Assembly: GCA_012523545.1 (NCBI GenBank)
Contig: JAAYIH010000027.1
Location: forward strand, 79,073 to 143,072
Direction: 5' to 3'
DNA from: Bacillota bacterium
GTDB lineage: Bacteria > Bacillota > Proteinivoracia > UBA4975
DNA: 64,000 nt
Shown: in pieces, positions 1-64,000 of the stretch
How positions within the stretch are numbered: the first letter of the stretch is position 1
Layout: every line of letters begins with the position of its first letter
The notes under the pieces: model-generated
What the model was told of the DNA's origin: nothing
What the model saw: the letters and a program-made list of their open reading frames with translations, nothing else
The model's database searches: none
Made by a program: the position numbers and the translations under genes

Positions 1-2
1 GG

Positions 3-362
3 CTTCAGGGCGACTTCCGGCAATCCTTCAGCGAACAAAAGTTTTATTTCCGCCTGGAGGACGCCCTGTTCTATGGCCTCATCGACCGGGTATTGGTGGC
101 CGACGAATTTGTCGCAGTCCTGGATTTCAAGAGCAACAGGATTCCCCCGGAGGGGATTGAATCCTTGCGGGAAAGCTATGCGCCCCAGCTGCAATTTTAC
201 GCCCTGGCGGCGGGGAAAATTTACAAGAAACCGGTGCGCGCTTTTTTGCAAATGCTGCGCCTGCCGCCCGGCCGGCAGCTGGTGGAAATAGACGTAACGG
301 CGGAAGCGTTGCGCCGCCTGGAGGAGGAACTGAAACAGTTTGTCCGCTATTGCCGGGGCTGA
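3..362 (+). CDS. addA: C-terminal fragment of AddA-type helicase-nuclease (PD-(D/E)XK nuclease domain), truncated by the window edge
   Basis: Open frame from the left edge: LQGDFRQSFSEQKFYFRLEDALFYGLIDRVLVADEFVAVLDFKSNR, with LIDRV...VLDFKSN typical of the AddA/RecB nuclease motif; stop at 362. Confidence 0.7.
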   Translation, partial: LQGDFRQSFSEQKFYFRLEDALFYGLIDRVLVADEFVAVLDFKSNRIPPEGIESLRESYAPQLQFYALAAGKIYKKPVRAFLQMLRLPPGRQLVEIDVTAEALRRLEEELKQFVRYCRG

Positions 363-382
363 GCGCCGGGTTGAGGGCAAAA

Positions 383-405
383 AAAACACCCCTGCGGGGT
401 GTTTT
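383..405. terminator. Intrinsic terminator between convergent genes
   Basis: AAAACACCCC-TGC-GGGGTGTTTT perfect hairpin. Confidence 0.75.
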
Positions 406-2230
406 AGCTTTTCAGCAAAGGTTTTAGCCAGGAAGCCAGGTCACCAAACCAGGCCAGGTCGCCGTGGCCGCCGTCGGCATGCTCCTTGTAAACCGGTTGG
501 GCGCCCTGTTCCCTGAGGGCGGCGACAATTTCCCGGACTGGTTCTACGGGGACGACGCTGTCCTTGGCCCCGTGTACTACCAGCAATGCCATCTTCCTGG
601 CGTTGGCGCTGAAATCCAGGGGATTGAACGTGTACGCTGCGCCAAAATCTTCCCCCGCCAGGGGCAGGGCGGGGATGCCGGCAATGGCGGCCAGGCCGGC
701 AAAATGATCGGGATGGCGCAGGCCGATATGCCAGGCGCCAAATCCGCCCTTGCCCAGGCCGCCCACAAACAACTTGTTCCAGTCCAGGGGCAGGCGCGTG
801 CGCAGCAGAGCCAGATTGTGCATTACATCGGCCTCGTCCAGGTCGAGATACAAGCTGCCGGCGGTGCGCGCCCGGGGGAAGAGCAGGATTAGTCCCAGCT
901 TGTCTGCCAGTTTGTGCAATTCGGCTTCGCCGGCCAGTTCCTGCTCGGTTGTTTCCTCGCCGTGGAGCAGCATCAGCAACGGCCACTTGTGGTCGAGGTC
1001 AAAACCTTTGGGCAAGTACAGGCTGTATGGCTGCAAGCTGCCGTCCACCTGGGAGCGAAAAGCATAACGGGACAGTCCCGGTTTGGGCGGCAGAGGGTTG
1101 AGGCCGTTGCGGAGGTCATCCCTGATGCGGCGGGCTTCCGCCAGTTTGCTCAGATCCGGGGGCGCCCACGTGCAGGCATCCAGTTCCTGAGTCAGCCACT
1201 CCAGTTGGGCCAGCGCGGTATGGACGGCGCCGGGATACAGGCAGTTGATGTCCTCTTCCAGTTTGAGCAGATCTTCTTGCAGGGAGCTCAGTTCCTGGGG
1301 ATTGAGCACGTAAATGGCGTGTTCCTTTTTAAAGTGTTTGCCTCCGCCCTCGCCGCGGATTTCCAGGGTGTACTCTCCGGTGGGCAGGGGGCGCTGGGGG
1401 CTCCAGCGCAAAGTCCAGTGGTGGGCGCCGTCGGCCAGTTCGACGGAGGAACTGTGGTGTTCCAGAATGCGTTCCCCGTCCCTGATGCGCAGCTCCAGTT
1501 GGGCGGGACAGGTGCAGGGGTTCAACAGCCCCACATTGATTTGCACAGGACTGGCGCCCCGCCAGCAATTGCAGGTCAAATAGGACTGGGCCAGCGGGCG
1601 GGTTGTCGTCCCGAAACTAATCCGGACGGGAACGAGGCGAGGCAACTGCGGGGCCGGGCTGTCAAAATTCGGATCGGTTATAAGCTGGAAGAATTGCCGG
1701 CCCGGTTGCCGCACGAAGGTAAGGTTGACTGCTATAGTTTCATACAGCAAAGGCCGCAACGGCGGCAACAGCGACCAGGGAACGGTTACGGAAAAAACGG
1801 CCGTGCCGTTGCTTTTTTGCAGGCGGTATTTTATTTTGGACCAATCTGTCAGAGGCGCGCAGTTTCCGTTGCTGGTGACTGTGGCGTGGATTTGGGGCGC
1901 CTTGGTGGTTCCGGCCAGTCCCAGGGTGAAATAACAGGGCGTCGACTGGCAATCGGTTTGACGGGACAGGGTCAGGACCATGCCATCACCGTGCCGCCAT
2001 GCCTGGGGCCCCGCCGGGTCCACCGCTCCCTCCACAGCAACGGCGAGATACAGGTTGTCATAATCACAGGCCCAAAATGAAGGGATTGTTTGTTCCGAGG
2101 TGGTTCCCGTCGCCGTCAGGGGGAGCAGGGCCATCTCATCCCGGGCGGGAAAGCGCTTGTGCTCGGCGGAAAACGGTACGGAAAAGGCCGCCCGCGGTCC
2201 CGACGGCGTTGGATACAATTCAAAGGCCAT
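404..2230 (-). CDS. Large protein with C-terminal alpha/beta-hydrolase (esterase/PHB-depolymerase-like) domain and N-terminal beta-rich region
   Basis: ATG at 2230 (MAFELYP) preceded by AAGGAGGTG; C-terminal YSLYLPKGFD...LLMLLHG...GLGKGGFGAW...HGAKDSVVP...GGHGD. The longer upstream ORF overlaps ttcA and was trimmed. Confidence 0.6.
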   Translation of the reverse strand: MAFELYPTPSGPRAAFSVPFSAEHKRFPARDEMALLPLTATGTTSEQTIPSFWACDYDNLYLAVAVEGAVDPAGPQAWRHGDGMVLTLSRQTDCQSTPCYFTLGLAGTTKAPQIHATVTSNGNCAPLTDWSKIKYRLQKSNGTAVFSVTVPWSLLPPLRPLLYETIAVNLTFVRQPGRQFFQLITDPNFDSPAPQLPRLVPVRISFGTTTRPLAQSYLTCNCWRGASPVQINVGLLNPCTCPAQLELRIRDGERILEHHSSSVELADGAHHWTLRWSPQRPLPTGEYTLEIRGEGGGKHFKKEHAIYVLNPQELSSLQEDLLKLEEDINCLYPGAVHTALAQLEWLTQELDACTWAPPDLSKLAEARRIRDDLRNGLNPLPPKPGLSRYAFRSQVDGSLQPYSLYLPKGFDLDHKWPLLMLLHGEETTEQELAGEAELHKLADKLGLILLFPRARTAGSLYLDLDEADVMHNLALLRTRLPLDWNKLFVGGLGKGGFGAWHIGLRHPDHFAGLAAIAGIPALPLAGEDFGAAYTFNPLDFSANARKMALLVVHGAKDSVVPVEPVREIVAALREQGAQPVYKEHADGGHGDLAWFGDLASWLKPLLKS

Positions 2231-2318
2231 GCCGGCCACCTCCTTAACGCATATATATTTCGCTTCCTGCCAGGTAAAGTCCTGCATATTTGCAGCAACG
2301 ACGGCGGACATAGTATAA

Positions 2319-3038
2319 TTAAAATTGTTGAGCCCACAGGTTTTTGACCGCTGCCAGCAACCTTTTGGGTATAAGCGGGTCCTGTTGGGCCTGGCTTGCC
2401 AGCAGTTCCTTGATGTGCTGGCGTTTGCTGTTGCCATTGGCCGGACAAGGGTTGTGGACAACGGGCAGGCCCAATTTTAGGGCCACCTGCGCCGTTGTTT
2501 TTTCGCTGACGTACAACATGGGCCGGATGAGGCGGAGGCCGGCGCGGTCCAACAGTGTGACGGGCTGGAAACAAGCAATCCGGCCGGCATAAAACATGTT
2601 GAGAAAGACGGTTTCAATGGCGTCGTCGCTGTGATGGCCCAGGGCCACCACATTGCAGCCCAGTTCTCTGGCGGCTTCGTTGAGGGCGCCGTGGCGCAGT
2701 TTTGAGCACAGTGAACAGGGGTTGGTTTCCTTACGCAGCTCAAATAATATGGTTGCAATTTGCGTAGGAACAATTTTACAGGGAACGTTGTATTCGTTAC
2801 ACAGGCGGACCACTGCAGTCCAATCGCTGCCGGGCCAGCCCATGTCAACAATTATCGCCGTCAGGGAAAAGCGCACGGGAATCATGTGCCGCAGTTGGGT
2901 GAGGGTGTACAAGGTGGTCAGGCTGTCCTTGCCTCCCGAAACTCCCACTGCCACCCGGTCGCCTTCTCTCAGCATGTCGTACTCCCAAACCAGCCTTTTA
3001 ACCGGCGGGAACAGGTGTTGATGAAAGGGCAAACCCAT
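2319..3038 (-). CDS. PP-loop ATPase, TtcA-like tRNA 2-thiocytidine biosynthesis protein
   Basis: VSGGKDSLTTLYTL PP-loop; CSLCSKLRHGALNEAARELG with CxxC; ALGHHSDD motif. Confidence 0.8.
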   Translation of the reverse strand: MGLPFHQHLFPPVKRLVWEYDMLREGDRVAVGVSGGKDSLTTLYTLTQLRHMIPVRFSLTAIIVDMGWPGSDWTAVVRLCNEYNVPCKIVPTQIATILFELRKETNPCSLCSKLRHGALNEAARELGCNVVALGHHSDDAIETVFLNMFYAGRIACFQPVTLLDRAGLRLIRPMLYVSEKTTAQVALKLGLPVVHNPCPANGNSKRQHIKELLASQAQQDPLIPKRLLAAVKNLWAQQF

Positions 3039-3123
3039 TTTTTCACCCCCGCTGAGATTATAGCACACAGCAATTGCAATCGGGACCAGGCAAATTCCGA
3101 TGCACAAAAAAGGAGGCATGTTT

Positions 3124-4131
3124 ATGCGCTACAAAAACTTGGGTTCCACAGATATCAGAGCTTCTGTCCTGGGGTTTGGCGGCATCCCCATCCAAAGGGT
3201 GAGCACAGAAACGGCTGTGGAAATACTGGCGGAATGCAAAGCCCATGGCATCAACTTCATTGACACGGCGCGGATGTACACCGACAGCGAAGATAAGATC
3301 GGGGCGTATTTCCGGGCCCATGGCCGCCAGGGCTGGTATGTCGCCACCAAGTCCCCGGCCAGGGACTATGCAGGTATGCAGAAAGATATTAATATCAGCC
3401 TGGGCAAAATGGGCTGCGACTATATCGACCTGTACCAGCTGCACAATGTCGGCACCCTTGCCGATCTGCAAAGAGCTCTGCAGGCCGACGGCGCCATGGC
3501 GGCACTGGAAGAAGCCAGGACCAAAGGCCTGGTGCGCCATATCGGCATTACCGGTCACAAGCCGGAAGTCCTTGAGGCGGCGGTGGATACCGGCCGTTTC
3601 GCCACCATCCAGATTCCCTTCAGCGCCCTGGAACAGCAAGGCATAGCGGTGATGAAAAAAGCCAGGGAAAAAGGCATGGGCGTCATTGCCATGAAGCCGC
3701 TGGCCGGGGGCGCCTTGACGGCGGCTGCCGCGGCCCTGGACTTCATTTTCAACAGCCCGTGGGTCGATGTGGCCATCCCCGGCATGGATGCAGTGGAACA
3801 AGTGCGGGAAAACTGCAGCGTGTTGGAAAAGGGCGCCACGCCGGAACAGAAGCGGGAATTGGACGAGCTTATAGCCAGCCTGGGTTCCCAGTTTTGCCGC
3901 CGCTGCGAGTACTGCCAGCCCTGTCCCGCCGGTCTGAAAATACCCTCCATGTTTTTGTTTGAAGGGTACTATACCAGGTACAATCTCAGGGAATGGGCCC
4001 TGGAGAGGTACGTCTCCTTGCCCGTCAAAGCTTCGGAGTGTACGCAGTGCGGGGTATGCGAAACCCGGTGCCCCTATGAGTTGCCCATCCGGGAGATGCT
4101 GAAACAAGTTGCAGCCACCATGGAAAAATAA
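3124..4131 (+). CDS. Aldo/keto reductase with C-terminal 4Fe-4S ferredoxin-type cysteine motifs
   Basis: YKNLGSTDIRASVLGFGGIPIQ, GINFIDTARMY; C-terminal CRRCEYCQPC and CTQCGVCETRCPYELPI; GGAGG 7 nt upstream of the ATG. Confidence 0.85.
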   Translation: MRYKNLGSTDIRASVLGFGGIPIQRVSTETAVEILAECKAHGINFIDTARMYTDSEDKIGAYFRAHGRQGWYVATKSPARDYAGMQKDINISLGKMGCDYIDLYQLHNVGTLADLQRALQADGAMAALEEARTKGLVRHIGITGHKPEVLEAAVDTGRFATIQIPFSALEQQGIAVMKKAREKGMGVIAMKPLAGGALTAAAAALDFIFNSPWVDVAIPGMDAVEQVRENCSVLEKGATPEQKRELDELIASLGSQFCRRCEYCQPCPAGLKIPSMFLFEGYYTRYNLREWALERYVSLPVKASECTQCGVCETRCPYELPIREMLKQVAATMEK

Positions 4132-4151
4132 GCAGGGTTTTTGCCCCAATA

Positions 4152-4180
4152 AAAAAGTAACAGCCCGGCCGTTACTTTTT
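4152..4180. terminator. Bidirectional intrinsic terminator
   Basis: AAAAAGTAAC-agcccggcc-GTTACTTTTT. Confidence 0.75.
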
Positions 4181-4843
4181 TATATTGTTTATATTGAGCA
4201 CGTCGGCGTATTCCTTTAAGGCCTGACGGCCAAGGTCGCTGAGGCGGTAGTGCCCCCGTTCCGCCCGCTCAAACCAGCGGTAGTAATTCTTTTGCAGTAT
4301 AGAAGGCGCCCTGGCAATGCCGGTGGCGGCGACGATGTCCCGGGGACGCTGCAGCCCTGCATCTACGGCCTGGGCCACCAGCAGGGCCTGTTCGCGGTAG
4401 GCTGTGACCAGGGGGCGGCCGCTGCTGCCGCCGGTGTTGTAATCTCCCGACCGTGCGGCAATTTCCCGCAGCAACAGTTTATGGGCGCCGGAATCCCGGC
4501 GCGGGGTTTGCGCAACCGGATCGCAGACGACATCCACCAGCCCCCGGGAAGAAACCGTCATCAGCCCCAACCCCAGCGCGCGGCACAGGCGCACGATGCC
4601 CCGCCAGCGCCTGGTCCCCATGTTGTCCGGGCGGGGCACGGCCAGGAAGACATTGCTGCAAATGCGCTGGCGGTCTATACCCTGCAGTACCAGGTCCAGG
4701 TTAAAGCGGGTTTTGAGCTCGACGATGAGCAGTTCTTTTCCCCGGGTTGCGGTCAGGTCGCAGTTTCTGACCTCAGCGCGGACGAGAAAGCCCAGTTTTT
4801 CCAGGTGGTTTTTTACCGGTTGGTACAGCTCCGTTTCTTTCAT
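4172..4843 (-). CDS. DUF2161-like putative PD-(D/E)XK phosphodiesterase-type protein
   Basis: KNHLEKLGFLVRAEVRNCDLTATRGKELLIVELKTRFNLDLVLQGIDRQ, matching remembered DUF2161 architecture. Confidence 0.65.
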   Translation of the reverse strand: MKETELYQPVKNHLEKLGFLVRAEVRNCDLTATRGKELLIVELKTRFNLDLVLQGIDRQRICSNVFLAVPRPDNMGTRRWRGIVRLCRALGLGLMTVSSRGLVDVVCDPVAQTPRRDSGAHKLLLREIAARSGDYNTGGSSGRPLVTAYREQALLVAQAVDAGLQRPRDIVAATGIARAPSILQKNYYRWFERAERGHYRLSDLGRQALKEYADVLNINNIKK

Positions 4844-5060
4844 ACCCTCTCCCCCATTCGGTATCCCGGGCCACCCGGCACAGGGATATCGGGTCAGATT
4901 GCCTTTTGCCTAGATTATACCAGTCCCGCTCCCGGGTGCAATGCGCAGGTTCCTTTTCCCAGGTGCCCGGCGAGGAACCCCGCCCGAGTTTTGCCGGGGG
5001 CGGGGATTTGCTATAATGTACAGGAACTGGGTGCAATAGCGAGAAAAGGGGGATTTACCT

Positions 5061-6008
5061 TTGCAAATACTGATCAATGCCAAAATCAGTCCCGAGCATC
5101 TGGACAAGATCCGCGCCGGTTTTCCCGGCGTCGAAGTGTTGCAGGCGGAAAGTGCCGCCGAGGCCGTGCGCCTGGCGCAGCAGGCCGAGGTCATAGTGAC
5201 ATGGGGCCATAATTTTCGGGAAGAATTTCTGGCCAGCCCCAGCCTGCGCTGGATTCATGCCCTCAGCGCCGGAGTGGAAGGGTTGCTGTTGCCGCCGGTG
5301 GTGGAAGGCAGAATCCTGCTCTCCAATTCCAGCGGCATTCACGGGATACCGATTGCCGAACATACCTTTGCCCTTTTCCTCTCTTTCAGCCGCGGCCTGT
5401 ACCGCTTCGGCAAGTACCAGGCTGAAAAGCGGTGGCAACGGGATGTGCCCCTCAGCGAGTTGCGGGGCAAGACCCTGGGCATCGTTGGCCTGGGCCGCAT
5501 TGGCCTGGAAGTGGCCCGTCTGGGCAATGCCTTTGGGATGAGGGTGCTGGGGGTTAAGCGCAATCCCGGCCAGCCCCCCGAAGGGGTCAACCGGGTGGTG
5601 AGCATGGAGGGATTGGAACTGGTGCTCAAAGAGAGCGATTTCCTGGTCCTAACCGTGCCCCTGACACCGGAAACCCGCGGCCTGATAGGCGCCAAAGAAC
5701 TGGCTCTTATGAAGCCCACGGCGATACTGGTCAATGTCGCCCGGGGCGAGACGGTGGATGAGGCCGCCCTGGCCGAGGCCCTGAAAAACGGGGTCATAGC
5801 CGGAGCGGGGCTTGATGTGTTTGCCACAGAGCCACTGCCCGCTGACTCGCCGCTCTGGCAACTGGACAACTGCATCATTACTCCTCACTGCGCGGCCCAG
5901 TCCCCGCAGTACATGAGCAGGGCCACCGACTTGTTCTGCCGCAACCTGGATGCGTACATCAAAGGCGAAGCCTTGCCGACCCTGGTCAATCCACAGCGCG
6001 GGTATTGA
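5061..6008 (+). CDS. D-2-hydroxyacid dehydrogenase (NAD-binding)
   Basis: LRGKTLGIVGLGRIGLEVARLGNAFGMRV Rossmann motif; NVARGETVDEAAL; TTG start. Confidence 0.85.
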   Translation: MQILINAKISPEHLDKIRAGFPGVEVLQAESAAEAVRLAQQAEVIVTWGHNFREEFLASPSLRWIHALSAGVEGLLLPPVVEGRILLSNSSGIHGIPIAEHTFALFLSFSRGLYRFGKYQAEKRWQRDVPLSELRGKTLGIVGLGRIGLEVARLGNAFGMRVLGVKRNPGQPPEGVNRVVSMEGLELVLKESDFLVLTVPLTPETRGLIGAKELALMKPTAILVNVARGETVDEAALAEALKNGVIAGAGLDVFATEPLPADSPLWQLDNCIITPHCAAQSPQYMSRATDLFCRNLDAYIKGEALPTLVNPQRGY

Positions 6009-6012
6009 GGCC

Positions 6013-6936
6013 ATGAAGCATTCCGAAGTTGTTGTCGTGGGCAGCATTAATATGGACCTGGTCTTTGCGGTGCCGCAGCTGCCCCGGCCGGGAGAAACGG
6101 CGACGGGGGCACAGTTTTCTTCCTGTCCCGGCGGCAAGGGGGCCAATCAGGCCGTTGCCGCCGCCCGGCTGGGCGTAAACACGGCTTTGGTGGGCTGCGT
6201 GGGCGATGACGCCTGCGGCCGCAAAATGCTGGCGTTGCTGGAGCAGGAGGGCGTGGATTGCACCCGGGTGACCAGGGTCCCGCAACCCACCGGTTGTGCC
6301 GGCATCTTTGTGGATAACCGTGGAGAAAACTGCATCGCCGTTGCCGACGGGGCCAATGCCCGGGTCAGCGCCCAAACCATTGTCCGGGCAGAAGCTGTCA
6401 TTGCCGGGGCCAAGGTCCTGCTGGTGCAGCTGGAAATTCCCCTGGAGGCAGTGCGGGCGGCTCTGCAAATCGCCCGGGCTGCCGGCGTAATTACCATCCT
6501 CGACCCCGCCCCCGCCCGGGAACTGGACGAGGACCTGCTGGGCCTGGCTGATTACCTCACCCCCAATGCCGGGGAGGCTTCGCAACTCACCGGCAGCCAC
6601 GTACATTGCTGGAACACCGCGGCCGCTGCCGCCCGGGAATTGCGGGCCAAGAGCGGGGGGACGGTGCTGGTCACCATGGGCAAGTACGGGGCATTTTTCA
6701 GCTCCCCGGCGGGCGAAGTGCGGATAACCGCTCCCAGGGTCGCCGCCGTGGACTCCACTGCGGCGGGGGATGCCTTCAACGGCGCCCTGGCGGTTGCTCT
6801 GGCCAGGGGCGTTGAGCCCGACCGGGCGGCGGATATCGCCGTCGTCGCAGGCGCCCTGGCGGCAACCAGGGCTGGCGCCCAGCCCTCTTTGCCCACCCGG
6901 GAGCAGTTGGCAAAGGCTGTGGCGTTGCCATGGTAA
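6013..6936 (+). CDS. rbsK: Ribokinase / PfkB carbohydrate kinase
   Basis: VVGSINMDLVFAVPQLPRPGETATG...CPGGKGANQAVAAARLG and C-terminal DSTAAGDAFNGALAVAL. Confidence 0.88.
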   Translation: MKHSEVVVVGSINMDLVFAVPQLPRPGETATGAQFSSCPGGKGANQAVAAARLGVNTALVGCVGDDACGRKMLALLEQEGVDCTRVTRVPQPTGCAGIFVDNRGENCIAVADGANARVSAQTIVRAEAVIAGAKVLLVQLEIPLEAVRAALQIARAAGVITILDPAPARELDEDLLGLADYLTPNAGEASQLTGSHVHCWNTAAAAARELRAKSGGTVLVTMGKYGAFFSSPAGEVRITAPRVAAVDSTAAGDAFNGALAVALARGVEPDRAADIAVVAGALAATRAGAQPSLPTREQLAKAVALPW

Positions 6937-7838
6937 CCAAACTCATACTGGATGTCGACCCCGGCATCGACGCTGCCCTGGCCCTGGTGACGGCCTGTTG
7001 CTGGGACAAAGCAGAACTGCTGGGCGTGGGCGCAGTGGCCGGGGCCCGGCCCCTGGACGAAGCCGTGGCCAATGCTGCCGGTATCTTAAAGGAAATGGGC
7101 TGCCCGGCGCAGGTTTTCCCGGGCGCCTCTCTGCCCCTGCACGGAAAGCGGCAACAGGCTTCCGGCCTGCGCGGGCTTGGCGGCCTGGGCCACTGGCGCG
7201 CGGCGCCCGACCCGGACAGGGTTTCTCCAACCCACGCCGCCCTATTTATCGCCCAGGCGGCGCGGGCCCATCCCGGCCAGGTGGCCCTGGTGGCCGCCGG
7301 ACCCCTGACCAATGTGGCGCTGGCTTTGGAATACCATCCCCAGGACGTGGCGCAATTGGCTGCCCTTGTGCTCATGGGCGGCGTTGTCAACGGCGGAAAG
7401 ACCGTCACCCCGGCGGCGGAGTACAATATTTTTGCCGATGCCGCTGCGGCGGACATTGTCCTCAATTCCGGCCTGAATACAGTGGTAATCGGGCAGGATA
7501 CAGCCCGGGAGGTTTTTCTGGACGCCGGCGATATCTGCCGCCTGGCCGGCGGCGGCAAGGCGGCCCGGGCCGTGGTCGCCTTGGCCGGTCCCTGGGTGCG
7601 GGAATTGTCGGCCCTGCCCCTCCACGCGCCCCTGGCCTTGCTGGCGGCGGTGCAGCCTTGCCTCTTTGCCTTCGGTGAGGCGGCCGTTGCGGTGGAGGCC
7701 CGGGGCGATTGGACCAGCGGCTGCATCCTCGCCGATTGGGAGGGCAAGCACAATTGGCCCAACAAGGTGCAAATCGCCCTGCAGGTTGATGCCCGGCGGA
7801 GCAAGGAATTGCTTTTGGACCTGTGGACCCGGTGTTAG
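6930..7838 (+). CDS. Inosine-uridine nucleoside hydrolase (IunH) family protein
   Basis: LILDVDPGIDAALAL near the N-terminus, VALVAAGPLTNVALAL, LVLMGGVVNGG; overlaps rbsK by 7 bp. Confidence 0.8.
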   Translation: MVTKLILDVDPGIDAALALVTACCWDKAELLGVGAVAGARPLDEAVANAAGILKEMGCPAQVFPGASLPLHGKRQQASGLRGLGGLGHWRAAPDPDRVSPTHAALFIAQAARAHPGQVALVAAGPLTNVALALEYHPQDVAQLAALVLMGGVVNGGKTVTPAAEYNIFADAAAADIVLNSGLNTVVIGQDTAREVFLDAGDICRLAGGGKAARAVVALAGPWVRELSALPLHAPLALLAAVQPCLFAFGEAAVAVEARGDWTSGCILADWEGKHNWPNKVQIALQVDARRSKELLLDLWTRC

Positions 7839-7917
7839 CGGCGCCGGGTCTTTGCATATACATAGAGAGAGTGGGACGCCCGCTATTGGTGCGGGTTTCT
7901 GTTTTGGAGGGATGAAG

Positions 7918-9132
7918 ATGAAAAAGGGGCTGGCCTGGCTGGCAGCCTTAACCCTCCTTGGCCTGTGGCTCGGGGGATGCGGCAGGGAAGCGCAGATTTG
8001 GCGCAATTACGGCGGCGACGGGGGCCGGACACTGACCGCCCGGGGGAGGGGACCCAACAAACCGCGCCTGCTCTGGGTAACCGACCTGGAGGGGATCAAC
8101 CCCGGCAGCCCGGTGGTGGACGAAAAGGAAAAAATCTACGTGCCCCATTCGGGGGGCAGCCTCACCCAAGTCGACAAAGACGGCACAGTTCAGTGGCGCT
8201 TTGACAGCTGGGTCAGCGGCAGCAGCACTCTGCCCCCCTACCTGCTGGTGCAGCCCGGCGGCAAAATTCTGATGTCTACCCAGCCTCCCCACGAAGAAAC
8301 CTTTCAGCTCAGCCGCAGGGGTGAAACCATATTGGGGGTGGGCTGGCTGCCCTGGCCGGCGGCAGTCAGTCCCGTTTCCACCAGCAGCGGGTACACCGTG
8401 GCTTGCCACCAATACGTTACTGAGACGGGCTTAATCGCCTTGCGGGTGTTCGGCACAGTCAAGGGGGGAGAGGCGCTGTGGCGGCGGGACTTTTATGCTC
8501 CCGACCGGTCCTTTTTTGCCAGCAACCCGGCGGTTCTGGAAGACGGCAGGTCCTTTGTGTTCGTCGAGACCGACGTCGGGGACAATTTCCTGCTGGCCAT
8601 GGACGGGGCGGGACAGGTTTTGTGGCGGGCGGAGTTCCTGCGCGAGGAAACCCGGGGCGTGGGCGCCGCCATAGCCGTCGCCCCGGACGGCACGGTGTAC
8701 TTTGGCACCCCGCGCATCGAAGATATTGCCAGGGTCTACACCCCCGGCTGGCTCTATGCAGTGAAGGAGGGCCAGGTGCTGTGGCGGGCCGAAGCGGGGC
8801 AGCACATTGAGCAAATAATGGTGGCCCCCGGGTTGGTGGTGGCCAACGTGTTGCGCACCAAGCTCCTGGCCCTGGACCCCGGCGGCAAGGAGCTGTGGCA
8901 GCACCGGCTGGAGGGCTGGGAAAGCAATGGGGTCATGGACAGCCGGGGTTGCATTTACATGGCCGGCGTCAAAAACGGCACGGTGCAGATCAAGGCCATT
9001 GATGCCCGGGGCCGGGAAAGGTGGACCTTTGACACCCGCCAGCGGGCCGAAGCCGTTTCATACCTGGTGCTGGTCAACAAAAGGCTTTACCTGGCCAGCG
9101 CCGACGGCAAGTTAATGGCCATTTCCGATTAG
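7918..9132 (+). CDS. Secreted lipoprotein with PQQ-type/WD-like beta-propeller repeats
   Basis: Signal peptide MKKGLAWLAALTLLGLWLGGC (lipobox LGGC); repeats such as VDKDGTVQWRFD, MDGAGQVLWRAEF, LDPGGKELWQHRL, IDARGRERWTFD. Confidence 0.75.
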   Translation: MKKGLAWLAALTLLGLWLGGCGREAQIWRNYGGDGGRTLTARGRGPNKPRLLWVTDLEGINPGSPVVDEKEKIYVPHSGGSLTQVDKDGTVQWRFDSWVSGSSTLPPYLLVQPGGKILMSTQPPHEETFQLSRRGETILGVGWLPWPAAVSPVSTSSGYTVACHQYVTETGLIALRVFGTVKGGEALWRRDFYAPDRSFFASNPAVLEDGRSFVFVETDVGDNFLLAMDGAGQVLWRAEFLREETRGVGAAIAVAPDGTVYFGTPRIEDIARVYTPGWLYAVKEGQVLWRAEAGQHIEQIMVAPGLVVANVLRTKLLALDPGGKELWQHRLEGWESNGVMDSRGCIYMAGVKNGTVQIKAIDARGRERWTFDTRQRAEAVSYLVLVNKRLYLASADGKLMAISD

Positions 9133-9141
9133 CGCAACCGG

Positions 9142-9166
9142 CAGCCGGGAAGTTCCCGGCTGTTTT
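9142..9166 (+). terminator. Intrinsic terminator after lipoprotein gene
   Basis: CAGCCGGGA-AGT-TCCCGGCTG-TTTT. Confidence 0.7.
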
Positions 9167-9183
9167 GCTGCCCGGCCGGATTA

Positions 9184-9212
9184 TTGAGAATTGCAGGTGA
9201 CTGTGGCATAAT
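9184..9212 (+). promoter_or_regulatory. Candidate sigma-70-type promoter for tnaA
   Basis: TTGAGA - 17 nt - CATAAT, about 30 bp before the tnaA ATG. Confidence 0.45.
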
Positions 9213-9241
9213 GAGAGAGAAAACAGATGGGAGGGAAGAGA

Positions 9242-10618
9242 ATGCCTGGTACTAAAATGCCGCCCCCCTGGCGCATAAAAATGGTAGAACCCATAAAAAT
9301 GATTCCCCGGGAAGAACGGGAAAGGCTGCTGGAAGAGGCCGGTTACAACCTGTTTGCCTTGCCGTCGGAGGCGGTGTACATCGACCTGCTTACCGACAGC
9401 GGTACCTCTGCCATGAGCGACGCCCAATGGGGCGGCTTGATGCAGGGAGACGAAGCCTATGCCGGCAGCCGCAACTTCTACCACCTCCAGAGCACCGTGG
9501 AAGACATAATGGGATTCAAGTACGTAATCCCCACGCATCAGGGCCGGGGCGCCGAAAACATACTCTTTCAACACCTGATCAGGCCGGGACAATATGTCCT
9601 GGGCAATATGCATTTCGACACCACCAAGGCACACATTGAATGGAGACAGGGCCGGGCCGTCGACCTGGCCGCCGAGATTGCCCACGACACCCAGGCTTAC
9701 CATCCCTTTAAGGGGAATATAGACCTGGAGGCGCTGGAGGAATTTATTCAGCAAAAGGGACCGGATCAAATCGCTTTCATTCTCGTTACTGTTACCTGCA
9801 ACAGCGGCGGCGGTCAGCCCGTTTCCATGGCCAATATGCGCGGCGTGCGCGCAATTGCAGACCGCTATGGCCTCAAGGTCTTTATGGATGCAGCCCGTTT
9901 TGCCGAAAATGCCTGGTTTATCCGGCAGCGGGAAGAAGGCTACCGGGACAAAACCATCAAGGAAATTGTCCGGGAGATGTTCAGCTATGCCGACGGCTGC
10001 ACCATGAGCGCCAAAAAAGACGCCCTGGTCAACATCGGCGGCTTTGTGGGCCTGCGGGACGAAGAACTGTACAAGGAAGTTTCCCGCCTGGGCGTTGTCT
10101 TTGAAGGATTTCCCACGTACGGGGGGCTGGCCGGCCGGGACATGGAAGCCATGGCCCTGGGCCTGAAAGAAGTCATACAACCCGAATACCTGGCGTACCG
10201 CATTGGCCAGGTGGAGTACCTGGGCCAGCGCCTGCGCGAGGCGGGGATCCCCATTGTGGAACCGGTGGGCGGGCACGCCGTATTTGTCGATGCCCGCAAG
10301 TTTCTGCCCCACATCGAAAAAGAGAAGTTTCCGGCCCAGGCCCTGTGCATTGAGCTCTACCGGGAGGCCGGCATCAGAAGTGTCGAAGTCGGAGGAGTGC
10401 TGGCGGGCAGAGACCCCGAAACCGGGGAAAACCTGTACCCCAAACTGGATTTGCTGCGCCTCACCATCCCCCGCCGGGTGTATACCAACGAACACATGGA
10501 CGTCATCGCCGACGCCTTTATCGCCATCAAAAAGCGCCGGGACAGCATCCGGGGCGTCGCCTTTGTGGAAGAGCCCCCCATTCTGCGCCACTTTACGGCC
10601 AGGTTTAAACTAGTTTAA
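9242..10618 (+). CDS. tnaA: Tryptophanase (tryptophan indole-lyase), TPL/TnaA family
   Basis: [66 protein letters not shown] and IRSVEVG match the tryptophanase Asp/Val positions rather than the TPL Thr/Arg (MERG) positions. Confidence 0.82.
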
Positions 10619-10638
10619 ATTTCAGGGAGGATAAGGAA

Positions 10639-11022
10639 ATGGACAAAACCGTCGTCAACACCGACAAAGCTCCTGCAGCCATCGGCCCGTATTCCCAGGC
10701 CATCCGGGCAGGCAACCTGCTCTTCACCTCCGGCCAGATCCCCATCGATCCCGCTACGGGAGAATTGGTCCGGGGCGATATCCAGGCCCAAACCAGACAG
10801 TGCATGGATAATATCAAGGCCATCCTGGAAGCGGCGGGTACCAGCCTGGAAAACTGCGTGAAATGCACCCTCTATATCAAGGACATGAACCAGTTTGCCC
10901 AAATTAACGAAGTGTACGGCCGGTACTTCGGCGCCAATCCCCCGGCCAGGGCCTGTGTGGAAGTGGCCCGCCTGCCCAGGGACGTCGACGTGGAAATCGA
11001 AGCCGTTGCCCTAATCGAATAA
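10639..11022 (+). CDS. ridA: RidA/YjgF enamine deaminase
   Basis: [59 protein letters not shown]. Confidence 0.93.
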
Positions 11023-11049
11023 AGGGCCGGCTTGCGCTAGGCGCAGCGC

Positions 11050-11715
11050 TTGGGGGTAATTGAGGTGCAACGATATTTTCAAGCCGTGGCGGATTTTGTG
11101 CAAAAATACATGGAGTCCACCCAACGGCCGGAACTGGGCGTGCGCCGGACCGCCGGCTTTCGCTGGCGTCACACATTGCGGGTGCTGGCGGCGGCCAGAG
11201 AGATTGGCAAAGCCGAAGGGGCCAATTTGGACATCGTAGAAATGGCCGCCCTCCTCCACGACGTGGCCAAGCTGGACCAGCGTTGCGACCAGGTGCATCA
11301 TGCTGTTTTGGGCAGCGAGATTGCCCGGGATTTCCTGCACCAACTGGGATTGTCCCCGGAAATGGTGGACCGAATCGCCGAGGCCGTTCGCTACCACTCC
11401 TTCGACACCCATTGCGACGGCCTGGCCCTGGAGACCCTGGTGCTGAAAGATGCCGACCGCCTGGACGAGGTGGGCGCCCTGGGCGTCATCGCCGCGGCTG
11501 TCCGGGCCGGCCGACAGGATATGGATTACAGACATTGCCTGGCGTACGGTCTTGAGGATTTGCAAAACCTGAAAGCGGTGCCCTTTTACACCGCCAGCGG
11601 CAGAAAAATCTTTGCGCAGCGTTTGCGCTTCATGGCTTCCTTTTGGGAACAGGCCCGGGCGGAGCTGGCCGGGGAAAAAATTTTCTCCGGCAAAAATGCG
11701 CCGGACGGCGCATAG
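11050..11715 (+). CDS. HD-domain phosphohydrolase
   Basis: RWRHTLRVLAAAREIGKAEGANLDIVEMAALLHDVAK, i.e. H...HD...D. Start codon uncertain (TTG 11050 or GTG 11065). Confidence 0.8.
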   Translation: MGVIEVQRYFQAVADFVQKYMESTQRPELGVRRTAGFRWRHTLRVLAAAREIGKAEGANLDIVEMAALLHDVAKLDQRCDQVHHAVLGSEIARDFLHQLGLSPEMVDRIAEAVRYHSFDTHCDGLALETLVLKDADRLDEVGALGVIAAAVRAGRQDMDYRHCLAYGLEDLQNLKAVPFYTASGRKIFAQRLRFMASFWEQARAELAGEKIFSGKNAPDGA

Positions 11716-11863
11716 CCCGGTTTGCCCCGGGGCATACTAGGGATGGCGGCAAGCGGAAGCTTTATTAAGCAGGCTGTAAAAGATCTGGAAGATCACAGCT
11801 GGGAGGAAAGTTCTGCTTGCCGCTTTCTTGTGCCTGACCAGAACCGGGGCGGACAAAAAATAT

Positions 11864-11892
11864 GCGGCAGAAACCGCTGTCTGCCGCTTTTT
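11864..11892 (+). terminator. Intrinsic terminator
   Basis: GCGGCAGA-8 nt-TCTGCCGC-TTTTT. Confidence 0.7.
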
Positions 11893-12000
11893 GCTGTACG
11901 CCTTGCCAAGTGCGGCATAATCTGTTTTCATTAAGATGTAAGCAAGCCCAGACTTTTTTCCCTTGACGGCGTCTGTACATAGAGCAGACGTTAAGGAGGG

Positions 12001-12573
12001 GTGGCATTGACCCAGGATACGGAACTTGTCCGGGCAATACTTGCGGGAAACGATGCTGCCTTTGCTCGCCTGGTTGAACTCTATCAGCAAAAGCTTTACA
12101 CTGTTGCCTACGGCGTAACGGGCAACAGCCAGGATGCCCTGGACGTGGTGCAGGACACCTTTATCAAGGCATGGTGCAACCTGGCGAGCTGGCGCAGCGA
12201 GGGGCCCCTCTCGGCGTGGCTTTGCCGCATCGCCACCAATCTGGCTTTGGACCATTTGCGCAAGCGCAAGCGGCTGGTGCCGGCGGAACAACTGGAGTGG
12301 AACCGGGCAGGGGCTGATGTGGAAGCGGAGGTCATTGAAGCCGAAACGGCGGCGGAGCTGAAACGCGCCGTGGATGCTCTGCCCGAAGCTTACCGCCTTT
12401 TGATTGTGTTGCGCCACAGCGGGAATTTTTCTTACCAGGAAATGGCCGATATGTTGGGCATTACTTTGAGCCAGGTGAAAAACAGGTTACATAGAGCGCG
12501 CAAGATGTTAAAAAAACGCCTCTGGGGGGGACAGGTCGATGGAGAAATGTCATCAGTGGCAGAGTCTCATTGA
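12001..12573 (+). CDS. ECF-type RNA polymerase sigma factor
   Basis: AFARLVELYQQKLYTVAYGVTGNSQDALDVVQDTFIKAW...SYQEMADMLGITLSQVKNRLHRARKML; GTG start after AAGGAGG. Confidence 0.88.
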   Translation: MALTQDTELVRAILAGNDAAFARLVELYQQKLYTVAYGVTGNSQDALDVVQDTFIKAWCNLASWRSEGPLSAWLCRIATNLALDHLRKRKRLVPAEQLEWNRAGADVEAEVIEAETAAELKRAVDALPEAYRLLIVLRHSGNFSYQEMADMLGITLSQVKNRLHRARKMLKKRLWGGQVDGEMSSVAESH

Positions 12574-13057
12574 GGCGGAGCTGGACGGAGAGCTGGCGGA
12601 CCGGGACAGGGAACTGCTGGCCCAACATATGGCCACTTGTGCCAGTTGCCGGGCGTATGACAGGGAGTCCCGGGCCCTGCAGGCTGCGTTGCGGGCTTTG
12701 CAGTTTACCCCTCCCGTCGATTTACGGGAGCCCGTTATGCGTGCCCTCCAGCGGCGCAGGAGGTGGCGCCGGGCGGGAATCGTCGCCGTCATCCTGACCG
12801 GGCTGTCCGGCACTCTTCCTGCCCTGGTCTGGGGACTGGCTTTGTTCCGGGCAGTTTGGCGCGGAATTGACTGGGCCTGGCTGCTCCGGCTTGCCACCAC
12901 CGTCGGCAAAGCCGTCCTGATTTTGGGCAAAGGATGGTCGGTGCTGATCCAAAGCTTCCCGGTGCAGTTTTGGCTGGGCCTGGTTGCGTTGACGGCATTT
13001 AATGTGGTCGTCTGGGCAGGATTCTTTGCCCGCGGGGCGGAGAGGGGGGCGCGTTGA
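12539..13057 (+). CDS. Anti-sigma factor with zinc-finger (zf-HC2) domain and transmembrane segments
   Basis: Overlaps the ECF gene by 35 bp; HMATCASCRAYD (HxxxCxxC), then hydrophobic helices. Confidence 0.78.
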   Translation: MEKCHQWQSLIEAELDGELADRDRELLAQHMATCASCRAYDRESRALQAALRALQFTPPVDLREPVMRALQRRRRWRRAGIVAVILTGLSGTLPALVWGLALFRAVWRGIDWAWLLRLATTVGKAVLILGKGWSVLIQSFPVQFWLGLVALTAFNVVVWAGFFARGAERGAR

Positions 13058-13180
13058 CATGCCGGCTCCCCGGTTGGCGGCGGCCTGGGCAAAGCCCGGG
13101 GAGCAAAGAACAGCCCCGGCAAGCGGGGAGGCCCGGACGCCCGGAGAAAACAAGCGCAGAATAAAGGAGGTACTTGGCTG

Positions 13181-14371
13181 ATGGGAGTTGTAAAAGTTCT
13201 GCCCGATATATGGCTGGTAGGGGCGGTGGACTGGGACATCCGGTCTTTTCACGGGCCCTCTTATTCCACCCACCGGGGGACCACTTATAACGCATACTTG
13301 ATAGTCGATGACAAGACCGCCCTGGTGGATACCGTCCTCGATTCTTTTGCCCCGGAACTGCTGGCAAATATTGAGCAGGTCTGCCCCGGCAAACTGGACT
13401 ATGTCATTGTCAACCACATCGAGCCGGACCATTCCGGCGCCCTGCCCCAGGTGATGGCGAGAAATCCCGACGCCATTGTGGTCTGTACAGCCAGAGCCCG
13501 GGAGGGGCTGGACAGCTACTACGGCGGCAACTGGCGTTACCACATAGTAAAGAGCGGGGACAGCATAGAATTGGGTCGCCACACCCTGCAGTTTATAGAA
13601 ACGCCGATGTTGCACTGGCCCGACAACATGGTTACATATGTGCCCCAGAAGAAGCTGCTGTTGTCCAATGACGCCTTTGGCCAGCATCTGGCCTGGTCCC
13701 ATCCCTTTGACGACGACAATGACCTGGACATAATCATGACCGAGGCCGCCAAGTATTACGCCAACATCCTTACCCCGTTCAGCCGCATCGTCGCCAAAAA
13801 GCTGGATGAAATCGCCAATCTGAACATAGAGATAGAAATGATTGCCCCGTCGCACGGCGTAATCTGGCGTCGGCACGGCGGGAAAATCCTCAGCGCCTAC
13901 TCCCGTTGGGCCGCCGCCGAAGCCAATCCCAGGGTGCTGGTGGTCTACGATACCATGTGGGGGAGCACCGAAAAAATGGCCCGGGCCGTGCTGGAAGGGG
14001 TGGCCCAGGCCGGAGTGCCCGCCAGGCTGTTCAAAGCCTCTGTCAGCGACCGCAACGATATCGTTGCCGAGTTGCTGGAGGCCAAAGGCATCCTCGTGGG
14101 TTCGCCCACCATTAACAACGGCATGCTGGTTCCCGTCGGCTCAGTGCTGGAAGAATTGCGGGCCCTGAAGCCGGCCGGCAAGCTGGGGGGCGCCTTTGGT
14201 TCCCACGGCTGGAGGGGCGGCGCCGTGGCGGGCATCGAAAAGTACTTGGCTGAGGCCGGCATCCAGCTGGTTGCGGATTCTTTGCAAATCAAATGGGCGC
14301 CCGGCCCCGAAGTGCTGGAGCAATGCCGCCGCTGGGGTGCGGAATTTGCAGCCAAAATAAAAGAACAATAA
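13181..14371 (+). CDS. Flavodiiron protein (metallo-beta-lactamase + flavodoxin; O2/NO reductase family)
   Basis: NHIEPDHSGALP diiron motif; C-terminal flavodoxin VLVVYDTMWGSTEKMA; GSPTINNGML. Confidence 0.9.
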   Translation: MGVVKVLPDIWLVGAVDWDIRSFHGPSYSTHRGTTYNAYLIVDDKTALVDTVLDSFAPELLANIEQVCPGKLDYVIVNHIEPDHSGALPQVMARNPDAIVVCTARAREGLDSYYGGNWRYHIVKSGDSIELGRHTLQFIETPMLHWPDNMVTYVPQKKLLLSNDAFGQHLAWSHPFDDDNDLDIIMTEAAKYYANILTPFSRIVAKKLDEIANLNIEIEMIAPSHGVIWRRHGGKILSAYSRWAAAEANPRVLVVYDTMWGSTEKMARAVLEGVAQAGVPARLFKASVSDRNDIVAELLEAKGILVGSPTINNGMLVPVGSVLEELRALKPAGKLGGAFGSHGWRGGAVAGIEKYLAEAGIQLVADSLQIKWAPGPEVLEQCRRWGAEFAAKIKEQ

Positions 14372-14395
14372 AGGCTCGACTGAGCCTTTATTTTA
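14370..14395. terminator. Intrinsic terminator between convergent genes
   Basis: AAAGGCTC-GACT-GAGCCTTT-ATTTT. Confidence 0.75.
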
Positions 14396-15595
14396 TATAT
14401 CTTCCCTTTCCAGGGGCAGGCTCATGCAGCGGGGGCCTCCCCGGCCCCGTACCAGTTCCGAACCCTCAATTTCAATAGTGTCAATGCCTGCCTTGCGCAG
14501 AGTCCTGTTGGTCAGCTCGTTGCGGTTATACACAATGACCTTGCCCGGGGCGACAGCCAGGGTGTTGGTGCTGTCGTTCCACTGCTCCCGGGCCGACTCA
14601 AAACTGGTGGAACCGCCCGAATAAATAATTTGCACGCTGTGCCCCAGGGCCTGTTCCAGCCCTTCTCTTATTGAGCCCAGCTGCTCGGCATGGACGGTGT
14701 TGCCCTTGCCTCTGGTGAGGCGGTACATATAGACCATGTCCCGGATGCCGGGGAAGAAGAGGAATTTGTCGTAATCGACCATGGTAAAGACGGTATCCAA
14801 ATGCATGTAGGCACGGGCAATGGGAATTTGCATGACCAGGATTTCTTTGAGCACCGGCCTTTCAATGAGCAGGCGTTGCGCCAGCGTCTCGATGGCTTGT
14901 TCGGTGGTGCGCTGACTGAGTCCCACCAGGATAGTGTCCCTGGTCAGAACCAGAACGTCGCCGCCCTCGATGCCACGGGGCATGGGTTCCACCGGCAGGA
15001 TATCCACGCCTTTAAAAAGCGGGTGATGGCGGATGGCGTACTTTAAAAAGAGGGGCTCTCTTTTGCGGGCATCGTTGAACATGGTGCTGACGATGATGCC
15101 GTCGTTGAGCATGATGCCGTGGTCGCGCATAAAGTACATGCTGGGCAGGGGAGGCAGATAAAAAGGGAAGCCCACAGGAATCAAGTCACTGAGGGTCAGG
15201 GTATCCTTCAAATCCCGCACTTTTATTTTGGCCAGTCCGCCCGTCAGCAGTTCCGCCGTCTCCCGGTGGGGCAGGTCCTGGAGGTAATCGGCCACAACCT
15301 GAAAGGTTTCCGGCGCCGCGATGTTGCTCAGCTGCAAGTGCTCGCGGATCAGCTGCCGCTTTAGTTGGGGATCTGCCATGATTTCGGTTACCAGGTCCTC
15401 GATATAGTACACCTGGGCGCCTGCCCGGGTCAGGGCTTTGGCGAACTCGTCGTGTTCCTGCCTGGCTCTTTCCAGCCACGGTATTTCATCAAAGAGCAGG
15501 TCTTCCATATAAGGGGGCAAAATATTTTCCAGCTCGGCGCCGGGCCGGTGGAGCAATACCTTTTTTAACGGGCCGATTTCCGATGTCACCCGCAT
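14393..15595 (-). CDS. arcA: Arginine deiminase
   Basis: ATG 15595 behind GAGGAGGG; SEIGPLKKVLLHRPGAELENILP, MYFMRDHGIMLNDGI, ARAYMHLDTVFTMVD, end RGRGGPRCMSLPLERED. Confidence 0.93.
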   Translation of the reverse strand: MRVTSEIGPLKKVLLHRPGAELENILPPYMEDLLFDEIPWLERARQEHDEFAKALTRAGAQVYYIEDLVTEIMADPQLKRQLIREHLQLSNIAAPETFQVVADYLQDLPHRETAELLTGGLAKIKVRDLKDTLTLSDLIPVGFPFYLPPLPSMYFMRDHGIMLNDGIIVSTMFNDARKREPLFLKYAIRHHPLFKGVDILPVEPMPRGIEGGDVLVLTRDTILVGLSQRTTEQAIETLAQRLLIERPVLKEILVMQIPIARAYMHLDTVFTMVDYDKFLFFPGIRDMVYMYRLTRGKGNTVHAEQLGSIREGLEQALGHSVQIIYSGGSTSFESAREQWNDSTNTLAVAPGKVIVYNRNELTNRTLRKAGIDTIEIEGSELVRGRGGPRCMSLPLEREDI

Positions 15596-15770
15596 GCAAT
15601 ATCCCTCCTCGCAGTCATGTTTAGTATCTTCTGTTTCCCCCCTAATATAGCACAGAACAGGAACAAAGTGCCAAGGGACAGGTTTGCGCCGGCAAACGCA
15701 ACAAAGGTATGGAGGAATTCCGCTATTTTGCTTATAATAATAGAAATATCGGCACGTCGGAGGAATGGCC

Positions 15771-16379
15771 ATGCAGAAACTCTTGTTCATAATTTCAGGG
15801 CCTTCGGGCGCCGGAAAAAACACCGCCATGAATTACATACGCAAGGTGTTTCCGGAGGTCAAGAAGGCAGTAACCTACACAACCCGCAAACCCCGTCCCC
15901 ATGAGACAGACGGCGTTGACTACCGGTTTGTGGGCGAGGAGGAGTTTTTTGCCAGGGTGGAACTGGGCGACATCCTGGAATACGAACAGGTATACAACGA
16001 CTACTACTACGGGTCGCCGGCAGACATTTTCACCGACGGCAGCATCAAGATTATGGAGATGGATTGGAAGGGGCACAGGACGTACCGGGAAGTGTATAAG
16101 GACGTGCGCATTGTATCCGTATTTCTCGTCCCTCCCTCGCTGGAAGAAATAAAAAAACGGATACTGAGCAGGTCGAAAGTTGACAACCTGGATTCGCGGA
16201 TGCGCAACGCTCTGGAGCAACTGGAACATGCCGGCGAGTACAGCTACGTCCTGGTCAACGACCGCAAGGAAAAGATGCTGGCCGAACTGGAAGCAATTGT
16301 CCGGGCAGAACTGTTAAAACTGCAGCGGCAGCGGAATCTGGCATTTGCCGAAGCGCTGATTAAGCAATATGGGGAATAA
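15771..16379 (+). CDS. Guanylate kinase-like P-loop kinase (variant Walker A)
   Basis: IISGPSGAGKNTAMNYIRKVFPEVKKAVTYTTRKPRPHETDGVDYRFV; guanylate kinase fold signature. Confidence 0.7.
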   Translation: MQKLLFIISGPSGAGKNTAMNYIRKVFPEVKKAVTYTTRKPRPHETDGVDYRFVGEEEFFARVELGDILEYEQVYNDYYYGSPADIFTDGSIKIMEMDWKGHRTYREVYKDVRIVSVFLVPPSLEEIKKRILSRSKVDNLDSRMRNALEQLEHAGEYSYVLVNDRKEKMLAELEAIVRAELLKLQRQRNLAFAEALIKQYGE

Positions 16380-16431
16380 TAGATTTAAGCTTCGCCGACA
16401 CGGCAATAACTGCGACAAGGAGTGACAGTAC

Positions 16432-17619
16432 ATGACTACCCAGGAATTGGTTGCCCTGACCGAACAGTATTGTGCCCCCAATTATCTGCCCCTGCCCATT
16501 GTCGTCGCCAAAGCGGAAGGGGTGTGGGTGGAAGATCCCGAAGGCAATCGTTACATGGATATGCTCAGCTCTTATTCAGCCCTCAACCAGGGACACCGGC
16601 ATCCCAGGATTATTCAGGCCGTCAAGGACCAGCTGGACAAGGTGACGCTTACTTCCCGGGCCTTTCACAACGACCGGCTGGGTCCCCTGTGCAAAAAGAT
16701 TGCCGAGCTGACGGGCAAGGAAAAGGTCCTGGTCATGAACACCGGCGCCGAGGCTGTGGAAACCGCCATCAAGGGCGCCCGCCGCTGGGCATATGCCGTC
16801 AAAAAAGTGCCGGACAACCAGGCGGAAATCATTGTTTGCCAGGGCAATTTCCACGGCCGGACCACCACAATAATTTCCTTTTCTTCCGATCCCGAATACC
16901 GCCGCGGCTTTGGTCCCCTTACCCCCGGTTTTAAAGAAATCCCCTACGGAGATGCCGCAGCGTTGCGCCGGGCCATTACCCCCAATACTGCTGCATTCCT
17001 GGTGGAGCCAATTCAGGGCGAGGCCGGCGTAGTGGTGCCTCCTGCCGGTTACCTGCAGGAAGCGGCCCAAATATGCCGGGAGCACAATGTGCTCCTCATT
17101 GCCGACGAAATTCAGACCGGTTTCGGCCGTACCGGCAAGCTCTTCTGCTGTGAATGGGAACAGGTGGAGCCCGATATGTACGTCCTGGGCAAGGCTTTGG
17201 GCGGTGGGGTTATTCCCGTATCGGCGGTGGCCGCCGACAGGGAAATAATTGACCTGTTCAACCCCGGTTCCCACGGCTCCACCTTTGGCGGCAATCCCCT
17301 GGGTTGCGCCTGCGCCCTGGCGGCCATCGACGTCATCCTGGAAGAAAAATTGGCGGAACGCTCGCTGGAACTGGGGCGGTACCTCATGGACGAACTGAAA
17401 AAGCTGGACCACCCTGCCATCACGGAAGTGCGGGGCAGGGGACTCTTTATTGGGGTTGTCCTCAACACAGCGGCCAGGCCCTTCTGCGAGCGGCTCAAGG
17501 CCGAAGGCGTTCTCTGCAAGGAGACTCACGAAAACGTCATCCGCTTCGCGCCTCCCCTGGTTATTACCAAAGAGGAGCTGGACTGGGCCCTGGCCAGGAT
17601 AAGGAAAGTGCTGGCCTGA
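16432..17619 (+). CDS. rocD: Ornithine aminotransferase (ornithine--oxo-acid transaminase)
   Basis: [55 protein letters not shown]. Confidence 0.9.
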
Positions 17620-17658
17620 GCGTTTTTGGGGCCAAGCGCAGAAAAGGAGTGATGAGCT

Positions 17659-18618
17659 TTGGCGAAAGTCTACGTCACCCGCCAATTGCCCCCGGGGGGC
17701 CTGGCCAAACTGGAGAAAGAACACCAGGTGGATGTAAACCCCCGGCAGCGCCCCCTGACCCGGGAAGAACTGCTGGAGACTGTCAGGCACTATGACGCCG
17801 TTATTTGCCTGCTCAGCGACACCATCGACGCCCGGGTCATAGAAGCCGCCAGGGGCCGGGTGCAGATCTTTGCCAATTACGCCGTGGGGTACGACAACAT
17901 AGACGTCGCCGCAGCCCAGGCGGCAGGCATATATGTCAGCAACACCCCGGGCGTGCTCACCGAAGCCACCGCAGATTTGGCGTGGGCGCTGATGTTGGCG
18001 GCGGCCCGCCACATCGTTGCCGCCCATAACTTTACCGTTGCCGGCAAGTTTAAGGGCTGGCATCCCACCGAATTCCTGGGGCGGGATTTCTGCGGCGCCA
18101 CCCTGGGCATAGTCGGCGCGGGCAGAATAGGACAAGCCACGGCGCGCAGGGCGCTGGGTTTCGGCATGAATATCCTCTACTACAACCGTTCCCCCAAGCC
18201 CCAATTTGAGGCTGAGTGCGGCGCCAAAAGGGTGGAACTGGAGGAACTGTTGCGGCAAAGCGATTTTGTATCGCTGCATTTGCCCCTGACGCCGCAGACC
18301 CGGGGCCTCCTGAACAAAGAGCGCCTGAAACTGCTCAAACCCTCGGCGATTATCGTCAATACCGCCAGGGGGGCGGTGCTGGACGAGGCTTATTTGGCGC
18401 ACATGCTTAAAACAGGCAGAATTGCCGGCGCCGGTTTGGATGTCTACGCCGAAGAACCCAAAATCCACCCCGACCTCATTGGCCTGGACAATGTCGTGTT
18501 GCTGCCCCACATCGGCAGCGCTTCTTGGCAGACGCGGCTGAAAATGGCAGAAATGGCGGCAGACAACGTCCTGGCAGTGCTGGCCGGCAAAGAGCCCCTG
18601 AACCCTGTCCGTCCATAG
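17659..18618 (+). CDS. Glyoxylate/hydroxypyruvate reductase-like D-2-hydroxyacid dehydrogenase (GyaR type)
   Basis: KVYVTRQLPPGGLAKLEKEHQVDV; LGIVGAGRIGQATARRALGFGMNILYYNR; NTARGAVLDE. Confidence 0.85.
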   Translation: MAKVYVTRQLPPGGLAKLEKEHQVDVNPRQRPLTREELLETVRHYDAVICLLSDTIDARVIEAARGRVQIFANYAVGYDNIDVAAAQAAGIYVSNTPGVLTEATADLAWALMLAAARHIVAAHNFTVAGKFKGWHPTEFLGRDFCGATLGIVGAGRIGQATARRALGFGMNILYYNRSPKPQFEAECGAKRVELEELLRQSDFVSLHLPLTPQTRGLLNKERLKLLKPSAIIVNTARGAVLDEAYLAHMLKTGRIAGAGLDVYAEEPKIHPDLIGLDNVVLLPHIGSASWQTRLKMAEMAADNVLAVLAGKEPLNPVRP

Positions 18619-18902
18619 GCACTTTGCCTCTTCGGCGTCCAATGCATAAGCAAACTTCCCCTGCCGGGCATATTCTGTAGCACGAAAACAGTTTCGGGCA
18701 GGGAGGGGAGAAGTGTGCCCAGGAAGACCAGACCTAAAAAAACCACCCAGAGAAAGATTAAAAGCGAAAAAACAAAGAAATAATGCCTCGGGGAAAGGCT
18801 TGCGTCAAGCGGCCTTTCTTTTTTGAAAAGAAAAAAGCCCAAAAAAAAAGGAATTTGCCTGTTAGTTGGCCAATTAAGAAAACAGCCTGTGTAGACGGGG
18901 TG

Positions 18903-19463
18903 ATGGCCGTGCGTGCCGGAAAAACCATGTGGTTAATTGATGCCGCTTACCTTTTTAACGCCCAGGAATCTGTGGGCGCTGAGTACAATTTCGACTACCT
19001 CAAATTGCGCCTGTACCTGGAGGAACGCGGTCCCATTGCCAGCGCGTGGTATTTTAACAGCACGCAAAATCCGCCCACCGACAACCAGAGCGGTTTCCAC
19101 GCCTGGTTGCAAACTCCCCTCCCCCATGGTCCCGGCCTCAACGTCTGTTTGTACAAGCTGAAATTCCGGGATTACGAATGTCCTTTTTGCCAGCGCAAGT
19201 TTACCCTGCAGGTGCAAAAGGGCGTGGATGTGGGGCTGGCGACCTTAATCGTGCGGGGTGCGGACCAGGAAGAGTACAACACCCTGATTCTGTCCTCGGG
19301 CGACGGCGACCTGAAGGACGCCCTGGCCCACGCACGGAACCAGTGCGGCAAGCGCATCGAGCTGTGCGTCTTTCGGTGGGGTGTATCGCCGGACCTGCTC
19401 AGCCTGGCGGACAAAATCTACTGGATCGACGATTTTGCCCGGCAGGTGGCCAAAAAGAGTTAA
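18903..19463 (+). CDS. NYN-domain (PIN-like) putative RNase with internal CxxC
   Basis: MWLIDAAYLFNAQ, KGVDVGLATLIV, ILSSGDGDLKDALAHAR typical of NYN; ECPFCQRKF. Confidence 0.75.
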   Translation: MAVRAGKTMWLIDAAYLFNAQESVGAEYNFDYLKLRLYLEERGPIASAWYFNSTQNPPTDNQSGFHAWLQTPLPHGPGLNVCLYKLKFRDYECPFCQRKFTLQVQKGVDVGLATLIVRGADQEEYNTLILSSGDGDLKDALAHARNQCGKRIELCVFRWGVSPDLLSLADKIYWIDDFARQVAKKS

Positions 19464-19484
19464 AGGGCCGGATTTCCCGGCCCT
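19464..19484. terminator. Terminator hairpin between convergent genes
   Basis: AGGGCCGG-atttc-CCGGCCCT. Confidence 0.55.
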
Positions 19485-20511
19485 AAGTTTCTATTATATT
19501 GGGACCGGCTGCTTTTTGCAGCCTGTCCATAATGGCCCTGCCCAGGTGTTCCCGGGGCAGCTCTTCGATGAGGATGACGTCGCAGCCCATGGCGTCGGCC
19601 TGGCGCAACAGGTGGTAGATCCTCGCCGCGGCAACCTGGAGGTTGGCTTTGCTGCCCAGGGCGAGAAAAATGACCCCGGGATAATTGTCCCGCGATTCAT
19701 CACAGGCCATGACGGCCACTTTTTTGCCTTTTTGGCCATGGCAGGCCGCCAGGCGCCGGATGTTTTCGGCAACTCTTTTCCCCGTTACCAGAATTACCTG
19801 GGCGGAAGGCGAATAGTGCCTGTATTTGACGCCGGGAGAAAGCGGCGCCCCCGAGGTGTGCAGGCCGCTGTTCGCTGTTTCCACCGGCGCCAGCCTGCGC
19901 AGATCTTCCAGGGTGATTCCCCCGGGTCTGAGCAGGCGAAAGGGCAGCCTGGTGCAGTCGAGCACGGTGGATTCCACTCCCCAGCCCGTGGGACCGCCGT
20001 CGATGATGGCGGCTATTCTCCCCGCCAGATCCTGCCACACGTGCTCCGCCCGGGTGGGACTGGGCCTGCCTGACAGGTTGGCACTGGGAGCGGCGACGGG
20101 CAGCCGGGCCGCCGCAATCAGGTCCAGGGCAATGGGGTGGTCGGGGATGCGCAACGCCACCGTGTCCAACCCCCCGGTAACCGCGGCGGGGACAACGGGG
20201 TTTTTGGGCAAGACGACGGTGAGGGGGCCGGGCCAAAAGGCATCGGCCAGTTTCTGCACCTGCTGCGGCCAGTCCCGGACCAGTTCCCGCGCCTGGGCCT
20301 GGCTGTGACAATGGACGATGAGGGGATTGTCGGCCGGGCGTCCCTTGGCAGCATAAATTTTCGCCACCGCCCGCTTGTCCAGCGCGTTGGCGCCCAGGCC
20401 ATAAACCGTTTCGGTGGGAAAGGCGACGCATTCGCCTTGGCGCAGCAAATGGGCGGCCAGCTCAATATCAGCGGCTGTAAGCATTTTTGTCTCATAGCGC
20501 ATGGCAATCAC
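19483..20511 (-). CDS. Threonylcarbamoyl-AMP synthase (TsaC/Sua5, long form with Sua5 C-terminal domain)
   Basis: GECVAFPTETVYGLGANALDKRAVAKIYAAKGRPADNPLIVH; C-terminal SPGVKYRHYSP. Confidence 0.92.
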   Translation of the reverse strand: MIAMRYETKMLTAADIELAAHLLRQGECVAFPTETVYGLGANALDKRAVAKIYAAKGRPADNPLIVHCHSQAQARELVRDWPQQVQKLADAFWPGPLTVVLPKNPVVPAAVTGGLDTVALRIPDHPIALDLIAAARLPVAAPSANLSGRPSPTRAEHVWQDLAGRIAAIIDGGPTGWGVESTVLDCTRLPFRLLRPGGITLEDLRRLAPVETANSGLHTSGAPLSPGVKYRHYSPSAQVILVTGKRVAENIRRLAACHGQKGKKVAVMACDESRDNYPGVIFLALGSKANLQVAAARIYHLLRQADAMGCDVILIEELPREHLGRAIMDRLQKAAGPNIIET

Positions 20512-20554
20512 CGCCGTGTCTTTTTTTAACCTAGTTTGCCCTGCTCAGCGCAGA

Positions 20555-21364
20555 TTAGTTGTCTGCAGGAGCATGGCCTTGTACTGCGGTATACAGGATG
20601 CCGCCTGCAAAGAGGATGCCTCCTGCCAGCATGAGCAGGACAAAGAGACCAAAGCCGGCAGATTCGGGGAGGACGGCGCCCATTATGAGGCTGGCAGAGT
20701 TCCAGGCCAGGTGGACGAGGATGGGCGCCCAGATGGAGCGAAATTTGAGCAGGGCATAGCCCAGAAACATACCCATGGGAAAGGCGTAGATAAACTGCAG
20801 CATATTGCCGTGGATGAGTCCGAAAAGCAGGGCCTGGATGGCAATGGCCATCCCTGGCTTGACGGTGTGCAACAGCTCTTTAAAGATAAGGCCTCTGAGC
20901 AATATCTCTTCGTAGACCGGGGCGACAATGCCCACAGCAAGAAAGGTCAGGAAAAAATTGTCCGTTACCATCTGCAGTATGGGCTCGGAGATATAGTCGG
21001 GCAAAAATCTGTGGATTTCAATCAATGTCATGAAACTGTTGAGAAAAACGGCAAAACCGCAGCCCACGAGGACGGCCGCCGCCGCGTGCCGTGCCGGCAG
21101 GGCCCGGAATTCCAGGTAGTGCAGGGGATTGCGCCCGCGCAGCAGGACAACGGTAAACCCAGCGGCGACAATGAGCACCCCGGAGATGACCAGTGCCGGC
21201 ATCATGTTCCTGGCCATAAACTGCTCAATGGGCAGGAACTCGCCGCCGGACAGAAATGCGCGCAGGAAATGGTGAGTGACGAGTACAATCCATGCCAACA
21301 GGGTCGAGAGCAGGTAAACCAGCAGGTAAAGGATCAGCCAGCCCGCCAGCTTAAGGTATTTCAA
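20555..21364 (-). CDS. CPBP (Abi) family intramembrane metalloprotease
   Basis: Polytopic membrane protein with VYEEILLRGLIFKEL, LIHGNMLQF, LVHLAWN. Confidence 0.82.
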   Translation of the reverse strand: MKYLKLAGWLILYLLVYLLSTLLAWIVLVTHHFLRAFLSGGEFLPIEQFMARNMMPALVISGVLIVAAGFTVVLLRGRNPLHYLEFRALPARHAAAAVLVGCGFAVFLNSFMTLIEIHRFLPDYISEPILQMVTDNFFLTFLAVGIVAPVYEEILLRGLIFKELLHTVKPGMAIAIQALLFGLIHGNMLQFIYAFPMGMFLGYALLKFRSIWAPILVHLAWNSASLIMGAVLPESAGFGLFVLLMLAGGILFAGGILYTAVQGHAPADN

Positions 21365-21522
21365 GTTGCTTCTCCTCCTTTTGGTACATTATATAACATC
21401 TTACGCCAGTAATCCTGCAAAAAGCAGCGCCCCGGGCGGCGTCCGGACGGAGCAATGACGTCGCGGCATTAAAGAAACAGGCACGGCGGAATGGCACCCC
21501 GCTATAATTGGCAATAACGGGA

Positions 21523-21549
21523 CATACTACCCTCAGGGGGTGGTATTTT
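21523..21549 (+). terminator. Orphan terminator-like hairpin, + strand
   Basis: ATACTACCC-tcagg-GGGTGGTAT-TTTTTTG; no + strand gene directly upstream. Confidence 0.45.
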
Positions 21550-21810
21550 TTGCCCTTTGCTGCAGAGTACGTAACCCTGGCCGGCAAGGCCGTCGGCGGA
21601 ATCCAAATCCACCCCGTCGTGGAAATCCGCGTCTGGGCGGGAAGGGCGGGAGCGATGGCGGAGGCTGCGCCCGTGGCCCTGGTGGTGCACGCCCGGGGGC
21701 AGATATTAACGTTCCTTATGAACCCACTAAAAACATCTAATGATACAAGGGCGGGGGATGTAGTATAATCAGGGTAGGAGAAAGTAATATCTTTCACAAG
21801 CTATACAGTG

Positions 21811-22021
21811 CAGATGACGGGTGCGGGAGAGAACCCTGGTCGGGGGCACCGAAGGAGCAAATTGGCAACCTGCCCAGTTGCCAAGTAAACTCTCAGGTAA
21901 AAGGACCGTATCCCGATGCAACTCTGGAAAGTCCTTTGGACACCGAAGGAGCAAAGCCCTGTGGCGGGCGAATCTCTCAGGTTTCAGGACAGAGGCGGCG
22001 GCGAGAGTCGTTGCCTTTTTT
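21811..22021 (+). ncRNA. Tandem glycine riboswitch plus expression-platform terminator upstream of the grd operon
   Basis: Two aptamers each with CACCGAAGGAGCAA and CTCTCAGG cores, the second ending GGACAGAG. Terminator 21994-22021: GGCGGCGGC-GAGA-GTCGTTGCC-TTTTTT (all paired allowing G-U). Confidence 0.92.
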
Positions 22022-22038
22022 GTTTCGGGGGTGAAAGC

Positions 22039-22428
22039 ATGTACCGGCTGGTTACCAATAATCCCCTGGCCCGGCAGTATTGGGCAGTGAGTGAATGTAA
22101 TCACATTTCCATACGTTGGCTGGAGGGCGGCCTGCCGGACGTGCTGGTGGCGGCCAGAGACATGGTCCATGTGGGCTGGCGGCTGCTGAACCACCCCCTG
22201 GCTTCCGGTCTCAGGCCCAGCCAGACGCCGTACAAGACACTGATCCTGGCCAGGGGAAAATGTTTGGATTACCAATCGCTGCAGGTGCTGGAGGGGGCCC
22301 TGGCCATTGTGCAGAAACAGGCCGCCTTCCCCGGAGGCAGTGAGCGGGTCCTGGCCGACCTGCAACTCATCGATGTGGAAATGTGCAAGGAAGTCTTAGA
22401 ACAAATCAGGAGAGGAGTGTCGGTATGA
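22039..22428 (+). CDS. grdX: GrdX protein
   Basis: YRLVTNNPLARQYW...VLVAARDMVHVGWRLLNHPLASGLRPSQTPYKTLIL; position directly before trxB in a grd operon. Confidence 0.88.
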   Translation: MYRLVTNNPLARQYWAVSECNHISIRWLEGGLPDVLVAARDMVHVGWRLLNHPLASGLRPSQTPYKTLILARGKCLDYQSLQVLEGALAIVQKQAAFPGGSERVLADLQLIDVEMCKEVLEQIRRGVSV

Positions 22429-23639
22429 GTTCTTATGACGTCATCATCATCGGCGGCGGTCCCGGCGGACTGGCTGCGGGCATCTATGCCGCCCGGGCCA
22501 AGCTCAGCACCCTGATTATCGAAAAAAGCCGGGTGGGCGGCCAGGCGGCCACCACCGAGGAGATGGAAAATTACCCCGGCTTTTTCCAGGGCACCACCGG
22601 CCCCCAGCTCACCCAGGCCATGTATGAACATGCCCGGCACTTTGGTTGCCAGTTCTGCAAGGACGAGGTGGTGGACCTGGAGCTGGAGGGTTGGGAGAAG
22701 GTTATCGTCACCAAGCAGGGCCGCTACACCGCCAAAGCTGTCATAATCGCCACCGGCGCCGAGCCCCGGACTCTGGGCGTAAAGGGCGAAGCCGAACTCA
22801 AGGGCAAAGGGGTTTCCTACTGCGCCACCTGCGATGCCGACTTCTTTGAAGATCTGGAAGTGGTGGTGGTGGGCAATGGCGATGCCGCCATTGAAGAGGC
22901 CATTTACCTCACCCGTTTTGCCGCCAAAGTCACCATCGTGGTTATCCACGACGAAGGCGTGCTGGACGCCACCAAGATTATTCAGGAAAGGGCTTTTGCC
23001 AACGAAAAAATCCACTTTGTCTGGAACTCTGTCCTGGAGGAAATCAAAGGCGACGGCATCGTCCAGGCGGTGGCCATTAAGAACCTCAAGACGGGAGCGG
23101 TAACCGAACTGGCAACCGACGGGGTCTTCATCTTCGTGGGCACTGTGCCCAGGACCGAGTTTCTCCGGGGCAAGCTTGACCTGGACGAAAGGGGTTACAT
23201 ACCCACCACCGAGCTGATGGAAACTTCTGTGGACGGCGTGTACGCCGTGGGCGATGTGCGGCAAAAATTCCTGCGGCAGGTGGTCACCGCTGCCGCCGAC
23301 GGCGCCATTGCCGCTGTGGCTGCTGAAAAATATATCCATGAAGAAGAAAACTTCCGCAAAGAAGTATTGGAAAAGACAAAGCCGGTGGCCCTGATGTTCT
23401 GGAGCCCCTTCCATAAAGAAAGTCTGGCGGCTGTGCCCGTGGTGGAAGAGGTTGCCGCCGCCAACGCTGCCAAACTGGATCTGGTCAAAATCGATACCTA
23501 CCGCAATCAGCGCATTGCCCGCCGTTATGGCGTTGAGGAAATGCCTGCCCTGCTGCTGGTCAAGGGCGGCGAGGTGGCGGGAGCTGTAACCGGGCCAATG
23601 TCCCGGGACAGCCTGGAGGATTTAATTAAGTCAATATAG
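22425..23639 (+). CDS. trxB: Thioredoxin reductase with C-terminal thioredoxin-like extension
   Basis: IIIGGGPGGLAAGIYAARAKL, SYCATCDADFF (CATC), GVYAVGDVRQK; extra ~90 aa VALMFWSPFHKESLAAVPVVEE...YGVEEMPALLLVKGGE. Confidence 0.92.
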   Translation: MSSYDVIIIGGGPGGLAAGIYAARAKLSTLIIEKSRVGGQAATTEEMENYPGFFQGTTGPQLTQAMYEHARHFGCQFCKDEVVDLELEGWEKVIVTKQGRYTAKAVIIATGAEPRTLGVKGEAELKGKGVSYCATCDADFFEDLEVVVVGNGDAAIEEAIYLTRFAAKVTIVVIHDEGVLDATKIIQERAFANEKIHFVWNSVLEEIKGDGIVQAVAIKNLKTGAVTELATDGVFIFVGTVPRTEFLRGKLDLDERGYIPTTELMETSVDGVYAVGDVRQKFLRQVVTAAADGAIAAVAAEKYIHEEENFRKEVLEKTKPVALMFWSPFHKESLAAVPVVEEVAAANAAKLDLVKIDTYRNQRIARRYGVEEMPALLLVKGGEVAGAVTGPMSRDSLEDLIKSI

Positions 23640-23653
23640 AGGAGGTGAAGGTT

Positions 23654-23968
23654 GTGCTGGAGCTCGACAAGGAGAACTTTGCAGCGGAAGTGCTGGAAGC
23701 GCAGGGCCTGGTTCTGGTGGATTTCTGGAGCCCCAAGTGCGAACCGTGCAAGGCGCTGCTGCCCGGGCTGGAGGAACTGGCCGGACGCTATCCTGCTGTC
23801 AAGTTTGCCAAACTCAATATCCTGGAAAACCGGCGCCTGGCCATCGGGCAAAGGGTCATGGGGCTGCCCACCATCCTGATCTACCGGGATGGCGAGAAAG
23901 TAGCCGAGCTGAGCCAGGATTTTCAGATTGAGGATGTAGAGGCAAAGCTCAAGGAATTGAGTGCCTGA
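23654..23968 (+). CDS. trxA: Thioredoxin (grd-associated)
   Basis: VLVDFWSPKCEPCKALLPGLEELAGRY, GLPTILIYRDGE; CEPC active site. Confidence 0.92.
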   Translation: MLELDKENFAAEVLEAQGLVLVDFWSPKCEPCKALLPGLEELAGRYPAVKFAKLNILENRRLAIGQRVMGLPTILIYRDGEKVAELSQDFQIEDVEAKLKELSA

Positions 23969-23984
23969 TTGGGAGGTGAAAAGG

Positions 23985-25268
23985 ATGAAATTGAGACTTG
24001 GCCGTATCAGGATTACCGACATTCAGTTTGGGGACAAAACCCGGGTGCACCGGGGCGTCCTCTATGTCAACAAGGAGGAAATCCTGGCCGCCCTTGCCGA
24101 CGACCGCCTGAGTTCAATAGAGCTGGACCTGGCCCGGCCGGGGGAATCGGTCCGCATCATGCCCGTCAAGGACGTCATTGAACCCCGCCTCAAAGTGGAA
24201 GGTCCCGGCGGCATTTTCCCCGGTTTTGTCAGCAAGGTGGATATGGTGGGCCAGGGAACAACACTGGTTCTCAGCGGCGCCGCCGTGGTAACCACCGGCA
24301 GGATCGTCGGCTTTCAGGAAGGAATCATCGACATGTCCGGCCCGGGTGCAGAGTACACTCCCTTTTCCAGGACCTGCAACCTGGTGGTAAGCTGTCAGCC
24401 CGCTCCCGGCCTTGGCCAGCACGAGCACGAAGCGGCGGTGCGCATGGCAGGCTTAAAGGCTGCCGCCACCCTTGCCGAAGCGGCCCGTGGTGCGGAGGTG
24501 GATGCGTGGGAGGAGTACGAGTGCCTCAACCTGGCGGAAGGGATCAAGCGCTACCCCGACCTGCCCCGGGTGGCCTACGTCTACATGCTCCAGAGTCAGG
24601 GTCTGTTGCACGACACCTATGTCTACGGGGTGGATGCCAAGCGGATACTGCCCACGCTGCTTTCCCCCACCGAAGTGATGGACGGAGCCATTATCAGCGG
24701 CAACTGCGTCTCGGCCTGTGACAAGAACACCACCTACCACCACCTCAATAATCCCGTCATCGAGGACCTGTACCGGCGTCACGGCAAGGACCTCAACTTC
24801 GTCGGCGTAATCATCACCAATGAGAACGTCACCCTGGCCGACAAGCAGCGTTCATCCAACTTTACCGCCAAGCTGGCGGAAATGCTGGCTTTGGACGGAG
24901 CCATTATTTCCGAGGAAGGCTTTGGCAACCCCGATACCGACCTGATTATGAACTGCACCAAACTGGAAAAGAAGGGCATCAAGACCGTCATCCTCACCGA
25001 CGAGTATGCCGGCCGTGACGGCGCTTCCCAGTCCCTGGCCGACGCCGACCCCCTGGCCGATGCCGTGGTGACCGGCGGCAATGCCAACGAAGTTATCACC
25101 CTGCCGCCCATGGCCAGGGTCATCGGACACCAGGAAACCGCCAATGTGATTGCCGGCGGCTTCGACGGCAGCCTGCAGGAAGACGGCAGCATTACCGTGG
25201 AAATCCAGGCCATCGTCGGAGCCACCAACGAGCTGGGCTTCAACAGGCGGTCGGCGCGGACAGTCTAG
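23985..25268 (+). CDS. grdE: Glycine/sarcosine/betaine reductase component B, alpha/beta proprotein (pyruvoyl precursor)
   Basis: [59 protein letters not shown]. Confidence 0.95.
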
Positions 25269-25327
25269 AGGTCAGAAGTCTGAGGTTGGAAGGACAGGAT
25301 TATTTAAGCGAAAAAGGAGGTTGTATT

Positions 25328-25789
25328 GTGAAGGACAAGAAATTCATCATCCTCGGCGACCGCGATGGCGTGCCCGGTCCGGCCATCGTGGAATGCGTCA
25401 AGTCCTTTGGCGGCGAGATAGTCTTCGCCACCACAGAATGCTTTGTCTGAACTGCGGCAGGAGCAATGGACCTGGAAAACCAGGCTCGCATCAAGGAATT
25501 GGCTGAAAAATACGGCCCGGAAAACCTGGTGGTTATCCTGGGCGGGGCCGAAGCGGAAGCTTCCGGCCTGGCAGCCGAGACCGTGAGCAACGGCGATCCC
25601 ACCTTTGCAGGTCCATTGGCCGGAGTCCAGTTGGGACTCCCCGCATACCATATCTTCGAAGAGCCCATCAAGAGTCTGGTAGACGCGCAAGTCTACGACG
25701 AGCAGGTCAGCATGATGGAAATGGTCCTGGACGTCGACGCCATTGTCAAGGAAGTGGCCACCTATCGGGAGCAGTACAGCAAATACTAG
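25328..25789 (+). CDS. grdA: Glycine reductase complex selenoprotein A (Sec at TGA 25448-25450)
   Basis: GTG start; FATTECFVU(TGA)[22 protein letters not shown]; the track splits it because of the in-frame UGA. Confidence 0.95.
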
Positions 25790-25804
25790 CCGGGGGGTGA
25801 GAGC

Positions 25805-27112
25805 ATGAGCAAGTTTCGTGTTGTCCATTACCTCAACCAGTTTTTCGGCCAGGTCGGCGGCGAAGACAAGGCCAACATCCCTCCCTTTACCAAAGAGGGA
25901 CCGGTTGGGCCGGGCATGGCGTTGCAGGGCATCCTGGGCGACGATGCCGAGATAGTCGCCACTGTTATCTGCGGCGACAGCTGGTTTAACGAAAATATCG
26001 AAGCGGCCAAGGCCCAGGTGCTGGAGCTCATTGCCGGTTATAAGCCCGACCTGGTCATTGCCGGCCCTGCTTTTAACGCAGGCCGCTACGGCATGGCCTG
26101 CGGAGCTGTGGCCGAAGCGGTCAGCCAAAACCTGGGGATACCGGTAATCTCCGGGATTTATCCCGAAAACCCCGGCCTGGAAATGTACCGGCGTCACGCC
26201 ATGTTTGTTAAAACCGGGGACTCGGCTGCATCCATGCGCACGGCCTTGCCGGCCATGGGCAAACTGGCCCTGAAGGTGTTGAAGGGCGAAGAACTGGGCG
26301 CCCCCGAGGAGGAAGGCTATATCCCCCGGGGCATCCGCCAGAACATCGTGACTGAAAAGCGCGGCTCCCAGCGGGCGGTGGAAATGCTCCTGGCCAAGCT
26401 GCGGGGCGAAGAATACAAGACCGAGTATCCCATGCCCCAGTTTGACCGGGTCGCTCCCAACCCCGCCTTGCGGGATGTGACCAAGGCCAAAATCGCCCTG
26501 GTTACATCCGGCGGCATTGTCCCCAAGGGCAATCCCGACCACATCGAATCTTCCAGCGCTTCCAAGTACGGCAAGTACAGCCTGGAGGGCGTCACTGACC
26601 TCACTGCTGAGACCCACGCCACCGCCCACGGCGGCTACGACCCCGTCTACGCCAATGCCGACGCCGACCGCGTCCTGCCCGTGGATGTGCTGCGGGAACT
26701 GGAACAGGAAGGCAAAATCGGCTCGCTGCACCGGTACTTCTACGCCACTGTGGGCAACGGCACCTCGGTGGCCAATGCCAGGCGCTTTGCGGAGGAAATT
26801 GCCCGGGAATTGAAGCAGGACGGCGTGGATGCCGTCATCCTTACCTCCACGTGAGGCACCTGCACTCGTTGCGGCGCAACGATGGTTAAGGAAATTGAAA
26901 GAGCTGGTCTGCCGGTGGTGCACATGTGTACCATCGTGCCCATTTCCCTGACGGTAGGGGCCAACCGGATTGTGCCCACCGTGGCCATTCCCCATCCCCT
27001 GGGCAACCCCGAGTTGCCCCCGGCCGAAGAGCGCGCCCTGCGCCGGCGCCTGGTGGAAAAGGCCCTGGAGGCGCTGACCACCGAAGTAGACGGCCAGACT
27101 GTCTTTGACTAA
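25805..27112 (+). CDS. grdB: Glycine reductase component B gamma subunit, selenoprotein (Sec at TGA 26852-26854)
   Basis: VILTSTU(TGA)GTCTRCGATMVKEIERAGLPVVHMCTIVPI; UxxCxxC motif; frame continues to 27112. Confidence 0.95.
26866..26882 (+). promoter_or_regulatory. Apical part of putative bacterial SECIS element for grdB
   Basis: TCGTTGC-GGC-GCAACGA perfect 7-bp hairpin starting 11 nt after the UGA. Confidence 0.55.
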
Positions 27113-27151
27113 GCGCGGCGGGCGGTGTTCCCGCCGCCGACAAGCTAGAAA

Positions 27152-27177
27152 AAGGGGCTGTCCTGGGGCAGCCCCTT
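27152..27177 (+). terminator. Intercistronic hairpin between grdB and grdC (attenuator/processing candidate)
   Basis: AAGGGGCTG-8 nt-CAGCCCCTT; no strong U-tract; preceded by CGGCGGG...CCCGCCG at 27116-27136. Confidence 0.45.
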
Positions 27178-27195
27178 GCATCGGGAGGGATACAA

Positions 27196-28725
27196 GTGGA
27201 TTATCCAGTAATCAAAGGGGCGGCCTACGCCCTGGTGCATGCCCCCAATTTACTGCTCAGCCAGGGTTCTACCCAGTGCCTGGAACGGGCCAAAAATCCC
27301 GATTCCCAGTACCTGAAGGATTTGCCCGGCCGGTTGCGCTGCTATCAGGAGGCGGTAAACTATGCGCCCAACCAGGTATTCATCGGCAACCTGCACCCTG
27401 ACTCCCTGGCGGACATGGCCAGGCCCTGGTATGAAAATTCTCCCCAGGGGCGGGCCGAAGGCAAGTTCGGCGAAATCATGGCAGAGGATTATTTCTATGG
27501 CCTGCTGAAAATCTGCGATTCCTTCGACCTGGTCATGCTGGAGCAGGACTTCGCCCGGCAGGTCAGGGAAAAATTGGCCGGCCATCCCCTCTTCGCCGCC
27601 GACGCCGCCGCCATCGGCGACGGCGCCGAGGAGGCGGAAATCCGGAAGCGCATTGACGAACAGGGTGCCGAGGCCCTCTGGCTGGACGGTAAGCTGGTGG
27701 GCTGCGTCAAGCGTGCCCACGACTGGGATGTCAACCTTAACGCGCACGTAATGCTGGAAAACCTGTCCGTCAAGGCTTCGGCAGTGCTGGCTCTCAAAAA
27801 CCTGCTGGCCAGGCACCAGGTCAATCCCGAGGCAGTGGACTATATCATCGAATGCTCGGAAGAAGCCTGCGGCGACGTCAACCAGCGTGGCGGCGGCAAC
27901 TTTGCCAAGGCCGTCGGCGAGGTTTGCCGGTGCGTCAACGCCACCGGCAGCGACGTGCGGGCATTTTGCGCAGCGCCGGCCCACGCCCTGGTCCAGGCGG
28001 CCGGCCTGGTTCAGGCTGGTATATATGACAACGTGGTCGTCGTCGCCGGCGGCGCCACAGCCAAGCTGGGCATGAACGGCAAAGACCACGTGGCCAAGGG
28101 ATTGCCGGTGCTGGAAGATATGCTTGGGGCCTTTGCCGTCCTGGTCAGCAAAAACGACGGCGTCAACCCCGTTATCCGCACCGACTGCATCGGCCGGCAC
28201 AACATCGGCCGCGGTTCGGCGCCCCAGGCGGTTATCGAGGCGCTGGTTACCGATCCCCTGGACAAAATCGGCCTCAAGATTACCGATGTCGACAAGTTCT
28301 CGGTGGAAATGCAGAACCCGGAAATCACCATGCCCGCCGGGGCCGGGGATGTCCCCGCCGCCAACTACAAGATGATTGGCGCCCTGGGGGTCAAGCGGGG
28401 AGATATTGAGCGCCAGGACCTGGCTGCTTTTGTGGAGAAACACGGCATGCCGGGCTTTGCTCCCACCCAGGGTCATATCCCCTCGGGCGTGCCCTTCATC
28501 GGCCATGCCCGGGAAATGATGCTGGCCGGTGAAATGCAGCGGGCAATGATCGTCGGCAAGGGCAGCCTTTTCCTGGCCCGGATGACCAACCTCTTTGACG
28601 GCGTCTCCTTCCTCATCGAGGCCAATACCGGCACAGTCAGCGGCGGCCACGACATGGAAGCCGTTAAGAAAGTTGTGGCCCAGGCCATGCGCCGCGTGGC
28701 GGAGCAACTCCTGGAAAACCAATAA
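27196..28725 (+). CDS. grdC: Glycine reductase complex component C beta subunit
   Basis: AAYALVHAPNLLLSQGSTQCLERAKNPDSQYLKDLPGRLRCYQEAVNYAPNQVFIGN; thiolase-like EEACGDVNQRGGGNFAKAVGE. Confidence 0.93.
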   Translation: MDYPVIKGAAYALVHAPNLLLSQGSTQCLERAKNPDSQYLKDLPGRLRCYQEAVNYAPNQVFIGNLHPDSLADMARPWYENSPQGRAEGKFGEIMAEDYFYGLLKICDSFDLVMLEQDFARQVREKLAGHPLFAADAAAIGDGAEEAEIRKRIDEQGAEALWLDGKLVGCVKRAHDWDVNLNAHVMLENLSVKASAVLALKNLLARHQVNPEAVDYIIECSEEACGDVNQRGGGNFAKAVGEVCRCVNATGSDVRAFCAAPAHALVQAAGLVQAGIYDNVVVVAGGATAKLGMNGKDHVAKGLPVLEDMLGAFAVLVSKNDGVNPVIRTDCIGRHNIGRGSAPQAVIEALVTDPLDKIGLKITDVDKFSVEMQNPEITMPAGAGDVPAANYKMIGALGVKRGDIERQDLAAFVEKHGMPGFAPTQGHIPSGVPFIGHAREMMLAGEMQRAMIVGKGSLFLARMTNLFDGVSFLIEANTGTVSGGHDMEAVKKVVAQAMRRVAEQLLENQ

Positions 28726-28738
28726 GGGGGTGGCACAG

Positions 28739-29878
28739 GTGACCAACCCACAAGTCATGGCGGGAGAAATATTTGCCCGGCTGGCCGACGCCCTGGAAAC
28801 GGGCACCTTCGGCGCTCAGGCAACCGTAGCCCTCACCACCCTGGGCAGCGAACTGGGCCCAGAAGAGCTGGTGCGGGGCGCTGAAATGGCAGTGGCACAG
28901 GACCCAGGGCTTAAAGTAATTTTAATCGGCCCCAGGGTTGAGACCGAGCTCCCGGTTATGGAGTGCGCCTGCGAGGCTGACGCCCACAGGATTATGGAGG
29001 AACTCCTGGCCGCGGGCAAAGCCGACGCCGCCGTCACCCTGCACTACAACTTCCCCCTGGGCGTGTCCACCGTGGGCCGGGTTGTTACTCCCGCCCGGGG
29101 CAAGCCCATGTTCATTGCCACCACCACCGGCGCCACGGCATCTGACCGGGTGGAGGCCATGGTCCTCAACGCCGTCGCCGGCATTGCCGTGGCCAAGTCT
29201 ATGGGGATTCCCCGGCCCAGGCTGGGCGTCCTCAATGTGGAAGGGGCGCGGCAGGTGGAACGCATCCTGAAAAACCTGGCTGCCCAGGGTTATTCCATTG
29301 AATTTTCCCAGTCTGTGCGCAGCGACGGCGGCAGCGTGTTGCGGGGCAACGACCTCCTCACCGGCAGCGCCGATGTAGTTGTCTGCGATACCCTCACCGG
29401 CAACCTGCTGATGAAGCTGTTCTCCGCCTTTACCAGCGGCGGTACCTATGAGACGCTGGGCTGGGGCTACGGTCCCGGGGTGGGAGCAGGATTTGCGAAG
29501 ATCATCAATATCATCTCCCGGGCTTCGGGAGCGCCGGTGGTGGCCGGCGCCATCCAGTATGCCGCCAGCTGCAGCAAAGGCAACCTGCCCCACGTTGCGC
29601 AAGCGGAATTCCAGGCGGCGGAACGGGCCGGTTTGGCGGCGCTATTGACCAAAACCGAAAAGCCGCAGGTGCAGGAGCTGGCGCCCCCGCCCAGGAAGCC
29701 CGTCACCGAAGAAATTGCCGGTATCGACATCCTGGAATTGGAGAACGCCGTCGGCGCCCTGTGGGCCGAAAACATCTATGCCGAAACGGGCATGGGCTGC
29801 GCCGGCCCCGTCATCCTGGTGGCGCCCGCAGACGCGGAAAAAGCCAGGGCAATCCTGGCCGGGAAAAACTACATTTAA
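28739..29878 (+). CDS. grdD: Glycine reductase complex component C alpha subunit
   Basis: PlsX-like fold: LHYNFPLGVSTVGRVVTPARGKPMFIATTTGATASDRVEAMVLNAVAGIAVAKSMGI; YAASCSKGNLPHV. Confidence 0.93.
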   Translation: MTNPQVMAGEIFARLADALETGTFGAQATVALTTLGSELGPEELVRGAEMAVAQDPGLKVILIGPRVETELPVMECACEADAHRIMEELLAAGKADAAVTLHYNFPLGVSTVGRVVTPARGKPMFIATTTGATASDRVEAMVLNAVAGIAVAKSMGIPRPRLGVLNVEGARQVERILKNLAAQGYSIEFSQSVRSDGGSVLRGNDLLTGSADVVVCDTLTGNLLMKLFSAFTSGGTYETLGWGYGPGVGAGFAKIINIISRASGAPVVAGAIQYAASCSKGNLPHVAQAEFQAAERAGLAALLTKTEKPQVQELAPPPRKPVTEEIAGIDILELENAVGALWAENIYAETGMGCAGPVILVAPADAEKARAILAGKNYI

Positions 29879-29888
29879 AAGCTGCAAC

Positions 29889-29914
29889 GCCCCGGCAGGC
29901 GAATCTGCCGGGGC
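29889..29914 (+). terminator. Strong hairpin ending the grd operon
   Basis: GCCCCGGCAG-gcgaat-CTGCCGGGGC, 10 bp perfect; weak T-tract. Confidence 0.6.
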
Positions 29915-30083
29915 ATTATGTTTATAGTATGATGCCAGCCGTCCCCGAAAGCGCGGGGTTGCCCCTAAGCGGCGCTACTTTCAGGGACAGCACAGATATA
30001 TTTTGGGGCCTGGCCAATTTCTGTCGCTGGGTTATCGGCGGCAGATGTTTTATAATGGTGCTGAGTAAGGGTGGTGGAAGCAA

Positions 30084-30596
30084 ATGCGAATTGAAAGAAT
30101 TGCCGATGCCAGATTAAAATCCCTGTATGCCGAAAAGGTGCTGCGACAGTTGCCAGACTGGTTTGGCATTGAGGCTGCCCTCCTGGAGTACGTTGCCGGG
30201 GTGGCGCCCCTGCCCTATTGGGCGGCTATGGACGGAGAAGAATGCGTAGGATTTATCGCCGTCAAAATTCATTACGCCCATACCGGGGATATCTATGTCA
30301 TGGGAGTGTTGCCGGAGTGCCACCGGCGGGGAATCGGCCGCCGGCTGATGGCCGCCGCCGAAGCGTATTTCCGGCAACAGGGCTGTAAATATGCCATCGT
30401 CAAGACCCTGAGCGAGCGGGCGAATTCCGAACATTACGAGCGCACCCGCCAGTTCTATCTTAATGTTGGGTTCGAGCCCCTCATCACTCTCACAGAGATG
30501 TGGGATGAACACAACCCCTGCCTGATCATGATCAAGGTACTGCAAGGCGTACCCGGCTGCACCCTTGTCCCCTCTTTTCCCTGCCGGGAAAAATAG
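30084..30596 (+). CDS. GNAT-family N-acetyltransferase
   Basis: IYVMGVLPECHRRGIGRRLMAAAEAYFRQQG acetyl-CoA-binding motif. Confidence 0.85.
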   Translation: MRIERIADARLKSLYAEKVLRQLPDWFGIEAALLEYVAGVAPLPYWAAMDGEECVGFIAVKIHYAHTGDIYVMGVLPECHRRGIGRRLMAAAEAYFRQQGCKYAIVKTLSERANSEHYERTRQFYLNVGFEPLITLTEMWDEHNPCLIMIKVLQGVPGCTLVPSFPCREK

Positions 30597-30635
30597 GGTA
30601 TATTATATGCAGTCCAAAGCAGGGGAGGAAACAGT

Positions 30636-31745
30636 GTGCGGCGCAGGCGCCAGTTGAAACGCTCGAACCTCATAATGTATGCCTTAATCGTCCTGGGGCT
30701 GATTCTGTCCCTCAGCGCTCCCCGCATCCCCCGCCTCATCGAAGGGGGCTACTCCCGGTCATTGTACAGGTGGCTGAGCGGGCCCCTGAGCCGGTTGACG
30801 GGCATCTTTCCCTTTTCCCTGGCCGAGACCCTGACGGTGGGGCTGGTGCTCATAGGTTTGTTCAGGCTCGTTGCGCTGGTCCGCCGGTTGCGCAAGGCCC
30901 CCGGCAATACTGTGCGAAAAATACCCCGGGCCCTGGGGCGCCTGGCCCTGGCCCTGGTCGTGGTCTGGGTTGCCTTCAACATGCTGTGGGGGCTCAATTA
31001 CAGCCGCCTGCCCTTTGCGGACATTGCGGGCCTGCCGGTGCAGCCTGGGACAGCGGCTGAGCTAAAAGAGCTGGCCCTGTACCTGACGGAGCGGGCCAAT
31101 GATCTGCGCGCAAATGTCAGCGAGGATGACCGCGGCGTAATGATGCTGGCCGACGGCGTCAGGGGGGCCCTGGCCCGGGCCGACCGGGGCTTTGCCCTGG
31201 CGGCCAAAATTTACCCCGCGCTGGGCGGCCTGTACGGCCGGCCCAAGGGCGTGCTGCTTTCCAGACTGTGGTCGTATACCGGCATCACGGGTATGTACTT
31301 TCCCTTCACCGCCGAAGCCAACGTCAACATCGACATTCCTCACTTTATGCTTCCCGCCACCGCCGCCCACGAAATGGCTCACCAGCGGGGCTTTGCCCGG
31401 GAGGACGAGGCCAACTTTCTGGCATACTTCGCGTGTTCCCTGCACCCCGATGCCGATTTTCAGTACTCGGGGACGATGCTGGCCCTGCTCAACACCATGT
31501 CGGCCCTGTACCGGGCCGACCCCGATGCTTACGCGGAGGTGCGGGAGCTGTACAGCCCCGGCCTCAACCGGGATCTCCGGGACTGGGCCGAGTACTGGCG
31601 ACGCCATGAGGGCCCTGTGGAAAGGGCATCCAACAAGATCAACGACTCTTACCTCAAGGCCAACCGCCAGCCGGACGGGGTGCAAAGTTACGGCAGGATG
31701 GTGGACTTGCTGCTGGCCATGTACCGCCAGGGTAAAATTAATTAA
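30636..31745 (+). CDS. DUF3810-like membrane protein with zinc-metalloprotease motif
   Basis: N-terminal TM helices; GITGMYFPFTAEANVNIDIPHFMLPATAAHEMAHQRGFAREDEANFLAY (HEMAH). Confidence 0.75.
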   Translation: MRRRRQLKRSNLIMYALIVLGLILSLSAPRIPRLIEGGYSRSLYRWLSGPLSRLTGIFPFSLAETLTVGLVLIGLFRLVALVRRLRKAPGNTVRKIPRALGRLALALVVVWVAFNMLWGLNYSRLPFADIAGLPVQPGTAAELKELALYLTERANDLRANVSEDDRGVMMLADGVRGALARADRGFALAAKIYPALGGLYGRPKGVLLSRLWSYTGITGMYFPFTAEANVNIDIPHFMLPATAAHEMAHQRGFAREDEANFLAYFACSLHPDADFQYSGTMLALLNTMSALYRADPDAYAEVRELYSPGLNRDLRDWAEYWRRHEGPVERASNKINDSYLKANRQPDGVQSYGRMVDLLLAMYRQGKIN

Positions 31746-31957
31746 CGGGACCGGAAAAGGCAAGTATAAAATGGCATGACAAATACGCGTTAGAACAGCG
31801 AAGAGAAGTGCCGCCTCTCCCTTTTCATATTGCCGGGACAGAAGATTAATCTCGAATTGATAACCAAGCATAACCGTACACGGGGAATTTCTTTCGAGTT
31901 GCCAGGCAGGCAGGGAAAGGCATTTCCAGGCAAAATCAGTTAGGCGAATAATATCTT

Positions 31958-31980
31958 AACCGGCTGCGTGCCGGTTTTTT
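31958..31980 (+). terminator. Intrinsic terminator ~215 nt after the DUF3810 stop
   Basis: AACCGGC-tgcgt-GCCGGTT-TTTT. Confidence 0.75.
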
Positions 31981-31993
31981 ATACATGAAATAC

Positions 31994-32022
31994 TTGACGA
32001 AATTGGTCAGGGATGCTTTAAT
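31994..32022 (+). promoter_or_regulatory. Sigma-70-type promoter for feoAB
   Basis: TTGACG - 17 nt - TTTAAT. Confidence 0.6.
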
Positions 32023-32033
32023 AGAGGCGTAGT

Positions 32034-32048
32034 TGAAAATTATTCTCA
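32034..32048 (+). promoter_or_regulatory. Fur-box-like operator
   Basis: TGAAAATTATTCTCA, 13/15 match to the 7-1-7 Fur box TGATAATNATTATCA counting N as a match; just downstream of the -10. Confidence 0.6.
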
Positions 32049-32064
32049 ATTTGGAGGTGGCCCC

Positions 32065-32295
32065 ATGACCCTTGCCGATGTCAAACAAGGGCAGAAAATC
32101 GTCATCCGGCACATAGCCGATCCTCTGGTGCGGGTTCAGGCCATCAGGTTCGGCATTGCCGAGGGTGCAGAAGTCACGTGCTCCTCGGTAATCGCCTCCG
32201 GCCCGATTACTGTGAAAAAAAACATGCAGGAAATAGCAGTGGGGCGCGGCCTGGCCAAAAAGATCCGCGTTAGCCCCGTTGAAGATAAAATATAG
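32065..32295 (+). CDS. feoA: Ferrous iron transport protein A
   Basis: SH3-like MTLADVKQGQKIVIRHIADPLVRVQAIRFGIAEGAEVTCS...GRGLAKKIRVSP, directly upstream of feoB. Confidence 0.88.
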   Translation: MTLADVKQGQKIVIRHIADPLVRVQAIRFGIAEGAEVTCSSVIASGPITVKKNMQEIAVGRGLAKKIRVSPVEDKI

Positions 32296-32309
32296 AAAGG
32301 GATGGCGGC

Positions 32310-34166
32310 ATGCAACATTGCCATGACATTAACAAAGCCATTGCAATCCCCGCTGGCGCCCGCAAAATTGTATTGGTGGGCAACCCCAATGTGGGCAAAT
32401 CCGTATTTTTTAACGCTCTGACGGGGCTGTACGTCGACGTTTCCAATTTTCCCGGCACCACGGTGGAAATAAGTTACGGCCCCCTGGGGCGGGATGTAGT
32501 CATCGATACCCCCGGGGTTTACGGCATTTCTTCTTTCAACGACGAGGAAAAGGTGGCCAGGGACGTAATTCTCGATGCCGATATCGTCCTCAACATCGTC
32601 GACGCCTGTCACCTGGAGCGGGACCTCTTTCTCACCCTGCAGGTCATCGATACCGGCAAGCCGGTGGTGGTGGCCCTGAACATGATGGACGAGGCCAAGG
32701 CCAGGAAGCGCATGGTGGATGTGGACTTGCTCAGCGACTTGCTGGGAGTGCCGGTTATTCCCACCGTGGCAACCCGGAAGTCGGGCATCGACCAGGTCAA
32801 GGCCGCTCTGGACAGCGCCCGCCCGGGCATAATCGACCACGAGCTCGCGCAACACCTGGCTGCGCTGCAAAACCGGGTGGCCAAGCAGGGGGACGCCCTG
32901 CTTATACTGGAAGACGATCCCCATGTGGCGGAGTACCACGGCGTCGAACCTGGCGGCATGCGGGAAGAGATCTACCGGCGTCGCCGCCGGCGGGTCGACG
33001 ATATCGTCCGCCACGCAGTGAAAGAAGAGTGCGCGAAAGTTTCCTTTCGGGAGCGCCTGGGCCAGTGGATGATGCGGCCCTTCCCCGGCATTCCCATCCT
33101 TATGGCCGTCCTGGCGGCAGCCTACTGGCTCATCGGGGTTTTTGTCGCCCAGACGGTGGTGGAGATTACCGAAGAGGTAATCATGAGCCAGTACTACTAT
33201 AACTTTATAATGAGACTGGTTACCCGTTTCATTGCCGCGGATTCCGCTCTCGGCGCCATACTGGCGGGAGAATTTGGCCTCCTGACCATGACGCCCATTT
33301 ACCTCTTTGGCTTGCTGTTGCCCCTGGTGGTCGGCTTTTACCTGTTTCTGTCGGCCATGGAGGATTCCGGTTACCTGCCCCGGGTGGCCACCCTTACAGA
33401 CAGGGCGCTGACGGGAATCGGCCTCAACGGCCGGGCCATAATTCCCATTATCCTGGGATTCGGCTGCGTTACCATGGCGACCATAACCACCCGGCTGCTG
33501 GGCTCCCGGCGAGAGCGGGTCATTGCCACTGCCCTGCTGGGGATTACCATTCCCTGTTCCGCCCAGCTGGGCGTCATCGCCGGCCTGATTTCCCCGCTGG
33601 GCCCGGGCTATATAGTCATCTATGTCGTCACCATTGTGGCGGTCTTTGGCCTGGTGGGCCGGGGGCTCCACAGAGTATTGCCCGGGGAATCCACGCACCT
33701 GCTCATCGACCTGCCGCCGCTGCGCCTGCCCCGGCTGGAAAACGTGCTAAAAAAGACCTTCCACCGGACGTGGCATTTTCTCAGCGAGGCTGCGCCCCTC
33801 TTTGCCCTGGGCGCCCTGCTCATCACAGTGTTGCAACTGACGGGGCTGCTGGATGTTTTCCAAAACATCATGGCGCCGGTGACCACCGGCCTGTTGAGGC
33901 TGCCCCGGGAGACGGCCACCGCCTTCATCATGGGTATCATGCGCCGGGACTTTGGCGCCGCAGGCCTGTACGATATAAACCTGACACCTGTGCAAACCCT
34001 GGTGGCCCTGGTCACCATAACCCTGTTTGTGCCCTGCATCGCTTCGGTCATGATAATCTTTAAAGAGCGGACCTGGAAGGAAAGCGCGGCCATTTGGGCG
34101 GGCTCTTTTGTCACCGCTTTCCTGACGGGCGGCATCCTGGCCTGGCTTATGGGGTGGCTGGCATGA
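32310..34166 (+). CDS. feoB: Ferrous iron transport protein B
   Basis: VLVGNPNVGKSVFFNALTGLYVDVSNFPGTTVE G1/G2; DTPGVYGI G3; Gate domains CVTMATITTRLLGSRRERVIATALLGITIPCSAQL. Confidence 0.95.
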   Translation: MQHCHDINKAIAIPAGARKIVLVGNPNVGKSVFFNALTGLYVDVSNFPGTTVEISYGPLGRDVVIDTPGVYGISSFNDEEKVARDVILDADIVLNIVDACHLERDLFLTLQVIDTGKPVVVALNMMDEAKARKRMVDVDLLSDLLGVPVIPTVATRKSGIDQVKAALDSARPGIIDHELAQHLAALQNRVAKQGDALLILEDDPHVAEYHGVEPGGMREEIYRRRRRRVDDIVRHAVKEECAKVSFRERLGQWMMRPFPGIPILMAVLAAAYWLIGVFVAQTVVEITEEVIMSQYYYNFIMRLVTRFIAADSALGAILAGEFGLLTMTPIYLFGLLLPLVVGFYLFLSAMEDSGYLPRVATLTDRALTGIGLNGRAIIPIILGFGCVTMATITTRLLGSRRERVIATALLGITIPCSAQLGVIAGLISPLGPGYIVIYVVTIVAVFGLVGRGLHRVLPGESTHLLIDLPPLRLPRLENVLKKTFHRTWHFLSEAAPLFALGALLITVLQLTGLLDVFQNIMAPVTTGLLRLPRETATAFIMGIMRRDFGAAGLYDINLTPVQTLVALVTITLFVPCIASVMIIFKERTWKESAAIWAGSFVTAFLTGGILAWLMGWLA

Positions 34167-34303
34167 CCTTTGTCTGCGCCACTTGCGGCTGCCAGCTAAA
34201 AGAACCGGGGCTGCGTTGTCCCCGCTGCCAGGAACCCCTGCACTTTGTGTGCACCGGCTGTCCGCTGAAAAAAGAGGGGAAGTGTCCGGGCGGCGGCTGC
34301 TGA
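34163..34303 (+). CDS. 46-aa cysteine-rich (zinc-ribbon-like) small protein coupled to feoB
   Basis: ATGA overlap with the feoB stop; MTFVCATCGCQLKEPGLRCPRCQEPLHFVCTGCPLKKEGKCPGGGC, 9 Cys. Confidence 0.75.
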   Translation: MTFVCATCGCQLKEPGLRCPRCQEPLHFVCTGCPLKKEGKCPGGGC

Positions 34304-34347
34304 CTATGTGGTCATTGCAGTCTCAAGATATACCTCAGAACAAATAT

Positions 34348-34371
34348 CCGCCTTAAGGGCGGTCTTTTTTT
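34348..34371 (+). terminator. Intrinsic terminator of the feo operon
   Basis: CCGCC-ttaag-GGCGG-TCTTTTTTT. Confidence 0.7.
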
Positions 34372-34513
34372 GCTTTTGCAATTCTGTTCACCCCGTGTCG
34401 GATTCTGTCGAAAAAGGAAGCGCTTTTGCAGGTTTAAATTACAGGAGTTTGGGGAGCTTGTGCAGAATTTAACAGTATCGGAAACCGCCCGTTTTGCTAA
34501 AGGAGTTGGCAAA

Positions 34514-35269
34514 ATGAGACTGAAGTTAATCATGGATTGTAATCCCGGTGCCGTGTTGCCCTACAATTACAATTACCAATTGGTGCAAATCATCAGGAGA
34601 GCGATACACCAGGTCAACCCCGCGGGGTCAGGACTGGGGAAATGTTTTAATCTCTACACCTTCTCCCAGCTCTATTTTGAAAAGTATGCCATCGGTAAAG
34701 AGGGTATTCTGAACCAGGGCGAAAGGGTGCATTGGTATGTCACCTCGCCGCGCATAATATTTTTGGAAACTCTCCTCAGGGGGATGAAGAATATCCGCTC
34801 GCTGCAGTTGGGCGACAGCACCCTTTGGGTGCAGGGCGCCGAGGTGCTGGGCGACCCGGATATCAAAGATAAAATGGAGTTTTCCTGTATGTCGCCCATC
34901 AGCATTGCCTGCGCCGGAAGCAGCAAAGATGCGCGTCCGCGCTACGGGCGCATTGAGGACCGCGATTTCAGCGAAAAGCTGCGCCAGGACCTCATCAGCA
35001 AGTATTACAAGGTCTATGACGCTCTGCCCAGCGACGAAAACCTGCACTTTGAGTTCAACAAGACTTATATTAAGAACAAGGCCCGGGTAACCAGGCTGGT
35101 GGACTTCAACGGCGTCAAGATTTTAGGCTACATGGTCCCCTTTACCGTCACAGGGAACCCCGAACTGATTCAGCTGGGTTACCAGCTGGGTTTCGGACAC
35201 AAAAACAGTTGCGGTTTTGGCATGGTAAAAATTTGGTATTCCCAGCAACGCCAGGACGAGGCGGGCTGA
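34514..35269 (+). CDS. cas6: Cas6-type CRISPR RNA endoribonuclease (orphan)
   Basis: MRLKLIMDCNPGAVLPYNYNYQLVQIIRRAI...LGYQLGFGHKNSCGFGMVKIW, C-terminal glycine-rich loop typical of Cas6. Confidence 0.82.
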   Translation: MRLKLIMDCNPGAVLPYNYNYQLVQIIRRAIHQVNPAGSGLGKCFNLYTFSQLYFEKYAIGKEGILNQGERVHWYVTSPRIIFLETLLRGMKNIRSLQLGDSTLWVQGAEVLGDPDIKDKMEFSCMSPISIACAGSSKDARPRYGRIEDRDFSEKLRQDLISKYYKVYDALPSDENLHFEFNKTYIKNKARVTRLVDFNGVKILGYMVPFTVTGNPELIQLGYQLGFGHKNSCGFGMVKIWYSQQRQDEAG

Positions 35270-35363
35270 CAGACAACTGCAGCGGAAAAGGCATGGCTGA
35301 ACCCATGCCTTTTCTCAGCAGGAATTCCTTTGCCCAGGGTAGAAGTTAACTTGGTCGAAGGAG

Positions 35364-36497
35364 ATGATGGCGGTGCAAACCTACAGACCGACGCGGGCAG
35401 AGATTAATCTGGCTAACATCGCCCATAATGTCCGGGAATTCCGGCGCCACATTCCCCAGCCCACCAGGCTTATGGCAGTGGTCAAGGCCGACGGATACGG
35501 GCACGGCGCCGTTGAAGTGAGCCGGGCGGCCCTGGCTGCCGGTGCCGAATGGCTGGCAGTGGCCCTGGCGGAAGAGGGCATCCGCCTCCGCCAGGCCGGC
35601 CTGGCGGCCCCCGTACTTATCCTGGGATATCTGCCTCCCGAATCCATCGGCGCCGTCATCCAATACCGCCTCACCCCGGGCATTACAGACAGGGAGACCC
35701 TGGAACTCCTGGAAGACGAAGCCCGGCGGCAGAGGCGTCGGGTGGGGGTTCATGTCAAGGTGGACACCGGCATGGGCAGGCTGGGCCTTCGCGGAGCGGA
35801 CGGCCTGGACCTGGCGCGGCGGATAATGGCGTCGGCCCATCTGGAACTGGAAGGCATTTATACTCATTTTGCCGCCGCCGACGAGGCGGACAAGGGGTTT
35901 ACCCTGGCGCAATTGGATAATTTTAAATCCCTGGTGGAAACAATAAAGAAGGAAAAGCCGCAGGTAATAGCCCACTGCGCCAACAGCGCCGCCGCCATTG
36001 AAATACCCCAGGCCCGTTTCGACATGGTGCGTATCGGCATCAGCCTGTACGGCCTGTATCCTTCGCCGGAAGTGAAGCCATTGGTGGCACTAAGGCCGGC
36101 CATGTCTCTGCACACCCGCATCGCCTTTGTCAAGGAAGTGCCCGCCCACACCCCCATCAGCTACGGCCGCACTTATTACACTTCCCGGCCCAGCCGCATC
36201 GCCACCCTGCCCCTGGGATATGCCGACGGGTACATGCGGCAACTGTCGGGAAAAGCCAGTGTGTTGATTCGGGGGCGCCGTGTTCCCCAGGTGGGCCGCA
36301 TTTGCATGGACTACTGCATGGTGGACGTCACCGACCTTCCCCCGGTGGGTCCCGGTGAACCGGTGGTGGTTTTCGGCCGCCAGGGCGACGGCGAAATCTC
36401 CGCCGACGAACTGGCCAGGCTGGCGGGGACAATAAATTACGAGATTGTCTGCGCCGTTTCTTCCCGGGTGCCCAGGCATTATACGTACCAGGCTTGA
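35364..36497 (+). CDS. alr: Alanine racemase
   Basis: RAEINLANIAHNVREFR, MAVVKADGYGHGAVEVS (PLP lysine), RICMDYCMVDVTDLP. Confidence 0.94.
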   Translation: MMAVQTYRPTRAEINLANIAHNVREFRRHIPQPTRLMAVVKADGYGHGAVEVSRAALAAGAEWLAVALAEEGIRLRQAGLAAPVLILGYLPPESIGAVIQYRLTPGITDRETLELLEDEARRQRRRVGVHVKVDTGMGRLGLRGADGLDLARRIMASAHLELEGIYTHFAAADEADKGFTLAQLDNFKSLVETIKKEKPQVIAHCANSAAAIEIPQARFDMVRIGISLYGLYPSPEVKPLVALRPAMSLHTRIAFVKEVPAHTPISYGRTYYTSRPSRIATLPLGYADGYMRQLSGKASVLIRGRRVPQVGRICMDYCMVDVTDLPPVGPGEPVVVFGRQGDGEISADELARLAGTINYEIVCAVSSRVPRHYTYQA

Positions 36498-36523
36498 CAC
36501 AAGCCCAATTTTTTAAATATAAT
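36494..36523 (+). promoter_or_regulatory. Consensus promoter for mazEF
   Basis: TTGACA - 18 nt - TATAAT; the -35 overlaps the alr stop codon. Confidence 0.65.
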
Positions 36524-36552
36524 ACATCTATACGCCCGCGCATATATATTTG

Positions 36553-36568
36553 ATATACTAATGTATAT
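36553..36568 (+). promoter_or_regulatory. Candidate MazE operator palindrome
   Basis: ATATAC-TAAT-GTATAT between the -10 and the mazE start. Confidence 0.45.
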
Positions 36569-36587
36569 ATATCCAGGGGGTGCTGAT

Positions 36588-36860
36588 GTGGCTCAAACCA
36601 AGCGGATCATGATTTCCCTTCCCAATACTCTGTTGCAGGAAGTCGACGGCATTGCCAACCAGGAGAATATTAACCGCAGCCAGTTGATTCGCGAGGCCAT
36701 GCGTTTCTACATCAATGAGCTGAAAAAACGCCAGATTCGCCAGCGCCTGCAGCTGGGTTATGTGGAAATGTCCAAGATCAACCTCAGCCTGGCCAACGAA
36801 GCGGTGGAAGCAGAAAACGAAGCCGTCAGGACTATTGAAACCATGGTCGGCGGGGCGTGA
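36588..36860 (+). CDS. Ribbon-helix-helix antitoxin (MazE/EndoAI-like)
   Basis: [40 protein letters not shown], next to MazF. Confidence 0.88.
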
Positions 36861-36864
36861 GGCC

Positions 36865-37215
36865 ATGAATGTCAAGCGGGGCGATGTCTTTTTTGCTGAT
36901 TTGAGCCCGGTGGTGGGTTCGGAACAGGGCGGCGTGCGCCCGGTGCTGATTATCCAAAATGACGTGGGCAACAAATACAGCCCTACAGTGATTGTGGCGG
37001 CCATCACCTCCCAGATCCAAAAAGCCAAGTTGCCCACCCATGTCGAGATAACCGCCGCGGAACACGGCCTCGACAGGGATTCGGTGGTGCTATTGGAGCA
37101 GATTCGCACCATTGACAAGCAGCGCCTCAATGAAAGGGTGACCCACCTGGCTCCGGAACTGATGGAGCGGGTGGATGAAGCTCTGCAGATCAGCCTGGGG
37201 CTCATCGATTTTTAA
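36865..37215 (+). CDS. MazF/EndoA mRNA interferase toxin
   Basis: [48 protein letters not shown]. Confidence 0.95.
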
Positions 37216-37228
37216 ATACATATGATAA

Positions 37229-37260
37229 AAAGGCTCTGCGGTATTCGGCGCAGAGCCTTT
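37229..37260. terminator. Intrinsic terminator after mazF
   Basis: AAAGGCTCTGCG-8 nt-CGCAGAGCCTTT, 12 bp perfect. Confidence 0.75.
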
Positions 37261-37340
37261 AATTATACAATTACCCGGCAAATTCCCTGCCGGTTGAAAA
37301 TTAGTGCTCCTGTATTATTTTCCGCTGTATATCCTTTTAG

Positions 37341-37787
37341 CTAGTTAAACCTGTTTTTGTAGGCGTTGAACTTTGGCCGGGCAGTAATCTTGCCGTTTGC
37401 CCGCAAGTTGCAAAAGTTGACTGAGTATTTTCCCTTGCTTAGCCCGCTTTTCAGGCGAAGGGATGTGGAAACAAGTTCCAGCGAAGGAATCACCCAGTAG
37501 GTATCGATGAACTCGGAGTAAAAATTAAAATAGTCATTGGGCCGGGGGTTGTTAATTTCGAAGGTGGAAAAACGCCAGGCGTTCCTGGGGTTACAATCTT
37601 TGGAGCGGGCTTTTACCTGGATATCGATGTACCGCGGTTCCCGACTGTTCAGCCGAACAATGCAATCAATACCCTTGTCATCCACAAAGGTCTGGTAAAC
37701 ATCGTACCCGCGCCTGAGCAACTCCGCGATAACGGCATATTCCTGCCGCTTCCCAAATGAAGCGGAACTGTTAATATGGTTTGGCAT
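37341..37787 (-). CDS. Putative PD-(D/E)XK-like nuclease-fold protein (DUF4365-like)
   Basis: SFGKRQEYAVIAELLRRGYDVYQTFVDDKGIDCIVRL...YIDIQVKARS (D-xx-QxK). Confidence 0.45.
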   Translation of the reverse strand: MPNHINSSASFGKRQEYAVIAELLRRGYDVYQTFVDDKGIDCIVRLNSREPRYIDIQVKARSKDCNPRNAWRFSTFEINNPRPNDYFNFYSEFIDTYWVIPSLELVSTSLRLKSGLSKGKYSVNFCNLRANGKITARPKFNAYKNRFN

Positions 37788-38062
37788 TACAATTAACTCC
37801 TCTCTAGGGTAACGCAACATATACTTGTCTTTTTACTTATTGCTTGTATGGGCTGTGTGGTTTGCATTTACTTCATTCTACTACCACATTTTTCCATAAA
37901 AAGGTTTCTATAAAGGCAATTTTCGCATGCAATCCTTTTAATTTCGCCTTTATGCAGGCTACACAGATTCCCGGCCTCAAGAGTCGCACCGAACTATCCA
38001 GTGGGATCAATGACGGATGAGCGGATTGCGCGAAACCGCTGCAATACTTTATTCTTGTAAAG

Positions 38063-38080
38063 TTGTGTCGCAGGACACAA
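38063..38080 (+). promoter_or_regulatory. CRP/FNR-family operator palindrome
   Basis: TTGTGTC-GCAG-GACACAA perfect inverted repeat (TGTGT-N6-ACACA). Confidence 0.6.
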
Positions 38081-38139
38081 TTTTATTTTGTCAGCCGGGA
38101 TAAAATAAGGACAATGAAAAAGAAAAAGGAGGTGAGTTC

Positions 38140-38916
38140 TTGGTAAACAAAGTATGGTTGCATCACAACAGCTGGGATGAGGTTGCGGAGTATCTGAAGC
38201 GGTCGCAGGTCATCATTATTCCCGTTGGCAGCATTGAGCAGCATGGGGAACACTTGCCACTGGGGACGGACACAATGGTCGCCGAAGCCATTGCCCAGTC
38301 CGTTGCCGAGCAGGCAGGCGTACTGACGGCGCCTGCGGTAAGTTACGGCTGGAGCCCGCACCACATGGTTTTGCCCGGCACAGTAACCATCCGCCCCGAA
38401 GTTCTCATTGAATATCTCTACGATGTTATCGAAAGCCTGGCTCAACACGGGTTCAAAAAGTTTTTGCTGCTGAACGGCCATCGCATTGTCAACATCAGCT
38501 GGATGCAAATTGCCGGAGAGCGGGCGAAGCGGAAGCTGGCGGTGGATGTCCTGGTAGCCGATCCGGCCTATCTGTCCAAGGAGCTGGCAAAGCAGGAAGG
38601 AATGGGGCTCATAGGCCATGCCGACGAGCTGGAAACCTCTCATATGCTCTATGTTCGCGGCGAATTTGTGCAAATGGAAAAAGCCCGGGATTTTTCCCAC
38701 CAACGTCCGGACTACAAGCAGGTGGATCCCCGGGTAGAAAAAGACACTCTCTGCTATGTCCCCAGCACCAAAGAGGAAATGGGCGAGTCGGTCAGGGCGG
38801 CCGGAGGTACATCGGGGCAACCCACCAGATCCTCTGTTGAGTTCGGCGCCAAATACCATGATTGGGTGGTAGCGAAGCTGGTCACAATCATTAAGGAATG
38901 GCAGATAAGTAACTAG
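38140..38916 (+). CDS. Creatininase (creatinine amidohydrolase) family protein
   Basis: IIIPVGSIEQHGEHLPLGTDTMVAEAIA, LLLNGHRIVNISWMQ, GHADELETSHML metal ligands; TTG start after AAGGAGGTG. Confidence 0.85.
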   Translation: MVNKVWLHHNSWDEVAEYLKRSQVIIIPVGSIEQHGEHLPLGTDTMVAEAIAQSVAEQAGVLTAPAVSYGWSPHHMVLPGTVTIRPEVLIEYLYDVIESLAQHGFKKFLLLNGHRIVNISWMQIAGERAKRKLAVDVLVADPAYLSKELAKQEGMGLIGHADELETSHMLYVRGEFVQMEKARDFSHQRPDYKQVDPRVEKDTLCYVPSTKEEMGESVRAAGGTSGQPTRSSVEFGAKYHDWVVAKLVTIIKEWQISN

Positions 38917-38967
38917 CATCCCCTCTATTTCAATTCCGTCATACCAAAAAAAGAAAGGGGAAAAAGG

Positions 38968-39237
38968 ATGCCTGCTGCGAAGAAGGAAAGTTTGATTGTA
39001 GCGGTCTTTTTTATCATCACCCTGCTCATGACCAATCCGCCCGTGGTGAACTGGGTCAGCGCCTATGCCGAGGAAAATCCTCTGCTCTTCGGCTGGCCCA
39101 CACTGTGGGTATGGTTGCAGGTCTGGTACCTGCTCATGATCGGCGGCCTGATTTGGTTTGGCCTCAAGTTTAAGAGTTGGAATGTGGAGTACATCGAAGA
39201 GTCGGTAGAGGGACATCTGGACGGGGGTGACAAATAG
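38968..39237 (+). CDS. Small membrane subunit accompanying the SSS-family symporter
   Basis: Two TM helices; its TAG overlaps the GTG of the downstream symporter by 1 nt. Confidence 0.65.
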   Translation: MPAAKKESLIVAVFFIITLLMTNPPVVNWVSAYAEENPLLFGWPTLWVWLQVWYLLMIGGLIWFGLKFKSWNVEYIEESVEGHLDGGDK

Positions 39238-40727
39238 TGGAAAACTGGATGCTCGGCACTGCAATAATCGGCATTTACCTGGCGCTCACGCTGTATATCG
39301 GCTATCGTAGCTGGAAGGCAAGCCAAAAATATGAGAACAGTATCGAAGACTTTGCTGTGGCCAGCGGTTCCTTTGGCATCTTAGTGCTCACCCTGACCTT
39401 TGCCGCTACTTTCCACAGCGCATACGCCTTCACCGGCATCGTCGGGTTTGTCTACAATGACGGCGTAGGATTTTGGGTCAACGGTCTGTGGCTGGTGCCC
39501 CCTGCTCTGTTGTTCTGGATCTTCGGTCGCCGCCTGTGGATTTTGGGCAAGAAACACAAGTTTTTCTCTTTGGCTGAGTATATGGCCAAATTTTATAACT
39601 CCGACTTAATTGGTCTGTTAACTGTTCTAATTCATGCGGTATTTATCACGCCCTATATCGGCATCCAGCTGACAGGTTCAGGTTATATCTTCGAAACGGT
39701 AACTGAAGGAATGATTCCCTTTGCCCTGGGCGCCACAGTCATGATGGTTATTCTGATCATTTACGTCTGGGCAGGGGGTATGCGGGCTGTGGCCTGGACC
39801 GACACATTCCAGGGCATCTTTATGTTCATTGGGATTTTGCTCGGCAGCTGGCTGATTGTCCGCAATGTGGCCGGATCGGCGACGGCTGCTTTCCAGGAGG
39901 CAGTTCAAGCAATACCGGAGTTCTTCTCGCTGCCGGGGCCCTCGGGAGCGATTACGCCAGGGAACTACATTTCCCGCTGGGTGGTCACCTGCCTGGGAAT
40001 GGCCATGGGGCCGCACATCATTATCCGGATGTTCACGGCCAAGTCTTTGAAGGTCCTGAAGTGGTCCAGCATTCTCGGCGCAGTTTACCTTACCGTCATC
40101 TACTGGTTTACGCCGGCCGTTGGCGCCCTGGCCCGGGTCATTTCGCCCGGTGCAGCGCGTCCCGACCAGTTGATGGTCGACTACCTCTGGCAATATACAC
40201 CGGTAATATTTGCGGCAATTATGCTGGGCGGCGGGTTCGCTGCCGCCATGTCCACCGCCGATTCCCAGGCCCACGCCGTGGCGACAACTGTATCGGTGGA
40301 CCTTTACAAAAAGCATATTAAGCCGAATGCCACCTCCCGGCAGTTGACCATGGTTTCCCGCTGGATGATCGTCATCCTGTCGCTGGTTAGCTTGTACATC
40401 GCCATCACCAGTCCTCAGGCGCTGGTCAACTTGCTGGCAATCTCCACCGGCGGCATCGCTCAGTTGACGCCCGCTTTTGTCGGCAGCTTGTATTGGAAGC
40501 GGTCCAGCAAGGCCGGAGCCCTGGCCAGCATCATCGGCGGCCTGGCTGCTCTGATTATCACTCAGTTCTACTGGGTTAACCCCTTTGGACTTGGCGTGTT
40601 GGCGCCCTTCTGGGGCTTGGTTGTCGGCAGCATCCTGTTTGTCGTCGTCAGCCTGATTACCCCGCCGGTGGACGAGAAGACCATTGAGGAAACCCAAGTA
40701 TTTGCCACCGAGGTAATCAACGGATAA
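39237..40727 (+). CDS. Sodium:solute symporter family (SSS) transporter
   Basis: Multi-TM; FAVASGSFGILVLTLTFAATFHSAYAFTGIVGF, FAAAMSTADSQAHAVATTVSVDLYK. Confidence 0.88.
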   Translation: MENWMLGTAIIGIYLALTLYIGYRSWKASQKYENSIEDFAVASGSFGILVLTLTFAATFHSAYAFTGIVGFVYNDGVGFWVNGLWLVPPALLFWIFGRRLWILGKKHKFFSLAEYMAKFYNSDLIGLLTVLIHAVFITPYIGIQLTGSGYIFETVTEGMIPFALGATVMMVILIIYVWAGGMRAVAWTDTFQGIFMFIGILLGSWLIVRNVAGSATAAFQEAVQAIPEFFSLPGPSGAITPGNYISRWVVTCLGMAMGPHIIIRMFTAKSLKVLKWSSILGAVYLTVIYWFTPAVGALARVISPGAARPDQLMVDYLWQYTPVIFAAIMLGGGFAAAMSTADSQAHAVATTVSVDLYKKHIKPNATSRQLTMVSRWMIVILSLVSLYIAITSPQALVNLLAISTGGIAQLTPAFVGSLYWKRSSKAGALASIIGGLAALIITQFYWVNPFGLGVLAPFWGLVVGSILFVVVSLITPPVDEKTIEETQVFATEVING

Positions 40728-40743
40728 TTTAATAAAGTGTGGT

Positions 40744-40768
40744 GCGGCCCTGCTTTTGGAAGGGCCGC
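40744..40768 (+). terminator. Hairpin terminator between symporter and regulator genes
   Basis: GCGGCCCT-9 nt-AGGGCCGC-TTTACTATTTT. Confidence 0.55.
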
Positions 40769-40840
40769 TTTACTATTTTAGCAGGATTCAGCACGGCCTT
40801 TGGCGTATTATTGTGTACTAACATTACAGAGGGCCTGCAT

Positions 40841-41533
40841 GTGGATGGGTTGTTATTGAAGCTTCTGGGCGACTGCGGCGTAGTAAGGGCCTATAATCCC
40901 AACGAGATTATTCACCTGGCCCATATACCTCCGGAAACCGTTTTTCTTATTCACGAAGGGAAAGTCAAGCACTTGGTTTATAATGAGAACGGCGAAGAAA
41001 AGATCCTCCTCATCCTGAAGGAGGGCGATATCTTTGGCGAGGTGACCTATTTTCAGCAGGACGCCAACATGGTGGTAACCCAGGCCATCAGTCCCTGCCG
41101 GATCGCTTCAATTCCCGCAACCAAGTTTCAAAAAAAGCTTGAAGAACACCCCGAGTTATATCCCGAGATTGTCAGGTTGCTTACGTACAAGATGCGGATA
41201 GTTATGTCCCAAATCAAGGATATGGCCTTCCAGAACGTTGAAGGACGGCTGGCCAATCTGCTCCTGCGCCTGGCCGACCAACAGGGCAAGGTGACAGAAT
41301 CGGGGCATGTTATGATCGACTTCGATGTTACCCATCAGGAACTGGCCAACATGATTGCGGCCTACCGCTCTACGGTATCCAGGATAATGCGCCGTCTGTG
41401 TATGCATCAAATCATCCGGGTGGTACAAAAGCGGGTAACAATCCTGGATTATTTGGGTCTGCAGCAAATCGCCAATTCTAGTTCTGAACAGAAAGAAACG
41501 CCACCAGAGGCGCGGGCAAGAGGCTTACCCTGA
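40841..41533 (+). CDS. CRP/FNR-family transcriptional regulator
   Basis: cNMP-binding-like LKEGDIFGEVTYFQQDANMV; HTH VTHQELANMIAAYRSTVSRIMRRLCMHQII. N-terminal start uncertain. Confidence 0.85.
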   Translation: MDGLLLKLLGDCGVVRAYNPNEIIHLAHIPPETVFLIHEGKVKHLVYNENGEEKILLILKEGDIFGEVTYFQQDANMVVTQAISPCRIASIPATKFQKKLEEHPELYPEIVRLLTYKMRIVMSQIKDMAFQNVEGRLANLLLRLADQQGKVTESGHVMIDFDVTHQELANMIAAYRSTVSRIMRRLCMHQIIRVVQKRVTILDYLGLQQIANSSSEQKETPPEARARGLP

Positions 41534-41626
41534 GGACGGCAAAACAGCAGAGCTGAAGTAAGCTTGGAATCTCGATTACAATCCGCACTATTACCGATAA
41601 AATTTTAAGCTAATAATTAAAACAAA

Positions 41627-41651
41627 AAGTCAAGGCTGTGGGCCTTGACTT
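41627..41651 (-). terminator. Intrinsic terminator (minus strand, tRNA-Trp; possibly bidirectional)
   Basis: AAGTCAAGGC-5 nt-GCCTTGACTT with an A-rich tract to the left (U-tract on the minus strand). Confidence 0.7.
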
Positions 41652-41663
41652 AATTACATTATA

Positions 41664-41739
<76 letters not shown>

Positions 41740-41991
41740 GCAACGTCTATAATTATAAAGGAACCTGCCGGCAATGTCAATGTGATTGCCTGGCAGGATA
41801 CCTGGAAGGATTAACGCCATATTTTGGCTTCAGGATACCCTTGTTTTTCCATTTTCTTATCGTATTTGCTTTTTTAAAAAATATATTTAAATTAGTAAGG
41901 GCGCATTTTCCTTAAATTACTTTCCGCCCTTAAGGGTGCTGCACCAGTTTCTCCTTCCTGGCAGCGTGAACGTTCTACTGGAGTTTGCCAG

Positions 41992-42020
41992 CGGCAGCTG
42001 CGCGCAGCTGCCGTTTTTTG
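41992..42020 (+). terminator. Intrinsic terminator/attenuator upstream of the D-cysteine desulfhydrase operon
   Basis: CGGCAGCTGC-gc-GCAGCTGCCG-TTTTTT. Confidence 0.75.
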
Positions 42021-42095
42021 TTGCCGGGCAGGAAAACAAGTGAAACTATGGAATAATATAATGACAGGCCCTCTGCAAAGGAGGATAAATTTTTT

Positions 42096-43109
42096 ATGCC
42101 CGTGCTCGACAAACGCCTGGAACTTGGCCACCTGCCCACTCCCCTGGAACGGGCGGACAAGCTGACAGATTTCCTGGCCGGCCCCCGGATATTTATCAAG
42201 CGGGACGATGCCACCGGCCTGGCCGGAGGCGGCAACAAGGTCCGCAAGCTGGAATACCTGGCGGCAGCTGCCCTGGAACAGGGCGCCAACTGCCTGGTCA
42301 CAGTAGGCGGTCCCCAGTCCAACCACGCCCGGTTGACCGCTGCTGCAGCTGCCCGCCTGGGTTTAAAGTGCCGCCTGTATTTACAGGGCCAGGCTCCCCG
42401 GAAACTGGCGGGCAATATCCTTTTGGACAGGCTGCTGGGCGCCGAGCTGGTTTTCTGCGGCGAAGCCGGGTACCCGGAAATCTATGCGCAGATTGACCGG
42501 GACGGGGCCAGGCTGAGGGAGCAGGGCGTGGAAATATATAAAATTCCCGTGGGCGGTTCAACCCCCGTCGGCGCTCTGGGCTATGTCCGGGCGGTGACGG
42601 AAGAGCTGGTTCCTCAGTGCCGGCAGGCGGGGTTGAGGCCCGCGGCTATTATTGTCGCCGCCGGCTCCGGCGGCACCATGGCGGGACTGATGCTGGGTCT
42701 GGCTGTGGCCGGCTGGGAAGTTCCCGTTTGCGGGTACAGCGTCGGTCCCGACGCCCGGACCCTGCAGCGGGAAGTGGCCGACATCCACAACGGGGCCGCC
42801 CGGCTGCTGGGGGTGCCCCACTGCATCCAGCCCGAACAGGTTTGCATTGACGCGACTCCGAGCGGGACCGGTTACGGCATTGCCACGCCGCAAGCCCTGG
42901 AGGCTCTCGCCCTCTTCGCCCGCCTGGAAGGGATACTCCTGGATTCGGTTTACACCGCCAAAGCCGCCGCCGGCATGATTGCCGACATCCGCCGGGGCAG
43001 GTGGAAGGACGAAGCCGTTGTTTTCCTGCACACCGGCGGCTGGCCGGCGCTTTTTGCCAAAGACGATGTGGAATTATGGCTGCGCGAGGAGGGTGAGCAG
43101 TGCCGTTAA
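42096..43109 (+). CDS. D-cysteine desulfhydrase / ACC deaminase family PLP enzyme
   Basis: IFIKRDDATGLAGGGNKVRKLEYL, GGPQSNHARLTAAAAARLG, AAGSGGTMAGLMLG. Confidence 0.85.
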   Translation: MPVLDKRLELGHLPTPLERADKLTDFLAGPRIFIKRDDATGLAGGGNKVRKLEYLAAAALEQGANCLVTVGGPQSNHARLTAAAAARLGLKCRLYLQGQAPRKLAGNILLDRLLGAELVFCGEAGYPEIYAQIDRDGARLREQGVEIYKIPVGGSTPVGALGYVRAVTEELVPQCRQAGLRPAAIIVAAGSGGTMAGLMLGLAVAGWEVPVCGYSVGPDARTLQREVADIHNGAARLLGVPHCIQPEQVCIDATPSGTGYGIATPQALEALALFARLEGILLDSVYTAKAAAGMIADIRRGRWKDEAVVFLHTGGWPALFAKDDVELWLREEGEQCR

Positions 43110-43798
43110 TCGCAGTAACCTGCATGTACGATGACAAAGAACGGCGGAGTTTCCTCAAGGACGGCTACATACAGGCCCTGGAAAGGGTTGGCGCCGTTGC
43201 CGCCGTGTTGCCGCCGTCCCTCTCCCCCCAGGCCAGCGCTCAGGCGCTGAGCCGCATGGACGGTTTGCTCCTCAGCGGGGGAACGGATGTGGCGCCCCTG
43301 CGTTACGGTCAACAGCCCCGCCCCAACCTGGGGCCGGTTGACCCGCTCCGGGATGAACAGGAATTCGCCCTGGTGCGGAAAGCCATTGAGCTGGGCTTGC
43401 CCATCCTGGGTATCTGCCGGGGCATGCAAGTTATCAATGCCGTTTTGGGCGGCGATCTGATTCAACATATAGACGGGAACATTCAGCATCAACAGCAGGC
43501 CCCGGGCTGGCACCGCCATCACAGCGTACGCATCGAGCCCGGCACAATCCTGGCCCGGGCGCTGGGCCGCAGCGAGCTGGGTGTCAACAGTTTCCACCAC
43601 CAGGCCGTGGGCACGGTGGCTCCCGGGCTCAAGGTCAGTGCCCGCTCCCCCGACGGCATCATTGAGGCCGTCGAAAGCAGCGAGCCCTGGATTCTGGCGG
43701 TGCAATGGCACCCCGAGCTGATGTGGCAGCGGCATGAAGAGTTCCTGGCCATATTCCGGGCCTTTGTGGGCGCCTGCAGGGGCGAAGAGAATGGGTAA
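43100..43798 (+). CDS. Gamma-glutamyl-gamma-aminobutyrate hydrolase family (peptidase C26)
   Basis: LLLSGGTDVAPLRYGQQP, PILGICRGMQVINAVLGGDLIQHI, VNSFHHQAV, VQWHPE. Confidence 0.9.
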   Translation: MPLIAVTCMYDDKERRSFLKDGYIQALERVGAVAAVLPPSLSPQASAQALSRMDGLLLSGGTDVAPLRYGQQPRPNLGPVDPLRDEQEFALVRKAIELGLPILGICRGMQVINAVLGGDLIQHIDGNIQHQQQAPGWHRHHSVRIEPGTILARALGRSELGVNSFHHQAVGTVAPGLKVSARSPDGIIEAVESSEPWILAVQWHPELMWQRHEEFLAIFRAFVGACRGEENG

Positions 43799-44861
43799 AA
43801 GGCTGCGGGATTGGGGGATAATTTTGCCCGGTCTCCCCCCGGGAAAGCTCAATGCCATCACCGATGTCCGGGGCGTTGGCGTAGGCCACTGCACCGTCAT
43901 CGAAGGCGACTCCATCCGCACCGGCGTCACCGCCGTCCTGCCCCACCCGGGCAATTTGTTTGTGCACAAGGTGCCGGCCGCCGTGGAGGTAATCAACGGG
44001 TTTGGCAAAGCCGTCGGCCTCAGCCAGGTCAAAGAACTGGGGGAAATCGAGACGCCCATAATCCTTACCAACACCCTCAGCGTCGGCGTCGCTCTGGACG
44101 CCCTGGTGGAATACAAGCTGGAACGCAACCCCGAAATAGGGCGCAAATTTCCTACCGTCAACGGCGTGGTGGCGGAATGCAACGACGGTTTCCTCAACGA
44201 CATCCGCGCCCGGGCCGTCACCCGCCGGCACGTCCGGGCCGCCATCGCCGCCGCCGGTACCGGGTTGCCCCGGGAAGGCAATGTGGGGGCGGGAACGGGC
44301 ATGTCTTCCTTTGACCACAAAGGCGGCATCGGCACCAGTTCCCGGGTGGCCGAGCCTTATACCGTAGGGGTGCTGGTGCTGAGCAACTTTGGGCGCTGGC
44401 CCCAGTTGAAGATTGCCGGTGTGCCGGTGGGTCAATTGCTGCCCGGGCCCCAACCGGCCGGGCAGGAGCAGGGTTCCATAGTCATCATCGTGGCCACCGA
44501 CGCGCCCCTGGACGCCAGGCAGCTGGGCCGCCTGGCCAGGCGGGCGGGCTTTGGTCTGGCCCGCACCGGCTCGGTGGCCGGTCACGGCAGCGGCGACTTC
44601 GTCATCGCCTTTTCCACCGGCGTCAACTGCCAGGCCGTTGACCAGGACCGCCTGGCGGCAGAACGCCTGCGGGACGACAAGCTGGAACCTCTTTTTCAGG
44701 CCACGGTGGAGGCCACCGAGGAGGCCATTCTCAACGCCCTGTTTGCCGCAGAAGCCATGGAAGGGCGCGACGGCAACAGCCGCAAAGCCCTGCCGGTGGC
44801 AGATATCCTGGAGATTCTGAGCAAGTACCGCGCCATTAACAAGGGGAGGAATGACATTTGA
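43791..44861 (+). CDS. P1/DmpA family aminopeptidase (N-terminal nucleophile autoproteolytic)
   Basis: LNAITDVRGVGVGHCTVIEG; VGAGTGMSSFDHKGGIGTSSR; GVLVLSNFG around the expected autocleavage serine. Confidence 0.88.
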   Translation: MGKRLRDWGIILPGLPPGKLNAITDVRGVGVGHCTVIEGDSIRTGVTAVLPHPGNLFVHKVPAAVEVINGFGKAVGLSQVKELGEIETPIILTNTLSVGVALDALVEYKLERNPEIGRKFPTVNGVVAECNDGFLNDIRARAVTRRHVRAAIAAAGTGLPREGNVGAGTGMSSFDHKGGIGTSSRVAEPYTVGVLVLSNFGRWPQLKIAGVPVGQLLPGPQPAGQEQGSIVIIVATDAPLDARQLGRLARRAGFGLARTGSVAGHGSGDFVIAFSTGVNCQAVDQDRLAAERLRDDKLEPLFQATVEATEEAILNALFAAEAMEGRDGNSRKALPVADILEILSKYRAINKGRNDI

Positions 44862-45874
44862 AGCAAGCGGAAGTATTGGTGGAAGTAACCCGGGGACCGT
44901 TGGTGGAGAACTGGCACCGGGGGCATGTGGCTGTAGTGGACTGGCAGGGGAAGTTGCTGTACAGCGCCGGCGACCCGTATCACATTACGTACTGGCGCAG
45001 TTCGGCCAAACCCTTCCAGGCCTTGCCGGTGGTGGAGTCCGGCGCCGCCGACAGGTTCGGCATTACCCCCCGGGAACTGGCCCTGTTCTGCGCTTCCCAT
45101 AATGGTGAGGAGATGCATACCGAAACGGTCAAGGGCATCTTTGCCAAGCTGGGTAAAGATCCTGCCCTGCTTCAGTGCGGGGTGCACATGCCCTACCATG
45201 CGCCCACCGCCAAGGCCATGCTTCGGGCGGGGCAGGAACCCACGCCTCTGCACTGCAATTGCTCGGGCAAGCATTCGGGCATGCTGGCCTTATGCGTCCA
45301 TCTGGGCTATGACCCGGGCACTTACCTGGAGCCGGACCACCCCGTCCAGCAGCTAATCCTGGATTATATTGCCGACTTGACCGGGTATCCCCGGGGAGAA
45401 ATAGCCATCGGCATCGACGGTTGCGGCGTTCCCGTCCACGGGTTGCCCGTTTACAACATGGCCTGGGCCTATGCCCGCCTGGCCCGGCCCGCAGGCTTGA
45501 GCCCGCAAAGGGCCGAGGCCTGCCGCCGAGTGGCATCCGCCATGATTGCCCATCCCGAAATGGTGGGCGGCACTGACCGCTTCTGCACCGAACTGATGCG
45601 GGCGGGGGGCGGCCAACTGGTGGGCAAGGCCGGCGCCGCCGGCGTCTACTGCGTGGGCATAATGGATGAAGGCATAGGCATTGCCGTCAAGTGCGAAGAC
45701 GGTTCCGGTAGAGGCCGGGCTCCGGCGGTGGTGGAAATCCTGGCGCAGTTGGGATACCTGGATTCCGGCCAGCTGGAGGCCCTGGCCAAATTCCACCGCC
45801 CGCAAAACCTCAACCACCGCAAGGAAAAATGCGGCGAGGTAATCCCCGTAGTGCGCCTGAAAAAGGAGTGCTGA
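44858..45874 (+). CDS. L-asparaginase II family (Rhizobium-type) protein
   Basis: VEVTRGPLVENWHRGHVAVVDWQGK, RSSAKPFQALPVVESG, CASHNGE, CNCSGKHSGMLA, GIDGCGVPVHGLP. Confidence 0.88.
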   Translation: MKQAEVLVEVTRGPLVENWHRGHVAVVDWQGKLLYSAGDPYHITYWRSSAKPFQALPVVESGAADRFGITPRELALFCASHNGEEMHTETVKGIFAKLGKDPALLQCGVHMPYHAPTAKAMLRAGQEPTPLHCNCSGKHSGMLALCVHLGYDPGTYLEPDHPVQQLILDYIADLTGYPRGEIAIGIDGCGVPVHGLPVYNMAWAYARLARPAGLSPQRAEACRRVASAMIAHPEMVGGTDRFCTELMRAGGGQLVGKAGAAGVYCVGIMDEGIGIAVKCEDGSGRGRAPAVVEILAQLGYLDSGQLEALAKFHRPQNLNHRKEKCGEVIPVVRLKKEC

Positions 45875-45876
45875 AC

Positions 45877-46686
45877 GTGAGGGTATTTATATCTGCCGAC
45901 CTGGAAGGCATATCCGGCGTCGTCCACGCCGAACACACCCGCCGCGACGGCCGGGAGCACGATCTGGCCCGGCGCCTGATGACGGCGGAGGTCAATGCCG
46001 CCATTGAAGGGGCCCTGGCGGGCGGGGCCGGCGAAGTGGTGGTCAACGATTCCCACGGCACCATGCGCAACCTGCTGCCCGACCTCCTGCACCCCAAGGC
46101 CCAGCTGATAACCGGTTCGCCCAAGCCCCTGTCCATGATGGAGGGGATTGACGACGGCGCTTACTGCTGCGCAATGTTTGTCGGCTACCATGCCCGCATG
46201 GGCCAGCCGGGGGTCCTCAGCCACACCTACCACGGAGCGGTGGTGCGGGAGGTGCGCCTCAACGGCCGGGCCATGGGCGAGACGGGTATCAACGCCGCTT
46301 TGGCGGGTTATTTTGGCGTCCCGGTGACCCTGGTGACGGGTGACGACCGGGTGTGCCGGGAGGCGGCGGACCTCATCCCGGGGATCGTTACCGCCCCGGT
46401 CAAGCACGCCAGGACCCGGTTTTCGGCCCGCTGCCTGCATCCCCAGGCGGCCTGCGCGCTGATCCGCGCCAGGGCCGAGGAAGCCGTAAGGGCCAAAGTG
46501 GAGCCCCTGGTGCTGGCGCAACCCGTCACCCTGGAACTGAGTTTTCTCCACTCCGGCCAGGCCGAGGCGGTGGCGGGACTGCCGGGGGTGGAAATGCTCG
46601 ACCCTGTCACCGTGAGCTTTACCGGAGATATGCTCCAGACCTTTCGCGTGCTGCGGGCCCTGCTGACCCTGGCGGCGTCGGTGTAA
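45877..46686 (+). CDS. D-aminopeptidase DppA family (peptidase M55)
   Basis: VRVFISADLEGISGVVHAEHT; VNDSHGTMRNLLPDLLHPKAQLI; FVGYHARMG. Confidence 0.92.
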   Translation: MRVFISADLEGISGVVHAEHTRRDGREHDLARRLMTAEVNAAIEGALAGGAGEVVVNDSHGTMRNLLPDLLHPKAQLITGSPKPLSMMEGIDDGAYCCAMFVGYHARMGQPGVLSHTYHGAVVREVRLNGRAMGETGINAALAGYFGVPVTLVTGDDRVCREAADLIPGIVTAPVKHARTRFSARCLHPQAACALIRARAEEAVRAKVEPLVLAQPVTLELSFLHSGQAEAVAGLPGVEMLDPVTVSFTGDMLQTFRVLRALLTLAASV

Positions 46687-46731
46687 GCCGGGGCGCCCCG
46701 CAGCTGTCGTCATGCAAGGAGGAGACCGCAA

Positions 46732-48885
46732 GTGACTGATGTTGAAAAGAGAATGCTGCAGACCATAGCCCGGGACCTGAACATTCCCTTAAAACAGGTT
46801 GCAGATACCGTCAAACTGCTGGACGAGGGCAATACAGTCCCCTTCATTGCCCGCTACCGCAAAGAAGTGACCGGGGGCCTGGATGAAGAACAAATCTTTG
46901 CCCTGCAGCAACAGATCAATTACCAGCGCAATCTCCAGCAGCGCAAGGAGGAAGTGCTGCGCAGCATTGCCGAACAGGGCAAGCTGACGCCGGAACTGGA
47001 AAAACAAATTACAGAAAGCACCCGGCTCCAGCAGGTGGAAGACCTCTACCGGCCCTACAAACCCAAGCGCAATACCCGGGGCAGCAAGGCGCGGGAAGCC
47101 GGCCTGGAGCCCCTGGCTGACATTCTCAGGGCCGGCGTCCTCGATCCCTTAGCCGAAGCGGTGAAATACATAAACGAGCAGGTTGCCGACGTCCAGGCCG
47201 CCCTGCAAGGCGCCATGGACATAATTGCCGAAGACTTTGCCGACGCTGCTGACAACCGCGTCATTGCCCGGCGGCGCACCTGGGACAAAGCTGTCCTGGT
47301 GGTCCGGGCCAGCGATCCCGGGGCCCAGTCGGTATACGAAATGTACTACGATTTCCGGGAGCCGGTGGCCAAAATACCTCCCCACCGGGTGCTGGCCATC
47401 AACCGGGGGGAACGGGAAGAATTTCTCAAAGTTTCCCTGGACTTCGACCCCCAGTACCTTCTCCAGGAACTGTGGCGGCGCAATTTCCAGCCCCAACGGG
47501 ATGACGCCGCCCAGTACGTGCGGCAGGCCATGGAAGACGGCTACCAGCGCCTGCTGGCTCCCGCCGTGGAGAGGGACATTCGCCGCCAGCTGACCGAGAT
47601 GGCCCATGCTGCGGCGTACAAGCTGTTTTCCGCCAACCTCACCAGCCTGCTCCTCCAGCCGCCCACCCGGGGCAAGACGGTGCTGGGCGTCGACCCGGCC
47701 TACCGGACGGGGTGCAAGCTGGCGGTGGTGGACCCCACCGGCAAACTCCTGGCCGTGGACGTCATATATCCCACTCCTCCCCACAACCAGGTGGAGGCGT
47801 CCCGGCGCAAGGTCAAAGAGCTCATCGCCCGGTACGGCGTCAACGTCATTGCCATCGGCAACGGTACCGCCAGCCGGGAGACCACCGAGTTTATCGGGGA
47901 ACTGACCCAGGAACTGGACGGGGTGTCCTACACCGTCGTCGACGAATCGGGGGCTTCGGTGTATTCGGCGGCGCCGCTGGCCAAGGAAGAGTTTCCTGAT
48001 CTGGACGTGGCGGAGCGTTCTGCCGTCTCCATTGCCCGCCGCCTCCAGGATCCCCTGTCGGAGCTGGTGAAAATCCCGCCCCAGTCCATTGGGGTGGGCC
48101 AGTACCAGCACGACGTCGACCAGAAGGAACTGGCCCGGCTGCTGGGCGAAGTGGTGGAAATCTGCGTCAACCGGGTGGGGGCGGACCTCAACACCGCCTC
48201 GGCGCCGTTGCTTTCCTACATTGCCGGCATCAAGCCTGCCGTGGCCAAAGCCATTGTAGTCTGGCGCCAGCAGAACGGGCCCTTTACCGAACGCAGCCAG
48301 TTGCTGGCGGTTCCCCGCCTGGGCGAGGCCACCTTCCAGCAGTGCGCCGGTTTTCTGCGCATCCGGGACGGCAGCAATCCCCTGGACGCCACCACCGTGC
48401 ACCCCGAATCCTATGAGGTGGCGGAAAAGCTGCTGGGCCTGTGCGGGTACACCACCGCCGATCTGGCCAGCCGCGGCGGCATTCCCGAACTGAGCAGCAA
48501 ACTGCCGGCGCCGGTGGAGAAACTGGCCCGGCAACTGGGGGTCGGGGAGCCTACCCTGCGGGACATCATCGCTGCCCTGGAAAAACCCGCCCTGGATCCC
48601 CGGGACAAATTGCCGCCGCCCCTCTTCCGGGAAGGTGTGCTCACCCTGGACGACCTCACCGAGGGCATGATCCTGCAGGGCACGGTGCGCAATGTCACCG
48701 ATTTCGGCGCTTTTGTGGATATCGGCCTCAAGGAGGCGGGCCTGGTTCACGTCTCGGAGCTGTCGGATAAATACGTCAAGCACCCCCTGGAAGTTGTCAG
48801 CGTAGGGGAGCACATCAGCGTGCGGGTCATCGGCGTCGACAAGCGACGCAACCGCATTTCCCTCTCCTGCAGAGGGGTACATTAA
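46732..48885 (+). CDS. tex: Tex-type transcription accessory/S1 RNA-binding protein
   Basis: KQVADTVKLLDEGNTVPFIARYRKEVTGGLDEEQI; SVYSAAPLAKEEFPDLDVAERSAVSIARRLQDPLSELVKI; C-terminal S1 VTDFGAFVDIGLKEAGLVHVSEL. Confidence 0.95.
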   Translation: MTDVEKRMLQTIARDLNIPLKQVADTVKLLDEGNTVPFIARYRKEVTGGLDEEQIFALQQQINYQRNLQQRKEEVLRSIAEQGKLTPELEKQITESTRLQQVEDLYRPYKPKRNTRGSKAREAGLEPLADILRAGVLDPLAEAVKYINEQVADVQAALQGAMDIIAEDFADAADNRVIARRRTWDKAVLVVRASDPGAQSVYEMYYDFREPVAKIPPHRVLAINRGEREEFLKVSLDFDPQYLLQELWRRNFQPQRDDAAQYVRQAMEDGYQRLLAPAVERDIRRQLTEMAHAAAYKLFSANLTSLLLQPPTRGKTVLGVDPAYRTGCKLAVVDPTGKLLAVDVIYPTPPHNQVEASRRKVKELIARYGVNVIAIGNGTASRETTEFIGELTQELDGVSYTVVDESGASVYSAAPLAKEEFPDLDVAERSAVSIARRLQDPLSELVKIPPQSIGVGQYQHDVDQKELARLLGEVVEICVNRVGADLNTASAPLLSYIAGIKPAVAKAIVVWRQQNGPFTERSQLLAVPRLGEATFQQCAGFLRIRDGSNPLDATTVHPESYEVAEKLLGLCGYTTADLASRGGIPELSSKLPAPVEKLARQLGVGEPTLRDIIAALEKPALDPRDKLPPPLFREGVLTLDDLTEGMILQGTVRNVTDFGAFVDIGLKEAGLVHVSELSDKYVKHPLEVVSVGEHISVRVIGVDKRRNRISLSCRGVH

Positions 48886-48917
48886 TGGTGCAGCGGGCAC
48901 CGGAAAGGGAGGATACA

Positions 48918-49739
48918 ATGAATACCAAGGAAATCATGGACCTGGCCCTGGAGCTGGCCGGGCTGAAGGAAATACCCGACGACTCGGGCATTATCGTGGC
49001 AGGGAAAGACATCAAAAAAGTCGCCTTTGGCGTCGACATGGAAGCGGCGGAAATGCTCATCGCCCGGGAACTGGGGGTTGACCTGGTCATTACCCACCAC
49101 CCCGTGGGCGGGGCTCCGCGCCTCAACCTGTACAAGGTCATGGAAAACCAAATCGAGCGCATGGCAGCTGCCGGCGTTCCCGTCAACAAAGCCCAGAAAG
49201 CGTTGCGGGAGCAGATGGGCAAGGTGGAACGCAGCCTGCACGTCTCCAACTACGACCGGGCGGCGTCGGCAGCCCGCCTGCTCAAAATGCCCTTCATGGG
49301 TATCCACTCTCCCGCCGACGTCATCAGCGAACGCACAGTGCAACAGCATCTGGACAACAGTCTCAATCCCAGGTCCACCCTGGGCGACGTCATCGAGGCA
49401 CTGCAGCAAATCCCCGAGTACCGCAACGCACTGACCAAGCCGGAAATCCGGGTGGGTGCAGAAAAGGATTACGCCGGCAAGGTATTTGTGACCATGGCGG
49501 GGGGCACCAACGGCGGCGCCAAGGTGGCCCAGGCCTACTTCGAAGCGGGGATTGGCACCCTGGTCTGCATGCACATGCCCGAAGAGGTCATCAAGGCCGT
49601 CAAGGAGCAGAACATCGGCAACGTCATCGTGGCCGGTCACATGGCCAGCGACTCCATAGGCATCAACGTCATCATCGCCGCCCTGGAAGAGCGTGGCCTG
49701 GAAGTGATCCGCATGAGCGGGGTAATCGATCCAAATTAA
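48918..49739 (+). CDS. NIF3-like dinuclear metal-center protein
   Basis: VAFGVDMEAAEMLIARELGVDLVITHHPVGG; C-terminal LVCMHMPEEVIKAVKE...GHMASDSIGIN. Confidence 0.78.
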   Translation: MNTKEIMDLALELAGLKEIPDDSGIIVAGKDIKKVAFGVDMEAAEMLIARELGVDLVITHHPVGGAPRLNLYKVMENQIERMAAAGVPVNKAQKALREQMGKVERSLHVSNYDRAASAARLLKMPFMGIHSPADVISERTVQQHLDNSLNPRSTLGDVIEALQQIPEYRNALTKPEIRVGAEKDYAGKVFVTMAGGTNGGAKVAQAYFEAGIGTLVCMHMPEEVIKAVKEQNIGNVIVAGHMASDSIGINVIIAALEERGLEVIRMSGVIDPN

Positions 49740-49759
49740 GGCGGGAATCCCGCCTTTTT
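49738..49759 (+). terminator. Intrinsic terminator
   Basis: AAGGCGGG-aat-CCCGCCTT-TTT. Confidence 0.75.
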
Positions 49760-49808
49760 CTGTATCATTTACCATACAAGATCCTGATCTTCCGATAGCG
49801 GAAAAATA

Positions 49809-49833
49809 AACCCGGAGCAATATGCTCCGGGTT
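49809..49833 (-). terminator. Intrinsic terminator for the minus-strand gene
   Basis: AACCCGGAGCA-ata-TGCTCCGGGTT flanked by T-rich sequence on the minus strand. Confidence 0.7.
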
Positions 49834-49845
49834 ACTTATGCCCTA

Positions 49846-50145
49846 TTACTCCCACTCCCGATAGTACTTGGGCCGGGGGCGCAGGATCCTGACCAGCAGT
49901 GCCAGGGGGGTCAGCAGGATGCCCAGCAGCGAGCCGCCCACGGCCAGGAGCGGCGCCAACAGCAGGGCCGGGACAGCGACCGCAAAGGCCAGGCCTGCTG
50001 CGCCCACTACCACGATGCCGATGGCGGGCAAGATGACAAGGAAGACCAGGGCCGCCGCTGCGGCCACCGCCAACAGGACTGCCAATTTTATGCCCATAAC
50101 GGCAACGGGATTGGTGAGCTTGCGCCCGTTGATATACACCGGCAT
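49846..50145 (-). CDS. Small hydrophobic membrane protein, unknown function
   Basis: MPVYINGRKLTNPVAVMGIKLAVLLAVAAAAALVFLVILPAIG...; own RBS and downstream terminator. Confidence 0.65.
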   Translation of the reverse strand: MPVYINGRKLTNPVAVMGIKLAVLLAVAAAAALVFLVILPAIGIVVVGAAGLAFAVAVPALLLAPLLAVGGSLLGILLTPLALLVRILRPRPKYYREWE

Positions 50146-50336
50146 GGCTTTCCCTCCCGGGATGTTCTTACCTCCAGTATAGGGGGCGCCCTTTCTTTTG
50201 TCAACCACTGCCTAAATATATTTTAGGTGCAGATTGAAAATATTAAGGTAACCGGCTGAAGGGGGAAATGGCTTTGGCCCCGCACCAGGGCAGGAATCAT
50301 AGGCTGGCCGGCGAAGTATATTAGTATACAAAGGGG

Positions 50337-50714
50337 GTGTTTGGAATTACCGGAAAACTGGTTGTCAATGACGATGTTTTTGTGGATATCGCCATGGCCG
50401 CTCTGCAAAAGGTGGAAGATGTCATCCGCCAGCAACGCAAGGGCGCCTTCGCCGGCCTCGGCCGCCTGCTGTCCGGCAAAATGGGGACCAAGGTCTTTGT
50501 GCAAAAAAACGACGGCGAGAACGGGGATCCGGGCAGTGTGTCCTTTGATCTGCGGCTGGTAATGGTCTACGGGGTGGTCATTCCCGAAGTGGCGGAAAAG
50601 GTCAGGGAGGCCGTAATCAAAGACGTCAGCGCCATCACCGGTTACCATGTGGACAGGGTGGACATTACCGTGGAACGGCTGGTCCATCCCGACGAAGTGG
50701 AGAAGGATGCCTAA
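50337..50714 (+). CDS. Asp23/Gls24 family envelope stress response protein
   Basis: GKLVVNDDVFVDIAMAALQKVEDV...SFDLRLVMVYGVVIPEVAEKVREAVIKDVSAITGYHVDRVDITVERL. Confidence 0.82.
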   Translation: MFGITGKLVVNDDVFVDIAMAALQKVEDVIRQQRKGAFAGLGRLLSGKMGTKVFVQKNDGENGDPGSVSFDLRLVMVYGVVIPEVAEKVREAVIKDVSAITGYHVDRVDITVERLVHPDEVEKDA

Positions 50715-50740
50715 ACAACCCCGCCGGGGTTGTTTTTTTG
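50715..50740 (+). terminator. Intrinsic terminator
   Basis: ACAACCCC-gcc-GGGGTTGT-TTTTTT. Confidence 0.8.
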
Positions 50741-50826
50741 GCTGCGAATATTTAGATAGTCTAAAGGGATTTTTGCTCCTTTCCGAGAATATATATTGCA
50801 TATCACCAAAAGGAAGGAGTATGTGC

Positions 50827-51984
50827 ATGCGCGCAATAGTCAACGGCAAGATCTGCACCATGGCCGGCGCCGTTCTGGAAAAGGGCACAATACTCATTGA
50901 AGCCGGCAAAATCAAAGCCGTGGGCGCCGACCTGGCAGTTCCCCCCGGCGCAGAGATCATCGATGCCCAGGGCGGGTATGTCCTCCCGGGCATCATCGAC
51001 GCCCACACCCATATCGGCGTTTACGAGGAAGGTATAGGTTTTGAGGGCGCCGACGGCAACGAGATGACCAATCCCGCCACGCCCCACATTCGCGCCCTGG
51101 ATGCCGTCAACCCGGCGGACAAGGCCTTTGCCGGCGCCAGGGCAGGCGGCGTCACCAGCCTTGCCGTGGCCCCGGGCAGCGCCAATGTCATCGGCGGGCA
51201 GGTACTGGCCATGAAGACCTGGGGACGGGTGGTGGACGACATGGTTATCCGTGCACCCCTGGGTCTGAAAGTCGCCTTTGGCGAAAACCCCAAGCGGGTG
51301 TACAGCAACCAAAAGAAATCCCCCAGCACCAGGATGGCGGTGGCGGCAATTCTGCGGGAAAACCTGACGGCCGCCCGCAACTACCTGGATAAGCTGGAAA
51401 GGGCCAAGGACGACCCCGAAAAGACCCCCGACCGTGACCTCAAGCTGGAAATCCTGGCCAAGGTGCTCAGGAAAGAAATTCCCCTCCGGGCCCACGCCCA
51501 CCGGGCCGACGACATCATCACCGCCGTCCGCATCGCCGAAGAATTTGACGTCGACATCGTCATCGAGCACTGCACCGAGGGCCATTTAATCGCCGATTTC
51601 CTGGCCGAAAAGGGCGTTCCCGCCATCATCGGCCCCACCCTGGGCACCCGGCCCAAGGTGGAGCTGGTCAACGCCACCTTCAGGACTCCGGGCATATTGC
51701 ACAAAGCCGGCGTCAAAGTGGCCCTGACCAGCGACCATCCCGTCTTTCCCGTCCAGCAGTTGCCCATCCAGGCCGCTCTGGTCCACAAACACGGGCTGCC
51801 GGAAGAGGAGGCCCTCAAGGCCATCACCATCAATGCCGCCGAAATCCTCGGCATCGCCAACCGGGTGGGCAGCCTGGAACCGGGCAAGGATGCCGACATC
51901 GTCATCTTCAGCGGTCACCCCTTCCACTGGAAAACCAGGGTGGAGAAAACTTTGATAGATGGAGAGATCGTTTATGAGCGCTAA
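50827..51984 (+). CDS. Amidohydrolase family protein (imidazolonepropionase-like), copy 1
   Basis: GGYVLPGIIDAHTHIGVYEEG; RAHAHRADDI; LTSDHPVFP; RVGSLEPGKDADIVIF. Confidence 0.85.
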   Translation: MRAIVNGKICTMAGAVLEKGTILIEAGKIKAVGADLAVPPGAEIIDAQGGYVLPGIIDAHTHIGVYEEGIGFEGADGNEMTNPATPHIRALDAVNPADKAFAGARAGGVTSLAVAPGSANVIGGQVLAMKTWGRVVDDMVIRAPLGLKVAFGENPKRVYSNQKKSPSTRMAVAAILRENLTAARNYLDKLERAKDDPEKTPDRDLKLEILAKVLRKEIPLRAHAHRADDIITAVRIAEEFDVDIVIEHCTEGHLIADFLAEKGVPAIIGPTLGTRPKVELVNATFRTPGILHKAGVKVALTSDHPVFPVQQLPIQAALVHKHGLPEEEALKAITINAAEILGIANRVGSLEPGKDADIVIFSGHPFHWKTRVEKTLIDGEIVYER

Positions 51985-53152
51985 ACTGGCCATCATCAAT
52001 GCCGAGATCCATACCGCGACGCAAAAGGAGCCCGTCAGGGGCGCCCTGCTCATTGTTGACGGCAAGATTGCCGATTTCGGCGCCATTGCCATCCCTCAGG
52101 ACGCCGACGTAATCGACGCAGCCGGCAAGGCGGTGTATCCCGGTTTCATCGATCCCCATACCCACCTGGGCGTCGGCGAAGAGGGCCTGGGCTGGGAAGG
52201 CCGGGACTACAATGAGATGACCGACCCCGTCACCGCTCATCTCCGGGCCCTGGACGCCATCAACCCCGACGAAGACGGGTTCCGGGAAGCTGTTGAAGCG
52301 GGCATTACCACAGTGATGTCGGCTCCGGGCAGCGCCAACATCCTGGGCGGCAGCACCGTGGTCCTCAAGACCGGCGGCGGGCTGTTGCACCAGCGGGTGC
52401 TGCGGGACAACGCCGGCATCAAGGCCGCCCTGGGCGAAAACCCCAAGCGGGTGTATTCGGGGCAGAAGAAGATGCCCAGCACACGCATGGCCAGCGCCGC
52501 CCTGTTGCGGGAAGCCCTGGTGGCCGCCCAAAATTACCTGAACAAAATAGAGCGGGCCGGCGCCGACCCCGACAAGCTCCCGCCCCGGGACCTCAAGCTG
52601 GAGGCCCTGGTGCCCGTCCTGAAAAGGGAAATCCCCCTGCGCATGCATGCTCACCGGGCCGATGACATTGCCACTGCCCTGAGAATCGCCAGGGAATTCG
52701 ACATCGACCTCACTCTTGAACACGCCAGCGAAGCCCACCTCATTGCCGACAAGGTGGCGGCGGCGGGAGTGCCGGCCATTGTCGGGCCGTCCCTGGGCGT
52801 ACCAGGCAAGGTGGAGACCCAAAACAAGACCCTGGAAACGGTGCGGATCCTCACCGAAGCGGGGGTGACTGTGGCCCTGACCACAGACCATCCCGTCCTC
52901 AACGTGTACCAGCTCCTCCATGCCGCCGCCGCCGTGGTGCGGGAAACGGGTATGGACGAATACGATGTGCTGCGCCTCATCACCGTCAACGCCGCCAAAA
53001 TCCTTGGTGTCGGGGACCGGGTGGGCAGCATCGAAAAGGGCAAGGATGCCGACCTGGTCATCATCGACGGCCATCCCTTCGACTACCTGTCCCAGGTGGC
53101 TTACACCATCATCGACGGCCGGGTCGTCTATCCCAAAACCATCGCCGAATAG
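51974..53152 (+). CDS. Amidohydrolase family protein, copy 2 (tandem paralog)
   Basis: GKAVYPGFIDPHTHLGVGEEGLGWEG; RMHAHRADDIATALRIA; LTTDHPVLN; RVGSIEKGKDADLVII. Confidence 0.85.
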   Translation: MSAKLAIINAEIHTATQKEPVRGALLIVDGKIADFGAIAIPQDADVIDAAGKAVYPGFIDPHTHLGVGEEGLGWEGRDYNEMTDPVTAHLRALDAINPDEDGFREAVEAGITTVMSAPGSANILGGSTVVLKTGGGLLHQRVLRDNAGIKAALGENPKRVYSGQKKMPSTRMASAALLREALVAAQNYLNKIERAGADPDKLPPRDLKLEALVPVLKREIPLRMHAHRADDIATALRIAREFDIDLTLEHASEAHLIADKVAAAGVPAIVGPSLGVPGKVETQNKTLETVRILTEAGVTVALTTDHPVLNVYQLLHAAAAVVRETGMDEYDVLRLITVNAAKILGVGDRVGSIEKGKDADLVIIDGHPFDYLSQVAYTIIDGRVVYPKTIAE

Positions 53153-53160
53153 CACCTGCA

Positions 53161-53197
53161 GCCGTCCCTTTTCCGCGGGAAAGGGACGGTTGCTTTT
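53161..53197 (+). terminator. Intrinsic terminator
   Basis: GCCGTCCCTTTTCC-gc-GGGAAAGGGACGGT-TGCTTTTTT (near-perfect). Confidence 0.7.
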
Positions 53198-53326
53198 TTC
53201 TGTCCGGGTGCGGAAATGTGCTGCAGGCGGTGCATATCCCGGCGACAATCAGGCAGACTTCCGGTACTGGCCGGTCTCCAATATTTAGTGATATAATGTC
53301 CTTATATCAGTGCAGGAGTTGATGGT

Positions 53327-53797
53327 ATGCAAGTGCATTCTGCCGGTCCCCGGGCCACCCAGGAGCTGGCCGAGGCCCTCGGCCGGCTGGCCGGACCCGG
53401 GGCGGTTCTGGTGTTAAGCGGTCCCCTGGGAGCGGGCAAGACCTGTTTCGTCCAGGGGCTGGCCCGGGGTCTGGGCGTCACCGGTGTGGTCAACAGCCCC
53501 ACCTTTACCATAGTCAAGGAATACCGCGGGCGTCTGCCCCTTTTCCACTTCGACCTTTACCGGCTGGAGGATCCCGAGGAATTGTGGGACCTGGGCCTGG
53601 AGGATTACCTGGCCGCCGGCGGGGTGTGCGCGCTGGAGTGGGGAGAGCGGGCGGCGGCCCTCCTGCCCCGGGACCGGCTGGACATCGCTTTGCAGCCCGG
53701 CGGCCCCCGGGAGAGGGAGATCCTTTTTTGCGCCGGGGGCCCGGTGCACCGGAAACTGGTGGAGGAGCTGATGGACTGTGTTGACACTGGCCGTTGA
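53327..53797 (+). CDS. tsaE: tRNA threonylcarbamoyladenosine biosynthesis ATPase TsaE
   Basis: GPLGAGKTCFVQGLARGLGVTGVVNSPTFTIVKEYRGRLPLFHFDLYRLEDPEELWDLGLEDYL. Confidence 0.95.
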   Translation: MQVHSAGPRATQELAEALGRLAGPGAVLVLSGPLGAGKTCFVQGLARGLGVTGVVNSPTFTIVKEYRGRLPLFHFDLYRLEDPEELWDLGLEDYLAAGGVCALEWGERAAALLPRDRLDIALQPGGPREREILFCAGGPVHRKLVEELMDCVDTGR

Positions 53798-54476
53798 CAC
53801 TGCCACAGATGTGTGCTCGGTGGCCCTGGCCCGGGAAGGCAGGCTGCTGGCCGAGCTTACCGCCCGCATCCCCCACGCCCATTCCGAGCGCCTCATTCCT
53901 TTAATAGACAATCTGTTTCGGGAGACGGGACTGGCCCCTGCTGACCTGGAACTGCTGGCGGTGACCCGGGGTCCCGGTTCCTTTACGGGGCTGCGCATCG
54001 GCATGGCCACCGTCAAGGGCCTGGGCCTGGCCCTGGGCATAGAGGCGGTGGGGGTGTCGACGCTGCAGGTGCTGGCCCACAGCTTTGGCGGCGAAGCCCT
54101 GGTTTGCCCCGTCCTCAATGCCCGGCGCGACCAGGTGTACACCGGCCTGTTTCGCTGCGGCGGCTCGCTGCCGGAAGTGCTGTGGGCAGAACGGGCCGCC
54201 GCTGTCGAGGACTTGCTGGCGGTGCTGGAGCAGTACTCCGGGCCCGTTTGGCTGTGCGGCGACGGCACCGGGCTGGTTCTGGCCCGGGCTGCTGAAACCA
54301 GGGCGCAACTGCGCCAGGCGCCCCTGCACCTGCTGGGCGGCCGGGCGGCGGCCCTGGCCGACCTGGCCCGGCGCTTGCCCTCCGTTCCCGTCGACCAGCT
54401 GACGCCCATCTACCTCAGGGAATCCCAGGCCGAAATCCAGTTGCGCCGGAGAGAGGCGGGCGGCCATGAAAGCTGA
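53778..54476 (+). CDS. tsaB: tRNA threonylcarbamoyladenosine biosynthesis protein TsaB
   Basis: LAVDTATDVCSVAL, HSERLIPLIDNL, VTRGPGSFTGLRIGMATVKGLGLAL. Confidence 0.93.
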   Translation: MLTLAVDTATDVCSVALAREGRLLAELTARIPHAHSERLIPLIDNLFRETGLAPADLELLAVTRGPGSFTGLRIGMATVKGLGLALGIEAVGVSTLQVLAHSFGGEALVCPVLNARRDQVYTGLFRCGGSLPEVLWAERAAAVEDLLAVLEQYSGPVWLCGDGTGLVLARAAETRAQLRQAPLHLLGGRAAALADLARRLPSVPVDQLTPIYLRESQAEIQLRRREAGGHES

Positions 54477-54954
54477 GGTCACCATTGTGCCCATGACCCC
54501 CCGGCATCTGGAACGGGTGCTGGAAATAGAAAAAGCCAGTTTTTCCAGCCCCTGGAGCAAGCGCATTTTTTACCAGGAACTGGCGGGCAACCCCTATGCC
54601 ACTTACGTGGTGGCCATGGCCGGCGAGGAACTGGTGGGTTACGCCGGCATCTGGCTGGTGCTGGATGAGGCCCACGTCACCAACATCGCCGTATCTCCCC
54701 AATGGCGCCGGCGGGGGGTGGCCCGGCAGCTTCTGGACCACCTGTTGCGCGTGGCGTACAGCCAGGGAGCCCGGGGCGCCACTTTGGAGGTGCGCAAGAG
54801 CAATGCCGTTGCCCGCAACTTGTACGCCAGCCTTGGCTTTGCGGCAGTCGGGGTGCGCAAGGAGTACTATACCGACAACAAAGAAGACGCGGTGATCATG
54901 TGGCTCCGGGACCTGTCCGCCTATTTTGAACGAAAGGAGCAGGCCGATGGCTAA
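54466..54954 (+). CDS. rimI: Ribosomal protein S18-alanine N-acetyltransferase
   Basis: EKASFSSPWSKRIFYQEL; VTNIAVSPQWRRRGVARQLLDHLL; LYASLGFAAVGVRKEYYTDNKEDAVIM. Confidence 0.92.
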   Translation: MKAEVTIVPMTPRHLERVLEIEKASFSSPWSKRIFYQELAGNPYATYVVAMAGEELVGYAGIWLVLDEAHVTNIAVSPQWRRRGVARQLLDHLLRVAYSQGARGATLEVRKSNAVARNLYASLGFAAVGVRKEYYTDNKEDAVIMWLRDLSAYFERKEQADG

Positions 54955-55966
54955 TATCCTGGCAATAGAAACTTCCTGCGACGAAACCGCTGTGGCCATC
55001 GTGGCCCGGGGCCGAGAGATTTTGAGCAATCAGGTGGCTTCCCAAATCGAAACCCATGCCCGTTTCGGCGGTGTGGTGCCGGAAATCGCTTCGCGCCAGC
55101 ACCTGCTGGCCTTAAATCCCTTAATCCGCACAGCCCTGGCCGAAGCAGGACTGGACTGGGACGGCATCGATGCCGTGGCGGTGACCCAGGGGCCGGGACT
55201 GGTGGGGGCACTGCTCATCGGCGTTTCCGCTGCCAAGGCCATAGCCTGGGCCCTGGGGAAACCGGTGCTGGCCGTCAACCATATGGCAGGACATATCTAT
55301 GCCAACATGCTGGCGGGACCGGTGCGTTTTCCCCTGGTCTGTCTTGTGGTTTCCGGCGGGCATACCGAACTCATCTACATGGAGAGAGACCTGGATTTCC
55401 GGCTGTTGGGCCAGACCCGGGATGACGCCGCCGGGGAAGCTTTCGACAAGGTGGCCCGAATCTTGGACCTCGGGTATCCCGGGGGCCCGGCGGTGGACCG
55501 ATTGGCCCGGCAGGGCAGCGACGTCCTGGATTTCCCCCGGGCGTTGCTGGAGGAGGGCAGCCTGGATTTCAGTTTCAGCGGCCTCAAGACGGCGGTGCTC
55601 AATTATTGCCACAATGTGCGCCAGCGGGGCCAAGAAGTCAACAAGGCAGACGTTGCCGCATCCTTCCAGGCCGCAGTGGTGGATGTGCTGGTGCAAAAAA
55701 CCGCCCAGGCCGTCAGGCAACTGCGCCCTGCCACCCTGCTGGCGGCAGGCGGCGTGGCGGCCAACAGCCGCCTGCGCGCAGCCCTGGCCGAGCTGGCCCG
55801 GCAGGAGAACGTGGCCCTGGGCATTCCGCCCCCGGAACTGTGCACCGACAACGCCGCCATGATTGCCGCGGCGGCCTGGCCCCTTTTCGCCAGCAATCGA
55901 CACAGCCCGCTGTCTTTCACCGCCGTGCCGGACCTGGATTTGGCGGCGGTTGTGGAAAACTGTTGA
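54947..55966 (+). CDS. tsaD: tRNA threonylcarbamoyltransferase TsaD (Kae1/Gcp)
   Basis: ILAIETSCDETAVAIV; GLDWDGIDAVAVTQGPGLVGALLIGVSAAKA; NHMAGHIYAN. Confidence 0.96.
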   Translation: MANILAIETSCDETAVAIVARGREILSNQVASQIETHARFGGVVPEIASRQHLLALNPLIRTALAEAGLDWDGIDAVAVTQGPGLVGALLIGVSAAKAIAWALGKPVLAVNHMAGHIYANMLAGPVRFPLVCLVVSGGHTELIYMERDLDFRLLGQTRDDAAGEAFDKVARILDLGYPGGPAVDRLARQGSDVLDFPRALLEEGSLDFSFSGLKTAVLNYCHNVRQRGQEVNKADVAASFQAAVVDVLVQKTAQAVRQLRPATLLAAGGVAANSRLRAALAELARQENVALGIPPPELCTDNAAMIAAAAWPLFASNRHSPLSFTAVPDLDLAAVVENC

Positions 55967-56154
55967 TTTTTGTAGAATGTAAACCTGGGGATAGTGGGGA
56001 TAAGTTTGGCCCTACCTTTGACTACAGTTTTCACATGCTCTGTGGATAACACCGTGACTTTATGTGAATAACCTGTGGAAAATGTGGATAGACCCGGACT
56101 TTCCCTGTGGTTAGCCGTCAAAATTGGGGATAAGTATGTGGATACTGTGGATAA
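55951..56154 (+). promoter_or_regulatory. DnaA-box cluster
   Basis: Same-strand 9-mers: TGTGGAAAA (55951), TGGGGATAA (55995), TGTGGATAA (56041), TGTGAATAA (56063), TGTGGAAAA (56074), TGTGGATAG (56083), TGTGGTTAG (56106), TGGGGATAA (56125), TGTGGATAC (56137), TGTGGATAA (56146). Confidence 0.75.
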
Positions 56155-56218
56155 CGAAAGTGTGTTTGGGTAATTATGGGCAACCAAACATATGCACGTT
56201 GCAGAGGGAGGAAATTGT

Positions 56219-57013
56219 ATGCATAGGGTGCTTTTGGAAATCGGTCCTTTCACCGTATATTCTTACGGCCTGATGATTGCCATAGGAATCCTGGCCGCCG
56301 TCTTTGTCGCCCGGCGCCTGGCGCCCAAAATCGGCGTCGACCCCGAACGCATGCTGGATTTGGCCGTCATGGCAGTGCTGGGCGGTCTGTTGGGGTCTTA
56401 TGTCAACTACATTGTCAGCTACGACTGGAGCAGCTTTGCCTCCGACCCGGTTTCCCTGTTGCGGTTCTGGGAAGGGGGGCTGGTGTTCTTGGGCGGCCTC
56501 ATCGGGGGCACCGCCGTTGCCGTTCTCTACATCCTCCGGCACAAACTGCCCCTGTGGGAAATAGCCGATATCGCCGCGGTTGCGGTGCCGCTGGCCTACG
56601 GCTTTGGCAGAATCGGCTGCTTTTTGGCAGGCTGCTGTTATGGCAAGCCCTGCGATTTGCCCTGGGCGGTGACCTTTCCCCCGTCCTGGCGGGCCATTTA
56701 CGGCCAGCCCCTGGTGCCCCGCCATCCCACCCAGCTTTACCTCATGCTGCTGGGTTTTGCCCTGGCCGCTTTTGCCTTGTGGTTTCGCAAACGCCGCACC
56801 TTTGCCGGCCAGAGCTTCCTCCTCTACTTGATCCTTTATGGCTTGGGCCGCGGTTTAATCGAGTTCCTGCGCATGGAGCCCAAGGTCCTGGGTACCCCTC
56901 TGTCGGTGGCCCAGTTCACCGGCCTCATCATGATCGCGGTGGCGCTGGTTGTCTACCCCATCCTGCGCAGGCACACGGCGTACCCAAAAGACAAAGGCCA
57001 AACGTCTGAGTAA
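56219..57013 (+). CDS. lgt: Prolipoprotein diacylglyceryl transferase
   Basis: GPFTVYSYGLMIAIGILAA; WEGGLVFLGGLIGG; GRIGCFLAGCCYGKPCDLPWAVTFP; RHPTQLY. Confidence 0.95.
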   Translation: MHRVLLEIGPFTVYSYGLMIAIGILAAVFVARRLAPKIGVDPERMLDLAVMAVLGGLLGSYVNYIVSYDWSSFASDPVSLLRFWEGGLVFLGGLIGGTAVAVLYILRHKLPLWEIADIAAVAVPLAYGFGRIGCFLAGCCYGKPCDLPWAVTFPPSWRAIYGQPLVPRHPTQLYLMLLGFALAAFALWFRKRRTFAGQSFLLYLILYGLGRGLIEFLRMEPKVLGTPLSVAQFTGLIMIAVALVVYPILRRHTAYPKDKGQTSE

Positions 57014-57025
57014 GACCGCCTGCCC

Positions 57026-57053
57026 GACCCCGGAACAGCCGGGGTCTTTTTTT
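57026..57053 (+). terminator. Intrinsic terminator after lgt
   Basis: GACCCCGG-aacag-CCGGGGTC-TTTTTTT. Confidence 0.8.
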
Positions 57054-57204
57054 GTGCCGGCCAAGTCCAGGGCAAATTAAGCGGCCCGGCGCGGATTTCG
57101 TTAATATCCGGCATGGCATGCGGAATAATAAGTAAGTGGATACACCAGTCTTGGGCGAAAGTCATACCTTGAAGTATATAACCTTTGACAAAGGATGTGG
57201 GGGC

Positions 57205-58599
57205 ATGTTTGGCAAGGCTGAGAAGTTCCACCTCATCGGCATCGGAGGGTATGGCATGAGCGGGCTGGCCAGGCTGCTGCTGGACCTGGGCTATACCGTC
57301 AGCGGATCGGATCTTGCTCCCTCGGACATTACCCGGCACCTGATGGAAATGGGCGCCGAAATAACCTTTGCCCACGATGTCAAAAATGTGGAAGGCCGGG
57401 ACGTGGTGGTCTATTCCACGGCTATCCCTGAGGAAAATGCCGAACTGCGGGCCGGCCGGGCAAAGTGCAAGGTATTGCACCGCTCCGAGCTTTTGGCCCA
57501 GTTCCTCAACGCCAAAAAGGGCATTGCCGTCACCGGCGCCCACGGCAAGACGACAACCACCACCATGCTGGCCCTGATCATGGAGAGGGCGGGTTGGGAC
57601 CCCACCGCCCTCATCGGCGGTGAAGTGCAGGATTTTTCAGGCACCGCCCGCCTGGGCAGGGGCGAGTACGTGGTGGCCGAAGCCGACGAAAGCGACCAGT
57701 CCTTTGCCCGCTATCGCCCGTGGTACGCCATCATCACCAACGTCGAACCCGATCACCTGGAGCACTACGACGGCAGTTTTGCCCGGCTGCTCCGGGGGTA
57801 TGCCGATTTTGTCGGCAATATCCGCCCCCAGGGGCTGCTGGTCTACTCTGCCCACGACGAAAGCGCCCGGGACATTGCCCAAAAGGCGCGTTGCCAAACG
57901 ATTACGTTTGGAATCGGGGCCGGGGACTACCGGGCCGAGGATGTACAGCTTCAGGCTTTGACCGGCCGGTTTCAGCTGGTCCGGCACAATTCCCCGCTGG
58001 GCGTCATAGACCTGCGGGCGCCGGGCCGCCACAATGTCCTCAACGCCGTCGCTGCCGCTGCCCTGGCCCTGGAGCTGGGCATTGATTTTTCCGCCGTGCA
58101 GGCGGCCCTGGCGGCGTTCAAGGGAGCCAGGCGGCGCTTTGAGGTGCTGGCCCGGGAGCCGTACATGGTGGTGGACGACTACGCCCATCATCCCACCGAA
58201 ATCAGGGCGACTTTGGCTGCCGCCGCCGGCGCCGGCCGGAAGAGGATCATCGCCGTATTCCAGCCCCACCGCTACACGCGCACTCAATACTTTATGGAAG
58301 AGTTTGCCGCCTCCTTTGCCCGGGCAGACATCGTCGTCGTCGACGATATCTTCCCCGCCTCCGAACAGCCCATTCCCGGCGTGGATGCCCGGATATTGGC
58401 TGGAAAAATAGCTGCCCGGCACTGCGGCCCGGTTCTGCACATAAGCGGACTGGACGCCATCGTGCAGTGGGTGAGCAATGCCTGGCAGCCCGGGGATCTT
58501 ATCATTACCATGGGGGCGGGCGACATCTGCAAAGCCGGGCGCAAACTGGCGGAAATCGCGCAGCGCCTTGCAGGTGATTCCCTTCCCAAAGTCGAATAG
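57205..58599 (+). CDS. murC: UDP-N-acetylmuramate--L-alanine ligase-like protein, paralog 1
   Basis: FHLIGIGGYGMSGLARLLLDLGYTVSGSDL; VTGAHGKTTTTTML; NVEPDHLEHYDG; VDDYAHHPTEIRATL; FQPHRYTRT. Confidence 0.85.
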   Translation: MFGKAEKFHLIGIGGYGMSGLARLLLDLGYTVSGSDLAPSDITRHLMEMGAEITFAHDVKNVEGRDVVVYSTAIPEENAELRAGRAKCKVLHRSELLAQFLNAKKGIAVTGAHGKTTTTTMLALIMERAGWDPTALIGGEVQDFSGTARLGRGEYVVAEADESDQSFARYRPWYAIITNVEPDHLEHYDGSFARLLRGYADFVGNIRPQGLLVYSAHDESARDIAQKARCQTITFGIGAGDYRAEDVQLQALTGRFQLVRHNSPLGVIDLRAPGRHNVLNAVAAAALALELGIDFSAVQAALAAFKGARRRFEVLAREPYMVVDDYAHHPTEIRATLAAAAGAGRKRIIAVFQPHRYTRTQYFMEEFAASFARADIVVVDDIFPASEQPIPGVDARILAGKIAARHCGPVLHISGLDAIVQWVSNAWQPGDLIITMGAGDICKAGRKLAEIAQRLAGDSLPKVE

Positions 58600-58629
58600 G
58601 TAAGTAAAGCGAGGAGGGAATGAGCAAAA

Positions 58630-60009
58630 TTGCTGAAAAAACACGTGCACTTTATCGGCATAGGCGGCATGGGCATGAGCGCCATCGCCCGCATTATGCT
58701 GGAACGAGGGTATACCGTCAGCGGCTCCGATTTGCGCAGCACCGAACTGACTGAAAACCTGGCCAGGATGGGGGCCACCATCTACCGGGGCCATGCCCGC
58801 GAGCACCTCAACGGGGCGGAGATGGTGGTCTACTCCAGTGCCGTTCCCGAGGACAACCCCGAGCTGGCTGCGGCCAGGGAGGCCAAGGTGGAGCTGCTTC
58901 ACCGGGCCGATGCCCTGGCGCAAATCATAAACGACGCCAAGGGCCTGGCGGTGGCCGGGGCCCATGGCAAAACCACCACCACCTCCATGCTGGGTCTCAC
59001 CCTGGCCGGATGCGGGCTGGACCCCACGGTGCTGGTGGGCGCCTTCAGCGACGACCTGGCCGGCAATGCGCGCCTGGGCAGCGGAGAGTATGTCGTCGCC
59101 GAGGCCGATGAAAGCGACTATTCCTTTTTAAAATACACGCCCTTTGCGGCTATCATCACCAACGTCGAGCCCGATCACCTGGAGAACTTTAACGGCGATT
59201 TCAACAAGCTGGTGGAAGCTTATCGCCTATTTTTGGACAAGGTCAAACCCCACGGCTTTTCCGTCCTCTGCACTGACGACCCCATTTTGCGGGAAATGCA
59301 GGGACAAGCAAAACACAAGTCTTACAGCTACGGGTTCAACGCCGATGCCGATTACCGTGCCCTCAACCTGGAATTCCATCCCCAGGGCAGCTCCTTCGAC
59401 ATCTGCTTCCGGGGCGACAAACTGGCGGAAGTGGAATTGTCGGTGCCCGGAGAGCACAATGTCCTCAACGCCCTGGCGGTGCTGGCAGTGGGGCACCAGC
59501 TGGGGGTGGACATTCGCTGCCTGACCGGGGCCATCAGGAACTTCCACGGCGCCCGCCGCCGCTTTCAGCGCATCGGCGAGCACAACGGCATCCTGGTGGT
59601 GGACGACTACGCCCACCATCCCACCGAAATCAAGGTCACCCTGCAAACAGCCAGGTTGCAGGGCAAGGACCGGGTGGTGGCTTTTTTCCAGCCCAAGCGC
59701 TATACCCGGACGAAATTCCTCTTCGACGAGTTTACCCAGGCCTTTGACCAGGCCGACGTGCTCATCCTGTCCGAAATCTTTCCCTTCGGCGAAGCCCCCA
59801 TCCCCGGTGTCACTTCCGAGGCGCTGCGGGATGCCATCGAGGCCAGGACGGGCCGGGAAGTAATCCTCCTGCCCTACCGGCACGGCGAAATTGTCGACAA
59901 GCTCATGGAAATCCTCCGGCCGGGAGATTTGGCCCTGATCATGGGCGCCGGCGACGACATCGCCGACCTGGCCAAAAAGGTCTTTGCTGCCGTCAAGGCA
60001 CAGCAGTGA
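58630..60009 (+). CDS. murC: UDP-N-acetylmuramate--L-alanine ligase, paralog 2
   Basis: VHFIGIGGMGMSAIARIMLERGYTVSGSDLRST; VAGAHGKTTTTSML; VVDDYAHHPTEIKVTL; FQPKRYTRT; TTG start. Confidence 0.9.
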   Translation: MLKKHVHFIGIGGMGMSAIARIMLERGYTVSGSDLRSTELTENLARMGATIYRGHAREHLNGAEMVVYSSAVPEDNPELAAAREAKVELLHRADALAQIINDAKGLAVAGAHGKTTTTSMLGLTLAGCGLDPTVLVGAFSDDLAGNARLGSGEYVVAEADESDYSFLKYTPFAAIITNVEPDHLENFNGDFNKLVEAYRLFLDKVKPHGFSVLCTDDPILREMQGQAKHKSYSYGFNADADYRALNLEFHPQGSSFDICFRGDKLAEVELSVPGEHNVLNALAVLAVGHQLGVDIRCLTGAIRNFHGARRRFQRIGEHNGILVVDDYAHHPTEIKVTLQTARLQGKDRVVAFFQPKRYTRTKFLFDEFTQAFDQADVLILSEIFPFGEAPIPGVTSEALRDAIEARTGREVILLPYRHGEIVDKLMEILRPGDLALIMGAGDDIADLAKKVFAAVKAQQ

Positions 60010-60012
60010 AGC

Positions 60013-60609
60013 TTATAGCTTATTAGTGCTCCTGAGGACCCAGTAGCCTCGGGATTTTTCTGTCACAGTGCAGTTGCCGAAAATCTCCTGCAACAGGGCG
60101 ACGGCGGAAGCCGCGCCCTGTTTTTTCTGGATTACCAGCCACAGGCTGCCCCCCGGCGTCAGAAAATCCCTGCTCTGCCGGAAGAGGGGGTAGATGACCT
60201 TTTTGCCGGCGCGAATGGGAGGATTGCTGACAATGGCCGCAAACAGCCCCTCGACGGCGGCGAAACCGTCGCTGACCAGGGCCCGGGCATTGGCGACGCC
60301 GTTGGCGCGGATATTTTTTTGGGCCAGGGCCACTGCCCGCCGGTTGGTATCCACCATGAGCACCCGGGCACCGGGGTTGAGGCGGGCCAGGCTGATGCCA
60401 ATGGGCCCGTAGCCGCAGCCCAGGTCGAGGATGCGGCCCGTCAGGGGCGGCAGGGCGCTGATGAGGACATGGCTGCCGTAGTCCACCCGTTGCCGGGAAA
60501 ACACCCCGGCATCGGTGACAAAGGTCAGGGTGACCCCGTCCCTGGGGCTGTAGTGAATGGTCCTGACATCATGGGGTACATTGGGTTCTGTGCTGAAATA
60601 ATGGTCCAT
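60013..60609 (-). CDS. Class I SAM-dependent methyltransferase (RsmC/YbxB-like)
   Basis: GRILDLGCGYGPIGISLARLNP; VSNPPIRAGKKVIYPLFRQS (NPP motif). Confidence 0.88.
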   Translation of the reverse strand: MDHYFSTEPNVPHDVRTIHYSPRDGVTLTFVTDAGVFSRQRVDYGSHVLISALPPLTGRILDLGCGYGPIGISLARLNPGARVLMVDTNRRAVALAQKNIRANGVANARALVSDGFAAVEGLFAAIVSNPPIRAGKKVIYPLFRQSRDFLTPGGSLWLVIQKKQGAASAVALLQEIFGNCTVTEKSRGYWVLRSTNKL

Positions 60610-60637
60610 AATCCCGCCTGCCTTTTCCTGTCAGATG

Positions 60638-61042
60638 TTAACTGCCCTGGCCTTCATTGCGCAGTTTGTCCTCCAGGGAATATACATATACCTTGGCGCC
60701 GGCAATGATCTGGGGAACGGTGCGGATCAGGTGCAATACGGCAATAGCCAGTGCCAGCCAGGGTTTGGAAACGGGCAATTCGGACAGCGGCTGCCGGGAC
60801 AGCCAGGAAAAGAGGCCCAGCCGGGCCAGGAAAAAGACAAACTCGGCGCCGAAAAAGCCAAAAAAGAGGGCAAAGGGCACAGAAGCGACCAGGACGGCCA
60901 GCTCGGCCCAGGTCTCCCACTGCCGCTGTTTCCGGGCGCGCATCAGCCAGGTGACGGCGGTGCTGTACACCCGTCCGAAAAAGGCGACGGAGCCGGCAAA
61001 GCAGGCAAGCATGACCAGCCACTGGGGCAGTGAAAAGAGCAT
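60638..61042 (-). CDS. Small membrane protein, unknown function
   Basis: Three to four hydrophobic segments, consistent reading frame. Confidence 0.55.
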   Translation of the reverse strand: MLFSLPQWLVMLACFAGSVAFFGRVYSTAVTWLMRARKQRQWETWAELAVLVASVPFALFFGFFGAEFVFFLARLGLFSWLSRQPLSELPVSKPWLALAIAVLHLIRTVPQIIAGAKVYVYSLEDKLRNEGQGS

Positions 61043-61128
61043 ATATTATCCCTCCGTCCCGGAATAGTGTATAATTACTGCAGAATCTCTGTTCATTATA
61101 GCAATATTTTCCGGAGAGGAGCAGCAGA

Positions 61129-61713
61129 TTGGAATTTTATGGTGTAACCCTGGCGGCGGTATCCCTTTGCCTGCTGGCCATGGCCGCGGCGGTATTTATC
61201 CCGCGCGGCATTCGTGCCGGCGCGCTGAAAAAGCAAATAAAACGGGGAGGCGGACACGTCTTCACCCCCGACCCGGTGACTTGGCAGATGTATCTGGCCA
61301 GCACCGGCGCCCTGGGTCCGCTGTTGACGGCGCTGGTGTACGCGGGCCTGCTGACGGCGTTGCTCCTGACCGCCGCCGGCCCGTATGCGCTGGGGTTCAC
61401 GGTGGCACTGGGGGTATACCTGCTTTTGCGCCATCTGCTGTACACCTTGCCGCCCACGTACGGCGTCACCGCCCAGGGCGTGACCGTTCTGTCCTGGTTG
61501 CCCAACTTTCCCCTGGGGCCCCGGGGTTCCGGCAGTGTCTTTATCCCGTGGACCGCGGTGGAAGTGTGCGTCATAGACAACCTGTTTTTTACCGTGCTCA
61601 CCCCAAGGCAGGAAGCCAAGGTGGTCTTTCCCCCGGAAATGGCGGAGCAGGTCTGCCGTTTTGTAGATTCCCTGTTGCGCCGCCGGGGCTACGAAGCCAA
61701 AATGGCGAGCTAA
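61129..61713 (+). CDS. Membrane protein, unknown function
   Basis: N-terminal TM helices then PH-like C-terminal region; TTG start after GGAGAGGAG; followed by terminator. Confidence 0.6.
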   Translation: MEFYGVTLAAVSLCLLAMAAAVFIPRGIRAGALKKQIKRGGGHVFTPDPVTWQMYLASTGALGPLLTALVYAGLLTALLLTAAGPYALGFTVALGVYLLLRHLLYTLPPTYGVTAQGVTVLSWLPNFPLGPRGSGSVFIPWTAVEVCVIDNLFFTVLTPRQEAKVVFPPEMAEQVCRFVDSLLRRRGYEAKMAS

Positions 61714-61742
61714 AAAAAACCGGGCTGCAGCCCGGTTTTTTT
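61714..61742. terminator. Bidirectional intrinsic terminator
   Basis: AAAAACCGGGCTGCAGCCCGGTTTTTT, perfect palindrome. Confidence 0.85.
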
Positions 61743-62526
61743 ATTTCCCGGATTTCGGTTTGCGGTACACCATGCCCCGGAACGAATTGGGCCGCGGCCA
61801 GTTTCCCGTCAGCCACGGTTCCAGCCGGTTGCCCACCAGGTAAAAGAGCTGTTGGCGTACGAAGGCATAGCGGTCGGAACCGAGCCGCCAGTTGCGCAGC
61901 CACATGATTTTGTGCCCCACCAGGGCGACGGCCAGGATGATGTCGTCTCCTTCGCCGTGGGCAGACCAGCCCAGGGTGAGGCCGAAATCGTCGGGTTGCG
62001 CCGAACGCCAGGCTTCCCCCGGCTTTTTGCGCGGGGGCCGGGGCGGTTGGGGTTGTCCCAGGGCGTACTGGTTCAAAACGGGCAGGACGGTGTTGAGGAG
62101 CGGGAAGAATGGCGCTGTCTCGGGGTTGAGTTCCAGCCACTGCCAGGTCCGCCCGGCGGGGGACGGCGGGAGGGTATAGTAGACCATTTGCCGGTGCACG
62201 CGTTGGCGCACCGCCGGGCCGGCCTGGCGCCGGGAAGAATAGCACCAGCGGATTTTGTGCCCGGCCAGCAGGTCCAGGCATTCCGGGTCTCCGGGGTCCA
62301 GCCCCCGGCAGGCAGTGCCGGAAACCGGAAAGGGGACCAGGGCGGCGGGTGAGGCCGGCGGCCTTTGGGCATCCATATAGGGCAACAGTTCGCCGTCTTT
62401 GAGGAGGTCGGGGTTGAGCCGCGACCAGAAGCGCCCGTCCTTGAGGCGGCGGCGCACCCAGTCCCGGGCCTGGGCGTGGCTGATGCCGCGCCGGCGCATC
62501 AGGGCATTGAGATCCAGGGTTTCCAA
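61741..62526 (-). CDS. Protein of unknown function
   Basis: 261-aa ORF with coding-like composition and a terminator at its 3' end; no recognised family. Confidence 0.55.
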   Translation of the reverse strand: METLDLNALMRRRGISHAQARDWVRRRLKDGRFWSRLNPDLLKDGELLPYMDAQRPPASPAALVPFPVSGTACRGLDPGDPECLDLLAGHKIRWCYSSRRQAGPAVRQRVHRQMVYYTLPPSPAGRTWQWLELNPETAPFFPLLNTVLPVLNQYALGQPQPPRPPRKKPGEAWRSAQPDDFGLTLGWSAHGEGDDIILAVALVGHKIMWLRNWRLGSDRYAFVRQQLFYLVGNRLEPWLTGNWPRPNSFRGMVYRKPKSGK

Positions 62527-62536
62527 TACCCTAACC

Positions 62537-63838
62537 TCAGAGGCCGTTGCTCAGATCGACGGGGCTTAACCGGGAAAAGTCGCCCTTTTTGCGGCCGGCC
62601 TTGGCATAGGGCTTGCCCTCCACTTCGACGATGTCCGCCGTAATGTCCACCTTCTTTTTCAGCAACGTCGAGCCAACGCCGTAAAGGTCGACGGGCACGC
62701 CCAGCTTTTCGAAGAGCTCAATGCGCTGGTCGTCAAAACCTCCGGACACCATAATCTTCAAATCCTTGAGCCCTACGCTGTCAAACTTGCGGCGGGCTTT
62801 CCACACCAGCTCGGGGCAGACGCCGAAGGAAGATTCGTCCCTGGGGGTGACGGAAACGTCCCGCATGTTGCCGGAAGTATCAAAGCGGACGCCCCAGATT
62901 TTGCCCTTGCCGGGGCCGATGACGGGGCTGGGATCGGTTTCGCCGGGGATAAACTCTTTGCCGGTAAAGTGGCGGTAAAAATCGCCCACCACTTTGAGGG
63001 TGGTGCCGATGCAGTCGTTTTCCCAGTCCACCAGGACGACGCGGTTGACGCTGGCGGGGATGTGGCGGTCAAAGGCCAGGGCCGCCGCCGAAGTATCCCC
63101 TTTGTAGCAGGCAATCAGGGCGTGGGGAATGGTTCCCTGGGCCTCGGAGCCCCAGTAATCGGCGTTGGCGTCGGTGGAAACCCCAAAGGCGCCGGCCTTA
63201 AAGGCTGCGTATCCGTCGGTGGCCTGGACCCAGTGGTGGTCAAAACGGGCGGAAAAGAAGATGATGGGCTTGCCCCGGCTGGCCCGTACCACTTTTTTGA
63301 CGCTGGTGGCGGTACTGGTGGCGCGGGCGATGACGCCCAGCAGCAGAGTCTCCAGGTGCCCGAAGTACATGGGATCCCCCTGGATTACCATGATGGGTTC
63401 GCCCGCAGCGGCTTCGTCGCCGTCGTACAGGGCCAGCACTTTAATCTCCTGCGACTTGTCTACCCACAGGTCCATCAATTCTTCCCGCAGCCGGATGCGG
63501 CGGGCGGTGCACTTCTCCATGGCCCGGCGGTCGAGGCGGTATTCGGCGATGGCAATTTCGTCTTCCACCTGCAACAGCTGGCGGAAGAGCTCCTCGGCCT
63601 TGGCCTGGTCGGTGTAGTACCCGGTGCCGCTGCGCAGAATGGCGCAGGCCTCGTCCAGGCCGGCCACCACGGCGTCCTGCCGGGGGAAGAACTGGTAGGT
63701 TACCTGTTGGTGCAGGTTGTCGCGGCGCAGGATGTCCACAAAACGGGTGAAGTATTTATCGGAATAATACCCGGCACGCACCCGTTCTATGGGCACCTTA
63801 AAGACGTAAAGGGGCAGGCGAGTTTTAACAGCAGCCAT
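62537..63838 (-). CDS. Nicotinate phosphoribosyltransferase
   Basis: YSDKYFTRFVDIL; DGDEAAAGEPIMVIQG; LGVIARATSTATSVKKVVRA; FSARFDHHWVQATDGYAAFKAGAFGVSTDANADYWG; ATG 63838 behind AAGGAG. Confidence 0.88.
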   Translation of the reverse strand: MAAVKTRLPLYVFKVPIERVRAGYYSDKYFTRFVDILRRDNLHQQVTYQFFPRQDAVVAGLDEACAILRSGTGYYTDQAKAEELFRQLLQVEDEIAIAEYRLDRRAMEKCTARRIRLREELMDLWVDKSQEIKVLALYDGDEAAAGEPIMVIQGDPMYFGHLETLLLGVIARATSTATSVKKVVRASRGKPIIFFSARFDHHWVQATDGYAAFKAGAFGVSTDANADYWGSEAQGTIPHALIACYKGDTSAAALAFDRHIPASVNRVVLVDWENDCIGTTLKVVGDFYRHFTGKEFIPGETDPSPVIGPGKGKIWGVRFDTSGNMRDVSVTPRDESSFGVCPELVWKARRKFDSVGLKDLKIMVSGGFDDQRIELFEKLGVPVDLYGVGSTLLKKKVDITADIVEVEGKPYAKAGRKKGDFSRLSPVDLSNGL

Positions 63839-64000
63839 GGGCAAAACTCCTTATCGTACTTGTATTTTGCTTGAACATCTTAACGCTCGGGACCCTCCCG
63901 GATGCTCTTTCACTATATTCTACCGCGAATGCCCGTTGAGGGCAATTCTTTGCCCTGCTCCCGCCGGAGCAGCGCCGCGCATATCCCCGCCGCCATTGGA

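Follow-up and report, generated by a model that had tools for sequence, protein, structure and literature searches.

Five overlapping genes in the window (the whole 64,000-nucleotide stretch of Bacillota DNA that was analysed) encode enzymes of known families in an apparently undescribed combination. On balance, we favor the view that their products work in the cytosol to salvage small peptides and amides with D-, gamma- or beta-linkages, as an interchangeable guild rather than as a linear pathway. Relatives keep varying subsets of these genes in the same order, which argues that the locus is probably a real salvage toolkit made of known enzymes. In the limited open-access literature consulted, we found nothing on operons combining S58 and M55 (DmpA/DppA) or on a D-aminopeptidase together with D-Cys desulfhydrase and asparaginase.

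Organization of the operon

The five genes are:

42096..43109, + strand: D-cysteine desulfhydrase/ACC-deaminase-like PLP enzyme (PALP family; DCD), PF00291, 6.3e-46
43100..43798, + strand: peptidase C26, gamma-glutamyl hydrolase-like, Lin1909/PuuD type, PF07722, 4.5e-65
43791..44861, + strand: S58 (P1) self-cleaving aminopeptidase, PF03576, 9.1e-120 over residues 21–330
44858..45874, + strand: class-3 L-asparaginase (Asparaginase_II; AsnII), PF06089, 1.3e-131
45877..46686, + strand: M55 D-aminopeptidase (DppA-like), PF04951, 2.7e-100

The open reading frames have exactly these coordinates, overlap by 10, 8, and 4 nt and end with a 2-nt gap before the M55 gene. Coordinates, overlaps and Pfam matches all agree with a preliminary description of five overlapping same-strand genes of these families, and the profile matches exceed the Pfam cut-offs by a wide margin. 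Purine-rich stretches resembling ribosome-binding sites lie upstream of the five starts, and at the E-value cut-offs used each of the five enzyme families has one match in the genome.

Four further features define the likely limits of the transcript:

41990..42015, + strand: terminator-like hairpin just 5' of the operon, dividing it from the preceding genes (consensus match only)
46732..48885, + strand: gene for a Tex-like protein, 45 nt 3' of the M55 gene and probably read through
48918..49739, + strand: gene for a Nif3-like protein, with a ribosome-binding site at its start at 48918; probable end of the unit
49738..49756, + strand: intrinsic-terminator-like hairpin with a T tail (consensus match only)

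We infer that the five genes are co-transcribed as one set. Consensus matching found no terminator-like site in the gap between M55 and tex, which, together with the flanking hairpins, suggests that tex and the Nif3-like gene may share the operon transcript. The unit therefore probably extends past M55 to the hairpin at 49738–49756. The tex family (f18) is a recurrent downstream neighbor that adjoins the cluster in many loci of relatives, where the family of the Nif3-like protein (f20) is also found.

Assignment of the five enzymes

The first gene product scores 285 bits against the D-cysteine desulfhydrase family model TIGR01275, 4 bits below the cut-off of 289.4, and 335 bits against the CuyA profile, well under its cut-off of 450. 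It keeps the PLP lysine (Lys48), Ser75, Tyr286-Thr287, and Thr313, with roles that we take to be those of the PLP family; Tyr286-Thr287 and Thr313 resemble the residues of the Salmonella D-Cys desulfhydrase, and ACC deaminase has Glu there. ACC deaminase was rejected as an identity for this protein on account of this active-site Tyr followed by Thr. The enzyme is a PLP-dependent beta-elimination lyase of a family active on free amino acids, instead of the amide-bond enzyme implied by the preliminary description. The D-Cys desulfhydrase family is D-specific and is associated with resistance to D-Cys.

The C26 protein matches its family profile with 219.9 bits and contains the triad Cys106-His204-Glu206, to which we presumptively assign the roles known for the family. 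Its best solved relative is Lin1909 (3fij, 3e-47), and its score against the PuuD equivalog NF008471 is 104 bits, below the cut-off of 266.

The third protein belongs to the S58 family (PF03576), with 2drh (3e-102) as its closest structural relative, followed by 1b65 (1.6e-63). It keeps the Gly-Ser229 self-cleavage site with its nucleophile and Asn199, the equivalent of Asn218 in DmpA; the roles of these residues are presumably those of the family. Residue 131 (codon 44181–44183), at the position of DmpA Tyr146, is Asn, as in 2drh. This is the one exception among the otherwise intact active sites of the five enzymes, and by this residue the protein falls outside the DmpA/BapA subfamily. Thus, the earlier assignment to the P1/DmpA type holds at the level of the family, and the D- or beta-specificity of DmpA and BapA cannot be transferred to this member of the 2drh group. 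Asn occupies the Tyr146 position in 90 of 97 S58 sequences (18 of 19 from clusters) and Tyr in two; Asn is thus the norm of this group, which suggests a separate, little-studied subfamily.

The closest solved relatives of AsnII are 8cly (2.8e-76) and 7os3 (9.5e-61). All seven catalytic and zinc residues of Rhizobium etli ReAV are conserved (Ser48, Lys51, Ser80, Lys257, Cys135, Lys138, and Cys189), giving the two Ser-Lys pairs and the Cys/Lys/Cys zinc site of class 3 within PF06089. The name "asparaginase II" is right as to family (Asparaginase_II) and can be refined: as far as sequence can tell, the protein is a class-3 enzyme of the R. etli AIV/AV type with predicted L-asparaginase activity. 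It differs from ReAIV and ReAV in its operon context. Studied members of the family hydrolyze free L-Asn and are not known for activity on D- or iso-type bonds, and ReAV is described as devoid of glutaminase activity (PMC8602277).

The M55 protein aligns with DppA (1hi9, 8e-57) and retains the five zinc ligands and the catalytic His (Asp8, Glu10, His60, His105, His116, and Glu135, aligned to 1hi9), for which we assume the residue roles of the M55 family. Its score of 262 bits lies below the curated cut-off of 430 of the DppA equivalog NF058634.

Solved homologues are available for all five proteins. The theme of non-canonical bonds put forward in the preliminary description agrees with the C26, S58, and M55 families; AsnII, from a family acting on free L-Asn, and the lyase, from one acting on free amino acids, fall outside it.

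Proposed salvage function

In the salvage scheme, imported fragments of cell wall or aged protein would be converted to amino acids and 2-oxo acids for central metabolism. Gamma-glutamyl amides would yield glutamate through the C26 hydrolase, and N-terminal D- or beta-type residues would be stripped by the self-cleaving S58 enzyme and the zinc-dependent M55 enzyme (for M55, from D-Ala peptides, for example). Deamidation of asparagine would fall to AsnII. From D-Cys or a similar D-amino acid that bears a leaving group in the beta position, the PLP enzyme would generate pyruvate and ammonia along with sulfide or sulfite. We infer these substrates, their import and the physiological role of the set; the five proteins have no signal peptides apparent by inspection, pointing to a cytosolic location, and three SBP_bac_5 matches at other places in the genome point to import. 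A search of the genome for an LD-carboxypeptidase S66 (LdcA type), common in wall-peptide recycling, found none, which weakens wall recycling as the source of the substrates.

In ageing sediments, D-amino acids accumulate and D-aminopeptidase activity has been measured (PMC6752024). The gene sets behind D-amino-acid turnover in uncultured bacteria are poorly defined, and the five-family locus offers named candidates and a genomic marker. It also gives a likely context for the widespread C26 and class-3 asparaginase genes.

Conservation of gene set and order

Gene-order conservation in relatives, named in the preliminary description as a check, is borne out. Genome G006, from another family of the same order, carries the same five genes in the same order, and subsets in this order recur among 250 genomes of the phylum. 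These were searched for each family, and pairs within 3 kb were counted with the window genome excluded; the counts are approximate, taking C26 among the matches listed and S58 among the strongest matches. AsnII and C26 are paired in 28 of the 53 other genomes with both (among the C26 matches listed), and AsnII and M55 in 11 of 35. Among the same listed C26 matches, C26 pairs with M55 in 13/49 genomes and with the lyase gene in 8/36. Counted among the strongest S58 matches, S58 lies near C26 (matches listed) in 7 of 29 genomes, near the lyase gene in 6 of 18 and near AsnII in 5 of 27. By our own estimate, single-copy genes placed at random would be expected to pair at a frequency of a few tenths of 1% per genome. 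Recurrence of the subsets across the phylum is far above random placement.

All clusters with at least three members in the 250 genomes are ordered DCD-C26-S58-AsnII-M55, and many genomes have just two members side by side. Such differences in composition speak against a single fixed pathway of five steps and in favor of parallel activities.

Chromosomal neighborhood

Upstream of the operon, the window contains:

35364..36497, + strand: alanine racemase (alr), PF01168/PF00842; a conserved landmark, with the same family 5' of the cluster in relatives
36760..37215, + strand: MazF/EndoA-like toxin gene, PF02452, 1.2e-38; second landmark
38140..41533, + strand: creatininase-family amidohydrolase, Na+/solute symporter and CRP/FNR regulator, PF02633, PF00474, PF13545

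A tRNA-Trp also sits between alr-mazF and the operon. Among the loci viewed, the creatininase, SSS symporter and CRP regulator genes lie between mazF and the operon in the window genome only; the creatininase and symporter are possible amidase or uptake partners of the operon. In relatives, acpS-nnrD-alr-mazE-mazF often lie 5' of the cluster, and DUF362, tex, and nif3 genes are frequent on its 3' side.

Of the five families, C26 occurs most often at the alr-mazEF locus: in 51 of the 92 genomes with listed positions it lies no more than 9 kb from alr, and alr, mazF, tex or tsaE are near most sampled C26 loci. This placement, along with the unrelated housekeeping genes of the locus, would be expected if the five genes merely hitch-hiked in a conserved acpS-nnrD-alr-mazEF-tex neighborhood and shared no biochemical role. 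We regard this as unlikely, since 10 of the 14 C26–AsnII pairs with a listed alr position are distant from alr, so that their pairing is not a mere by-product of the locus; the S58 phylogeny and the Burkholderiales loci described below also speak against it.

In many families of the phylum, as seen at L186–L205 and in the phylum sample, a C26 hydrolase gene lies 3' of alr-mazEF or 5' of tex/tsaE. We found no description of C26 with alanine racemase, or of a role for C26 beside alr, in the open-access literature consulted. A Bacillota-like alr/mazF/C26/S58/AsnII/M55 neighborhood also occurs in an Acetobacteraceae MAG (L103), probably misbinned; transfer was set aside because its alr-mazF neighbors are Bacillota-like, which makes misbinning likelier.

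Probable repeated recruitment of S58

A quick tree of S58 proteins, with the locus-linked group defined from gene context, requires the cluster label to change eight times, and supported branches force at least three of these changes. A single clade of the 18 locus-linked sequences is rejected (delta lnL 106, p-AU 0.0005, four long or odd sequences omitted); L154, linked to a lyase gene away from the locus, was excluded from the group after the first tree. Since the locus-linked S58 genes do not form one clade, the locus probably acquired S58 on more than one occasion. The simplest explanation is repeated entry or replacement, and transfer plus loss may also account for the distribution. Only tentatively do we extend the salvage reading to a modular "odd-amide" locus nucleated by C26 beside alr, into which S58 was recruited repeatedly and in which M55, asparaginase, and lyase genes were assembled in a fixed order phylum-wide, serving an undescribed use of necromass rich in D-/iso-amino acids or of the cell's own wall peptides.

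The S58 protein of a Balneolaceae MAG (L032), probably misbinned, groups with that of the window in the tree.

Importers and relation to known systems

Bacillus subtilis dppABCDE combines the M55 peptidase DppA with a Dpp importer. The window M55 is of the same family, but its operon has four other enzymes in place of a transporter, and no Dpp importer genes were found between 38 and 51 kb of the window. Two relatives of the window genome, one close (L148) and one more distant (L220), have a dpp-like M55 operon.

Away from the locus, importers of the Dpp type (L148, L180, L220) or the Liv type (L154) adjoin M55 or S58 genes, and one of the Dpp type adjoins AsnII at L142. The association of S58 and M55 with importers points to uptake and use, and argues against damage control, in which the enzymes would rid the cell of toxic D-amino acids and of malformed amides that arise inside it, beside the NADHX repair gene of the locus. 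The proximity of nnrD to the cluster in relatives and the link of the desulfhydrase family with D-Cys resistance are in line with such clearance, which nevertheless appears quite improbable to us.

E. coli carries an iaaA-gsiABCD operon. Burkholderiales have a separate, extended version (RpiR–asparaginase_2 of the IaaA type–GsiABCD-like–S58–M55) that resembles the window in uniting an asparaginase-type enzyme, S58, and M55 in one operon, at a different locus. Its isoaspartyl-peptidase-type enzyme (PF01112) is non-homologous to AsnII (PF06089); the isoaspartyl theme suggested earlier finds a counterpart in these loci. The Burkholderiales version has an importer and a regulator, and lacks C26 and DCD. 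In Ralstonia solanacearum, genes whose annotation matches this operon, RSc1377 (regulator), RSc1378 (isoaspartyl peptidase), RSc1381 (GsiC), and RSc1384 (D-aminopeptidase), fall jointly in expression as roots are colonized (PMC5357869); the RSc1377–1384 numbers without a listing would, from gene order, be the remaining operon genes.

The Gsi-like importer, and the adjacency of desulfhydrase-like and gamma-glutamyl hydrolase-like genes in the window, could also fit a breakdown of glutathione-like thiol peptides, with C26 cutting the gamma-Glu bond, M55 or S58 splitting the Cys-dipeptide and the desulfhydrase yielding sulfide. We consider this very unlikely: the D-specificity of the desulfhydrase family, the absence of DCD or S58 from many clusters and the lack of a role for AsnII all weigh against it, and glutathione is uncommon in anaerobic Bacillota.

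At L154 (genome G089), S58 and DCD lie directly 5' of LivKHMGF-like importer genes with their mutual order reversed, and at L148 (G001) a creatininase-family gene is found inside the dpp-M55 operon.
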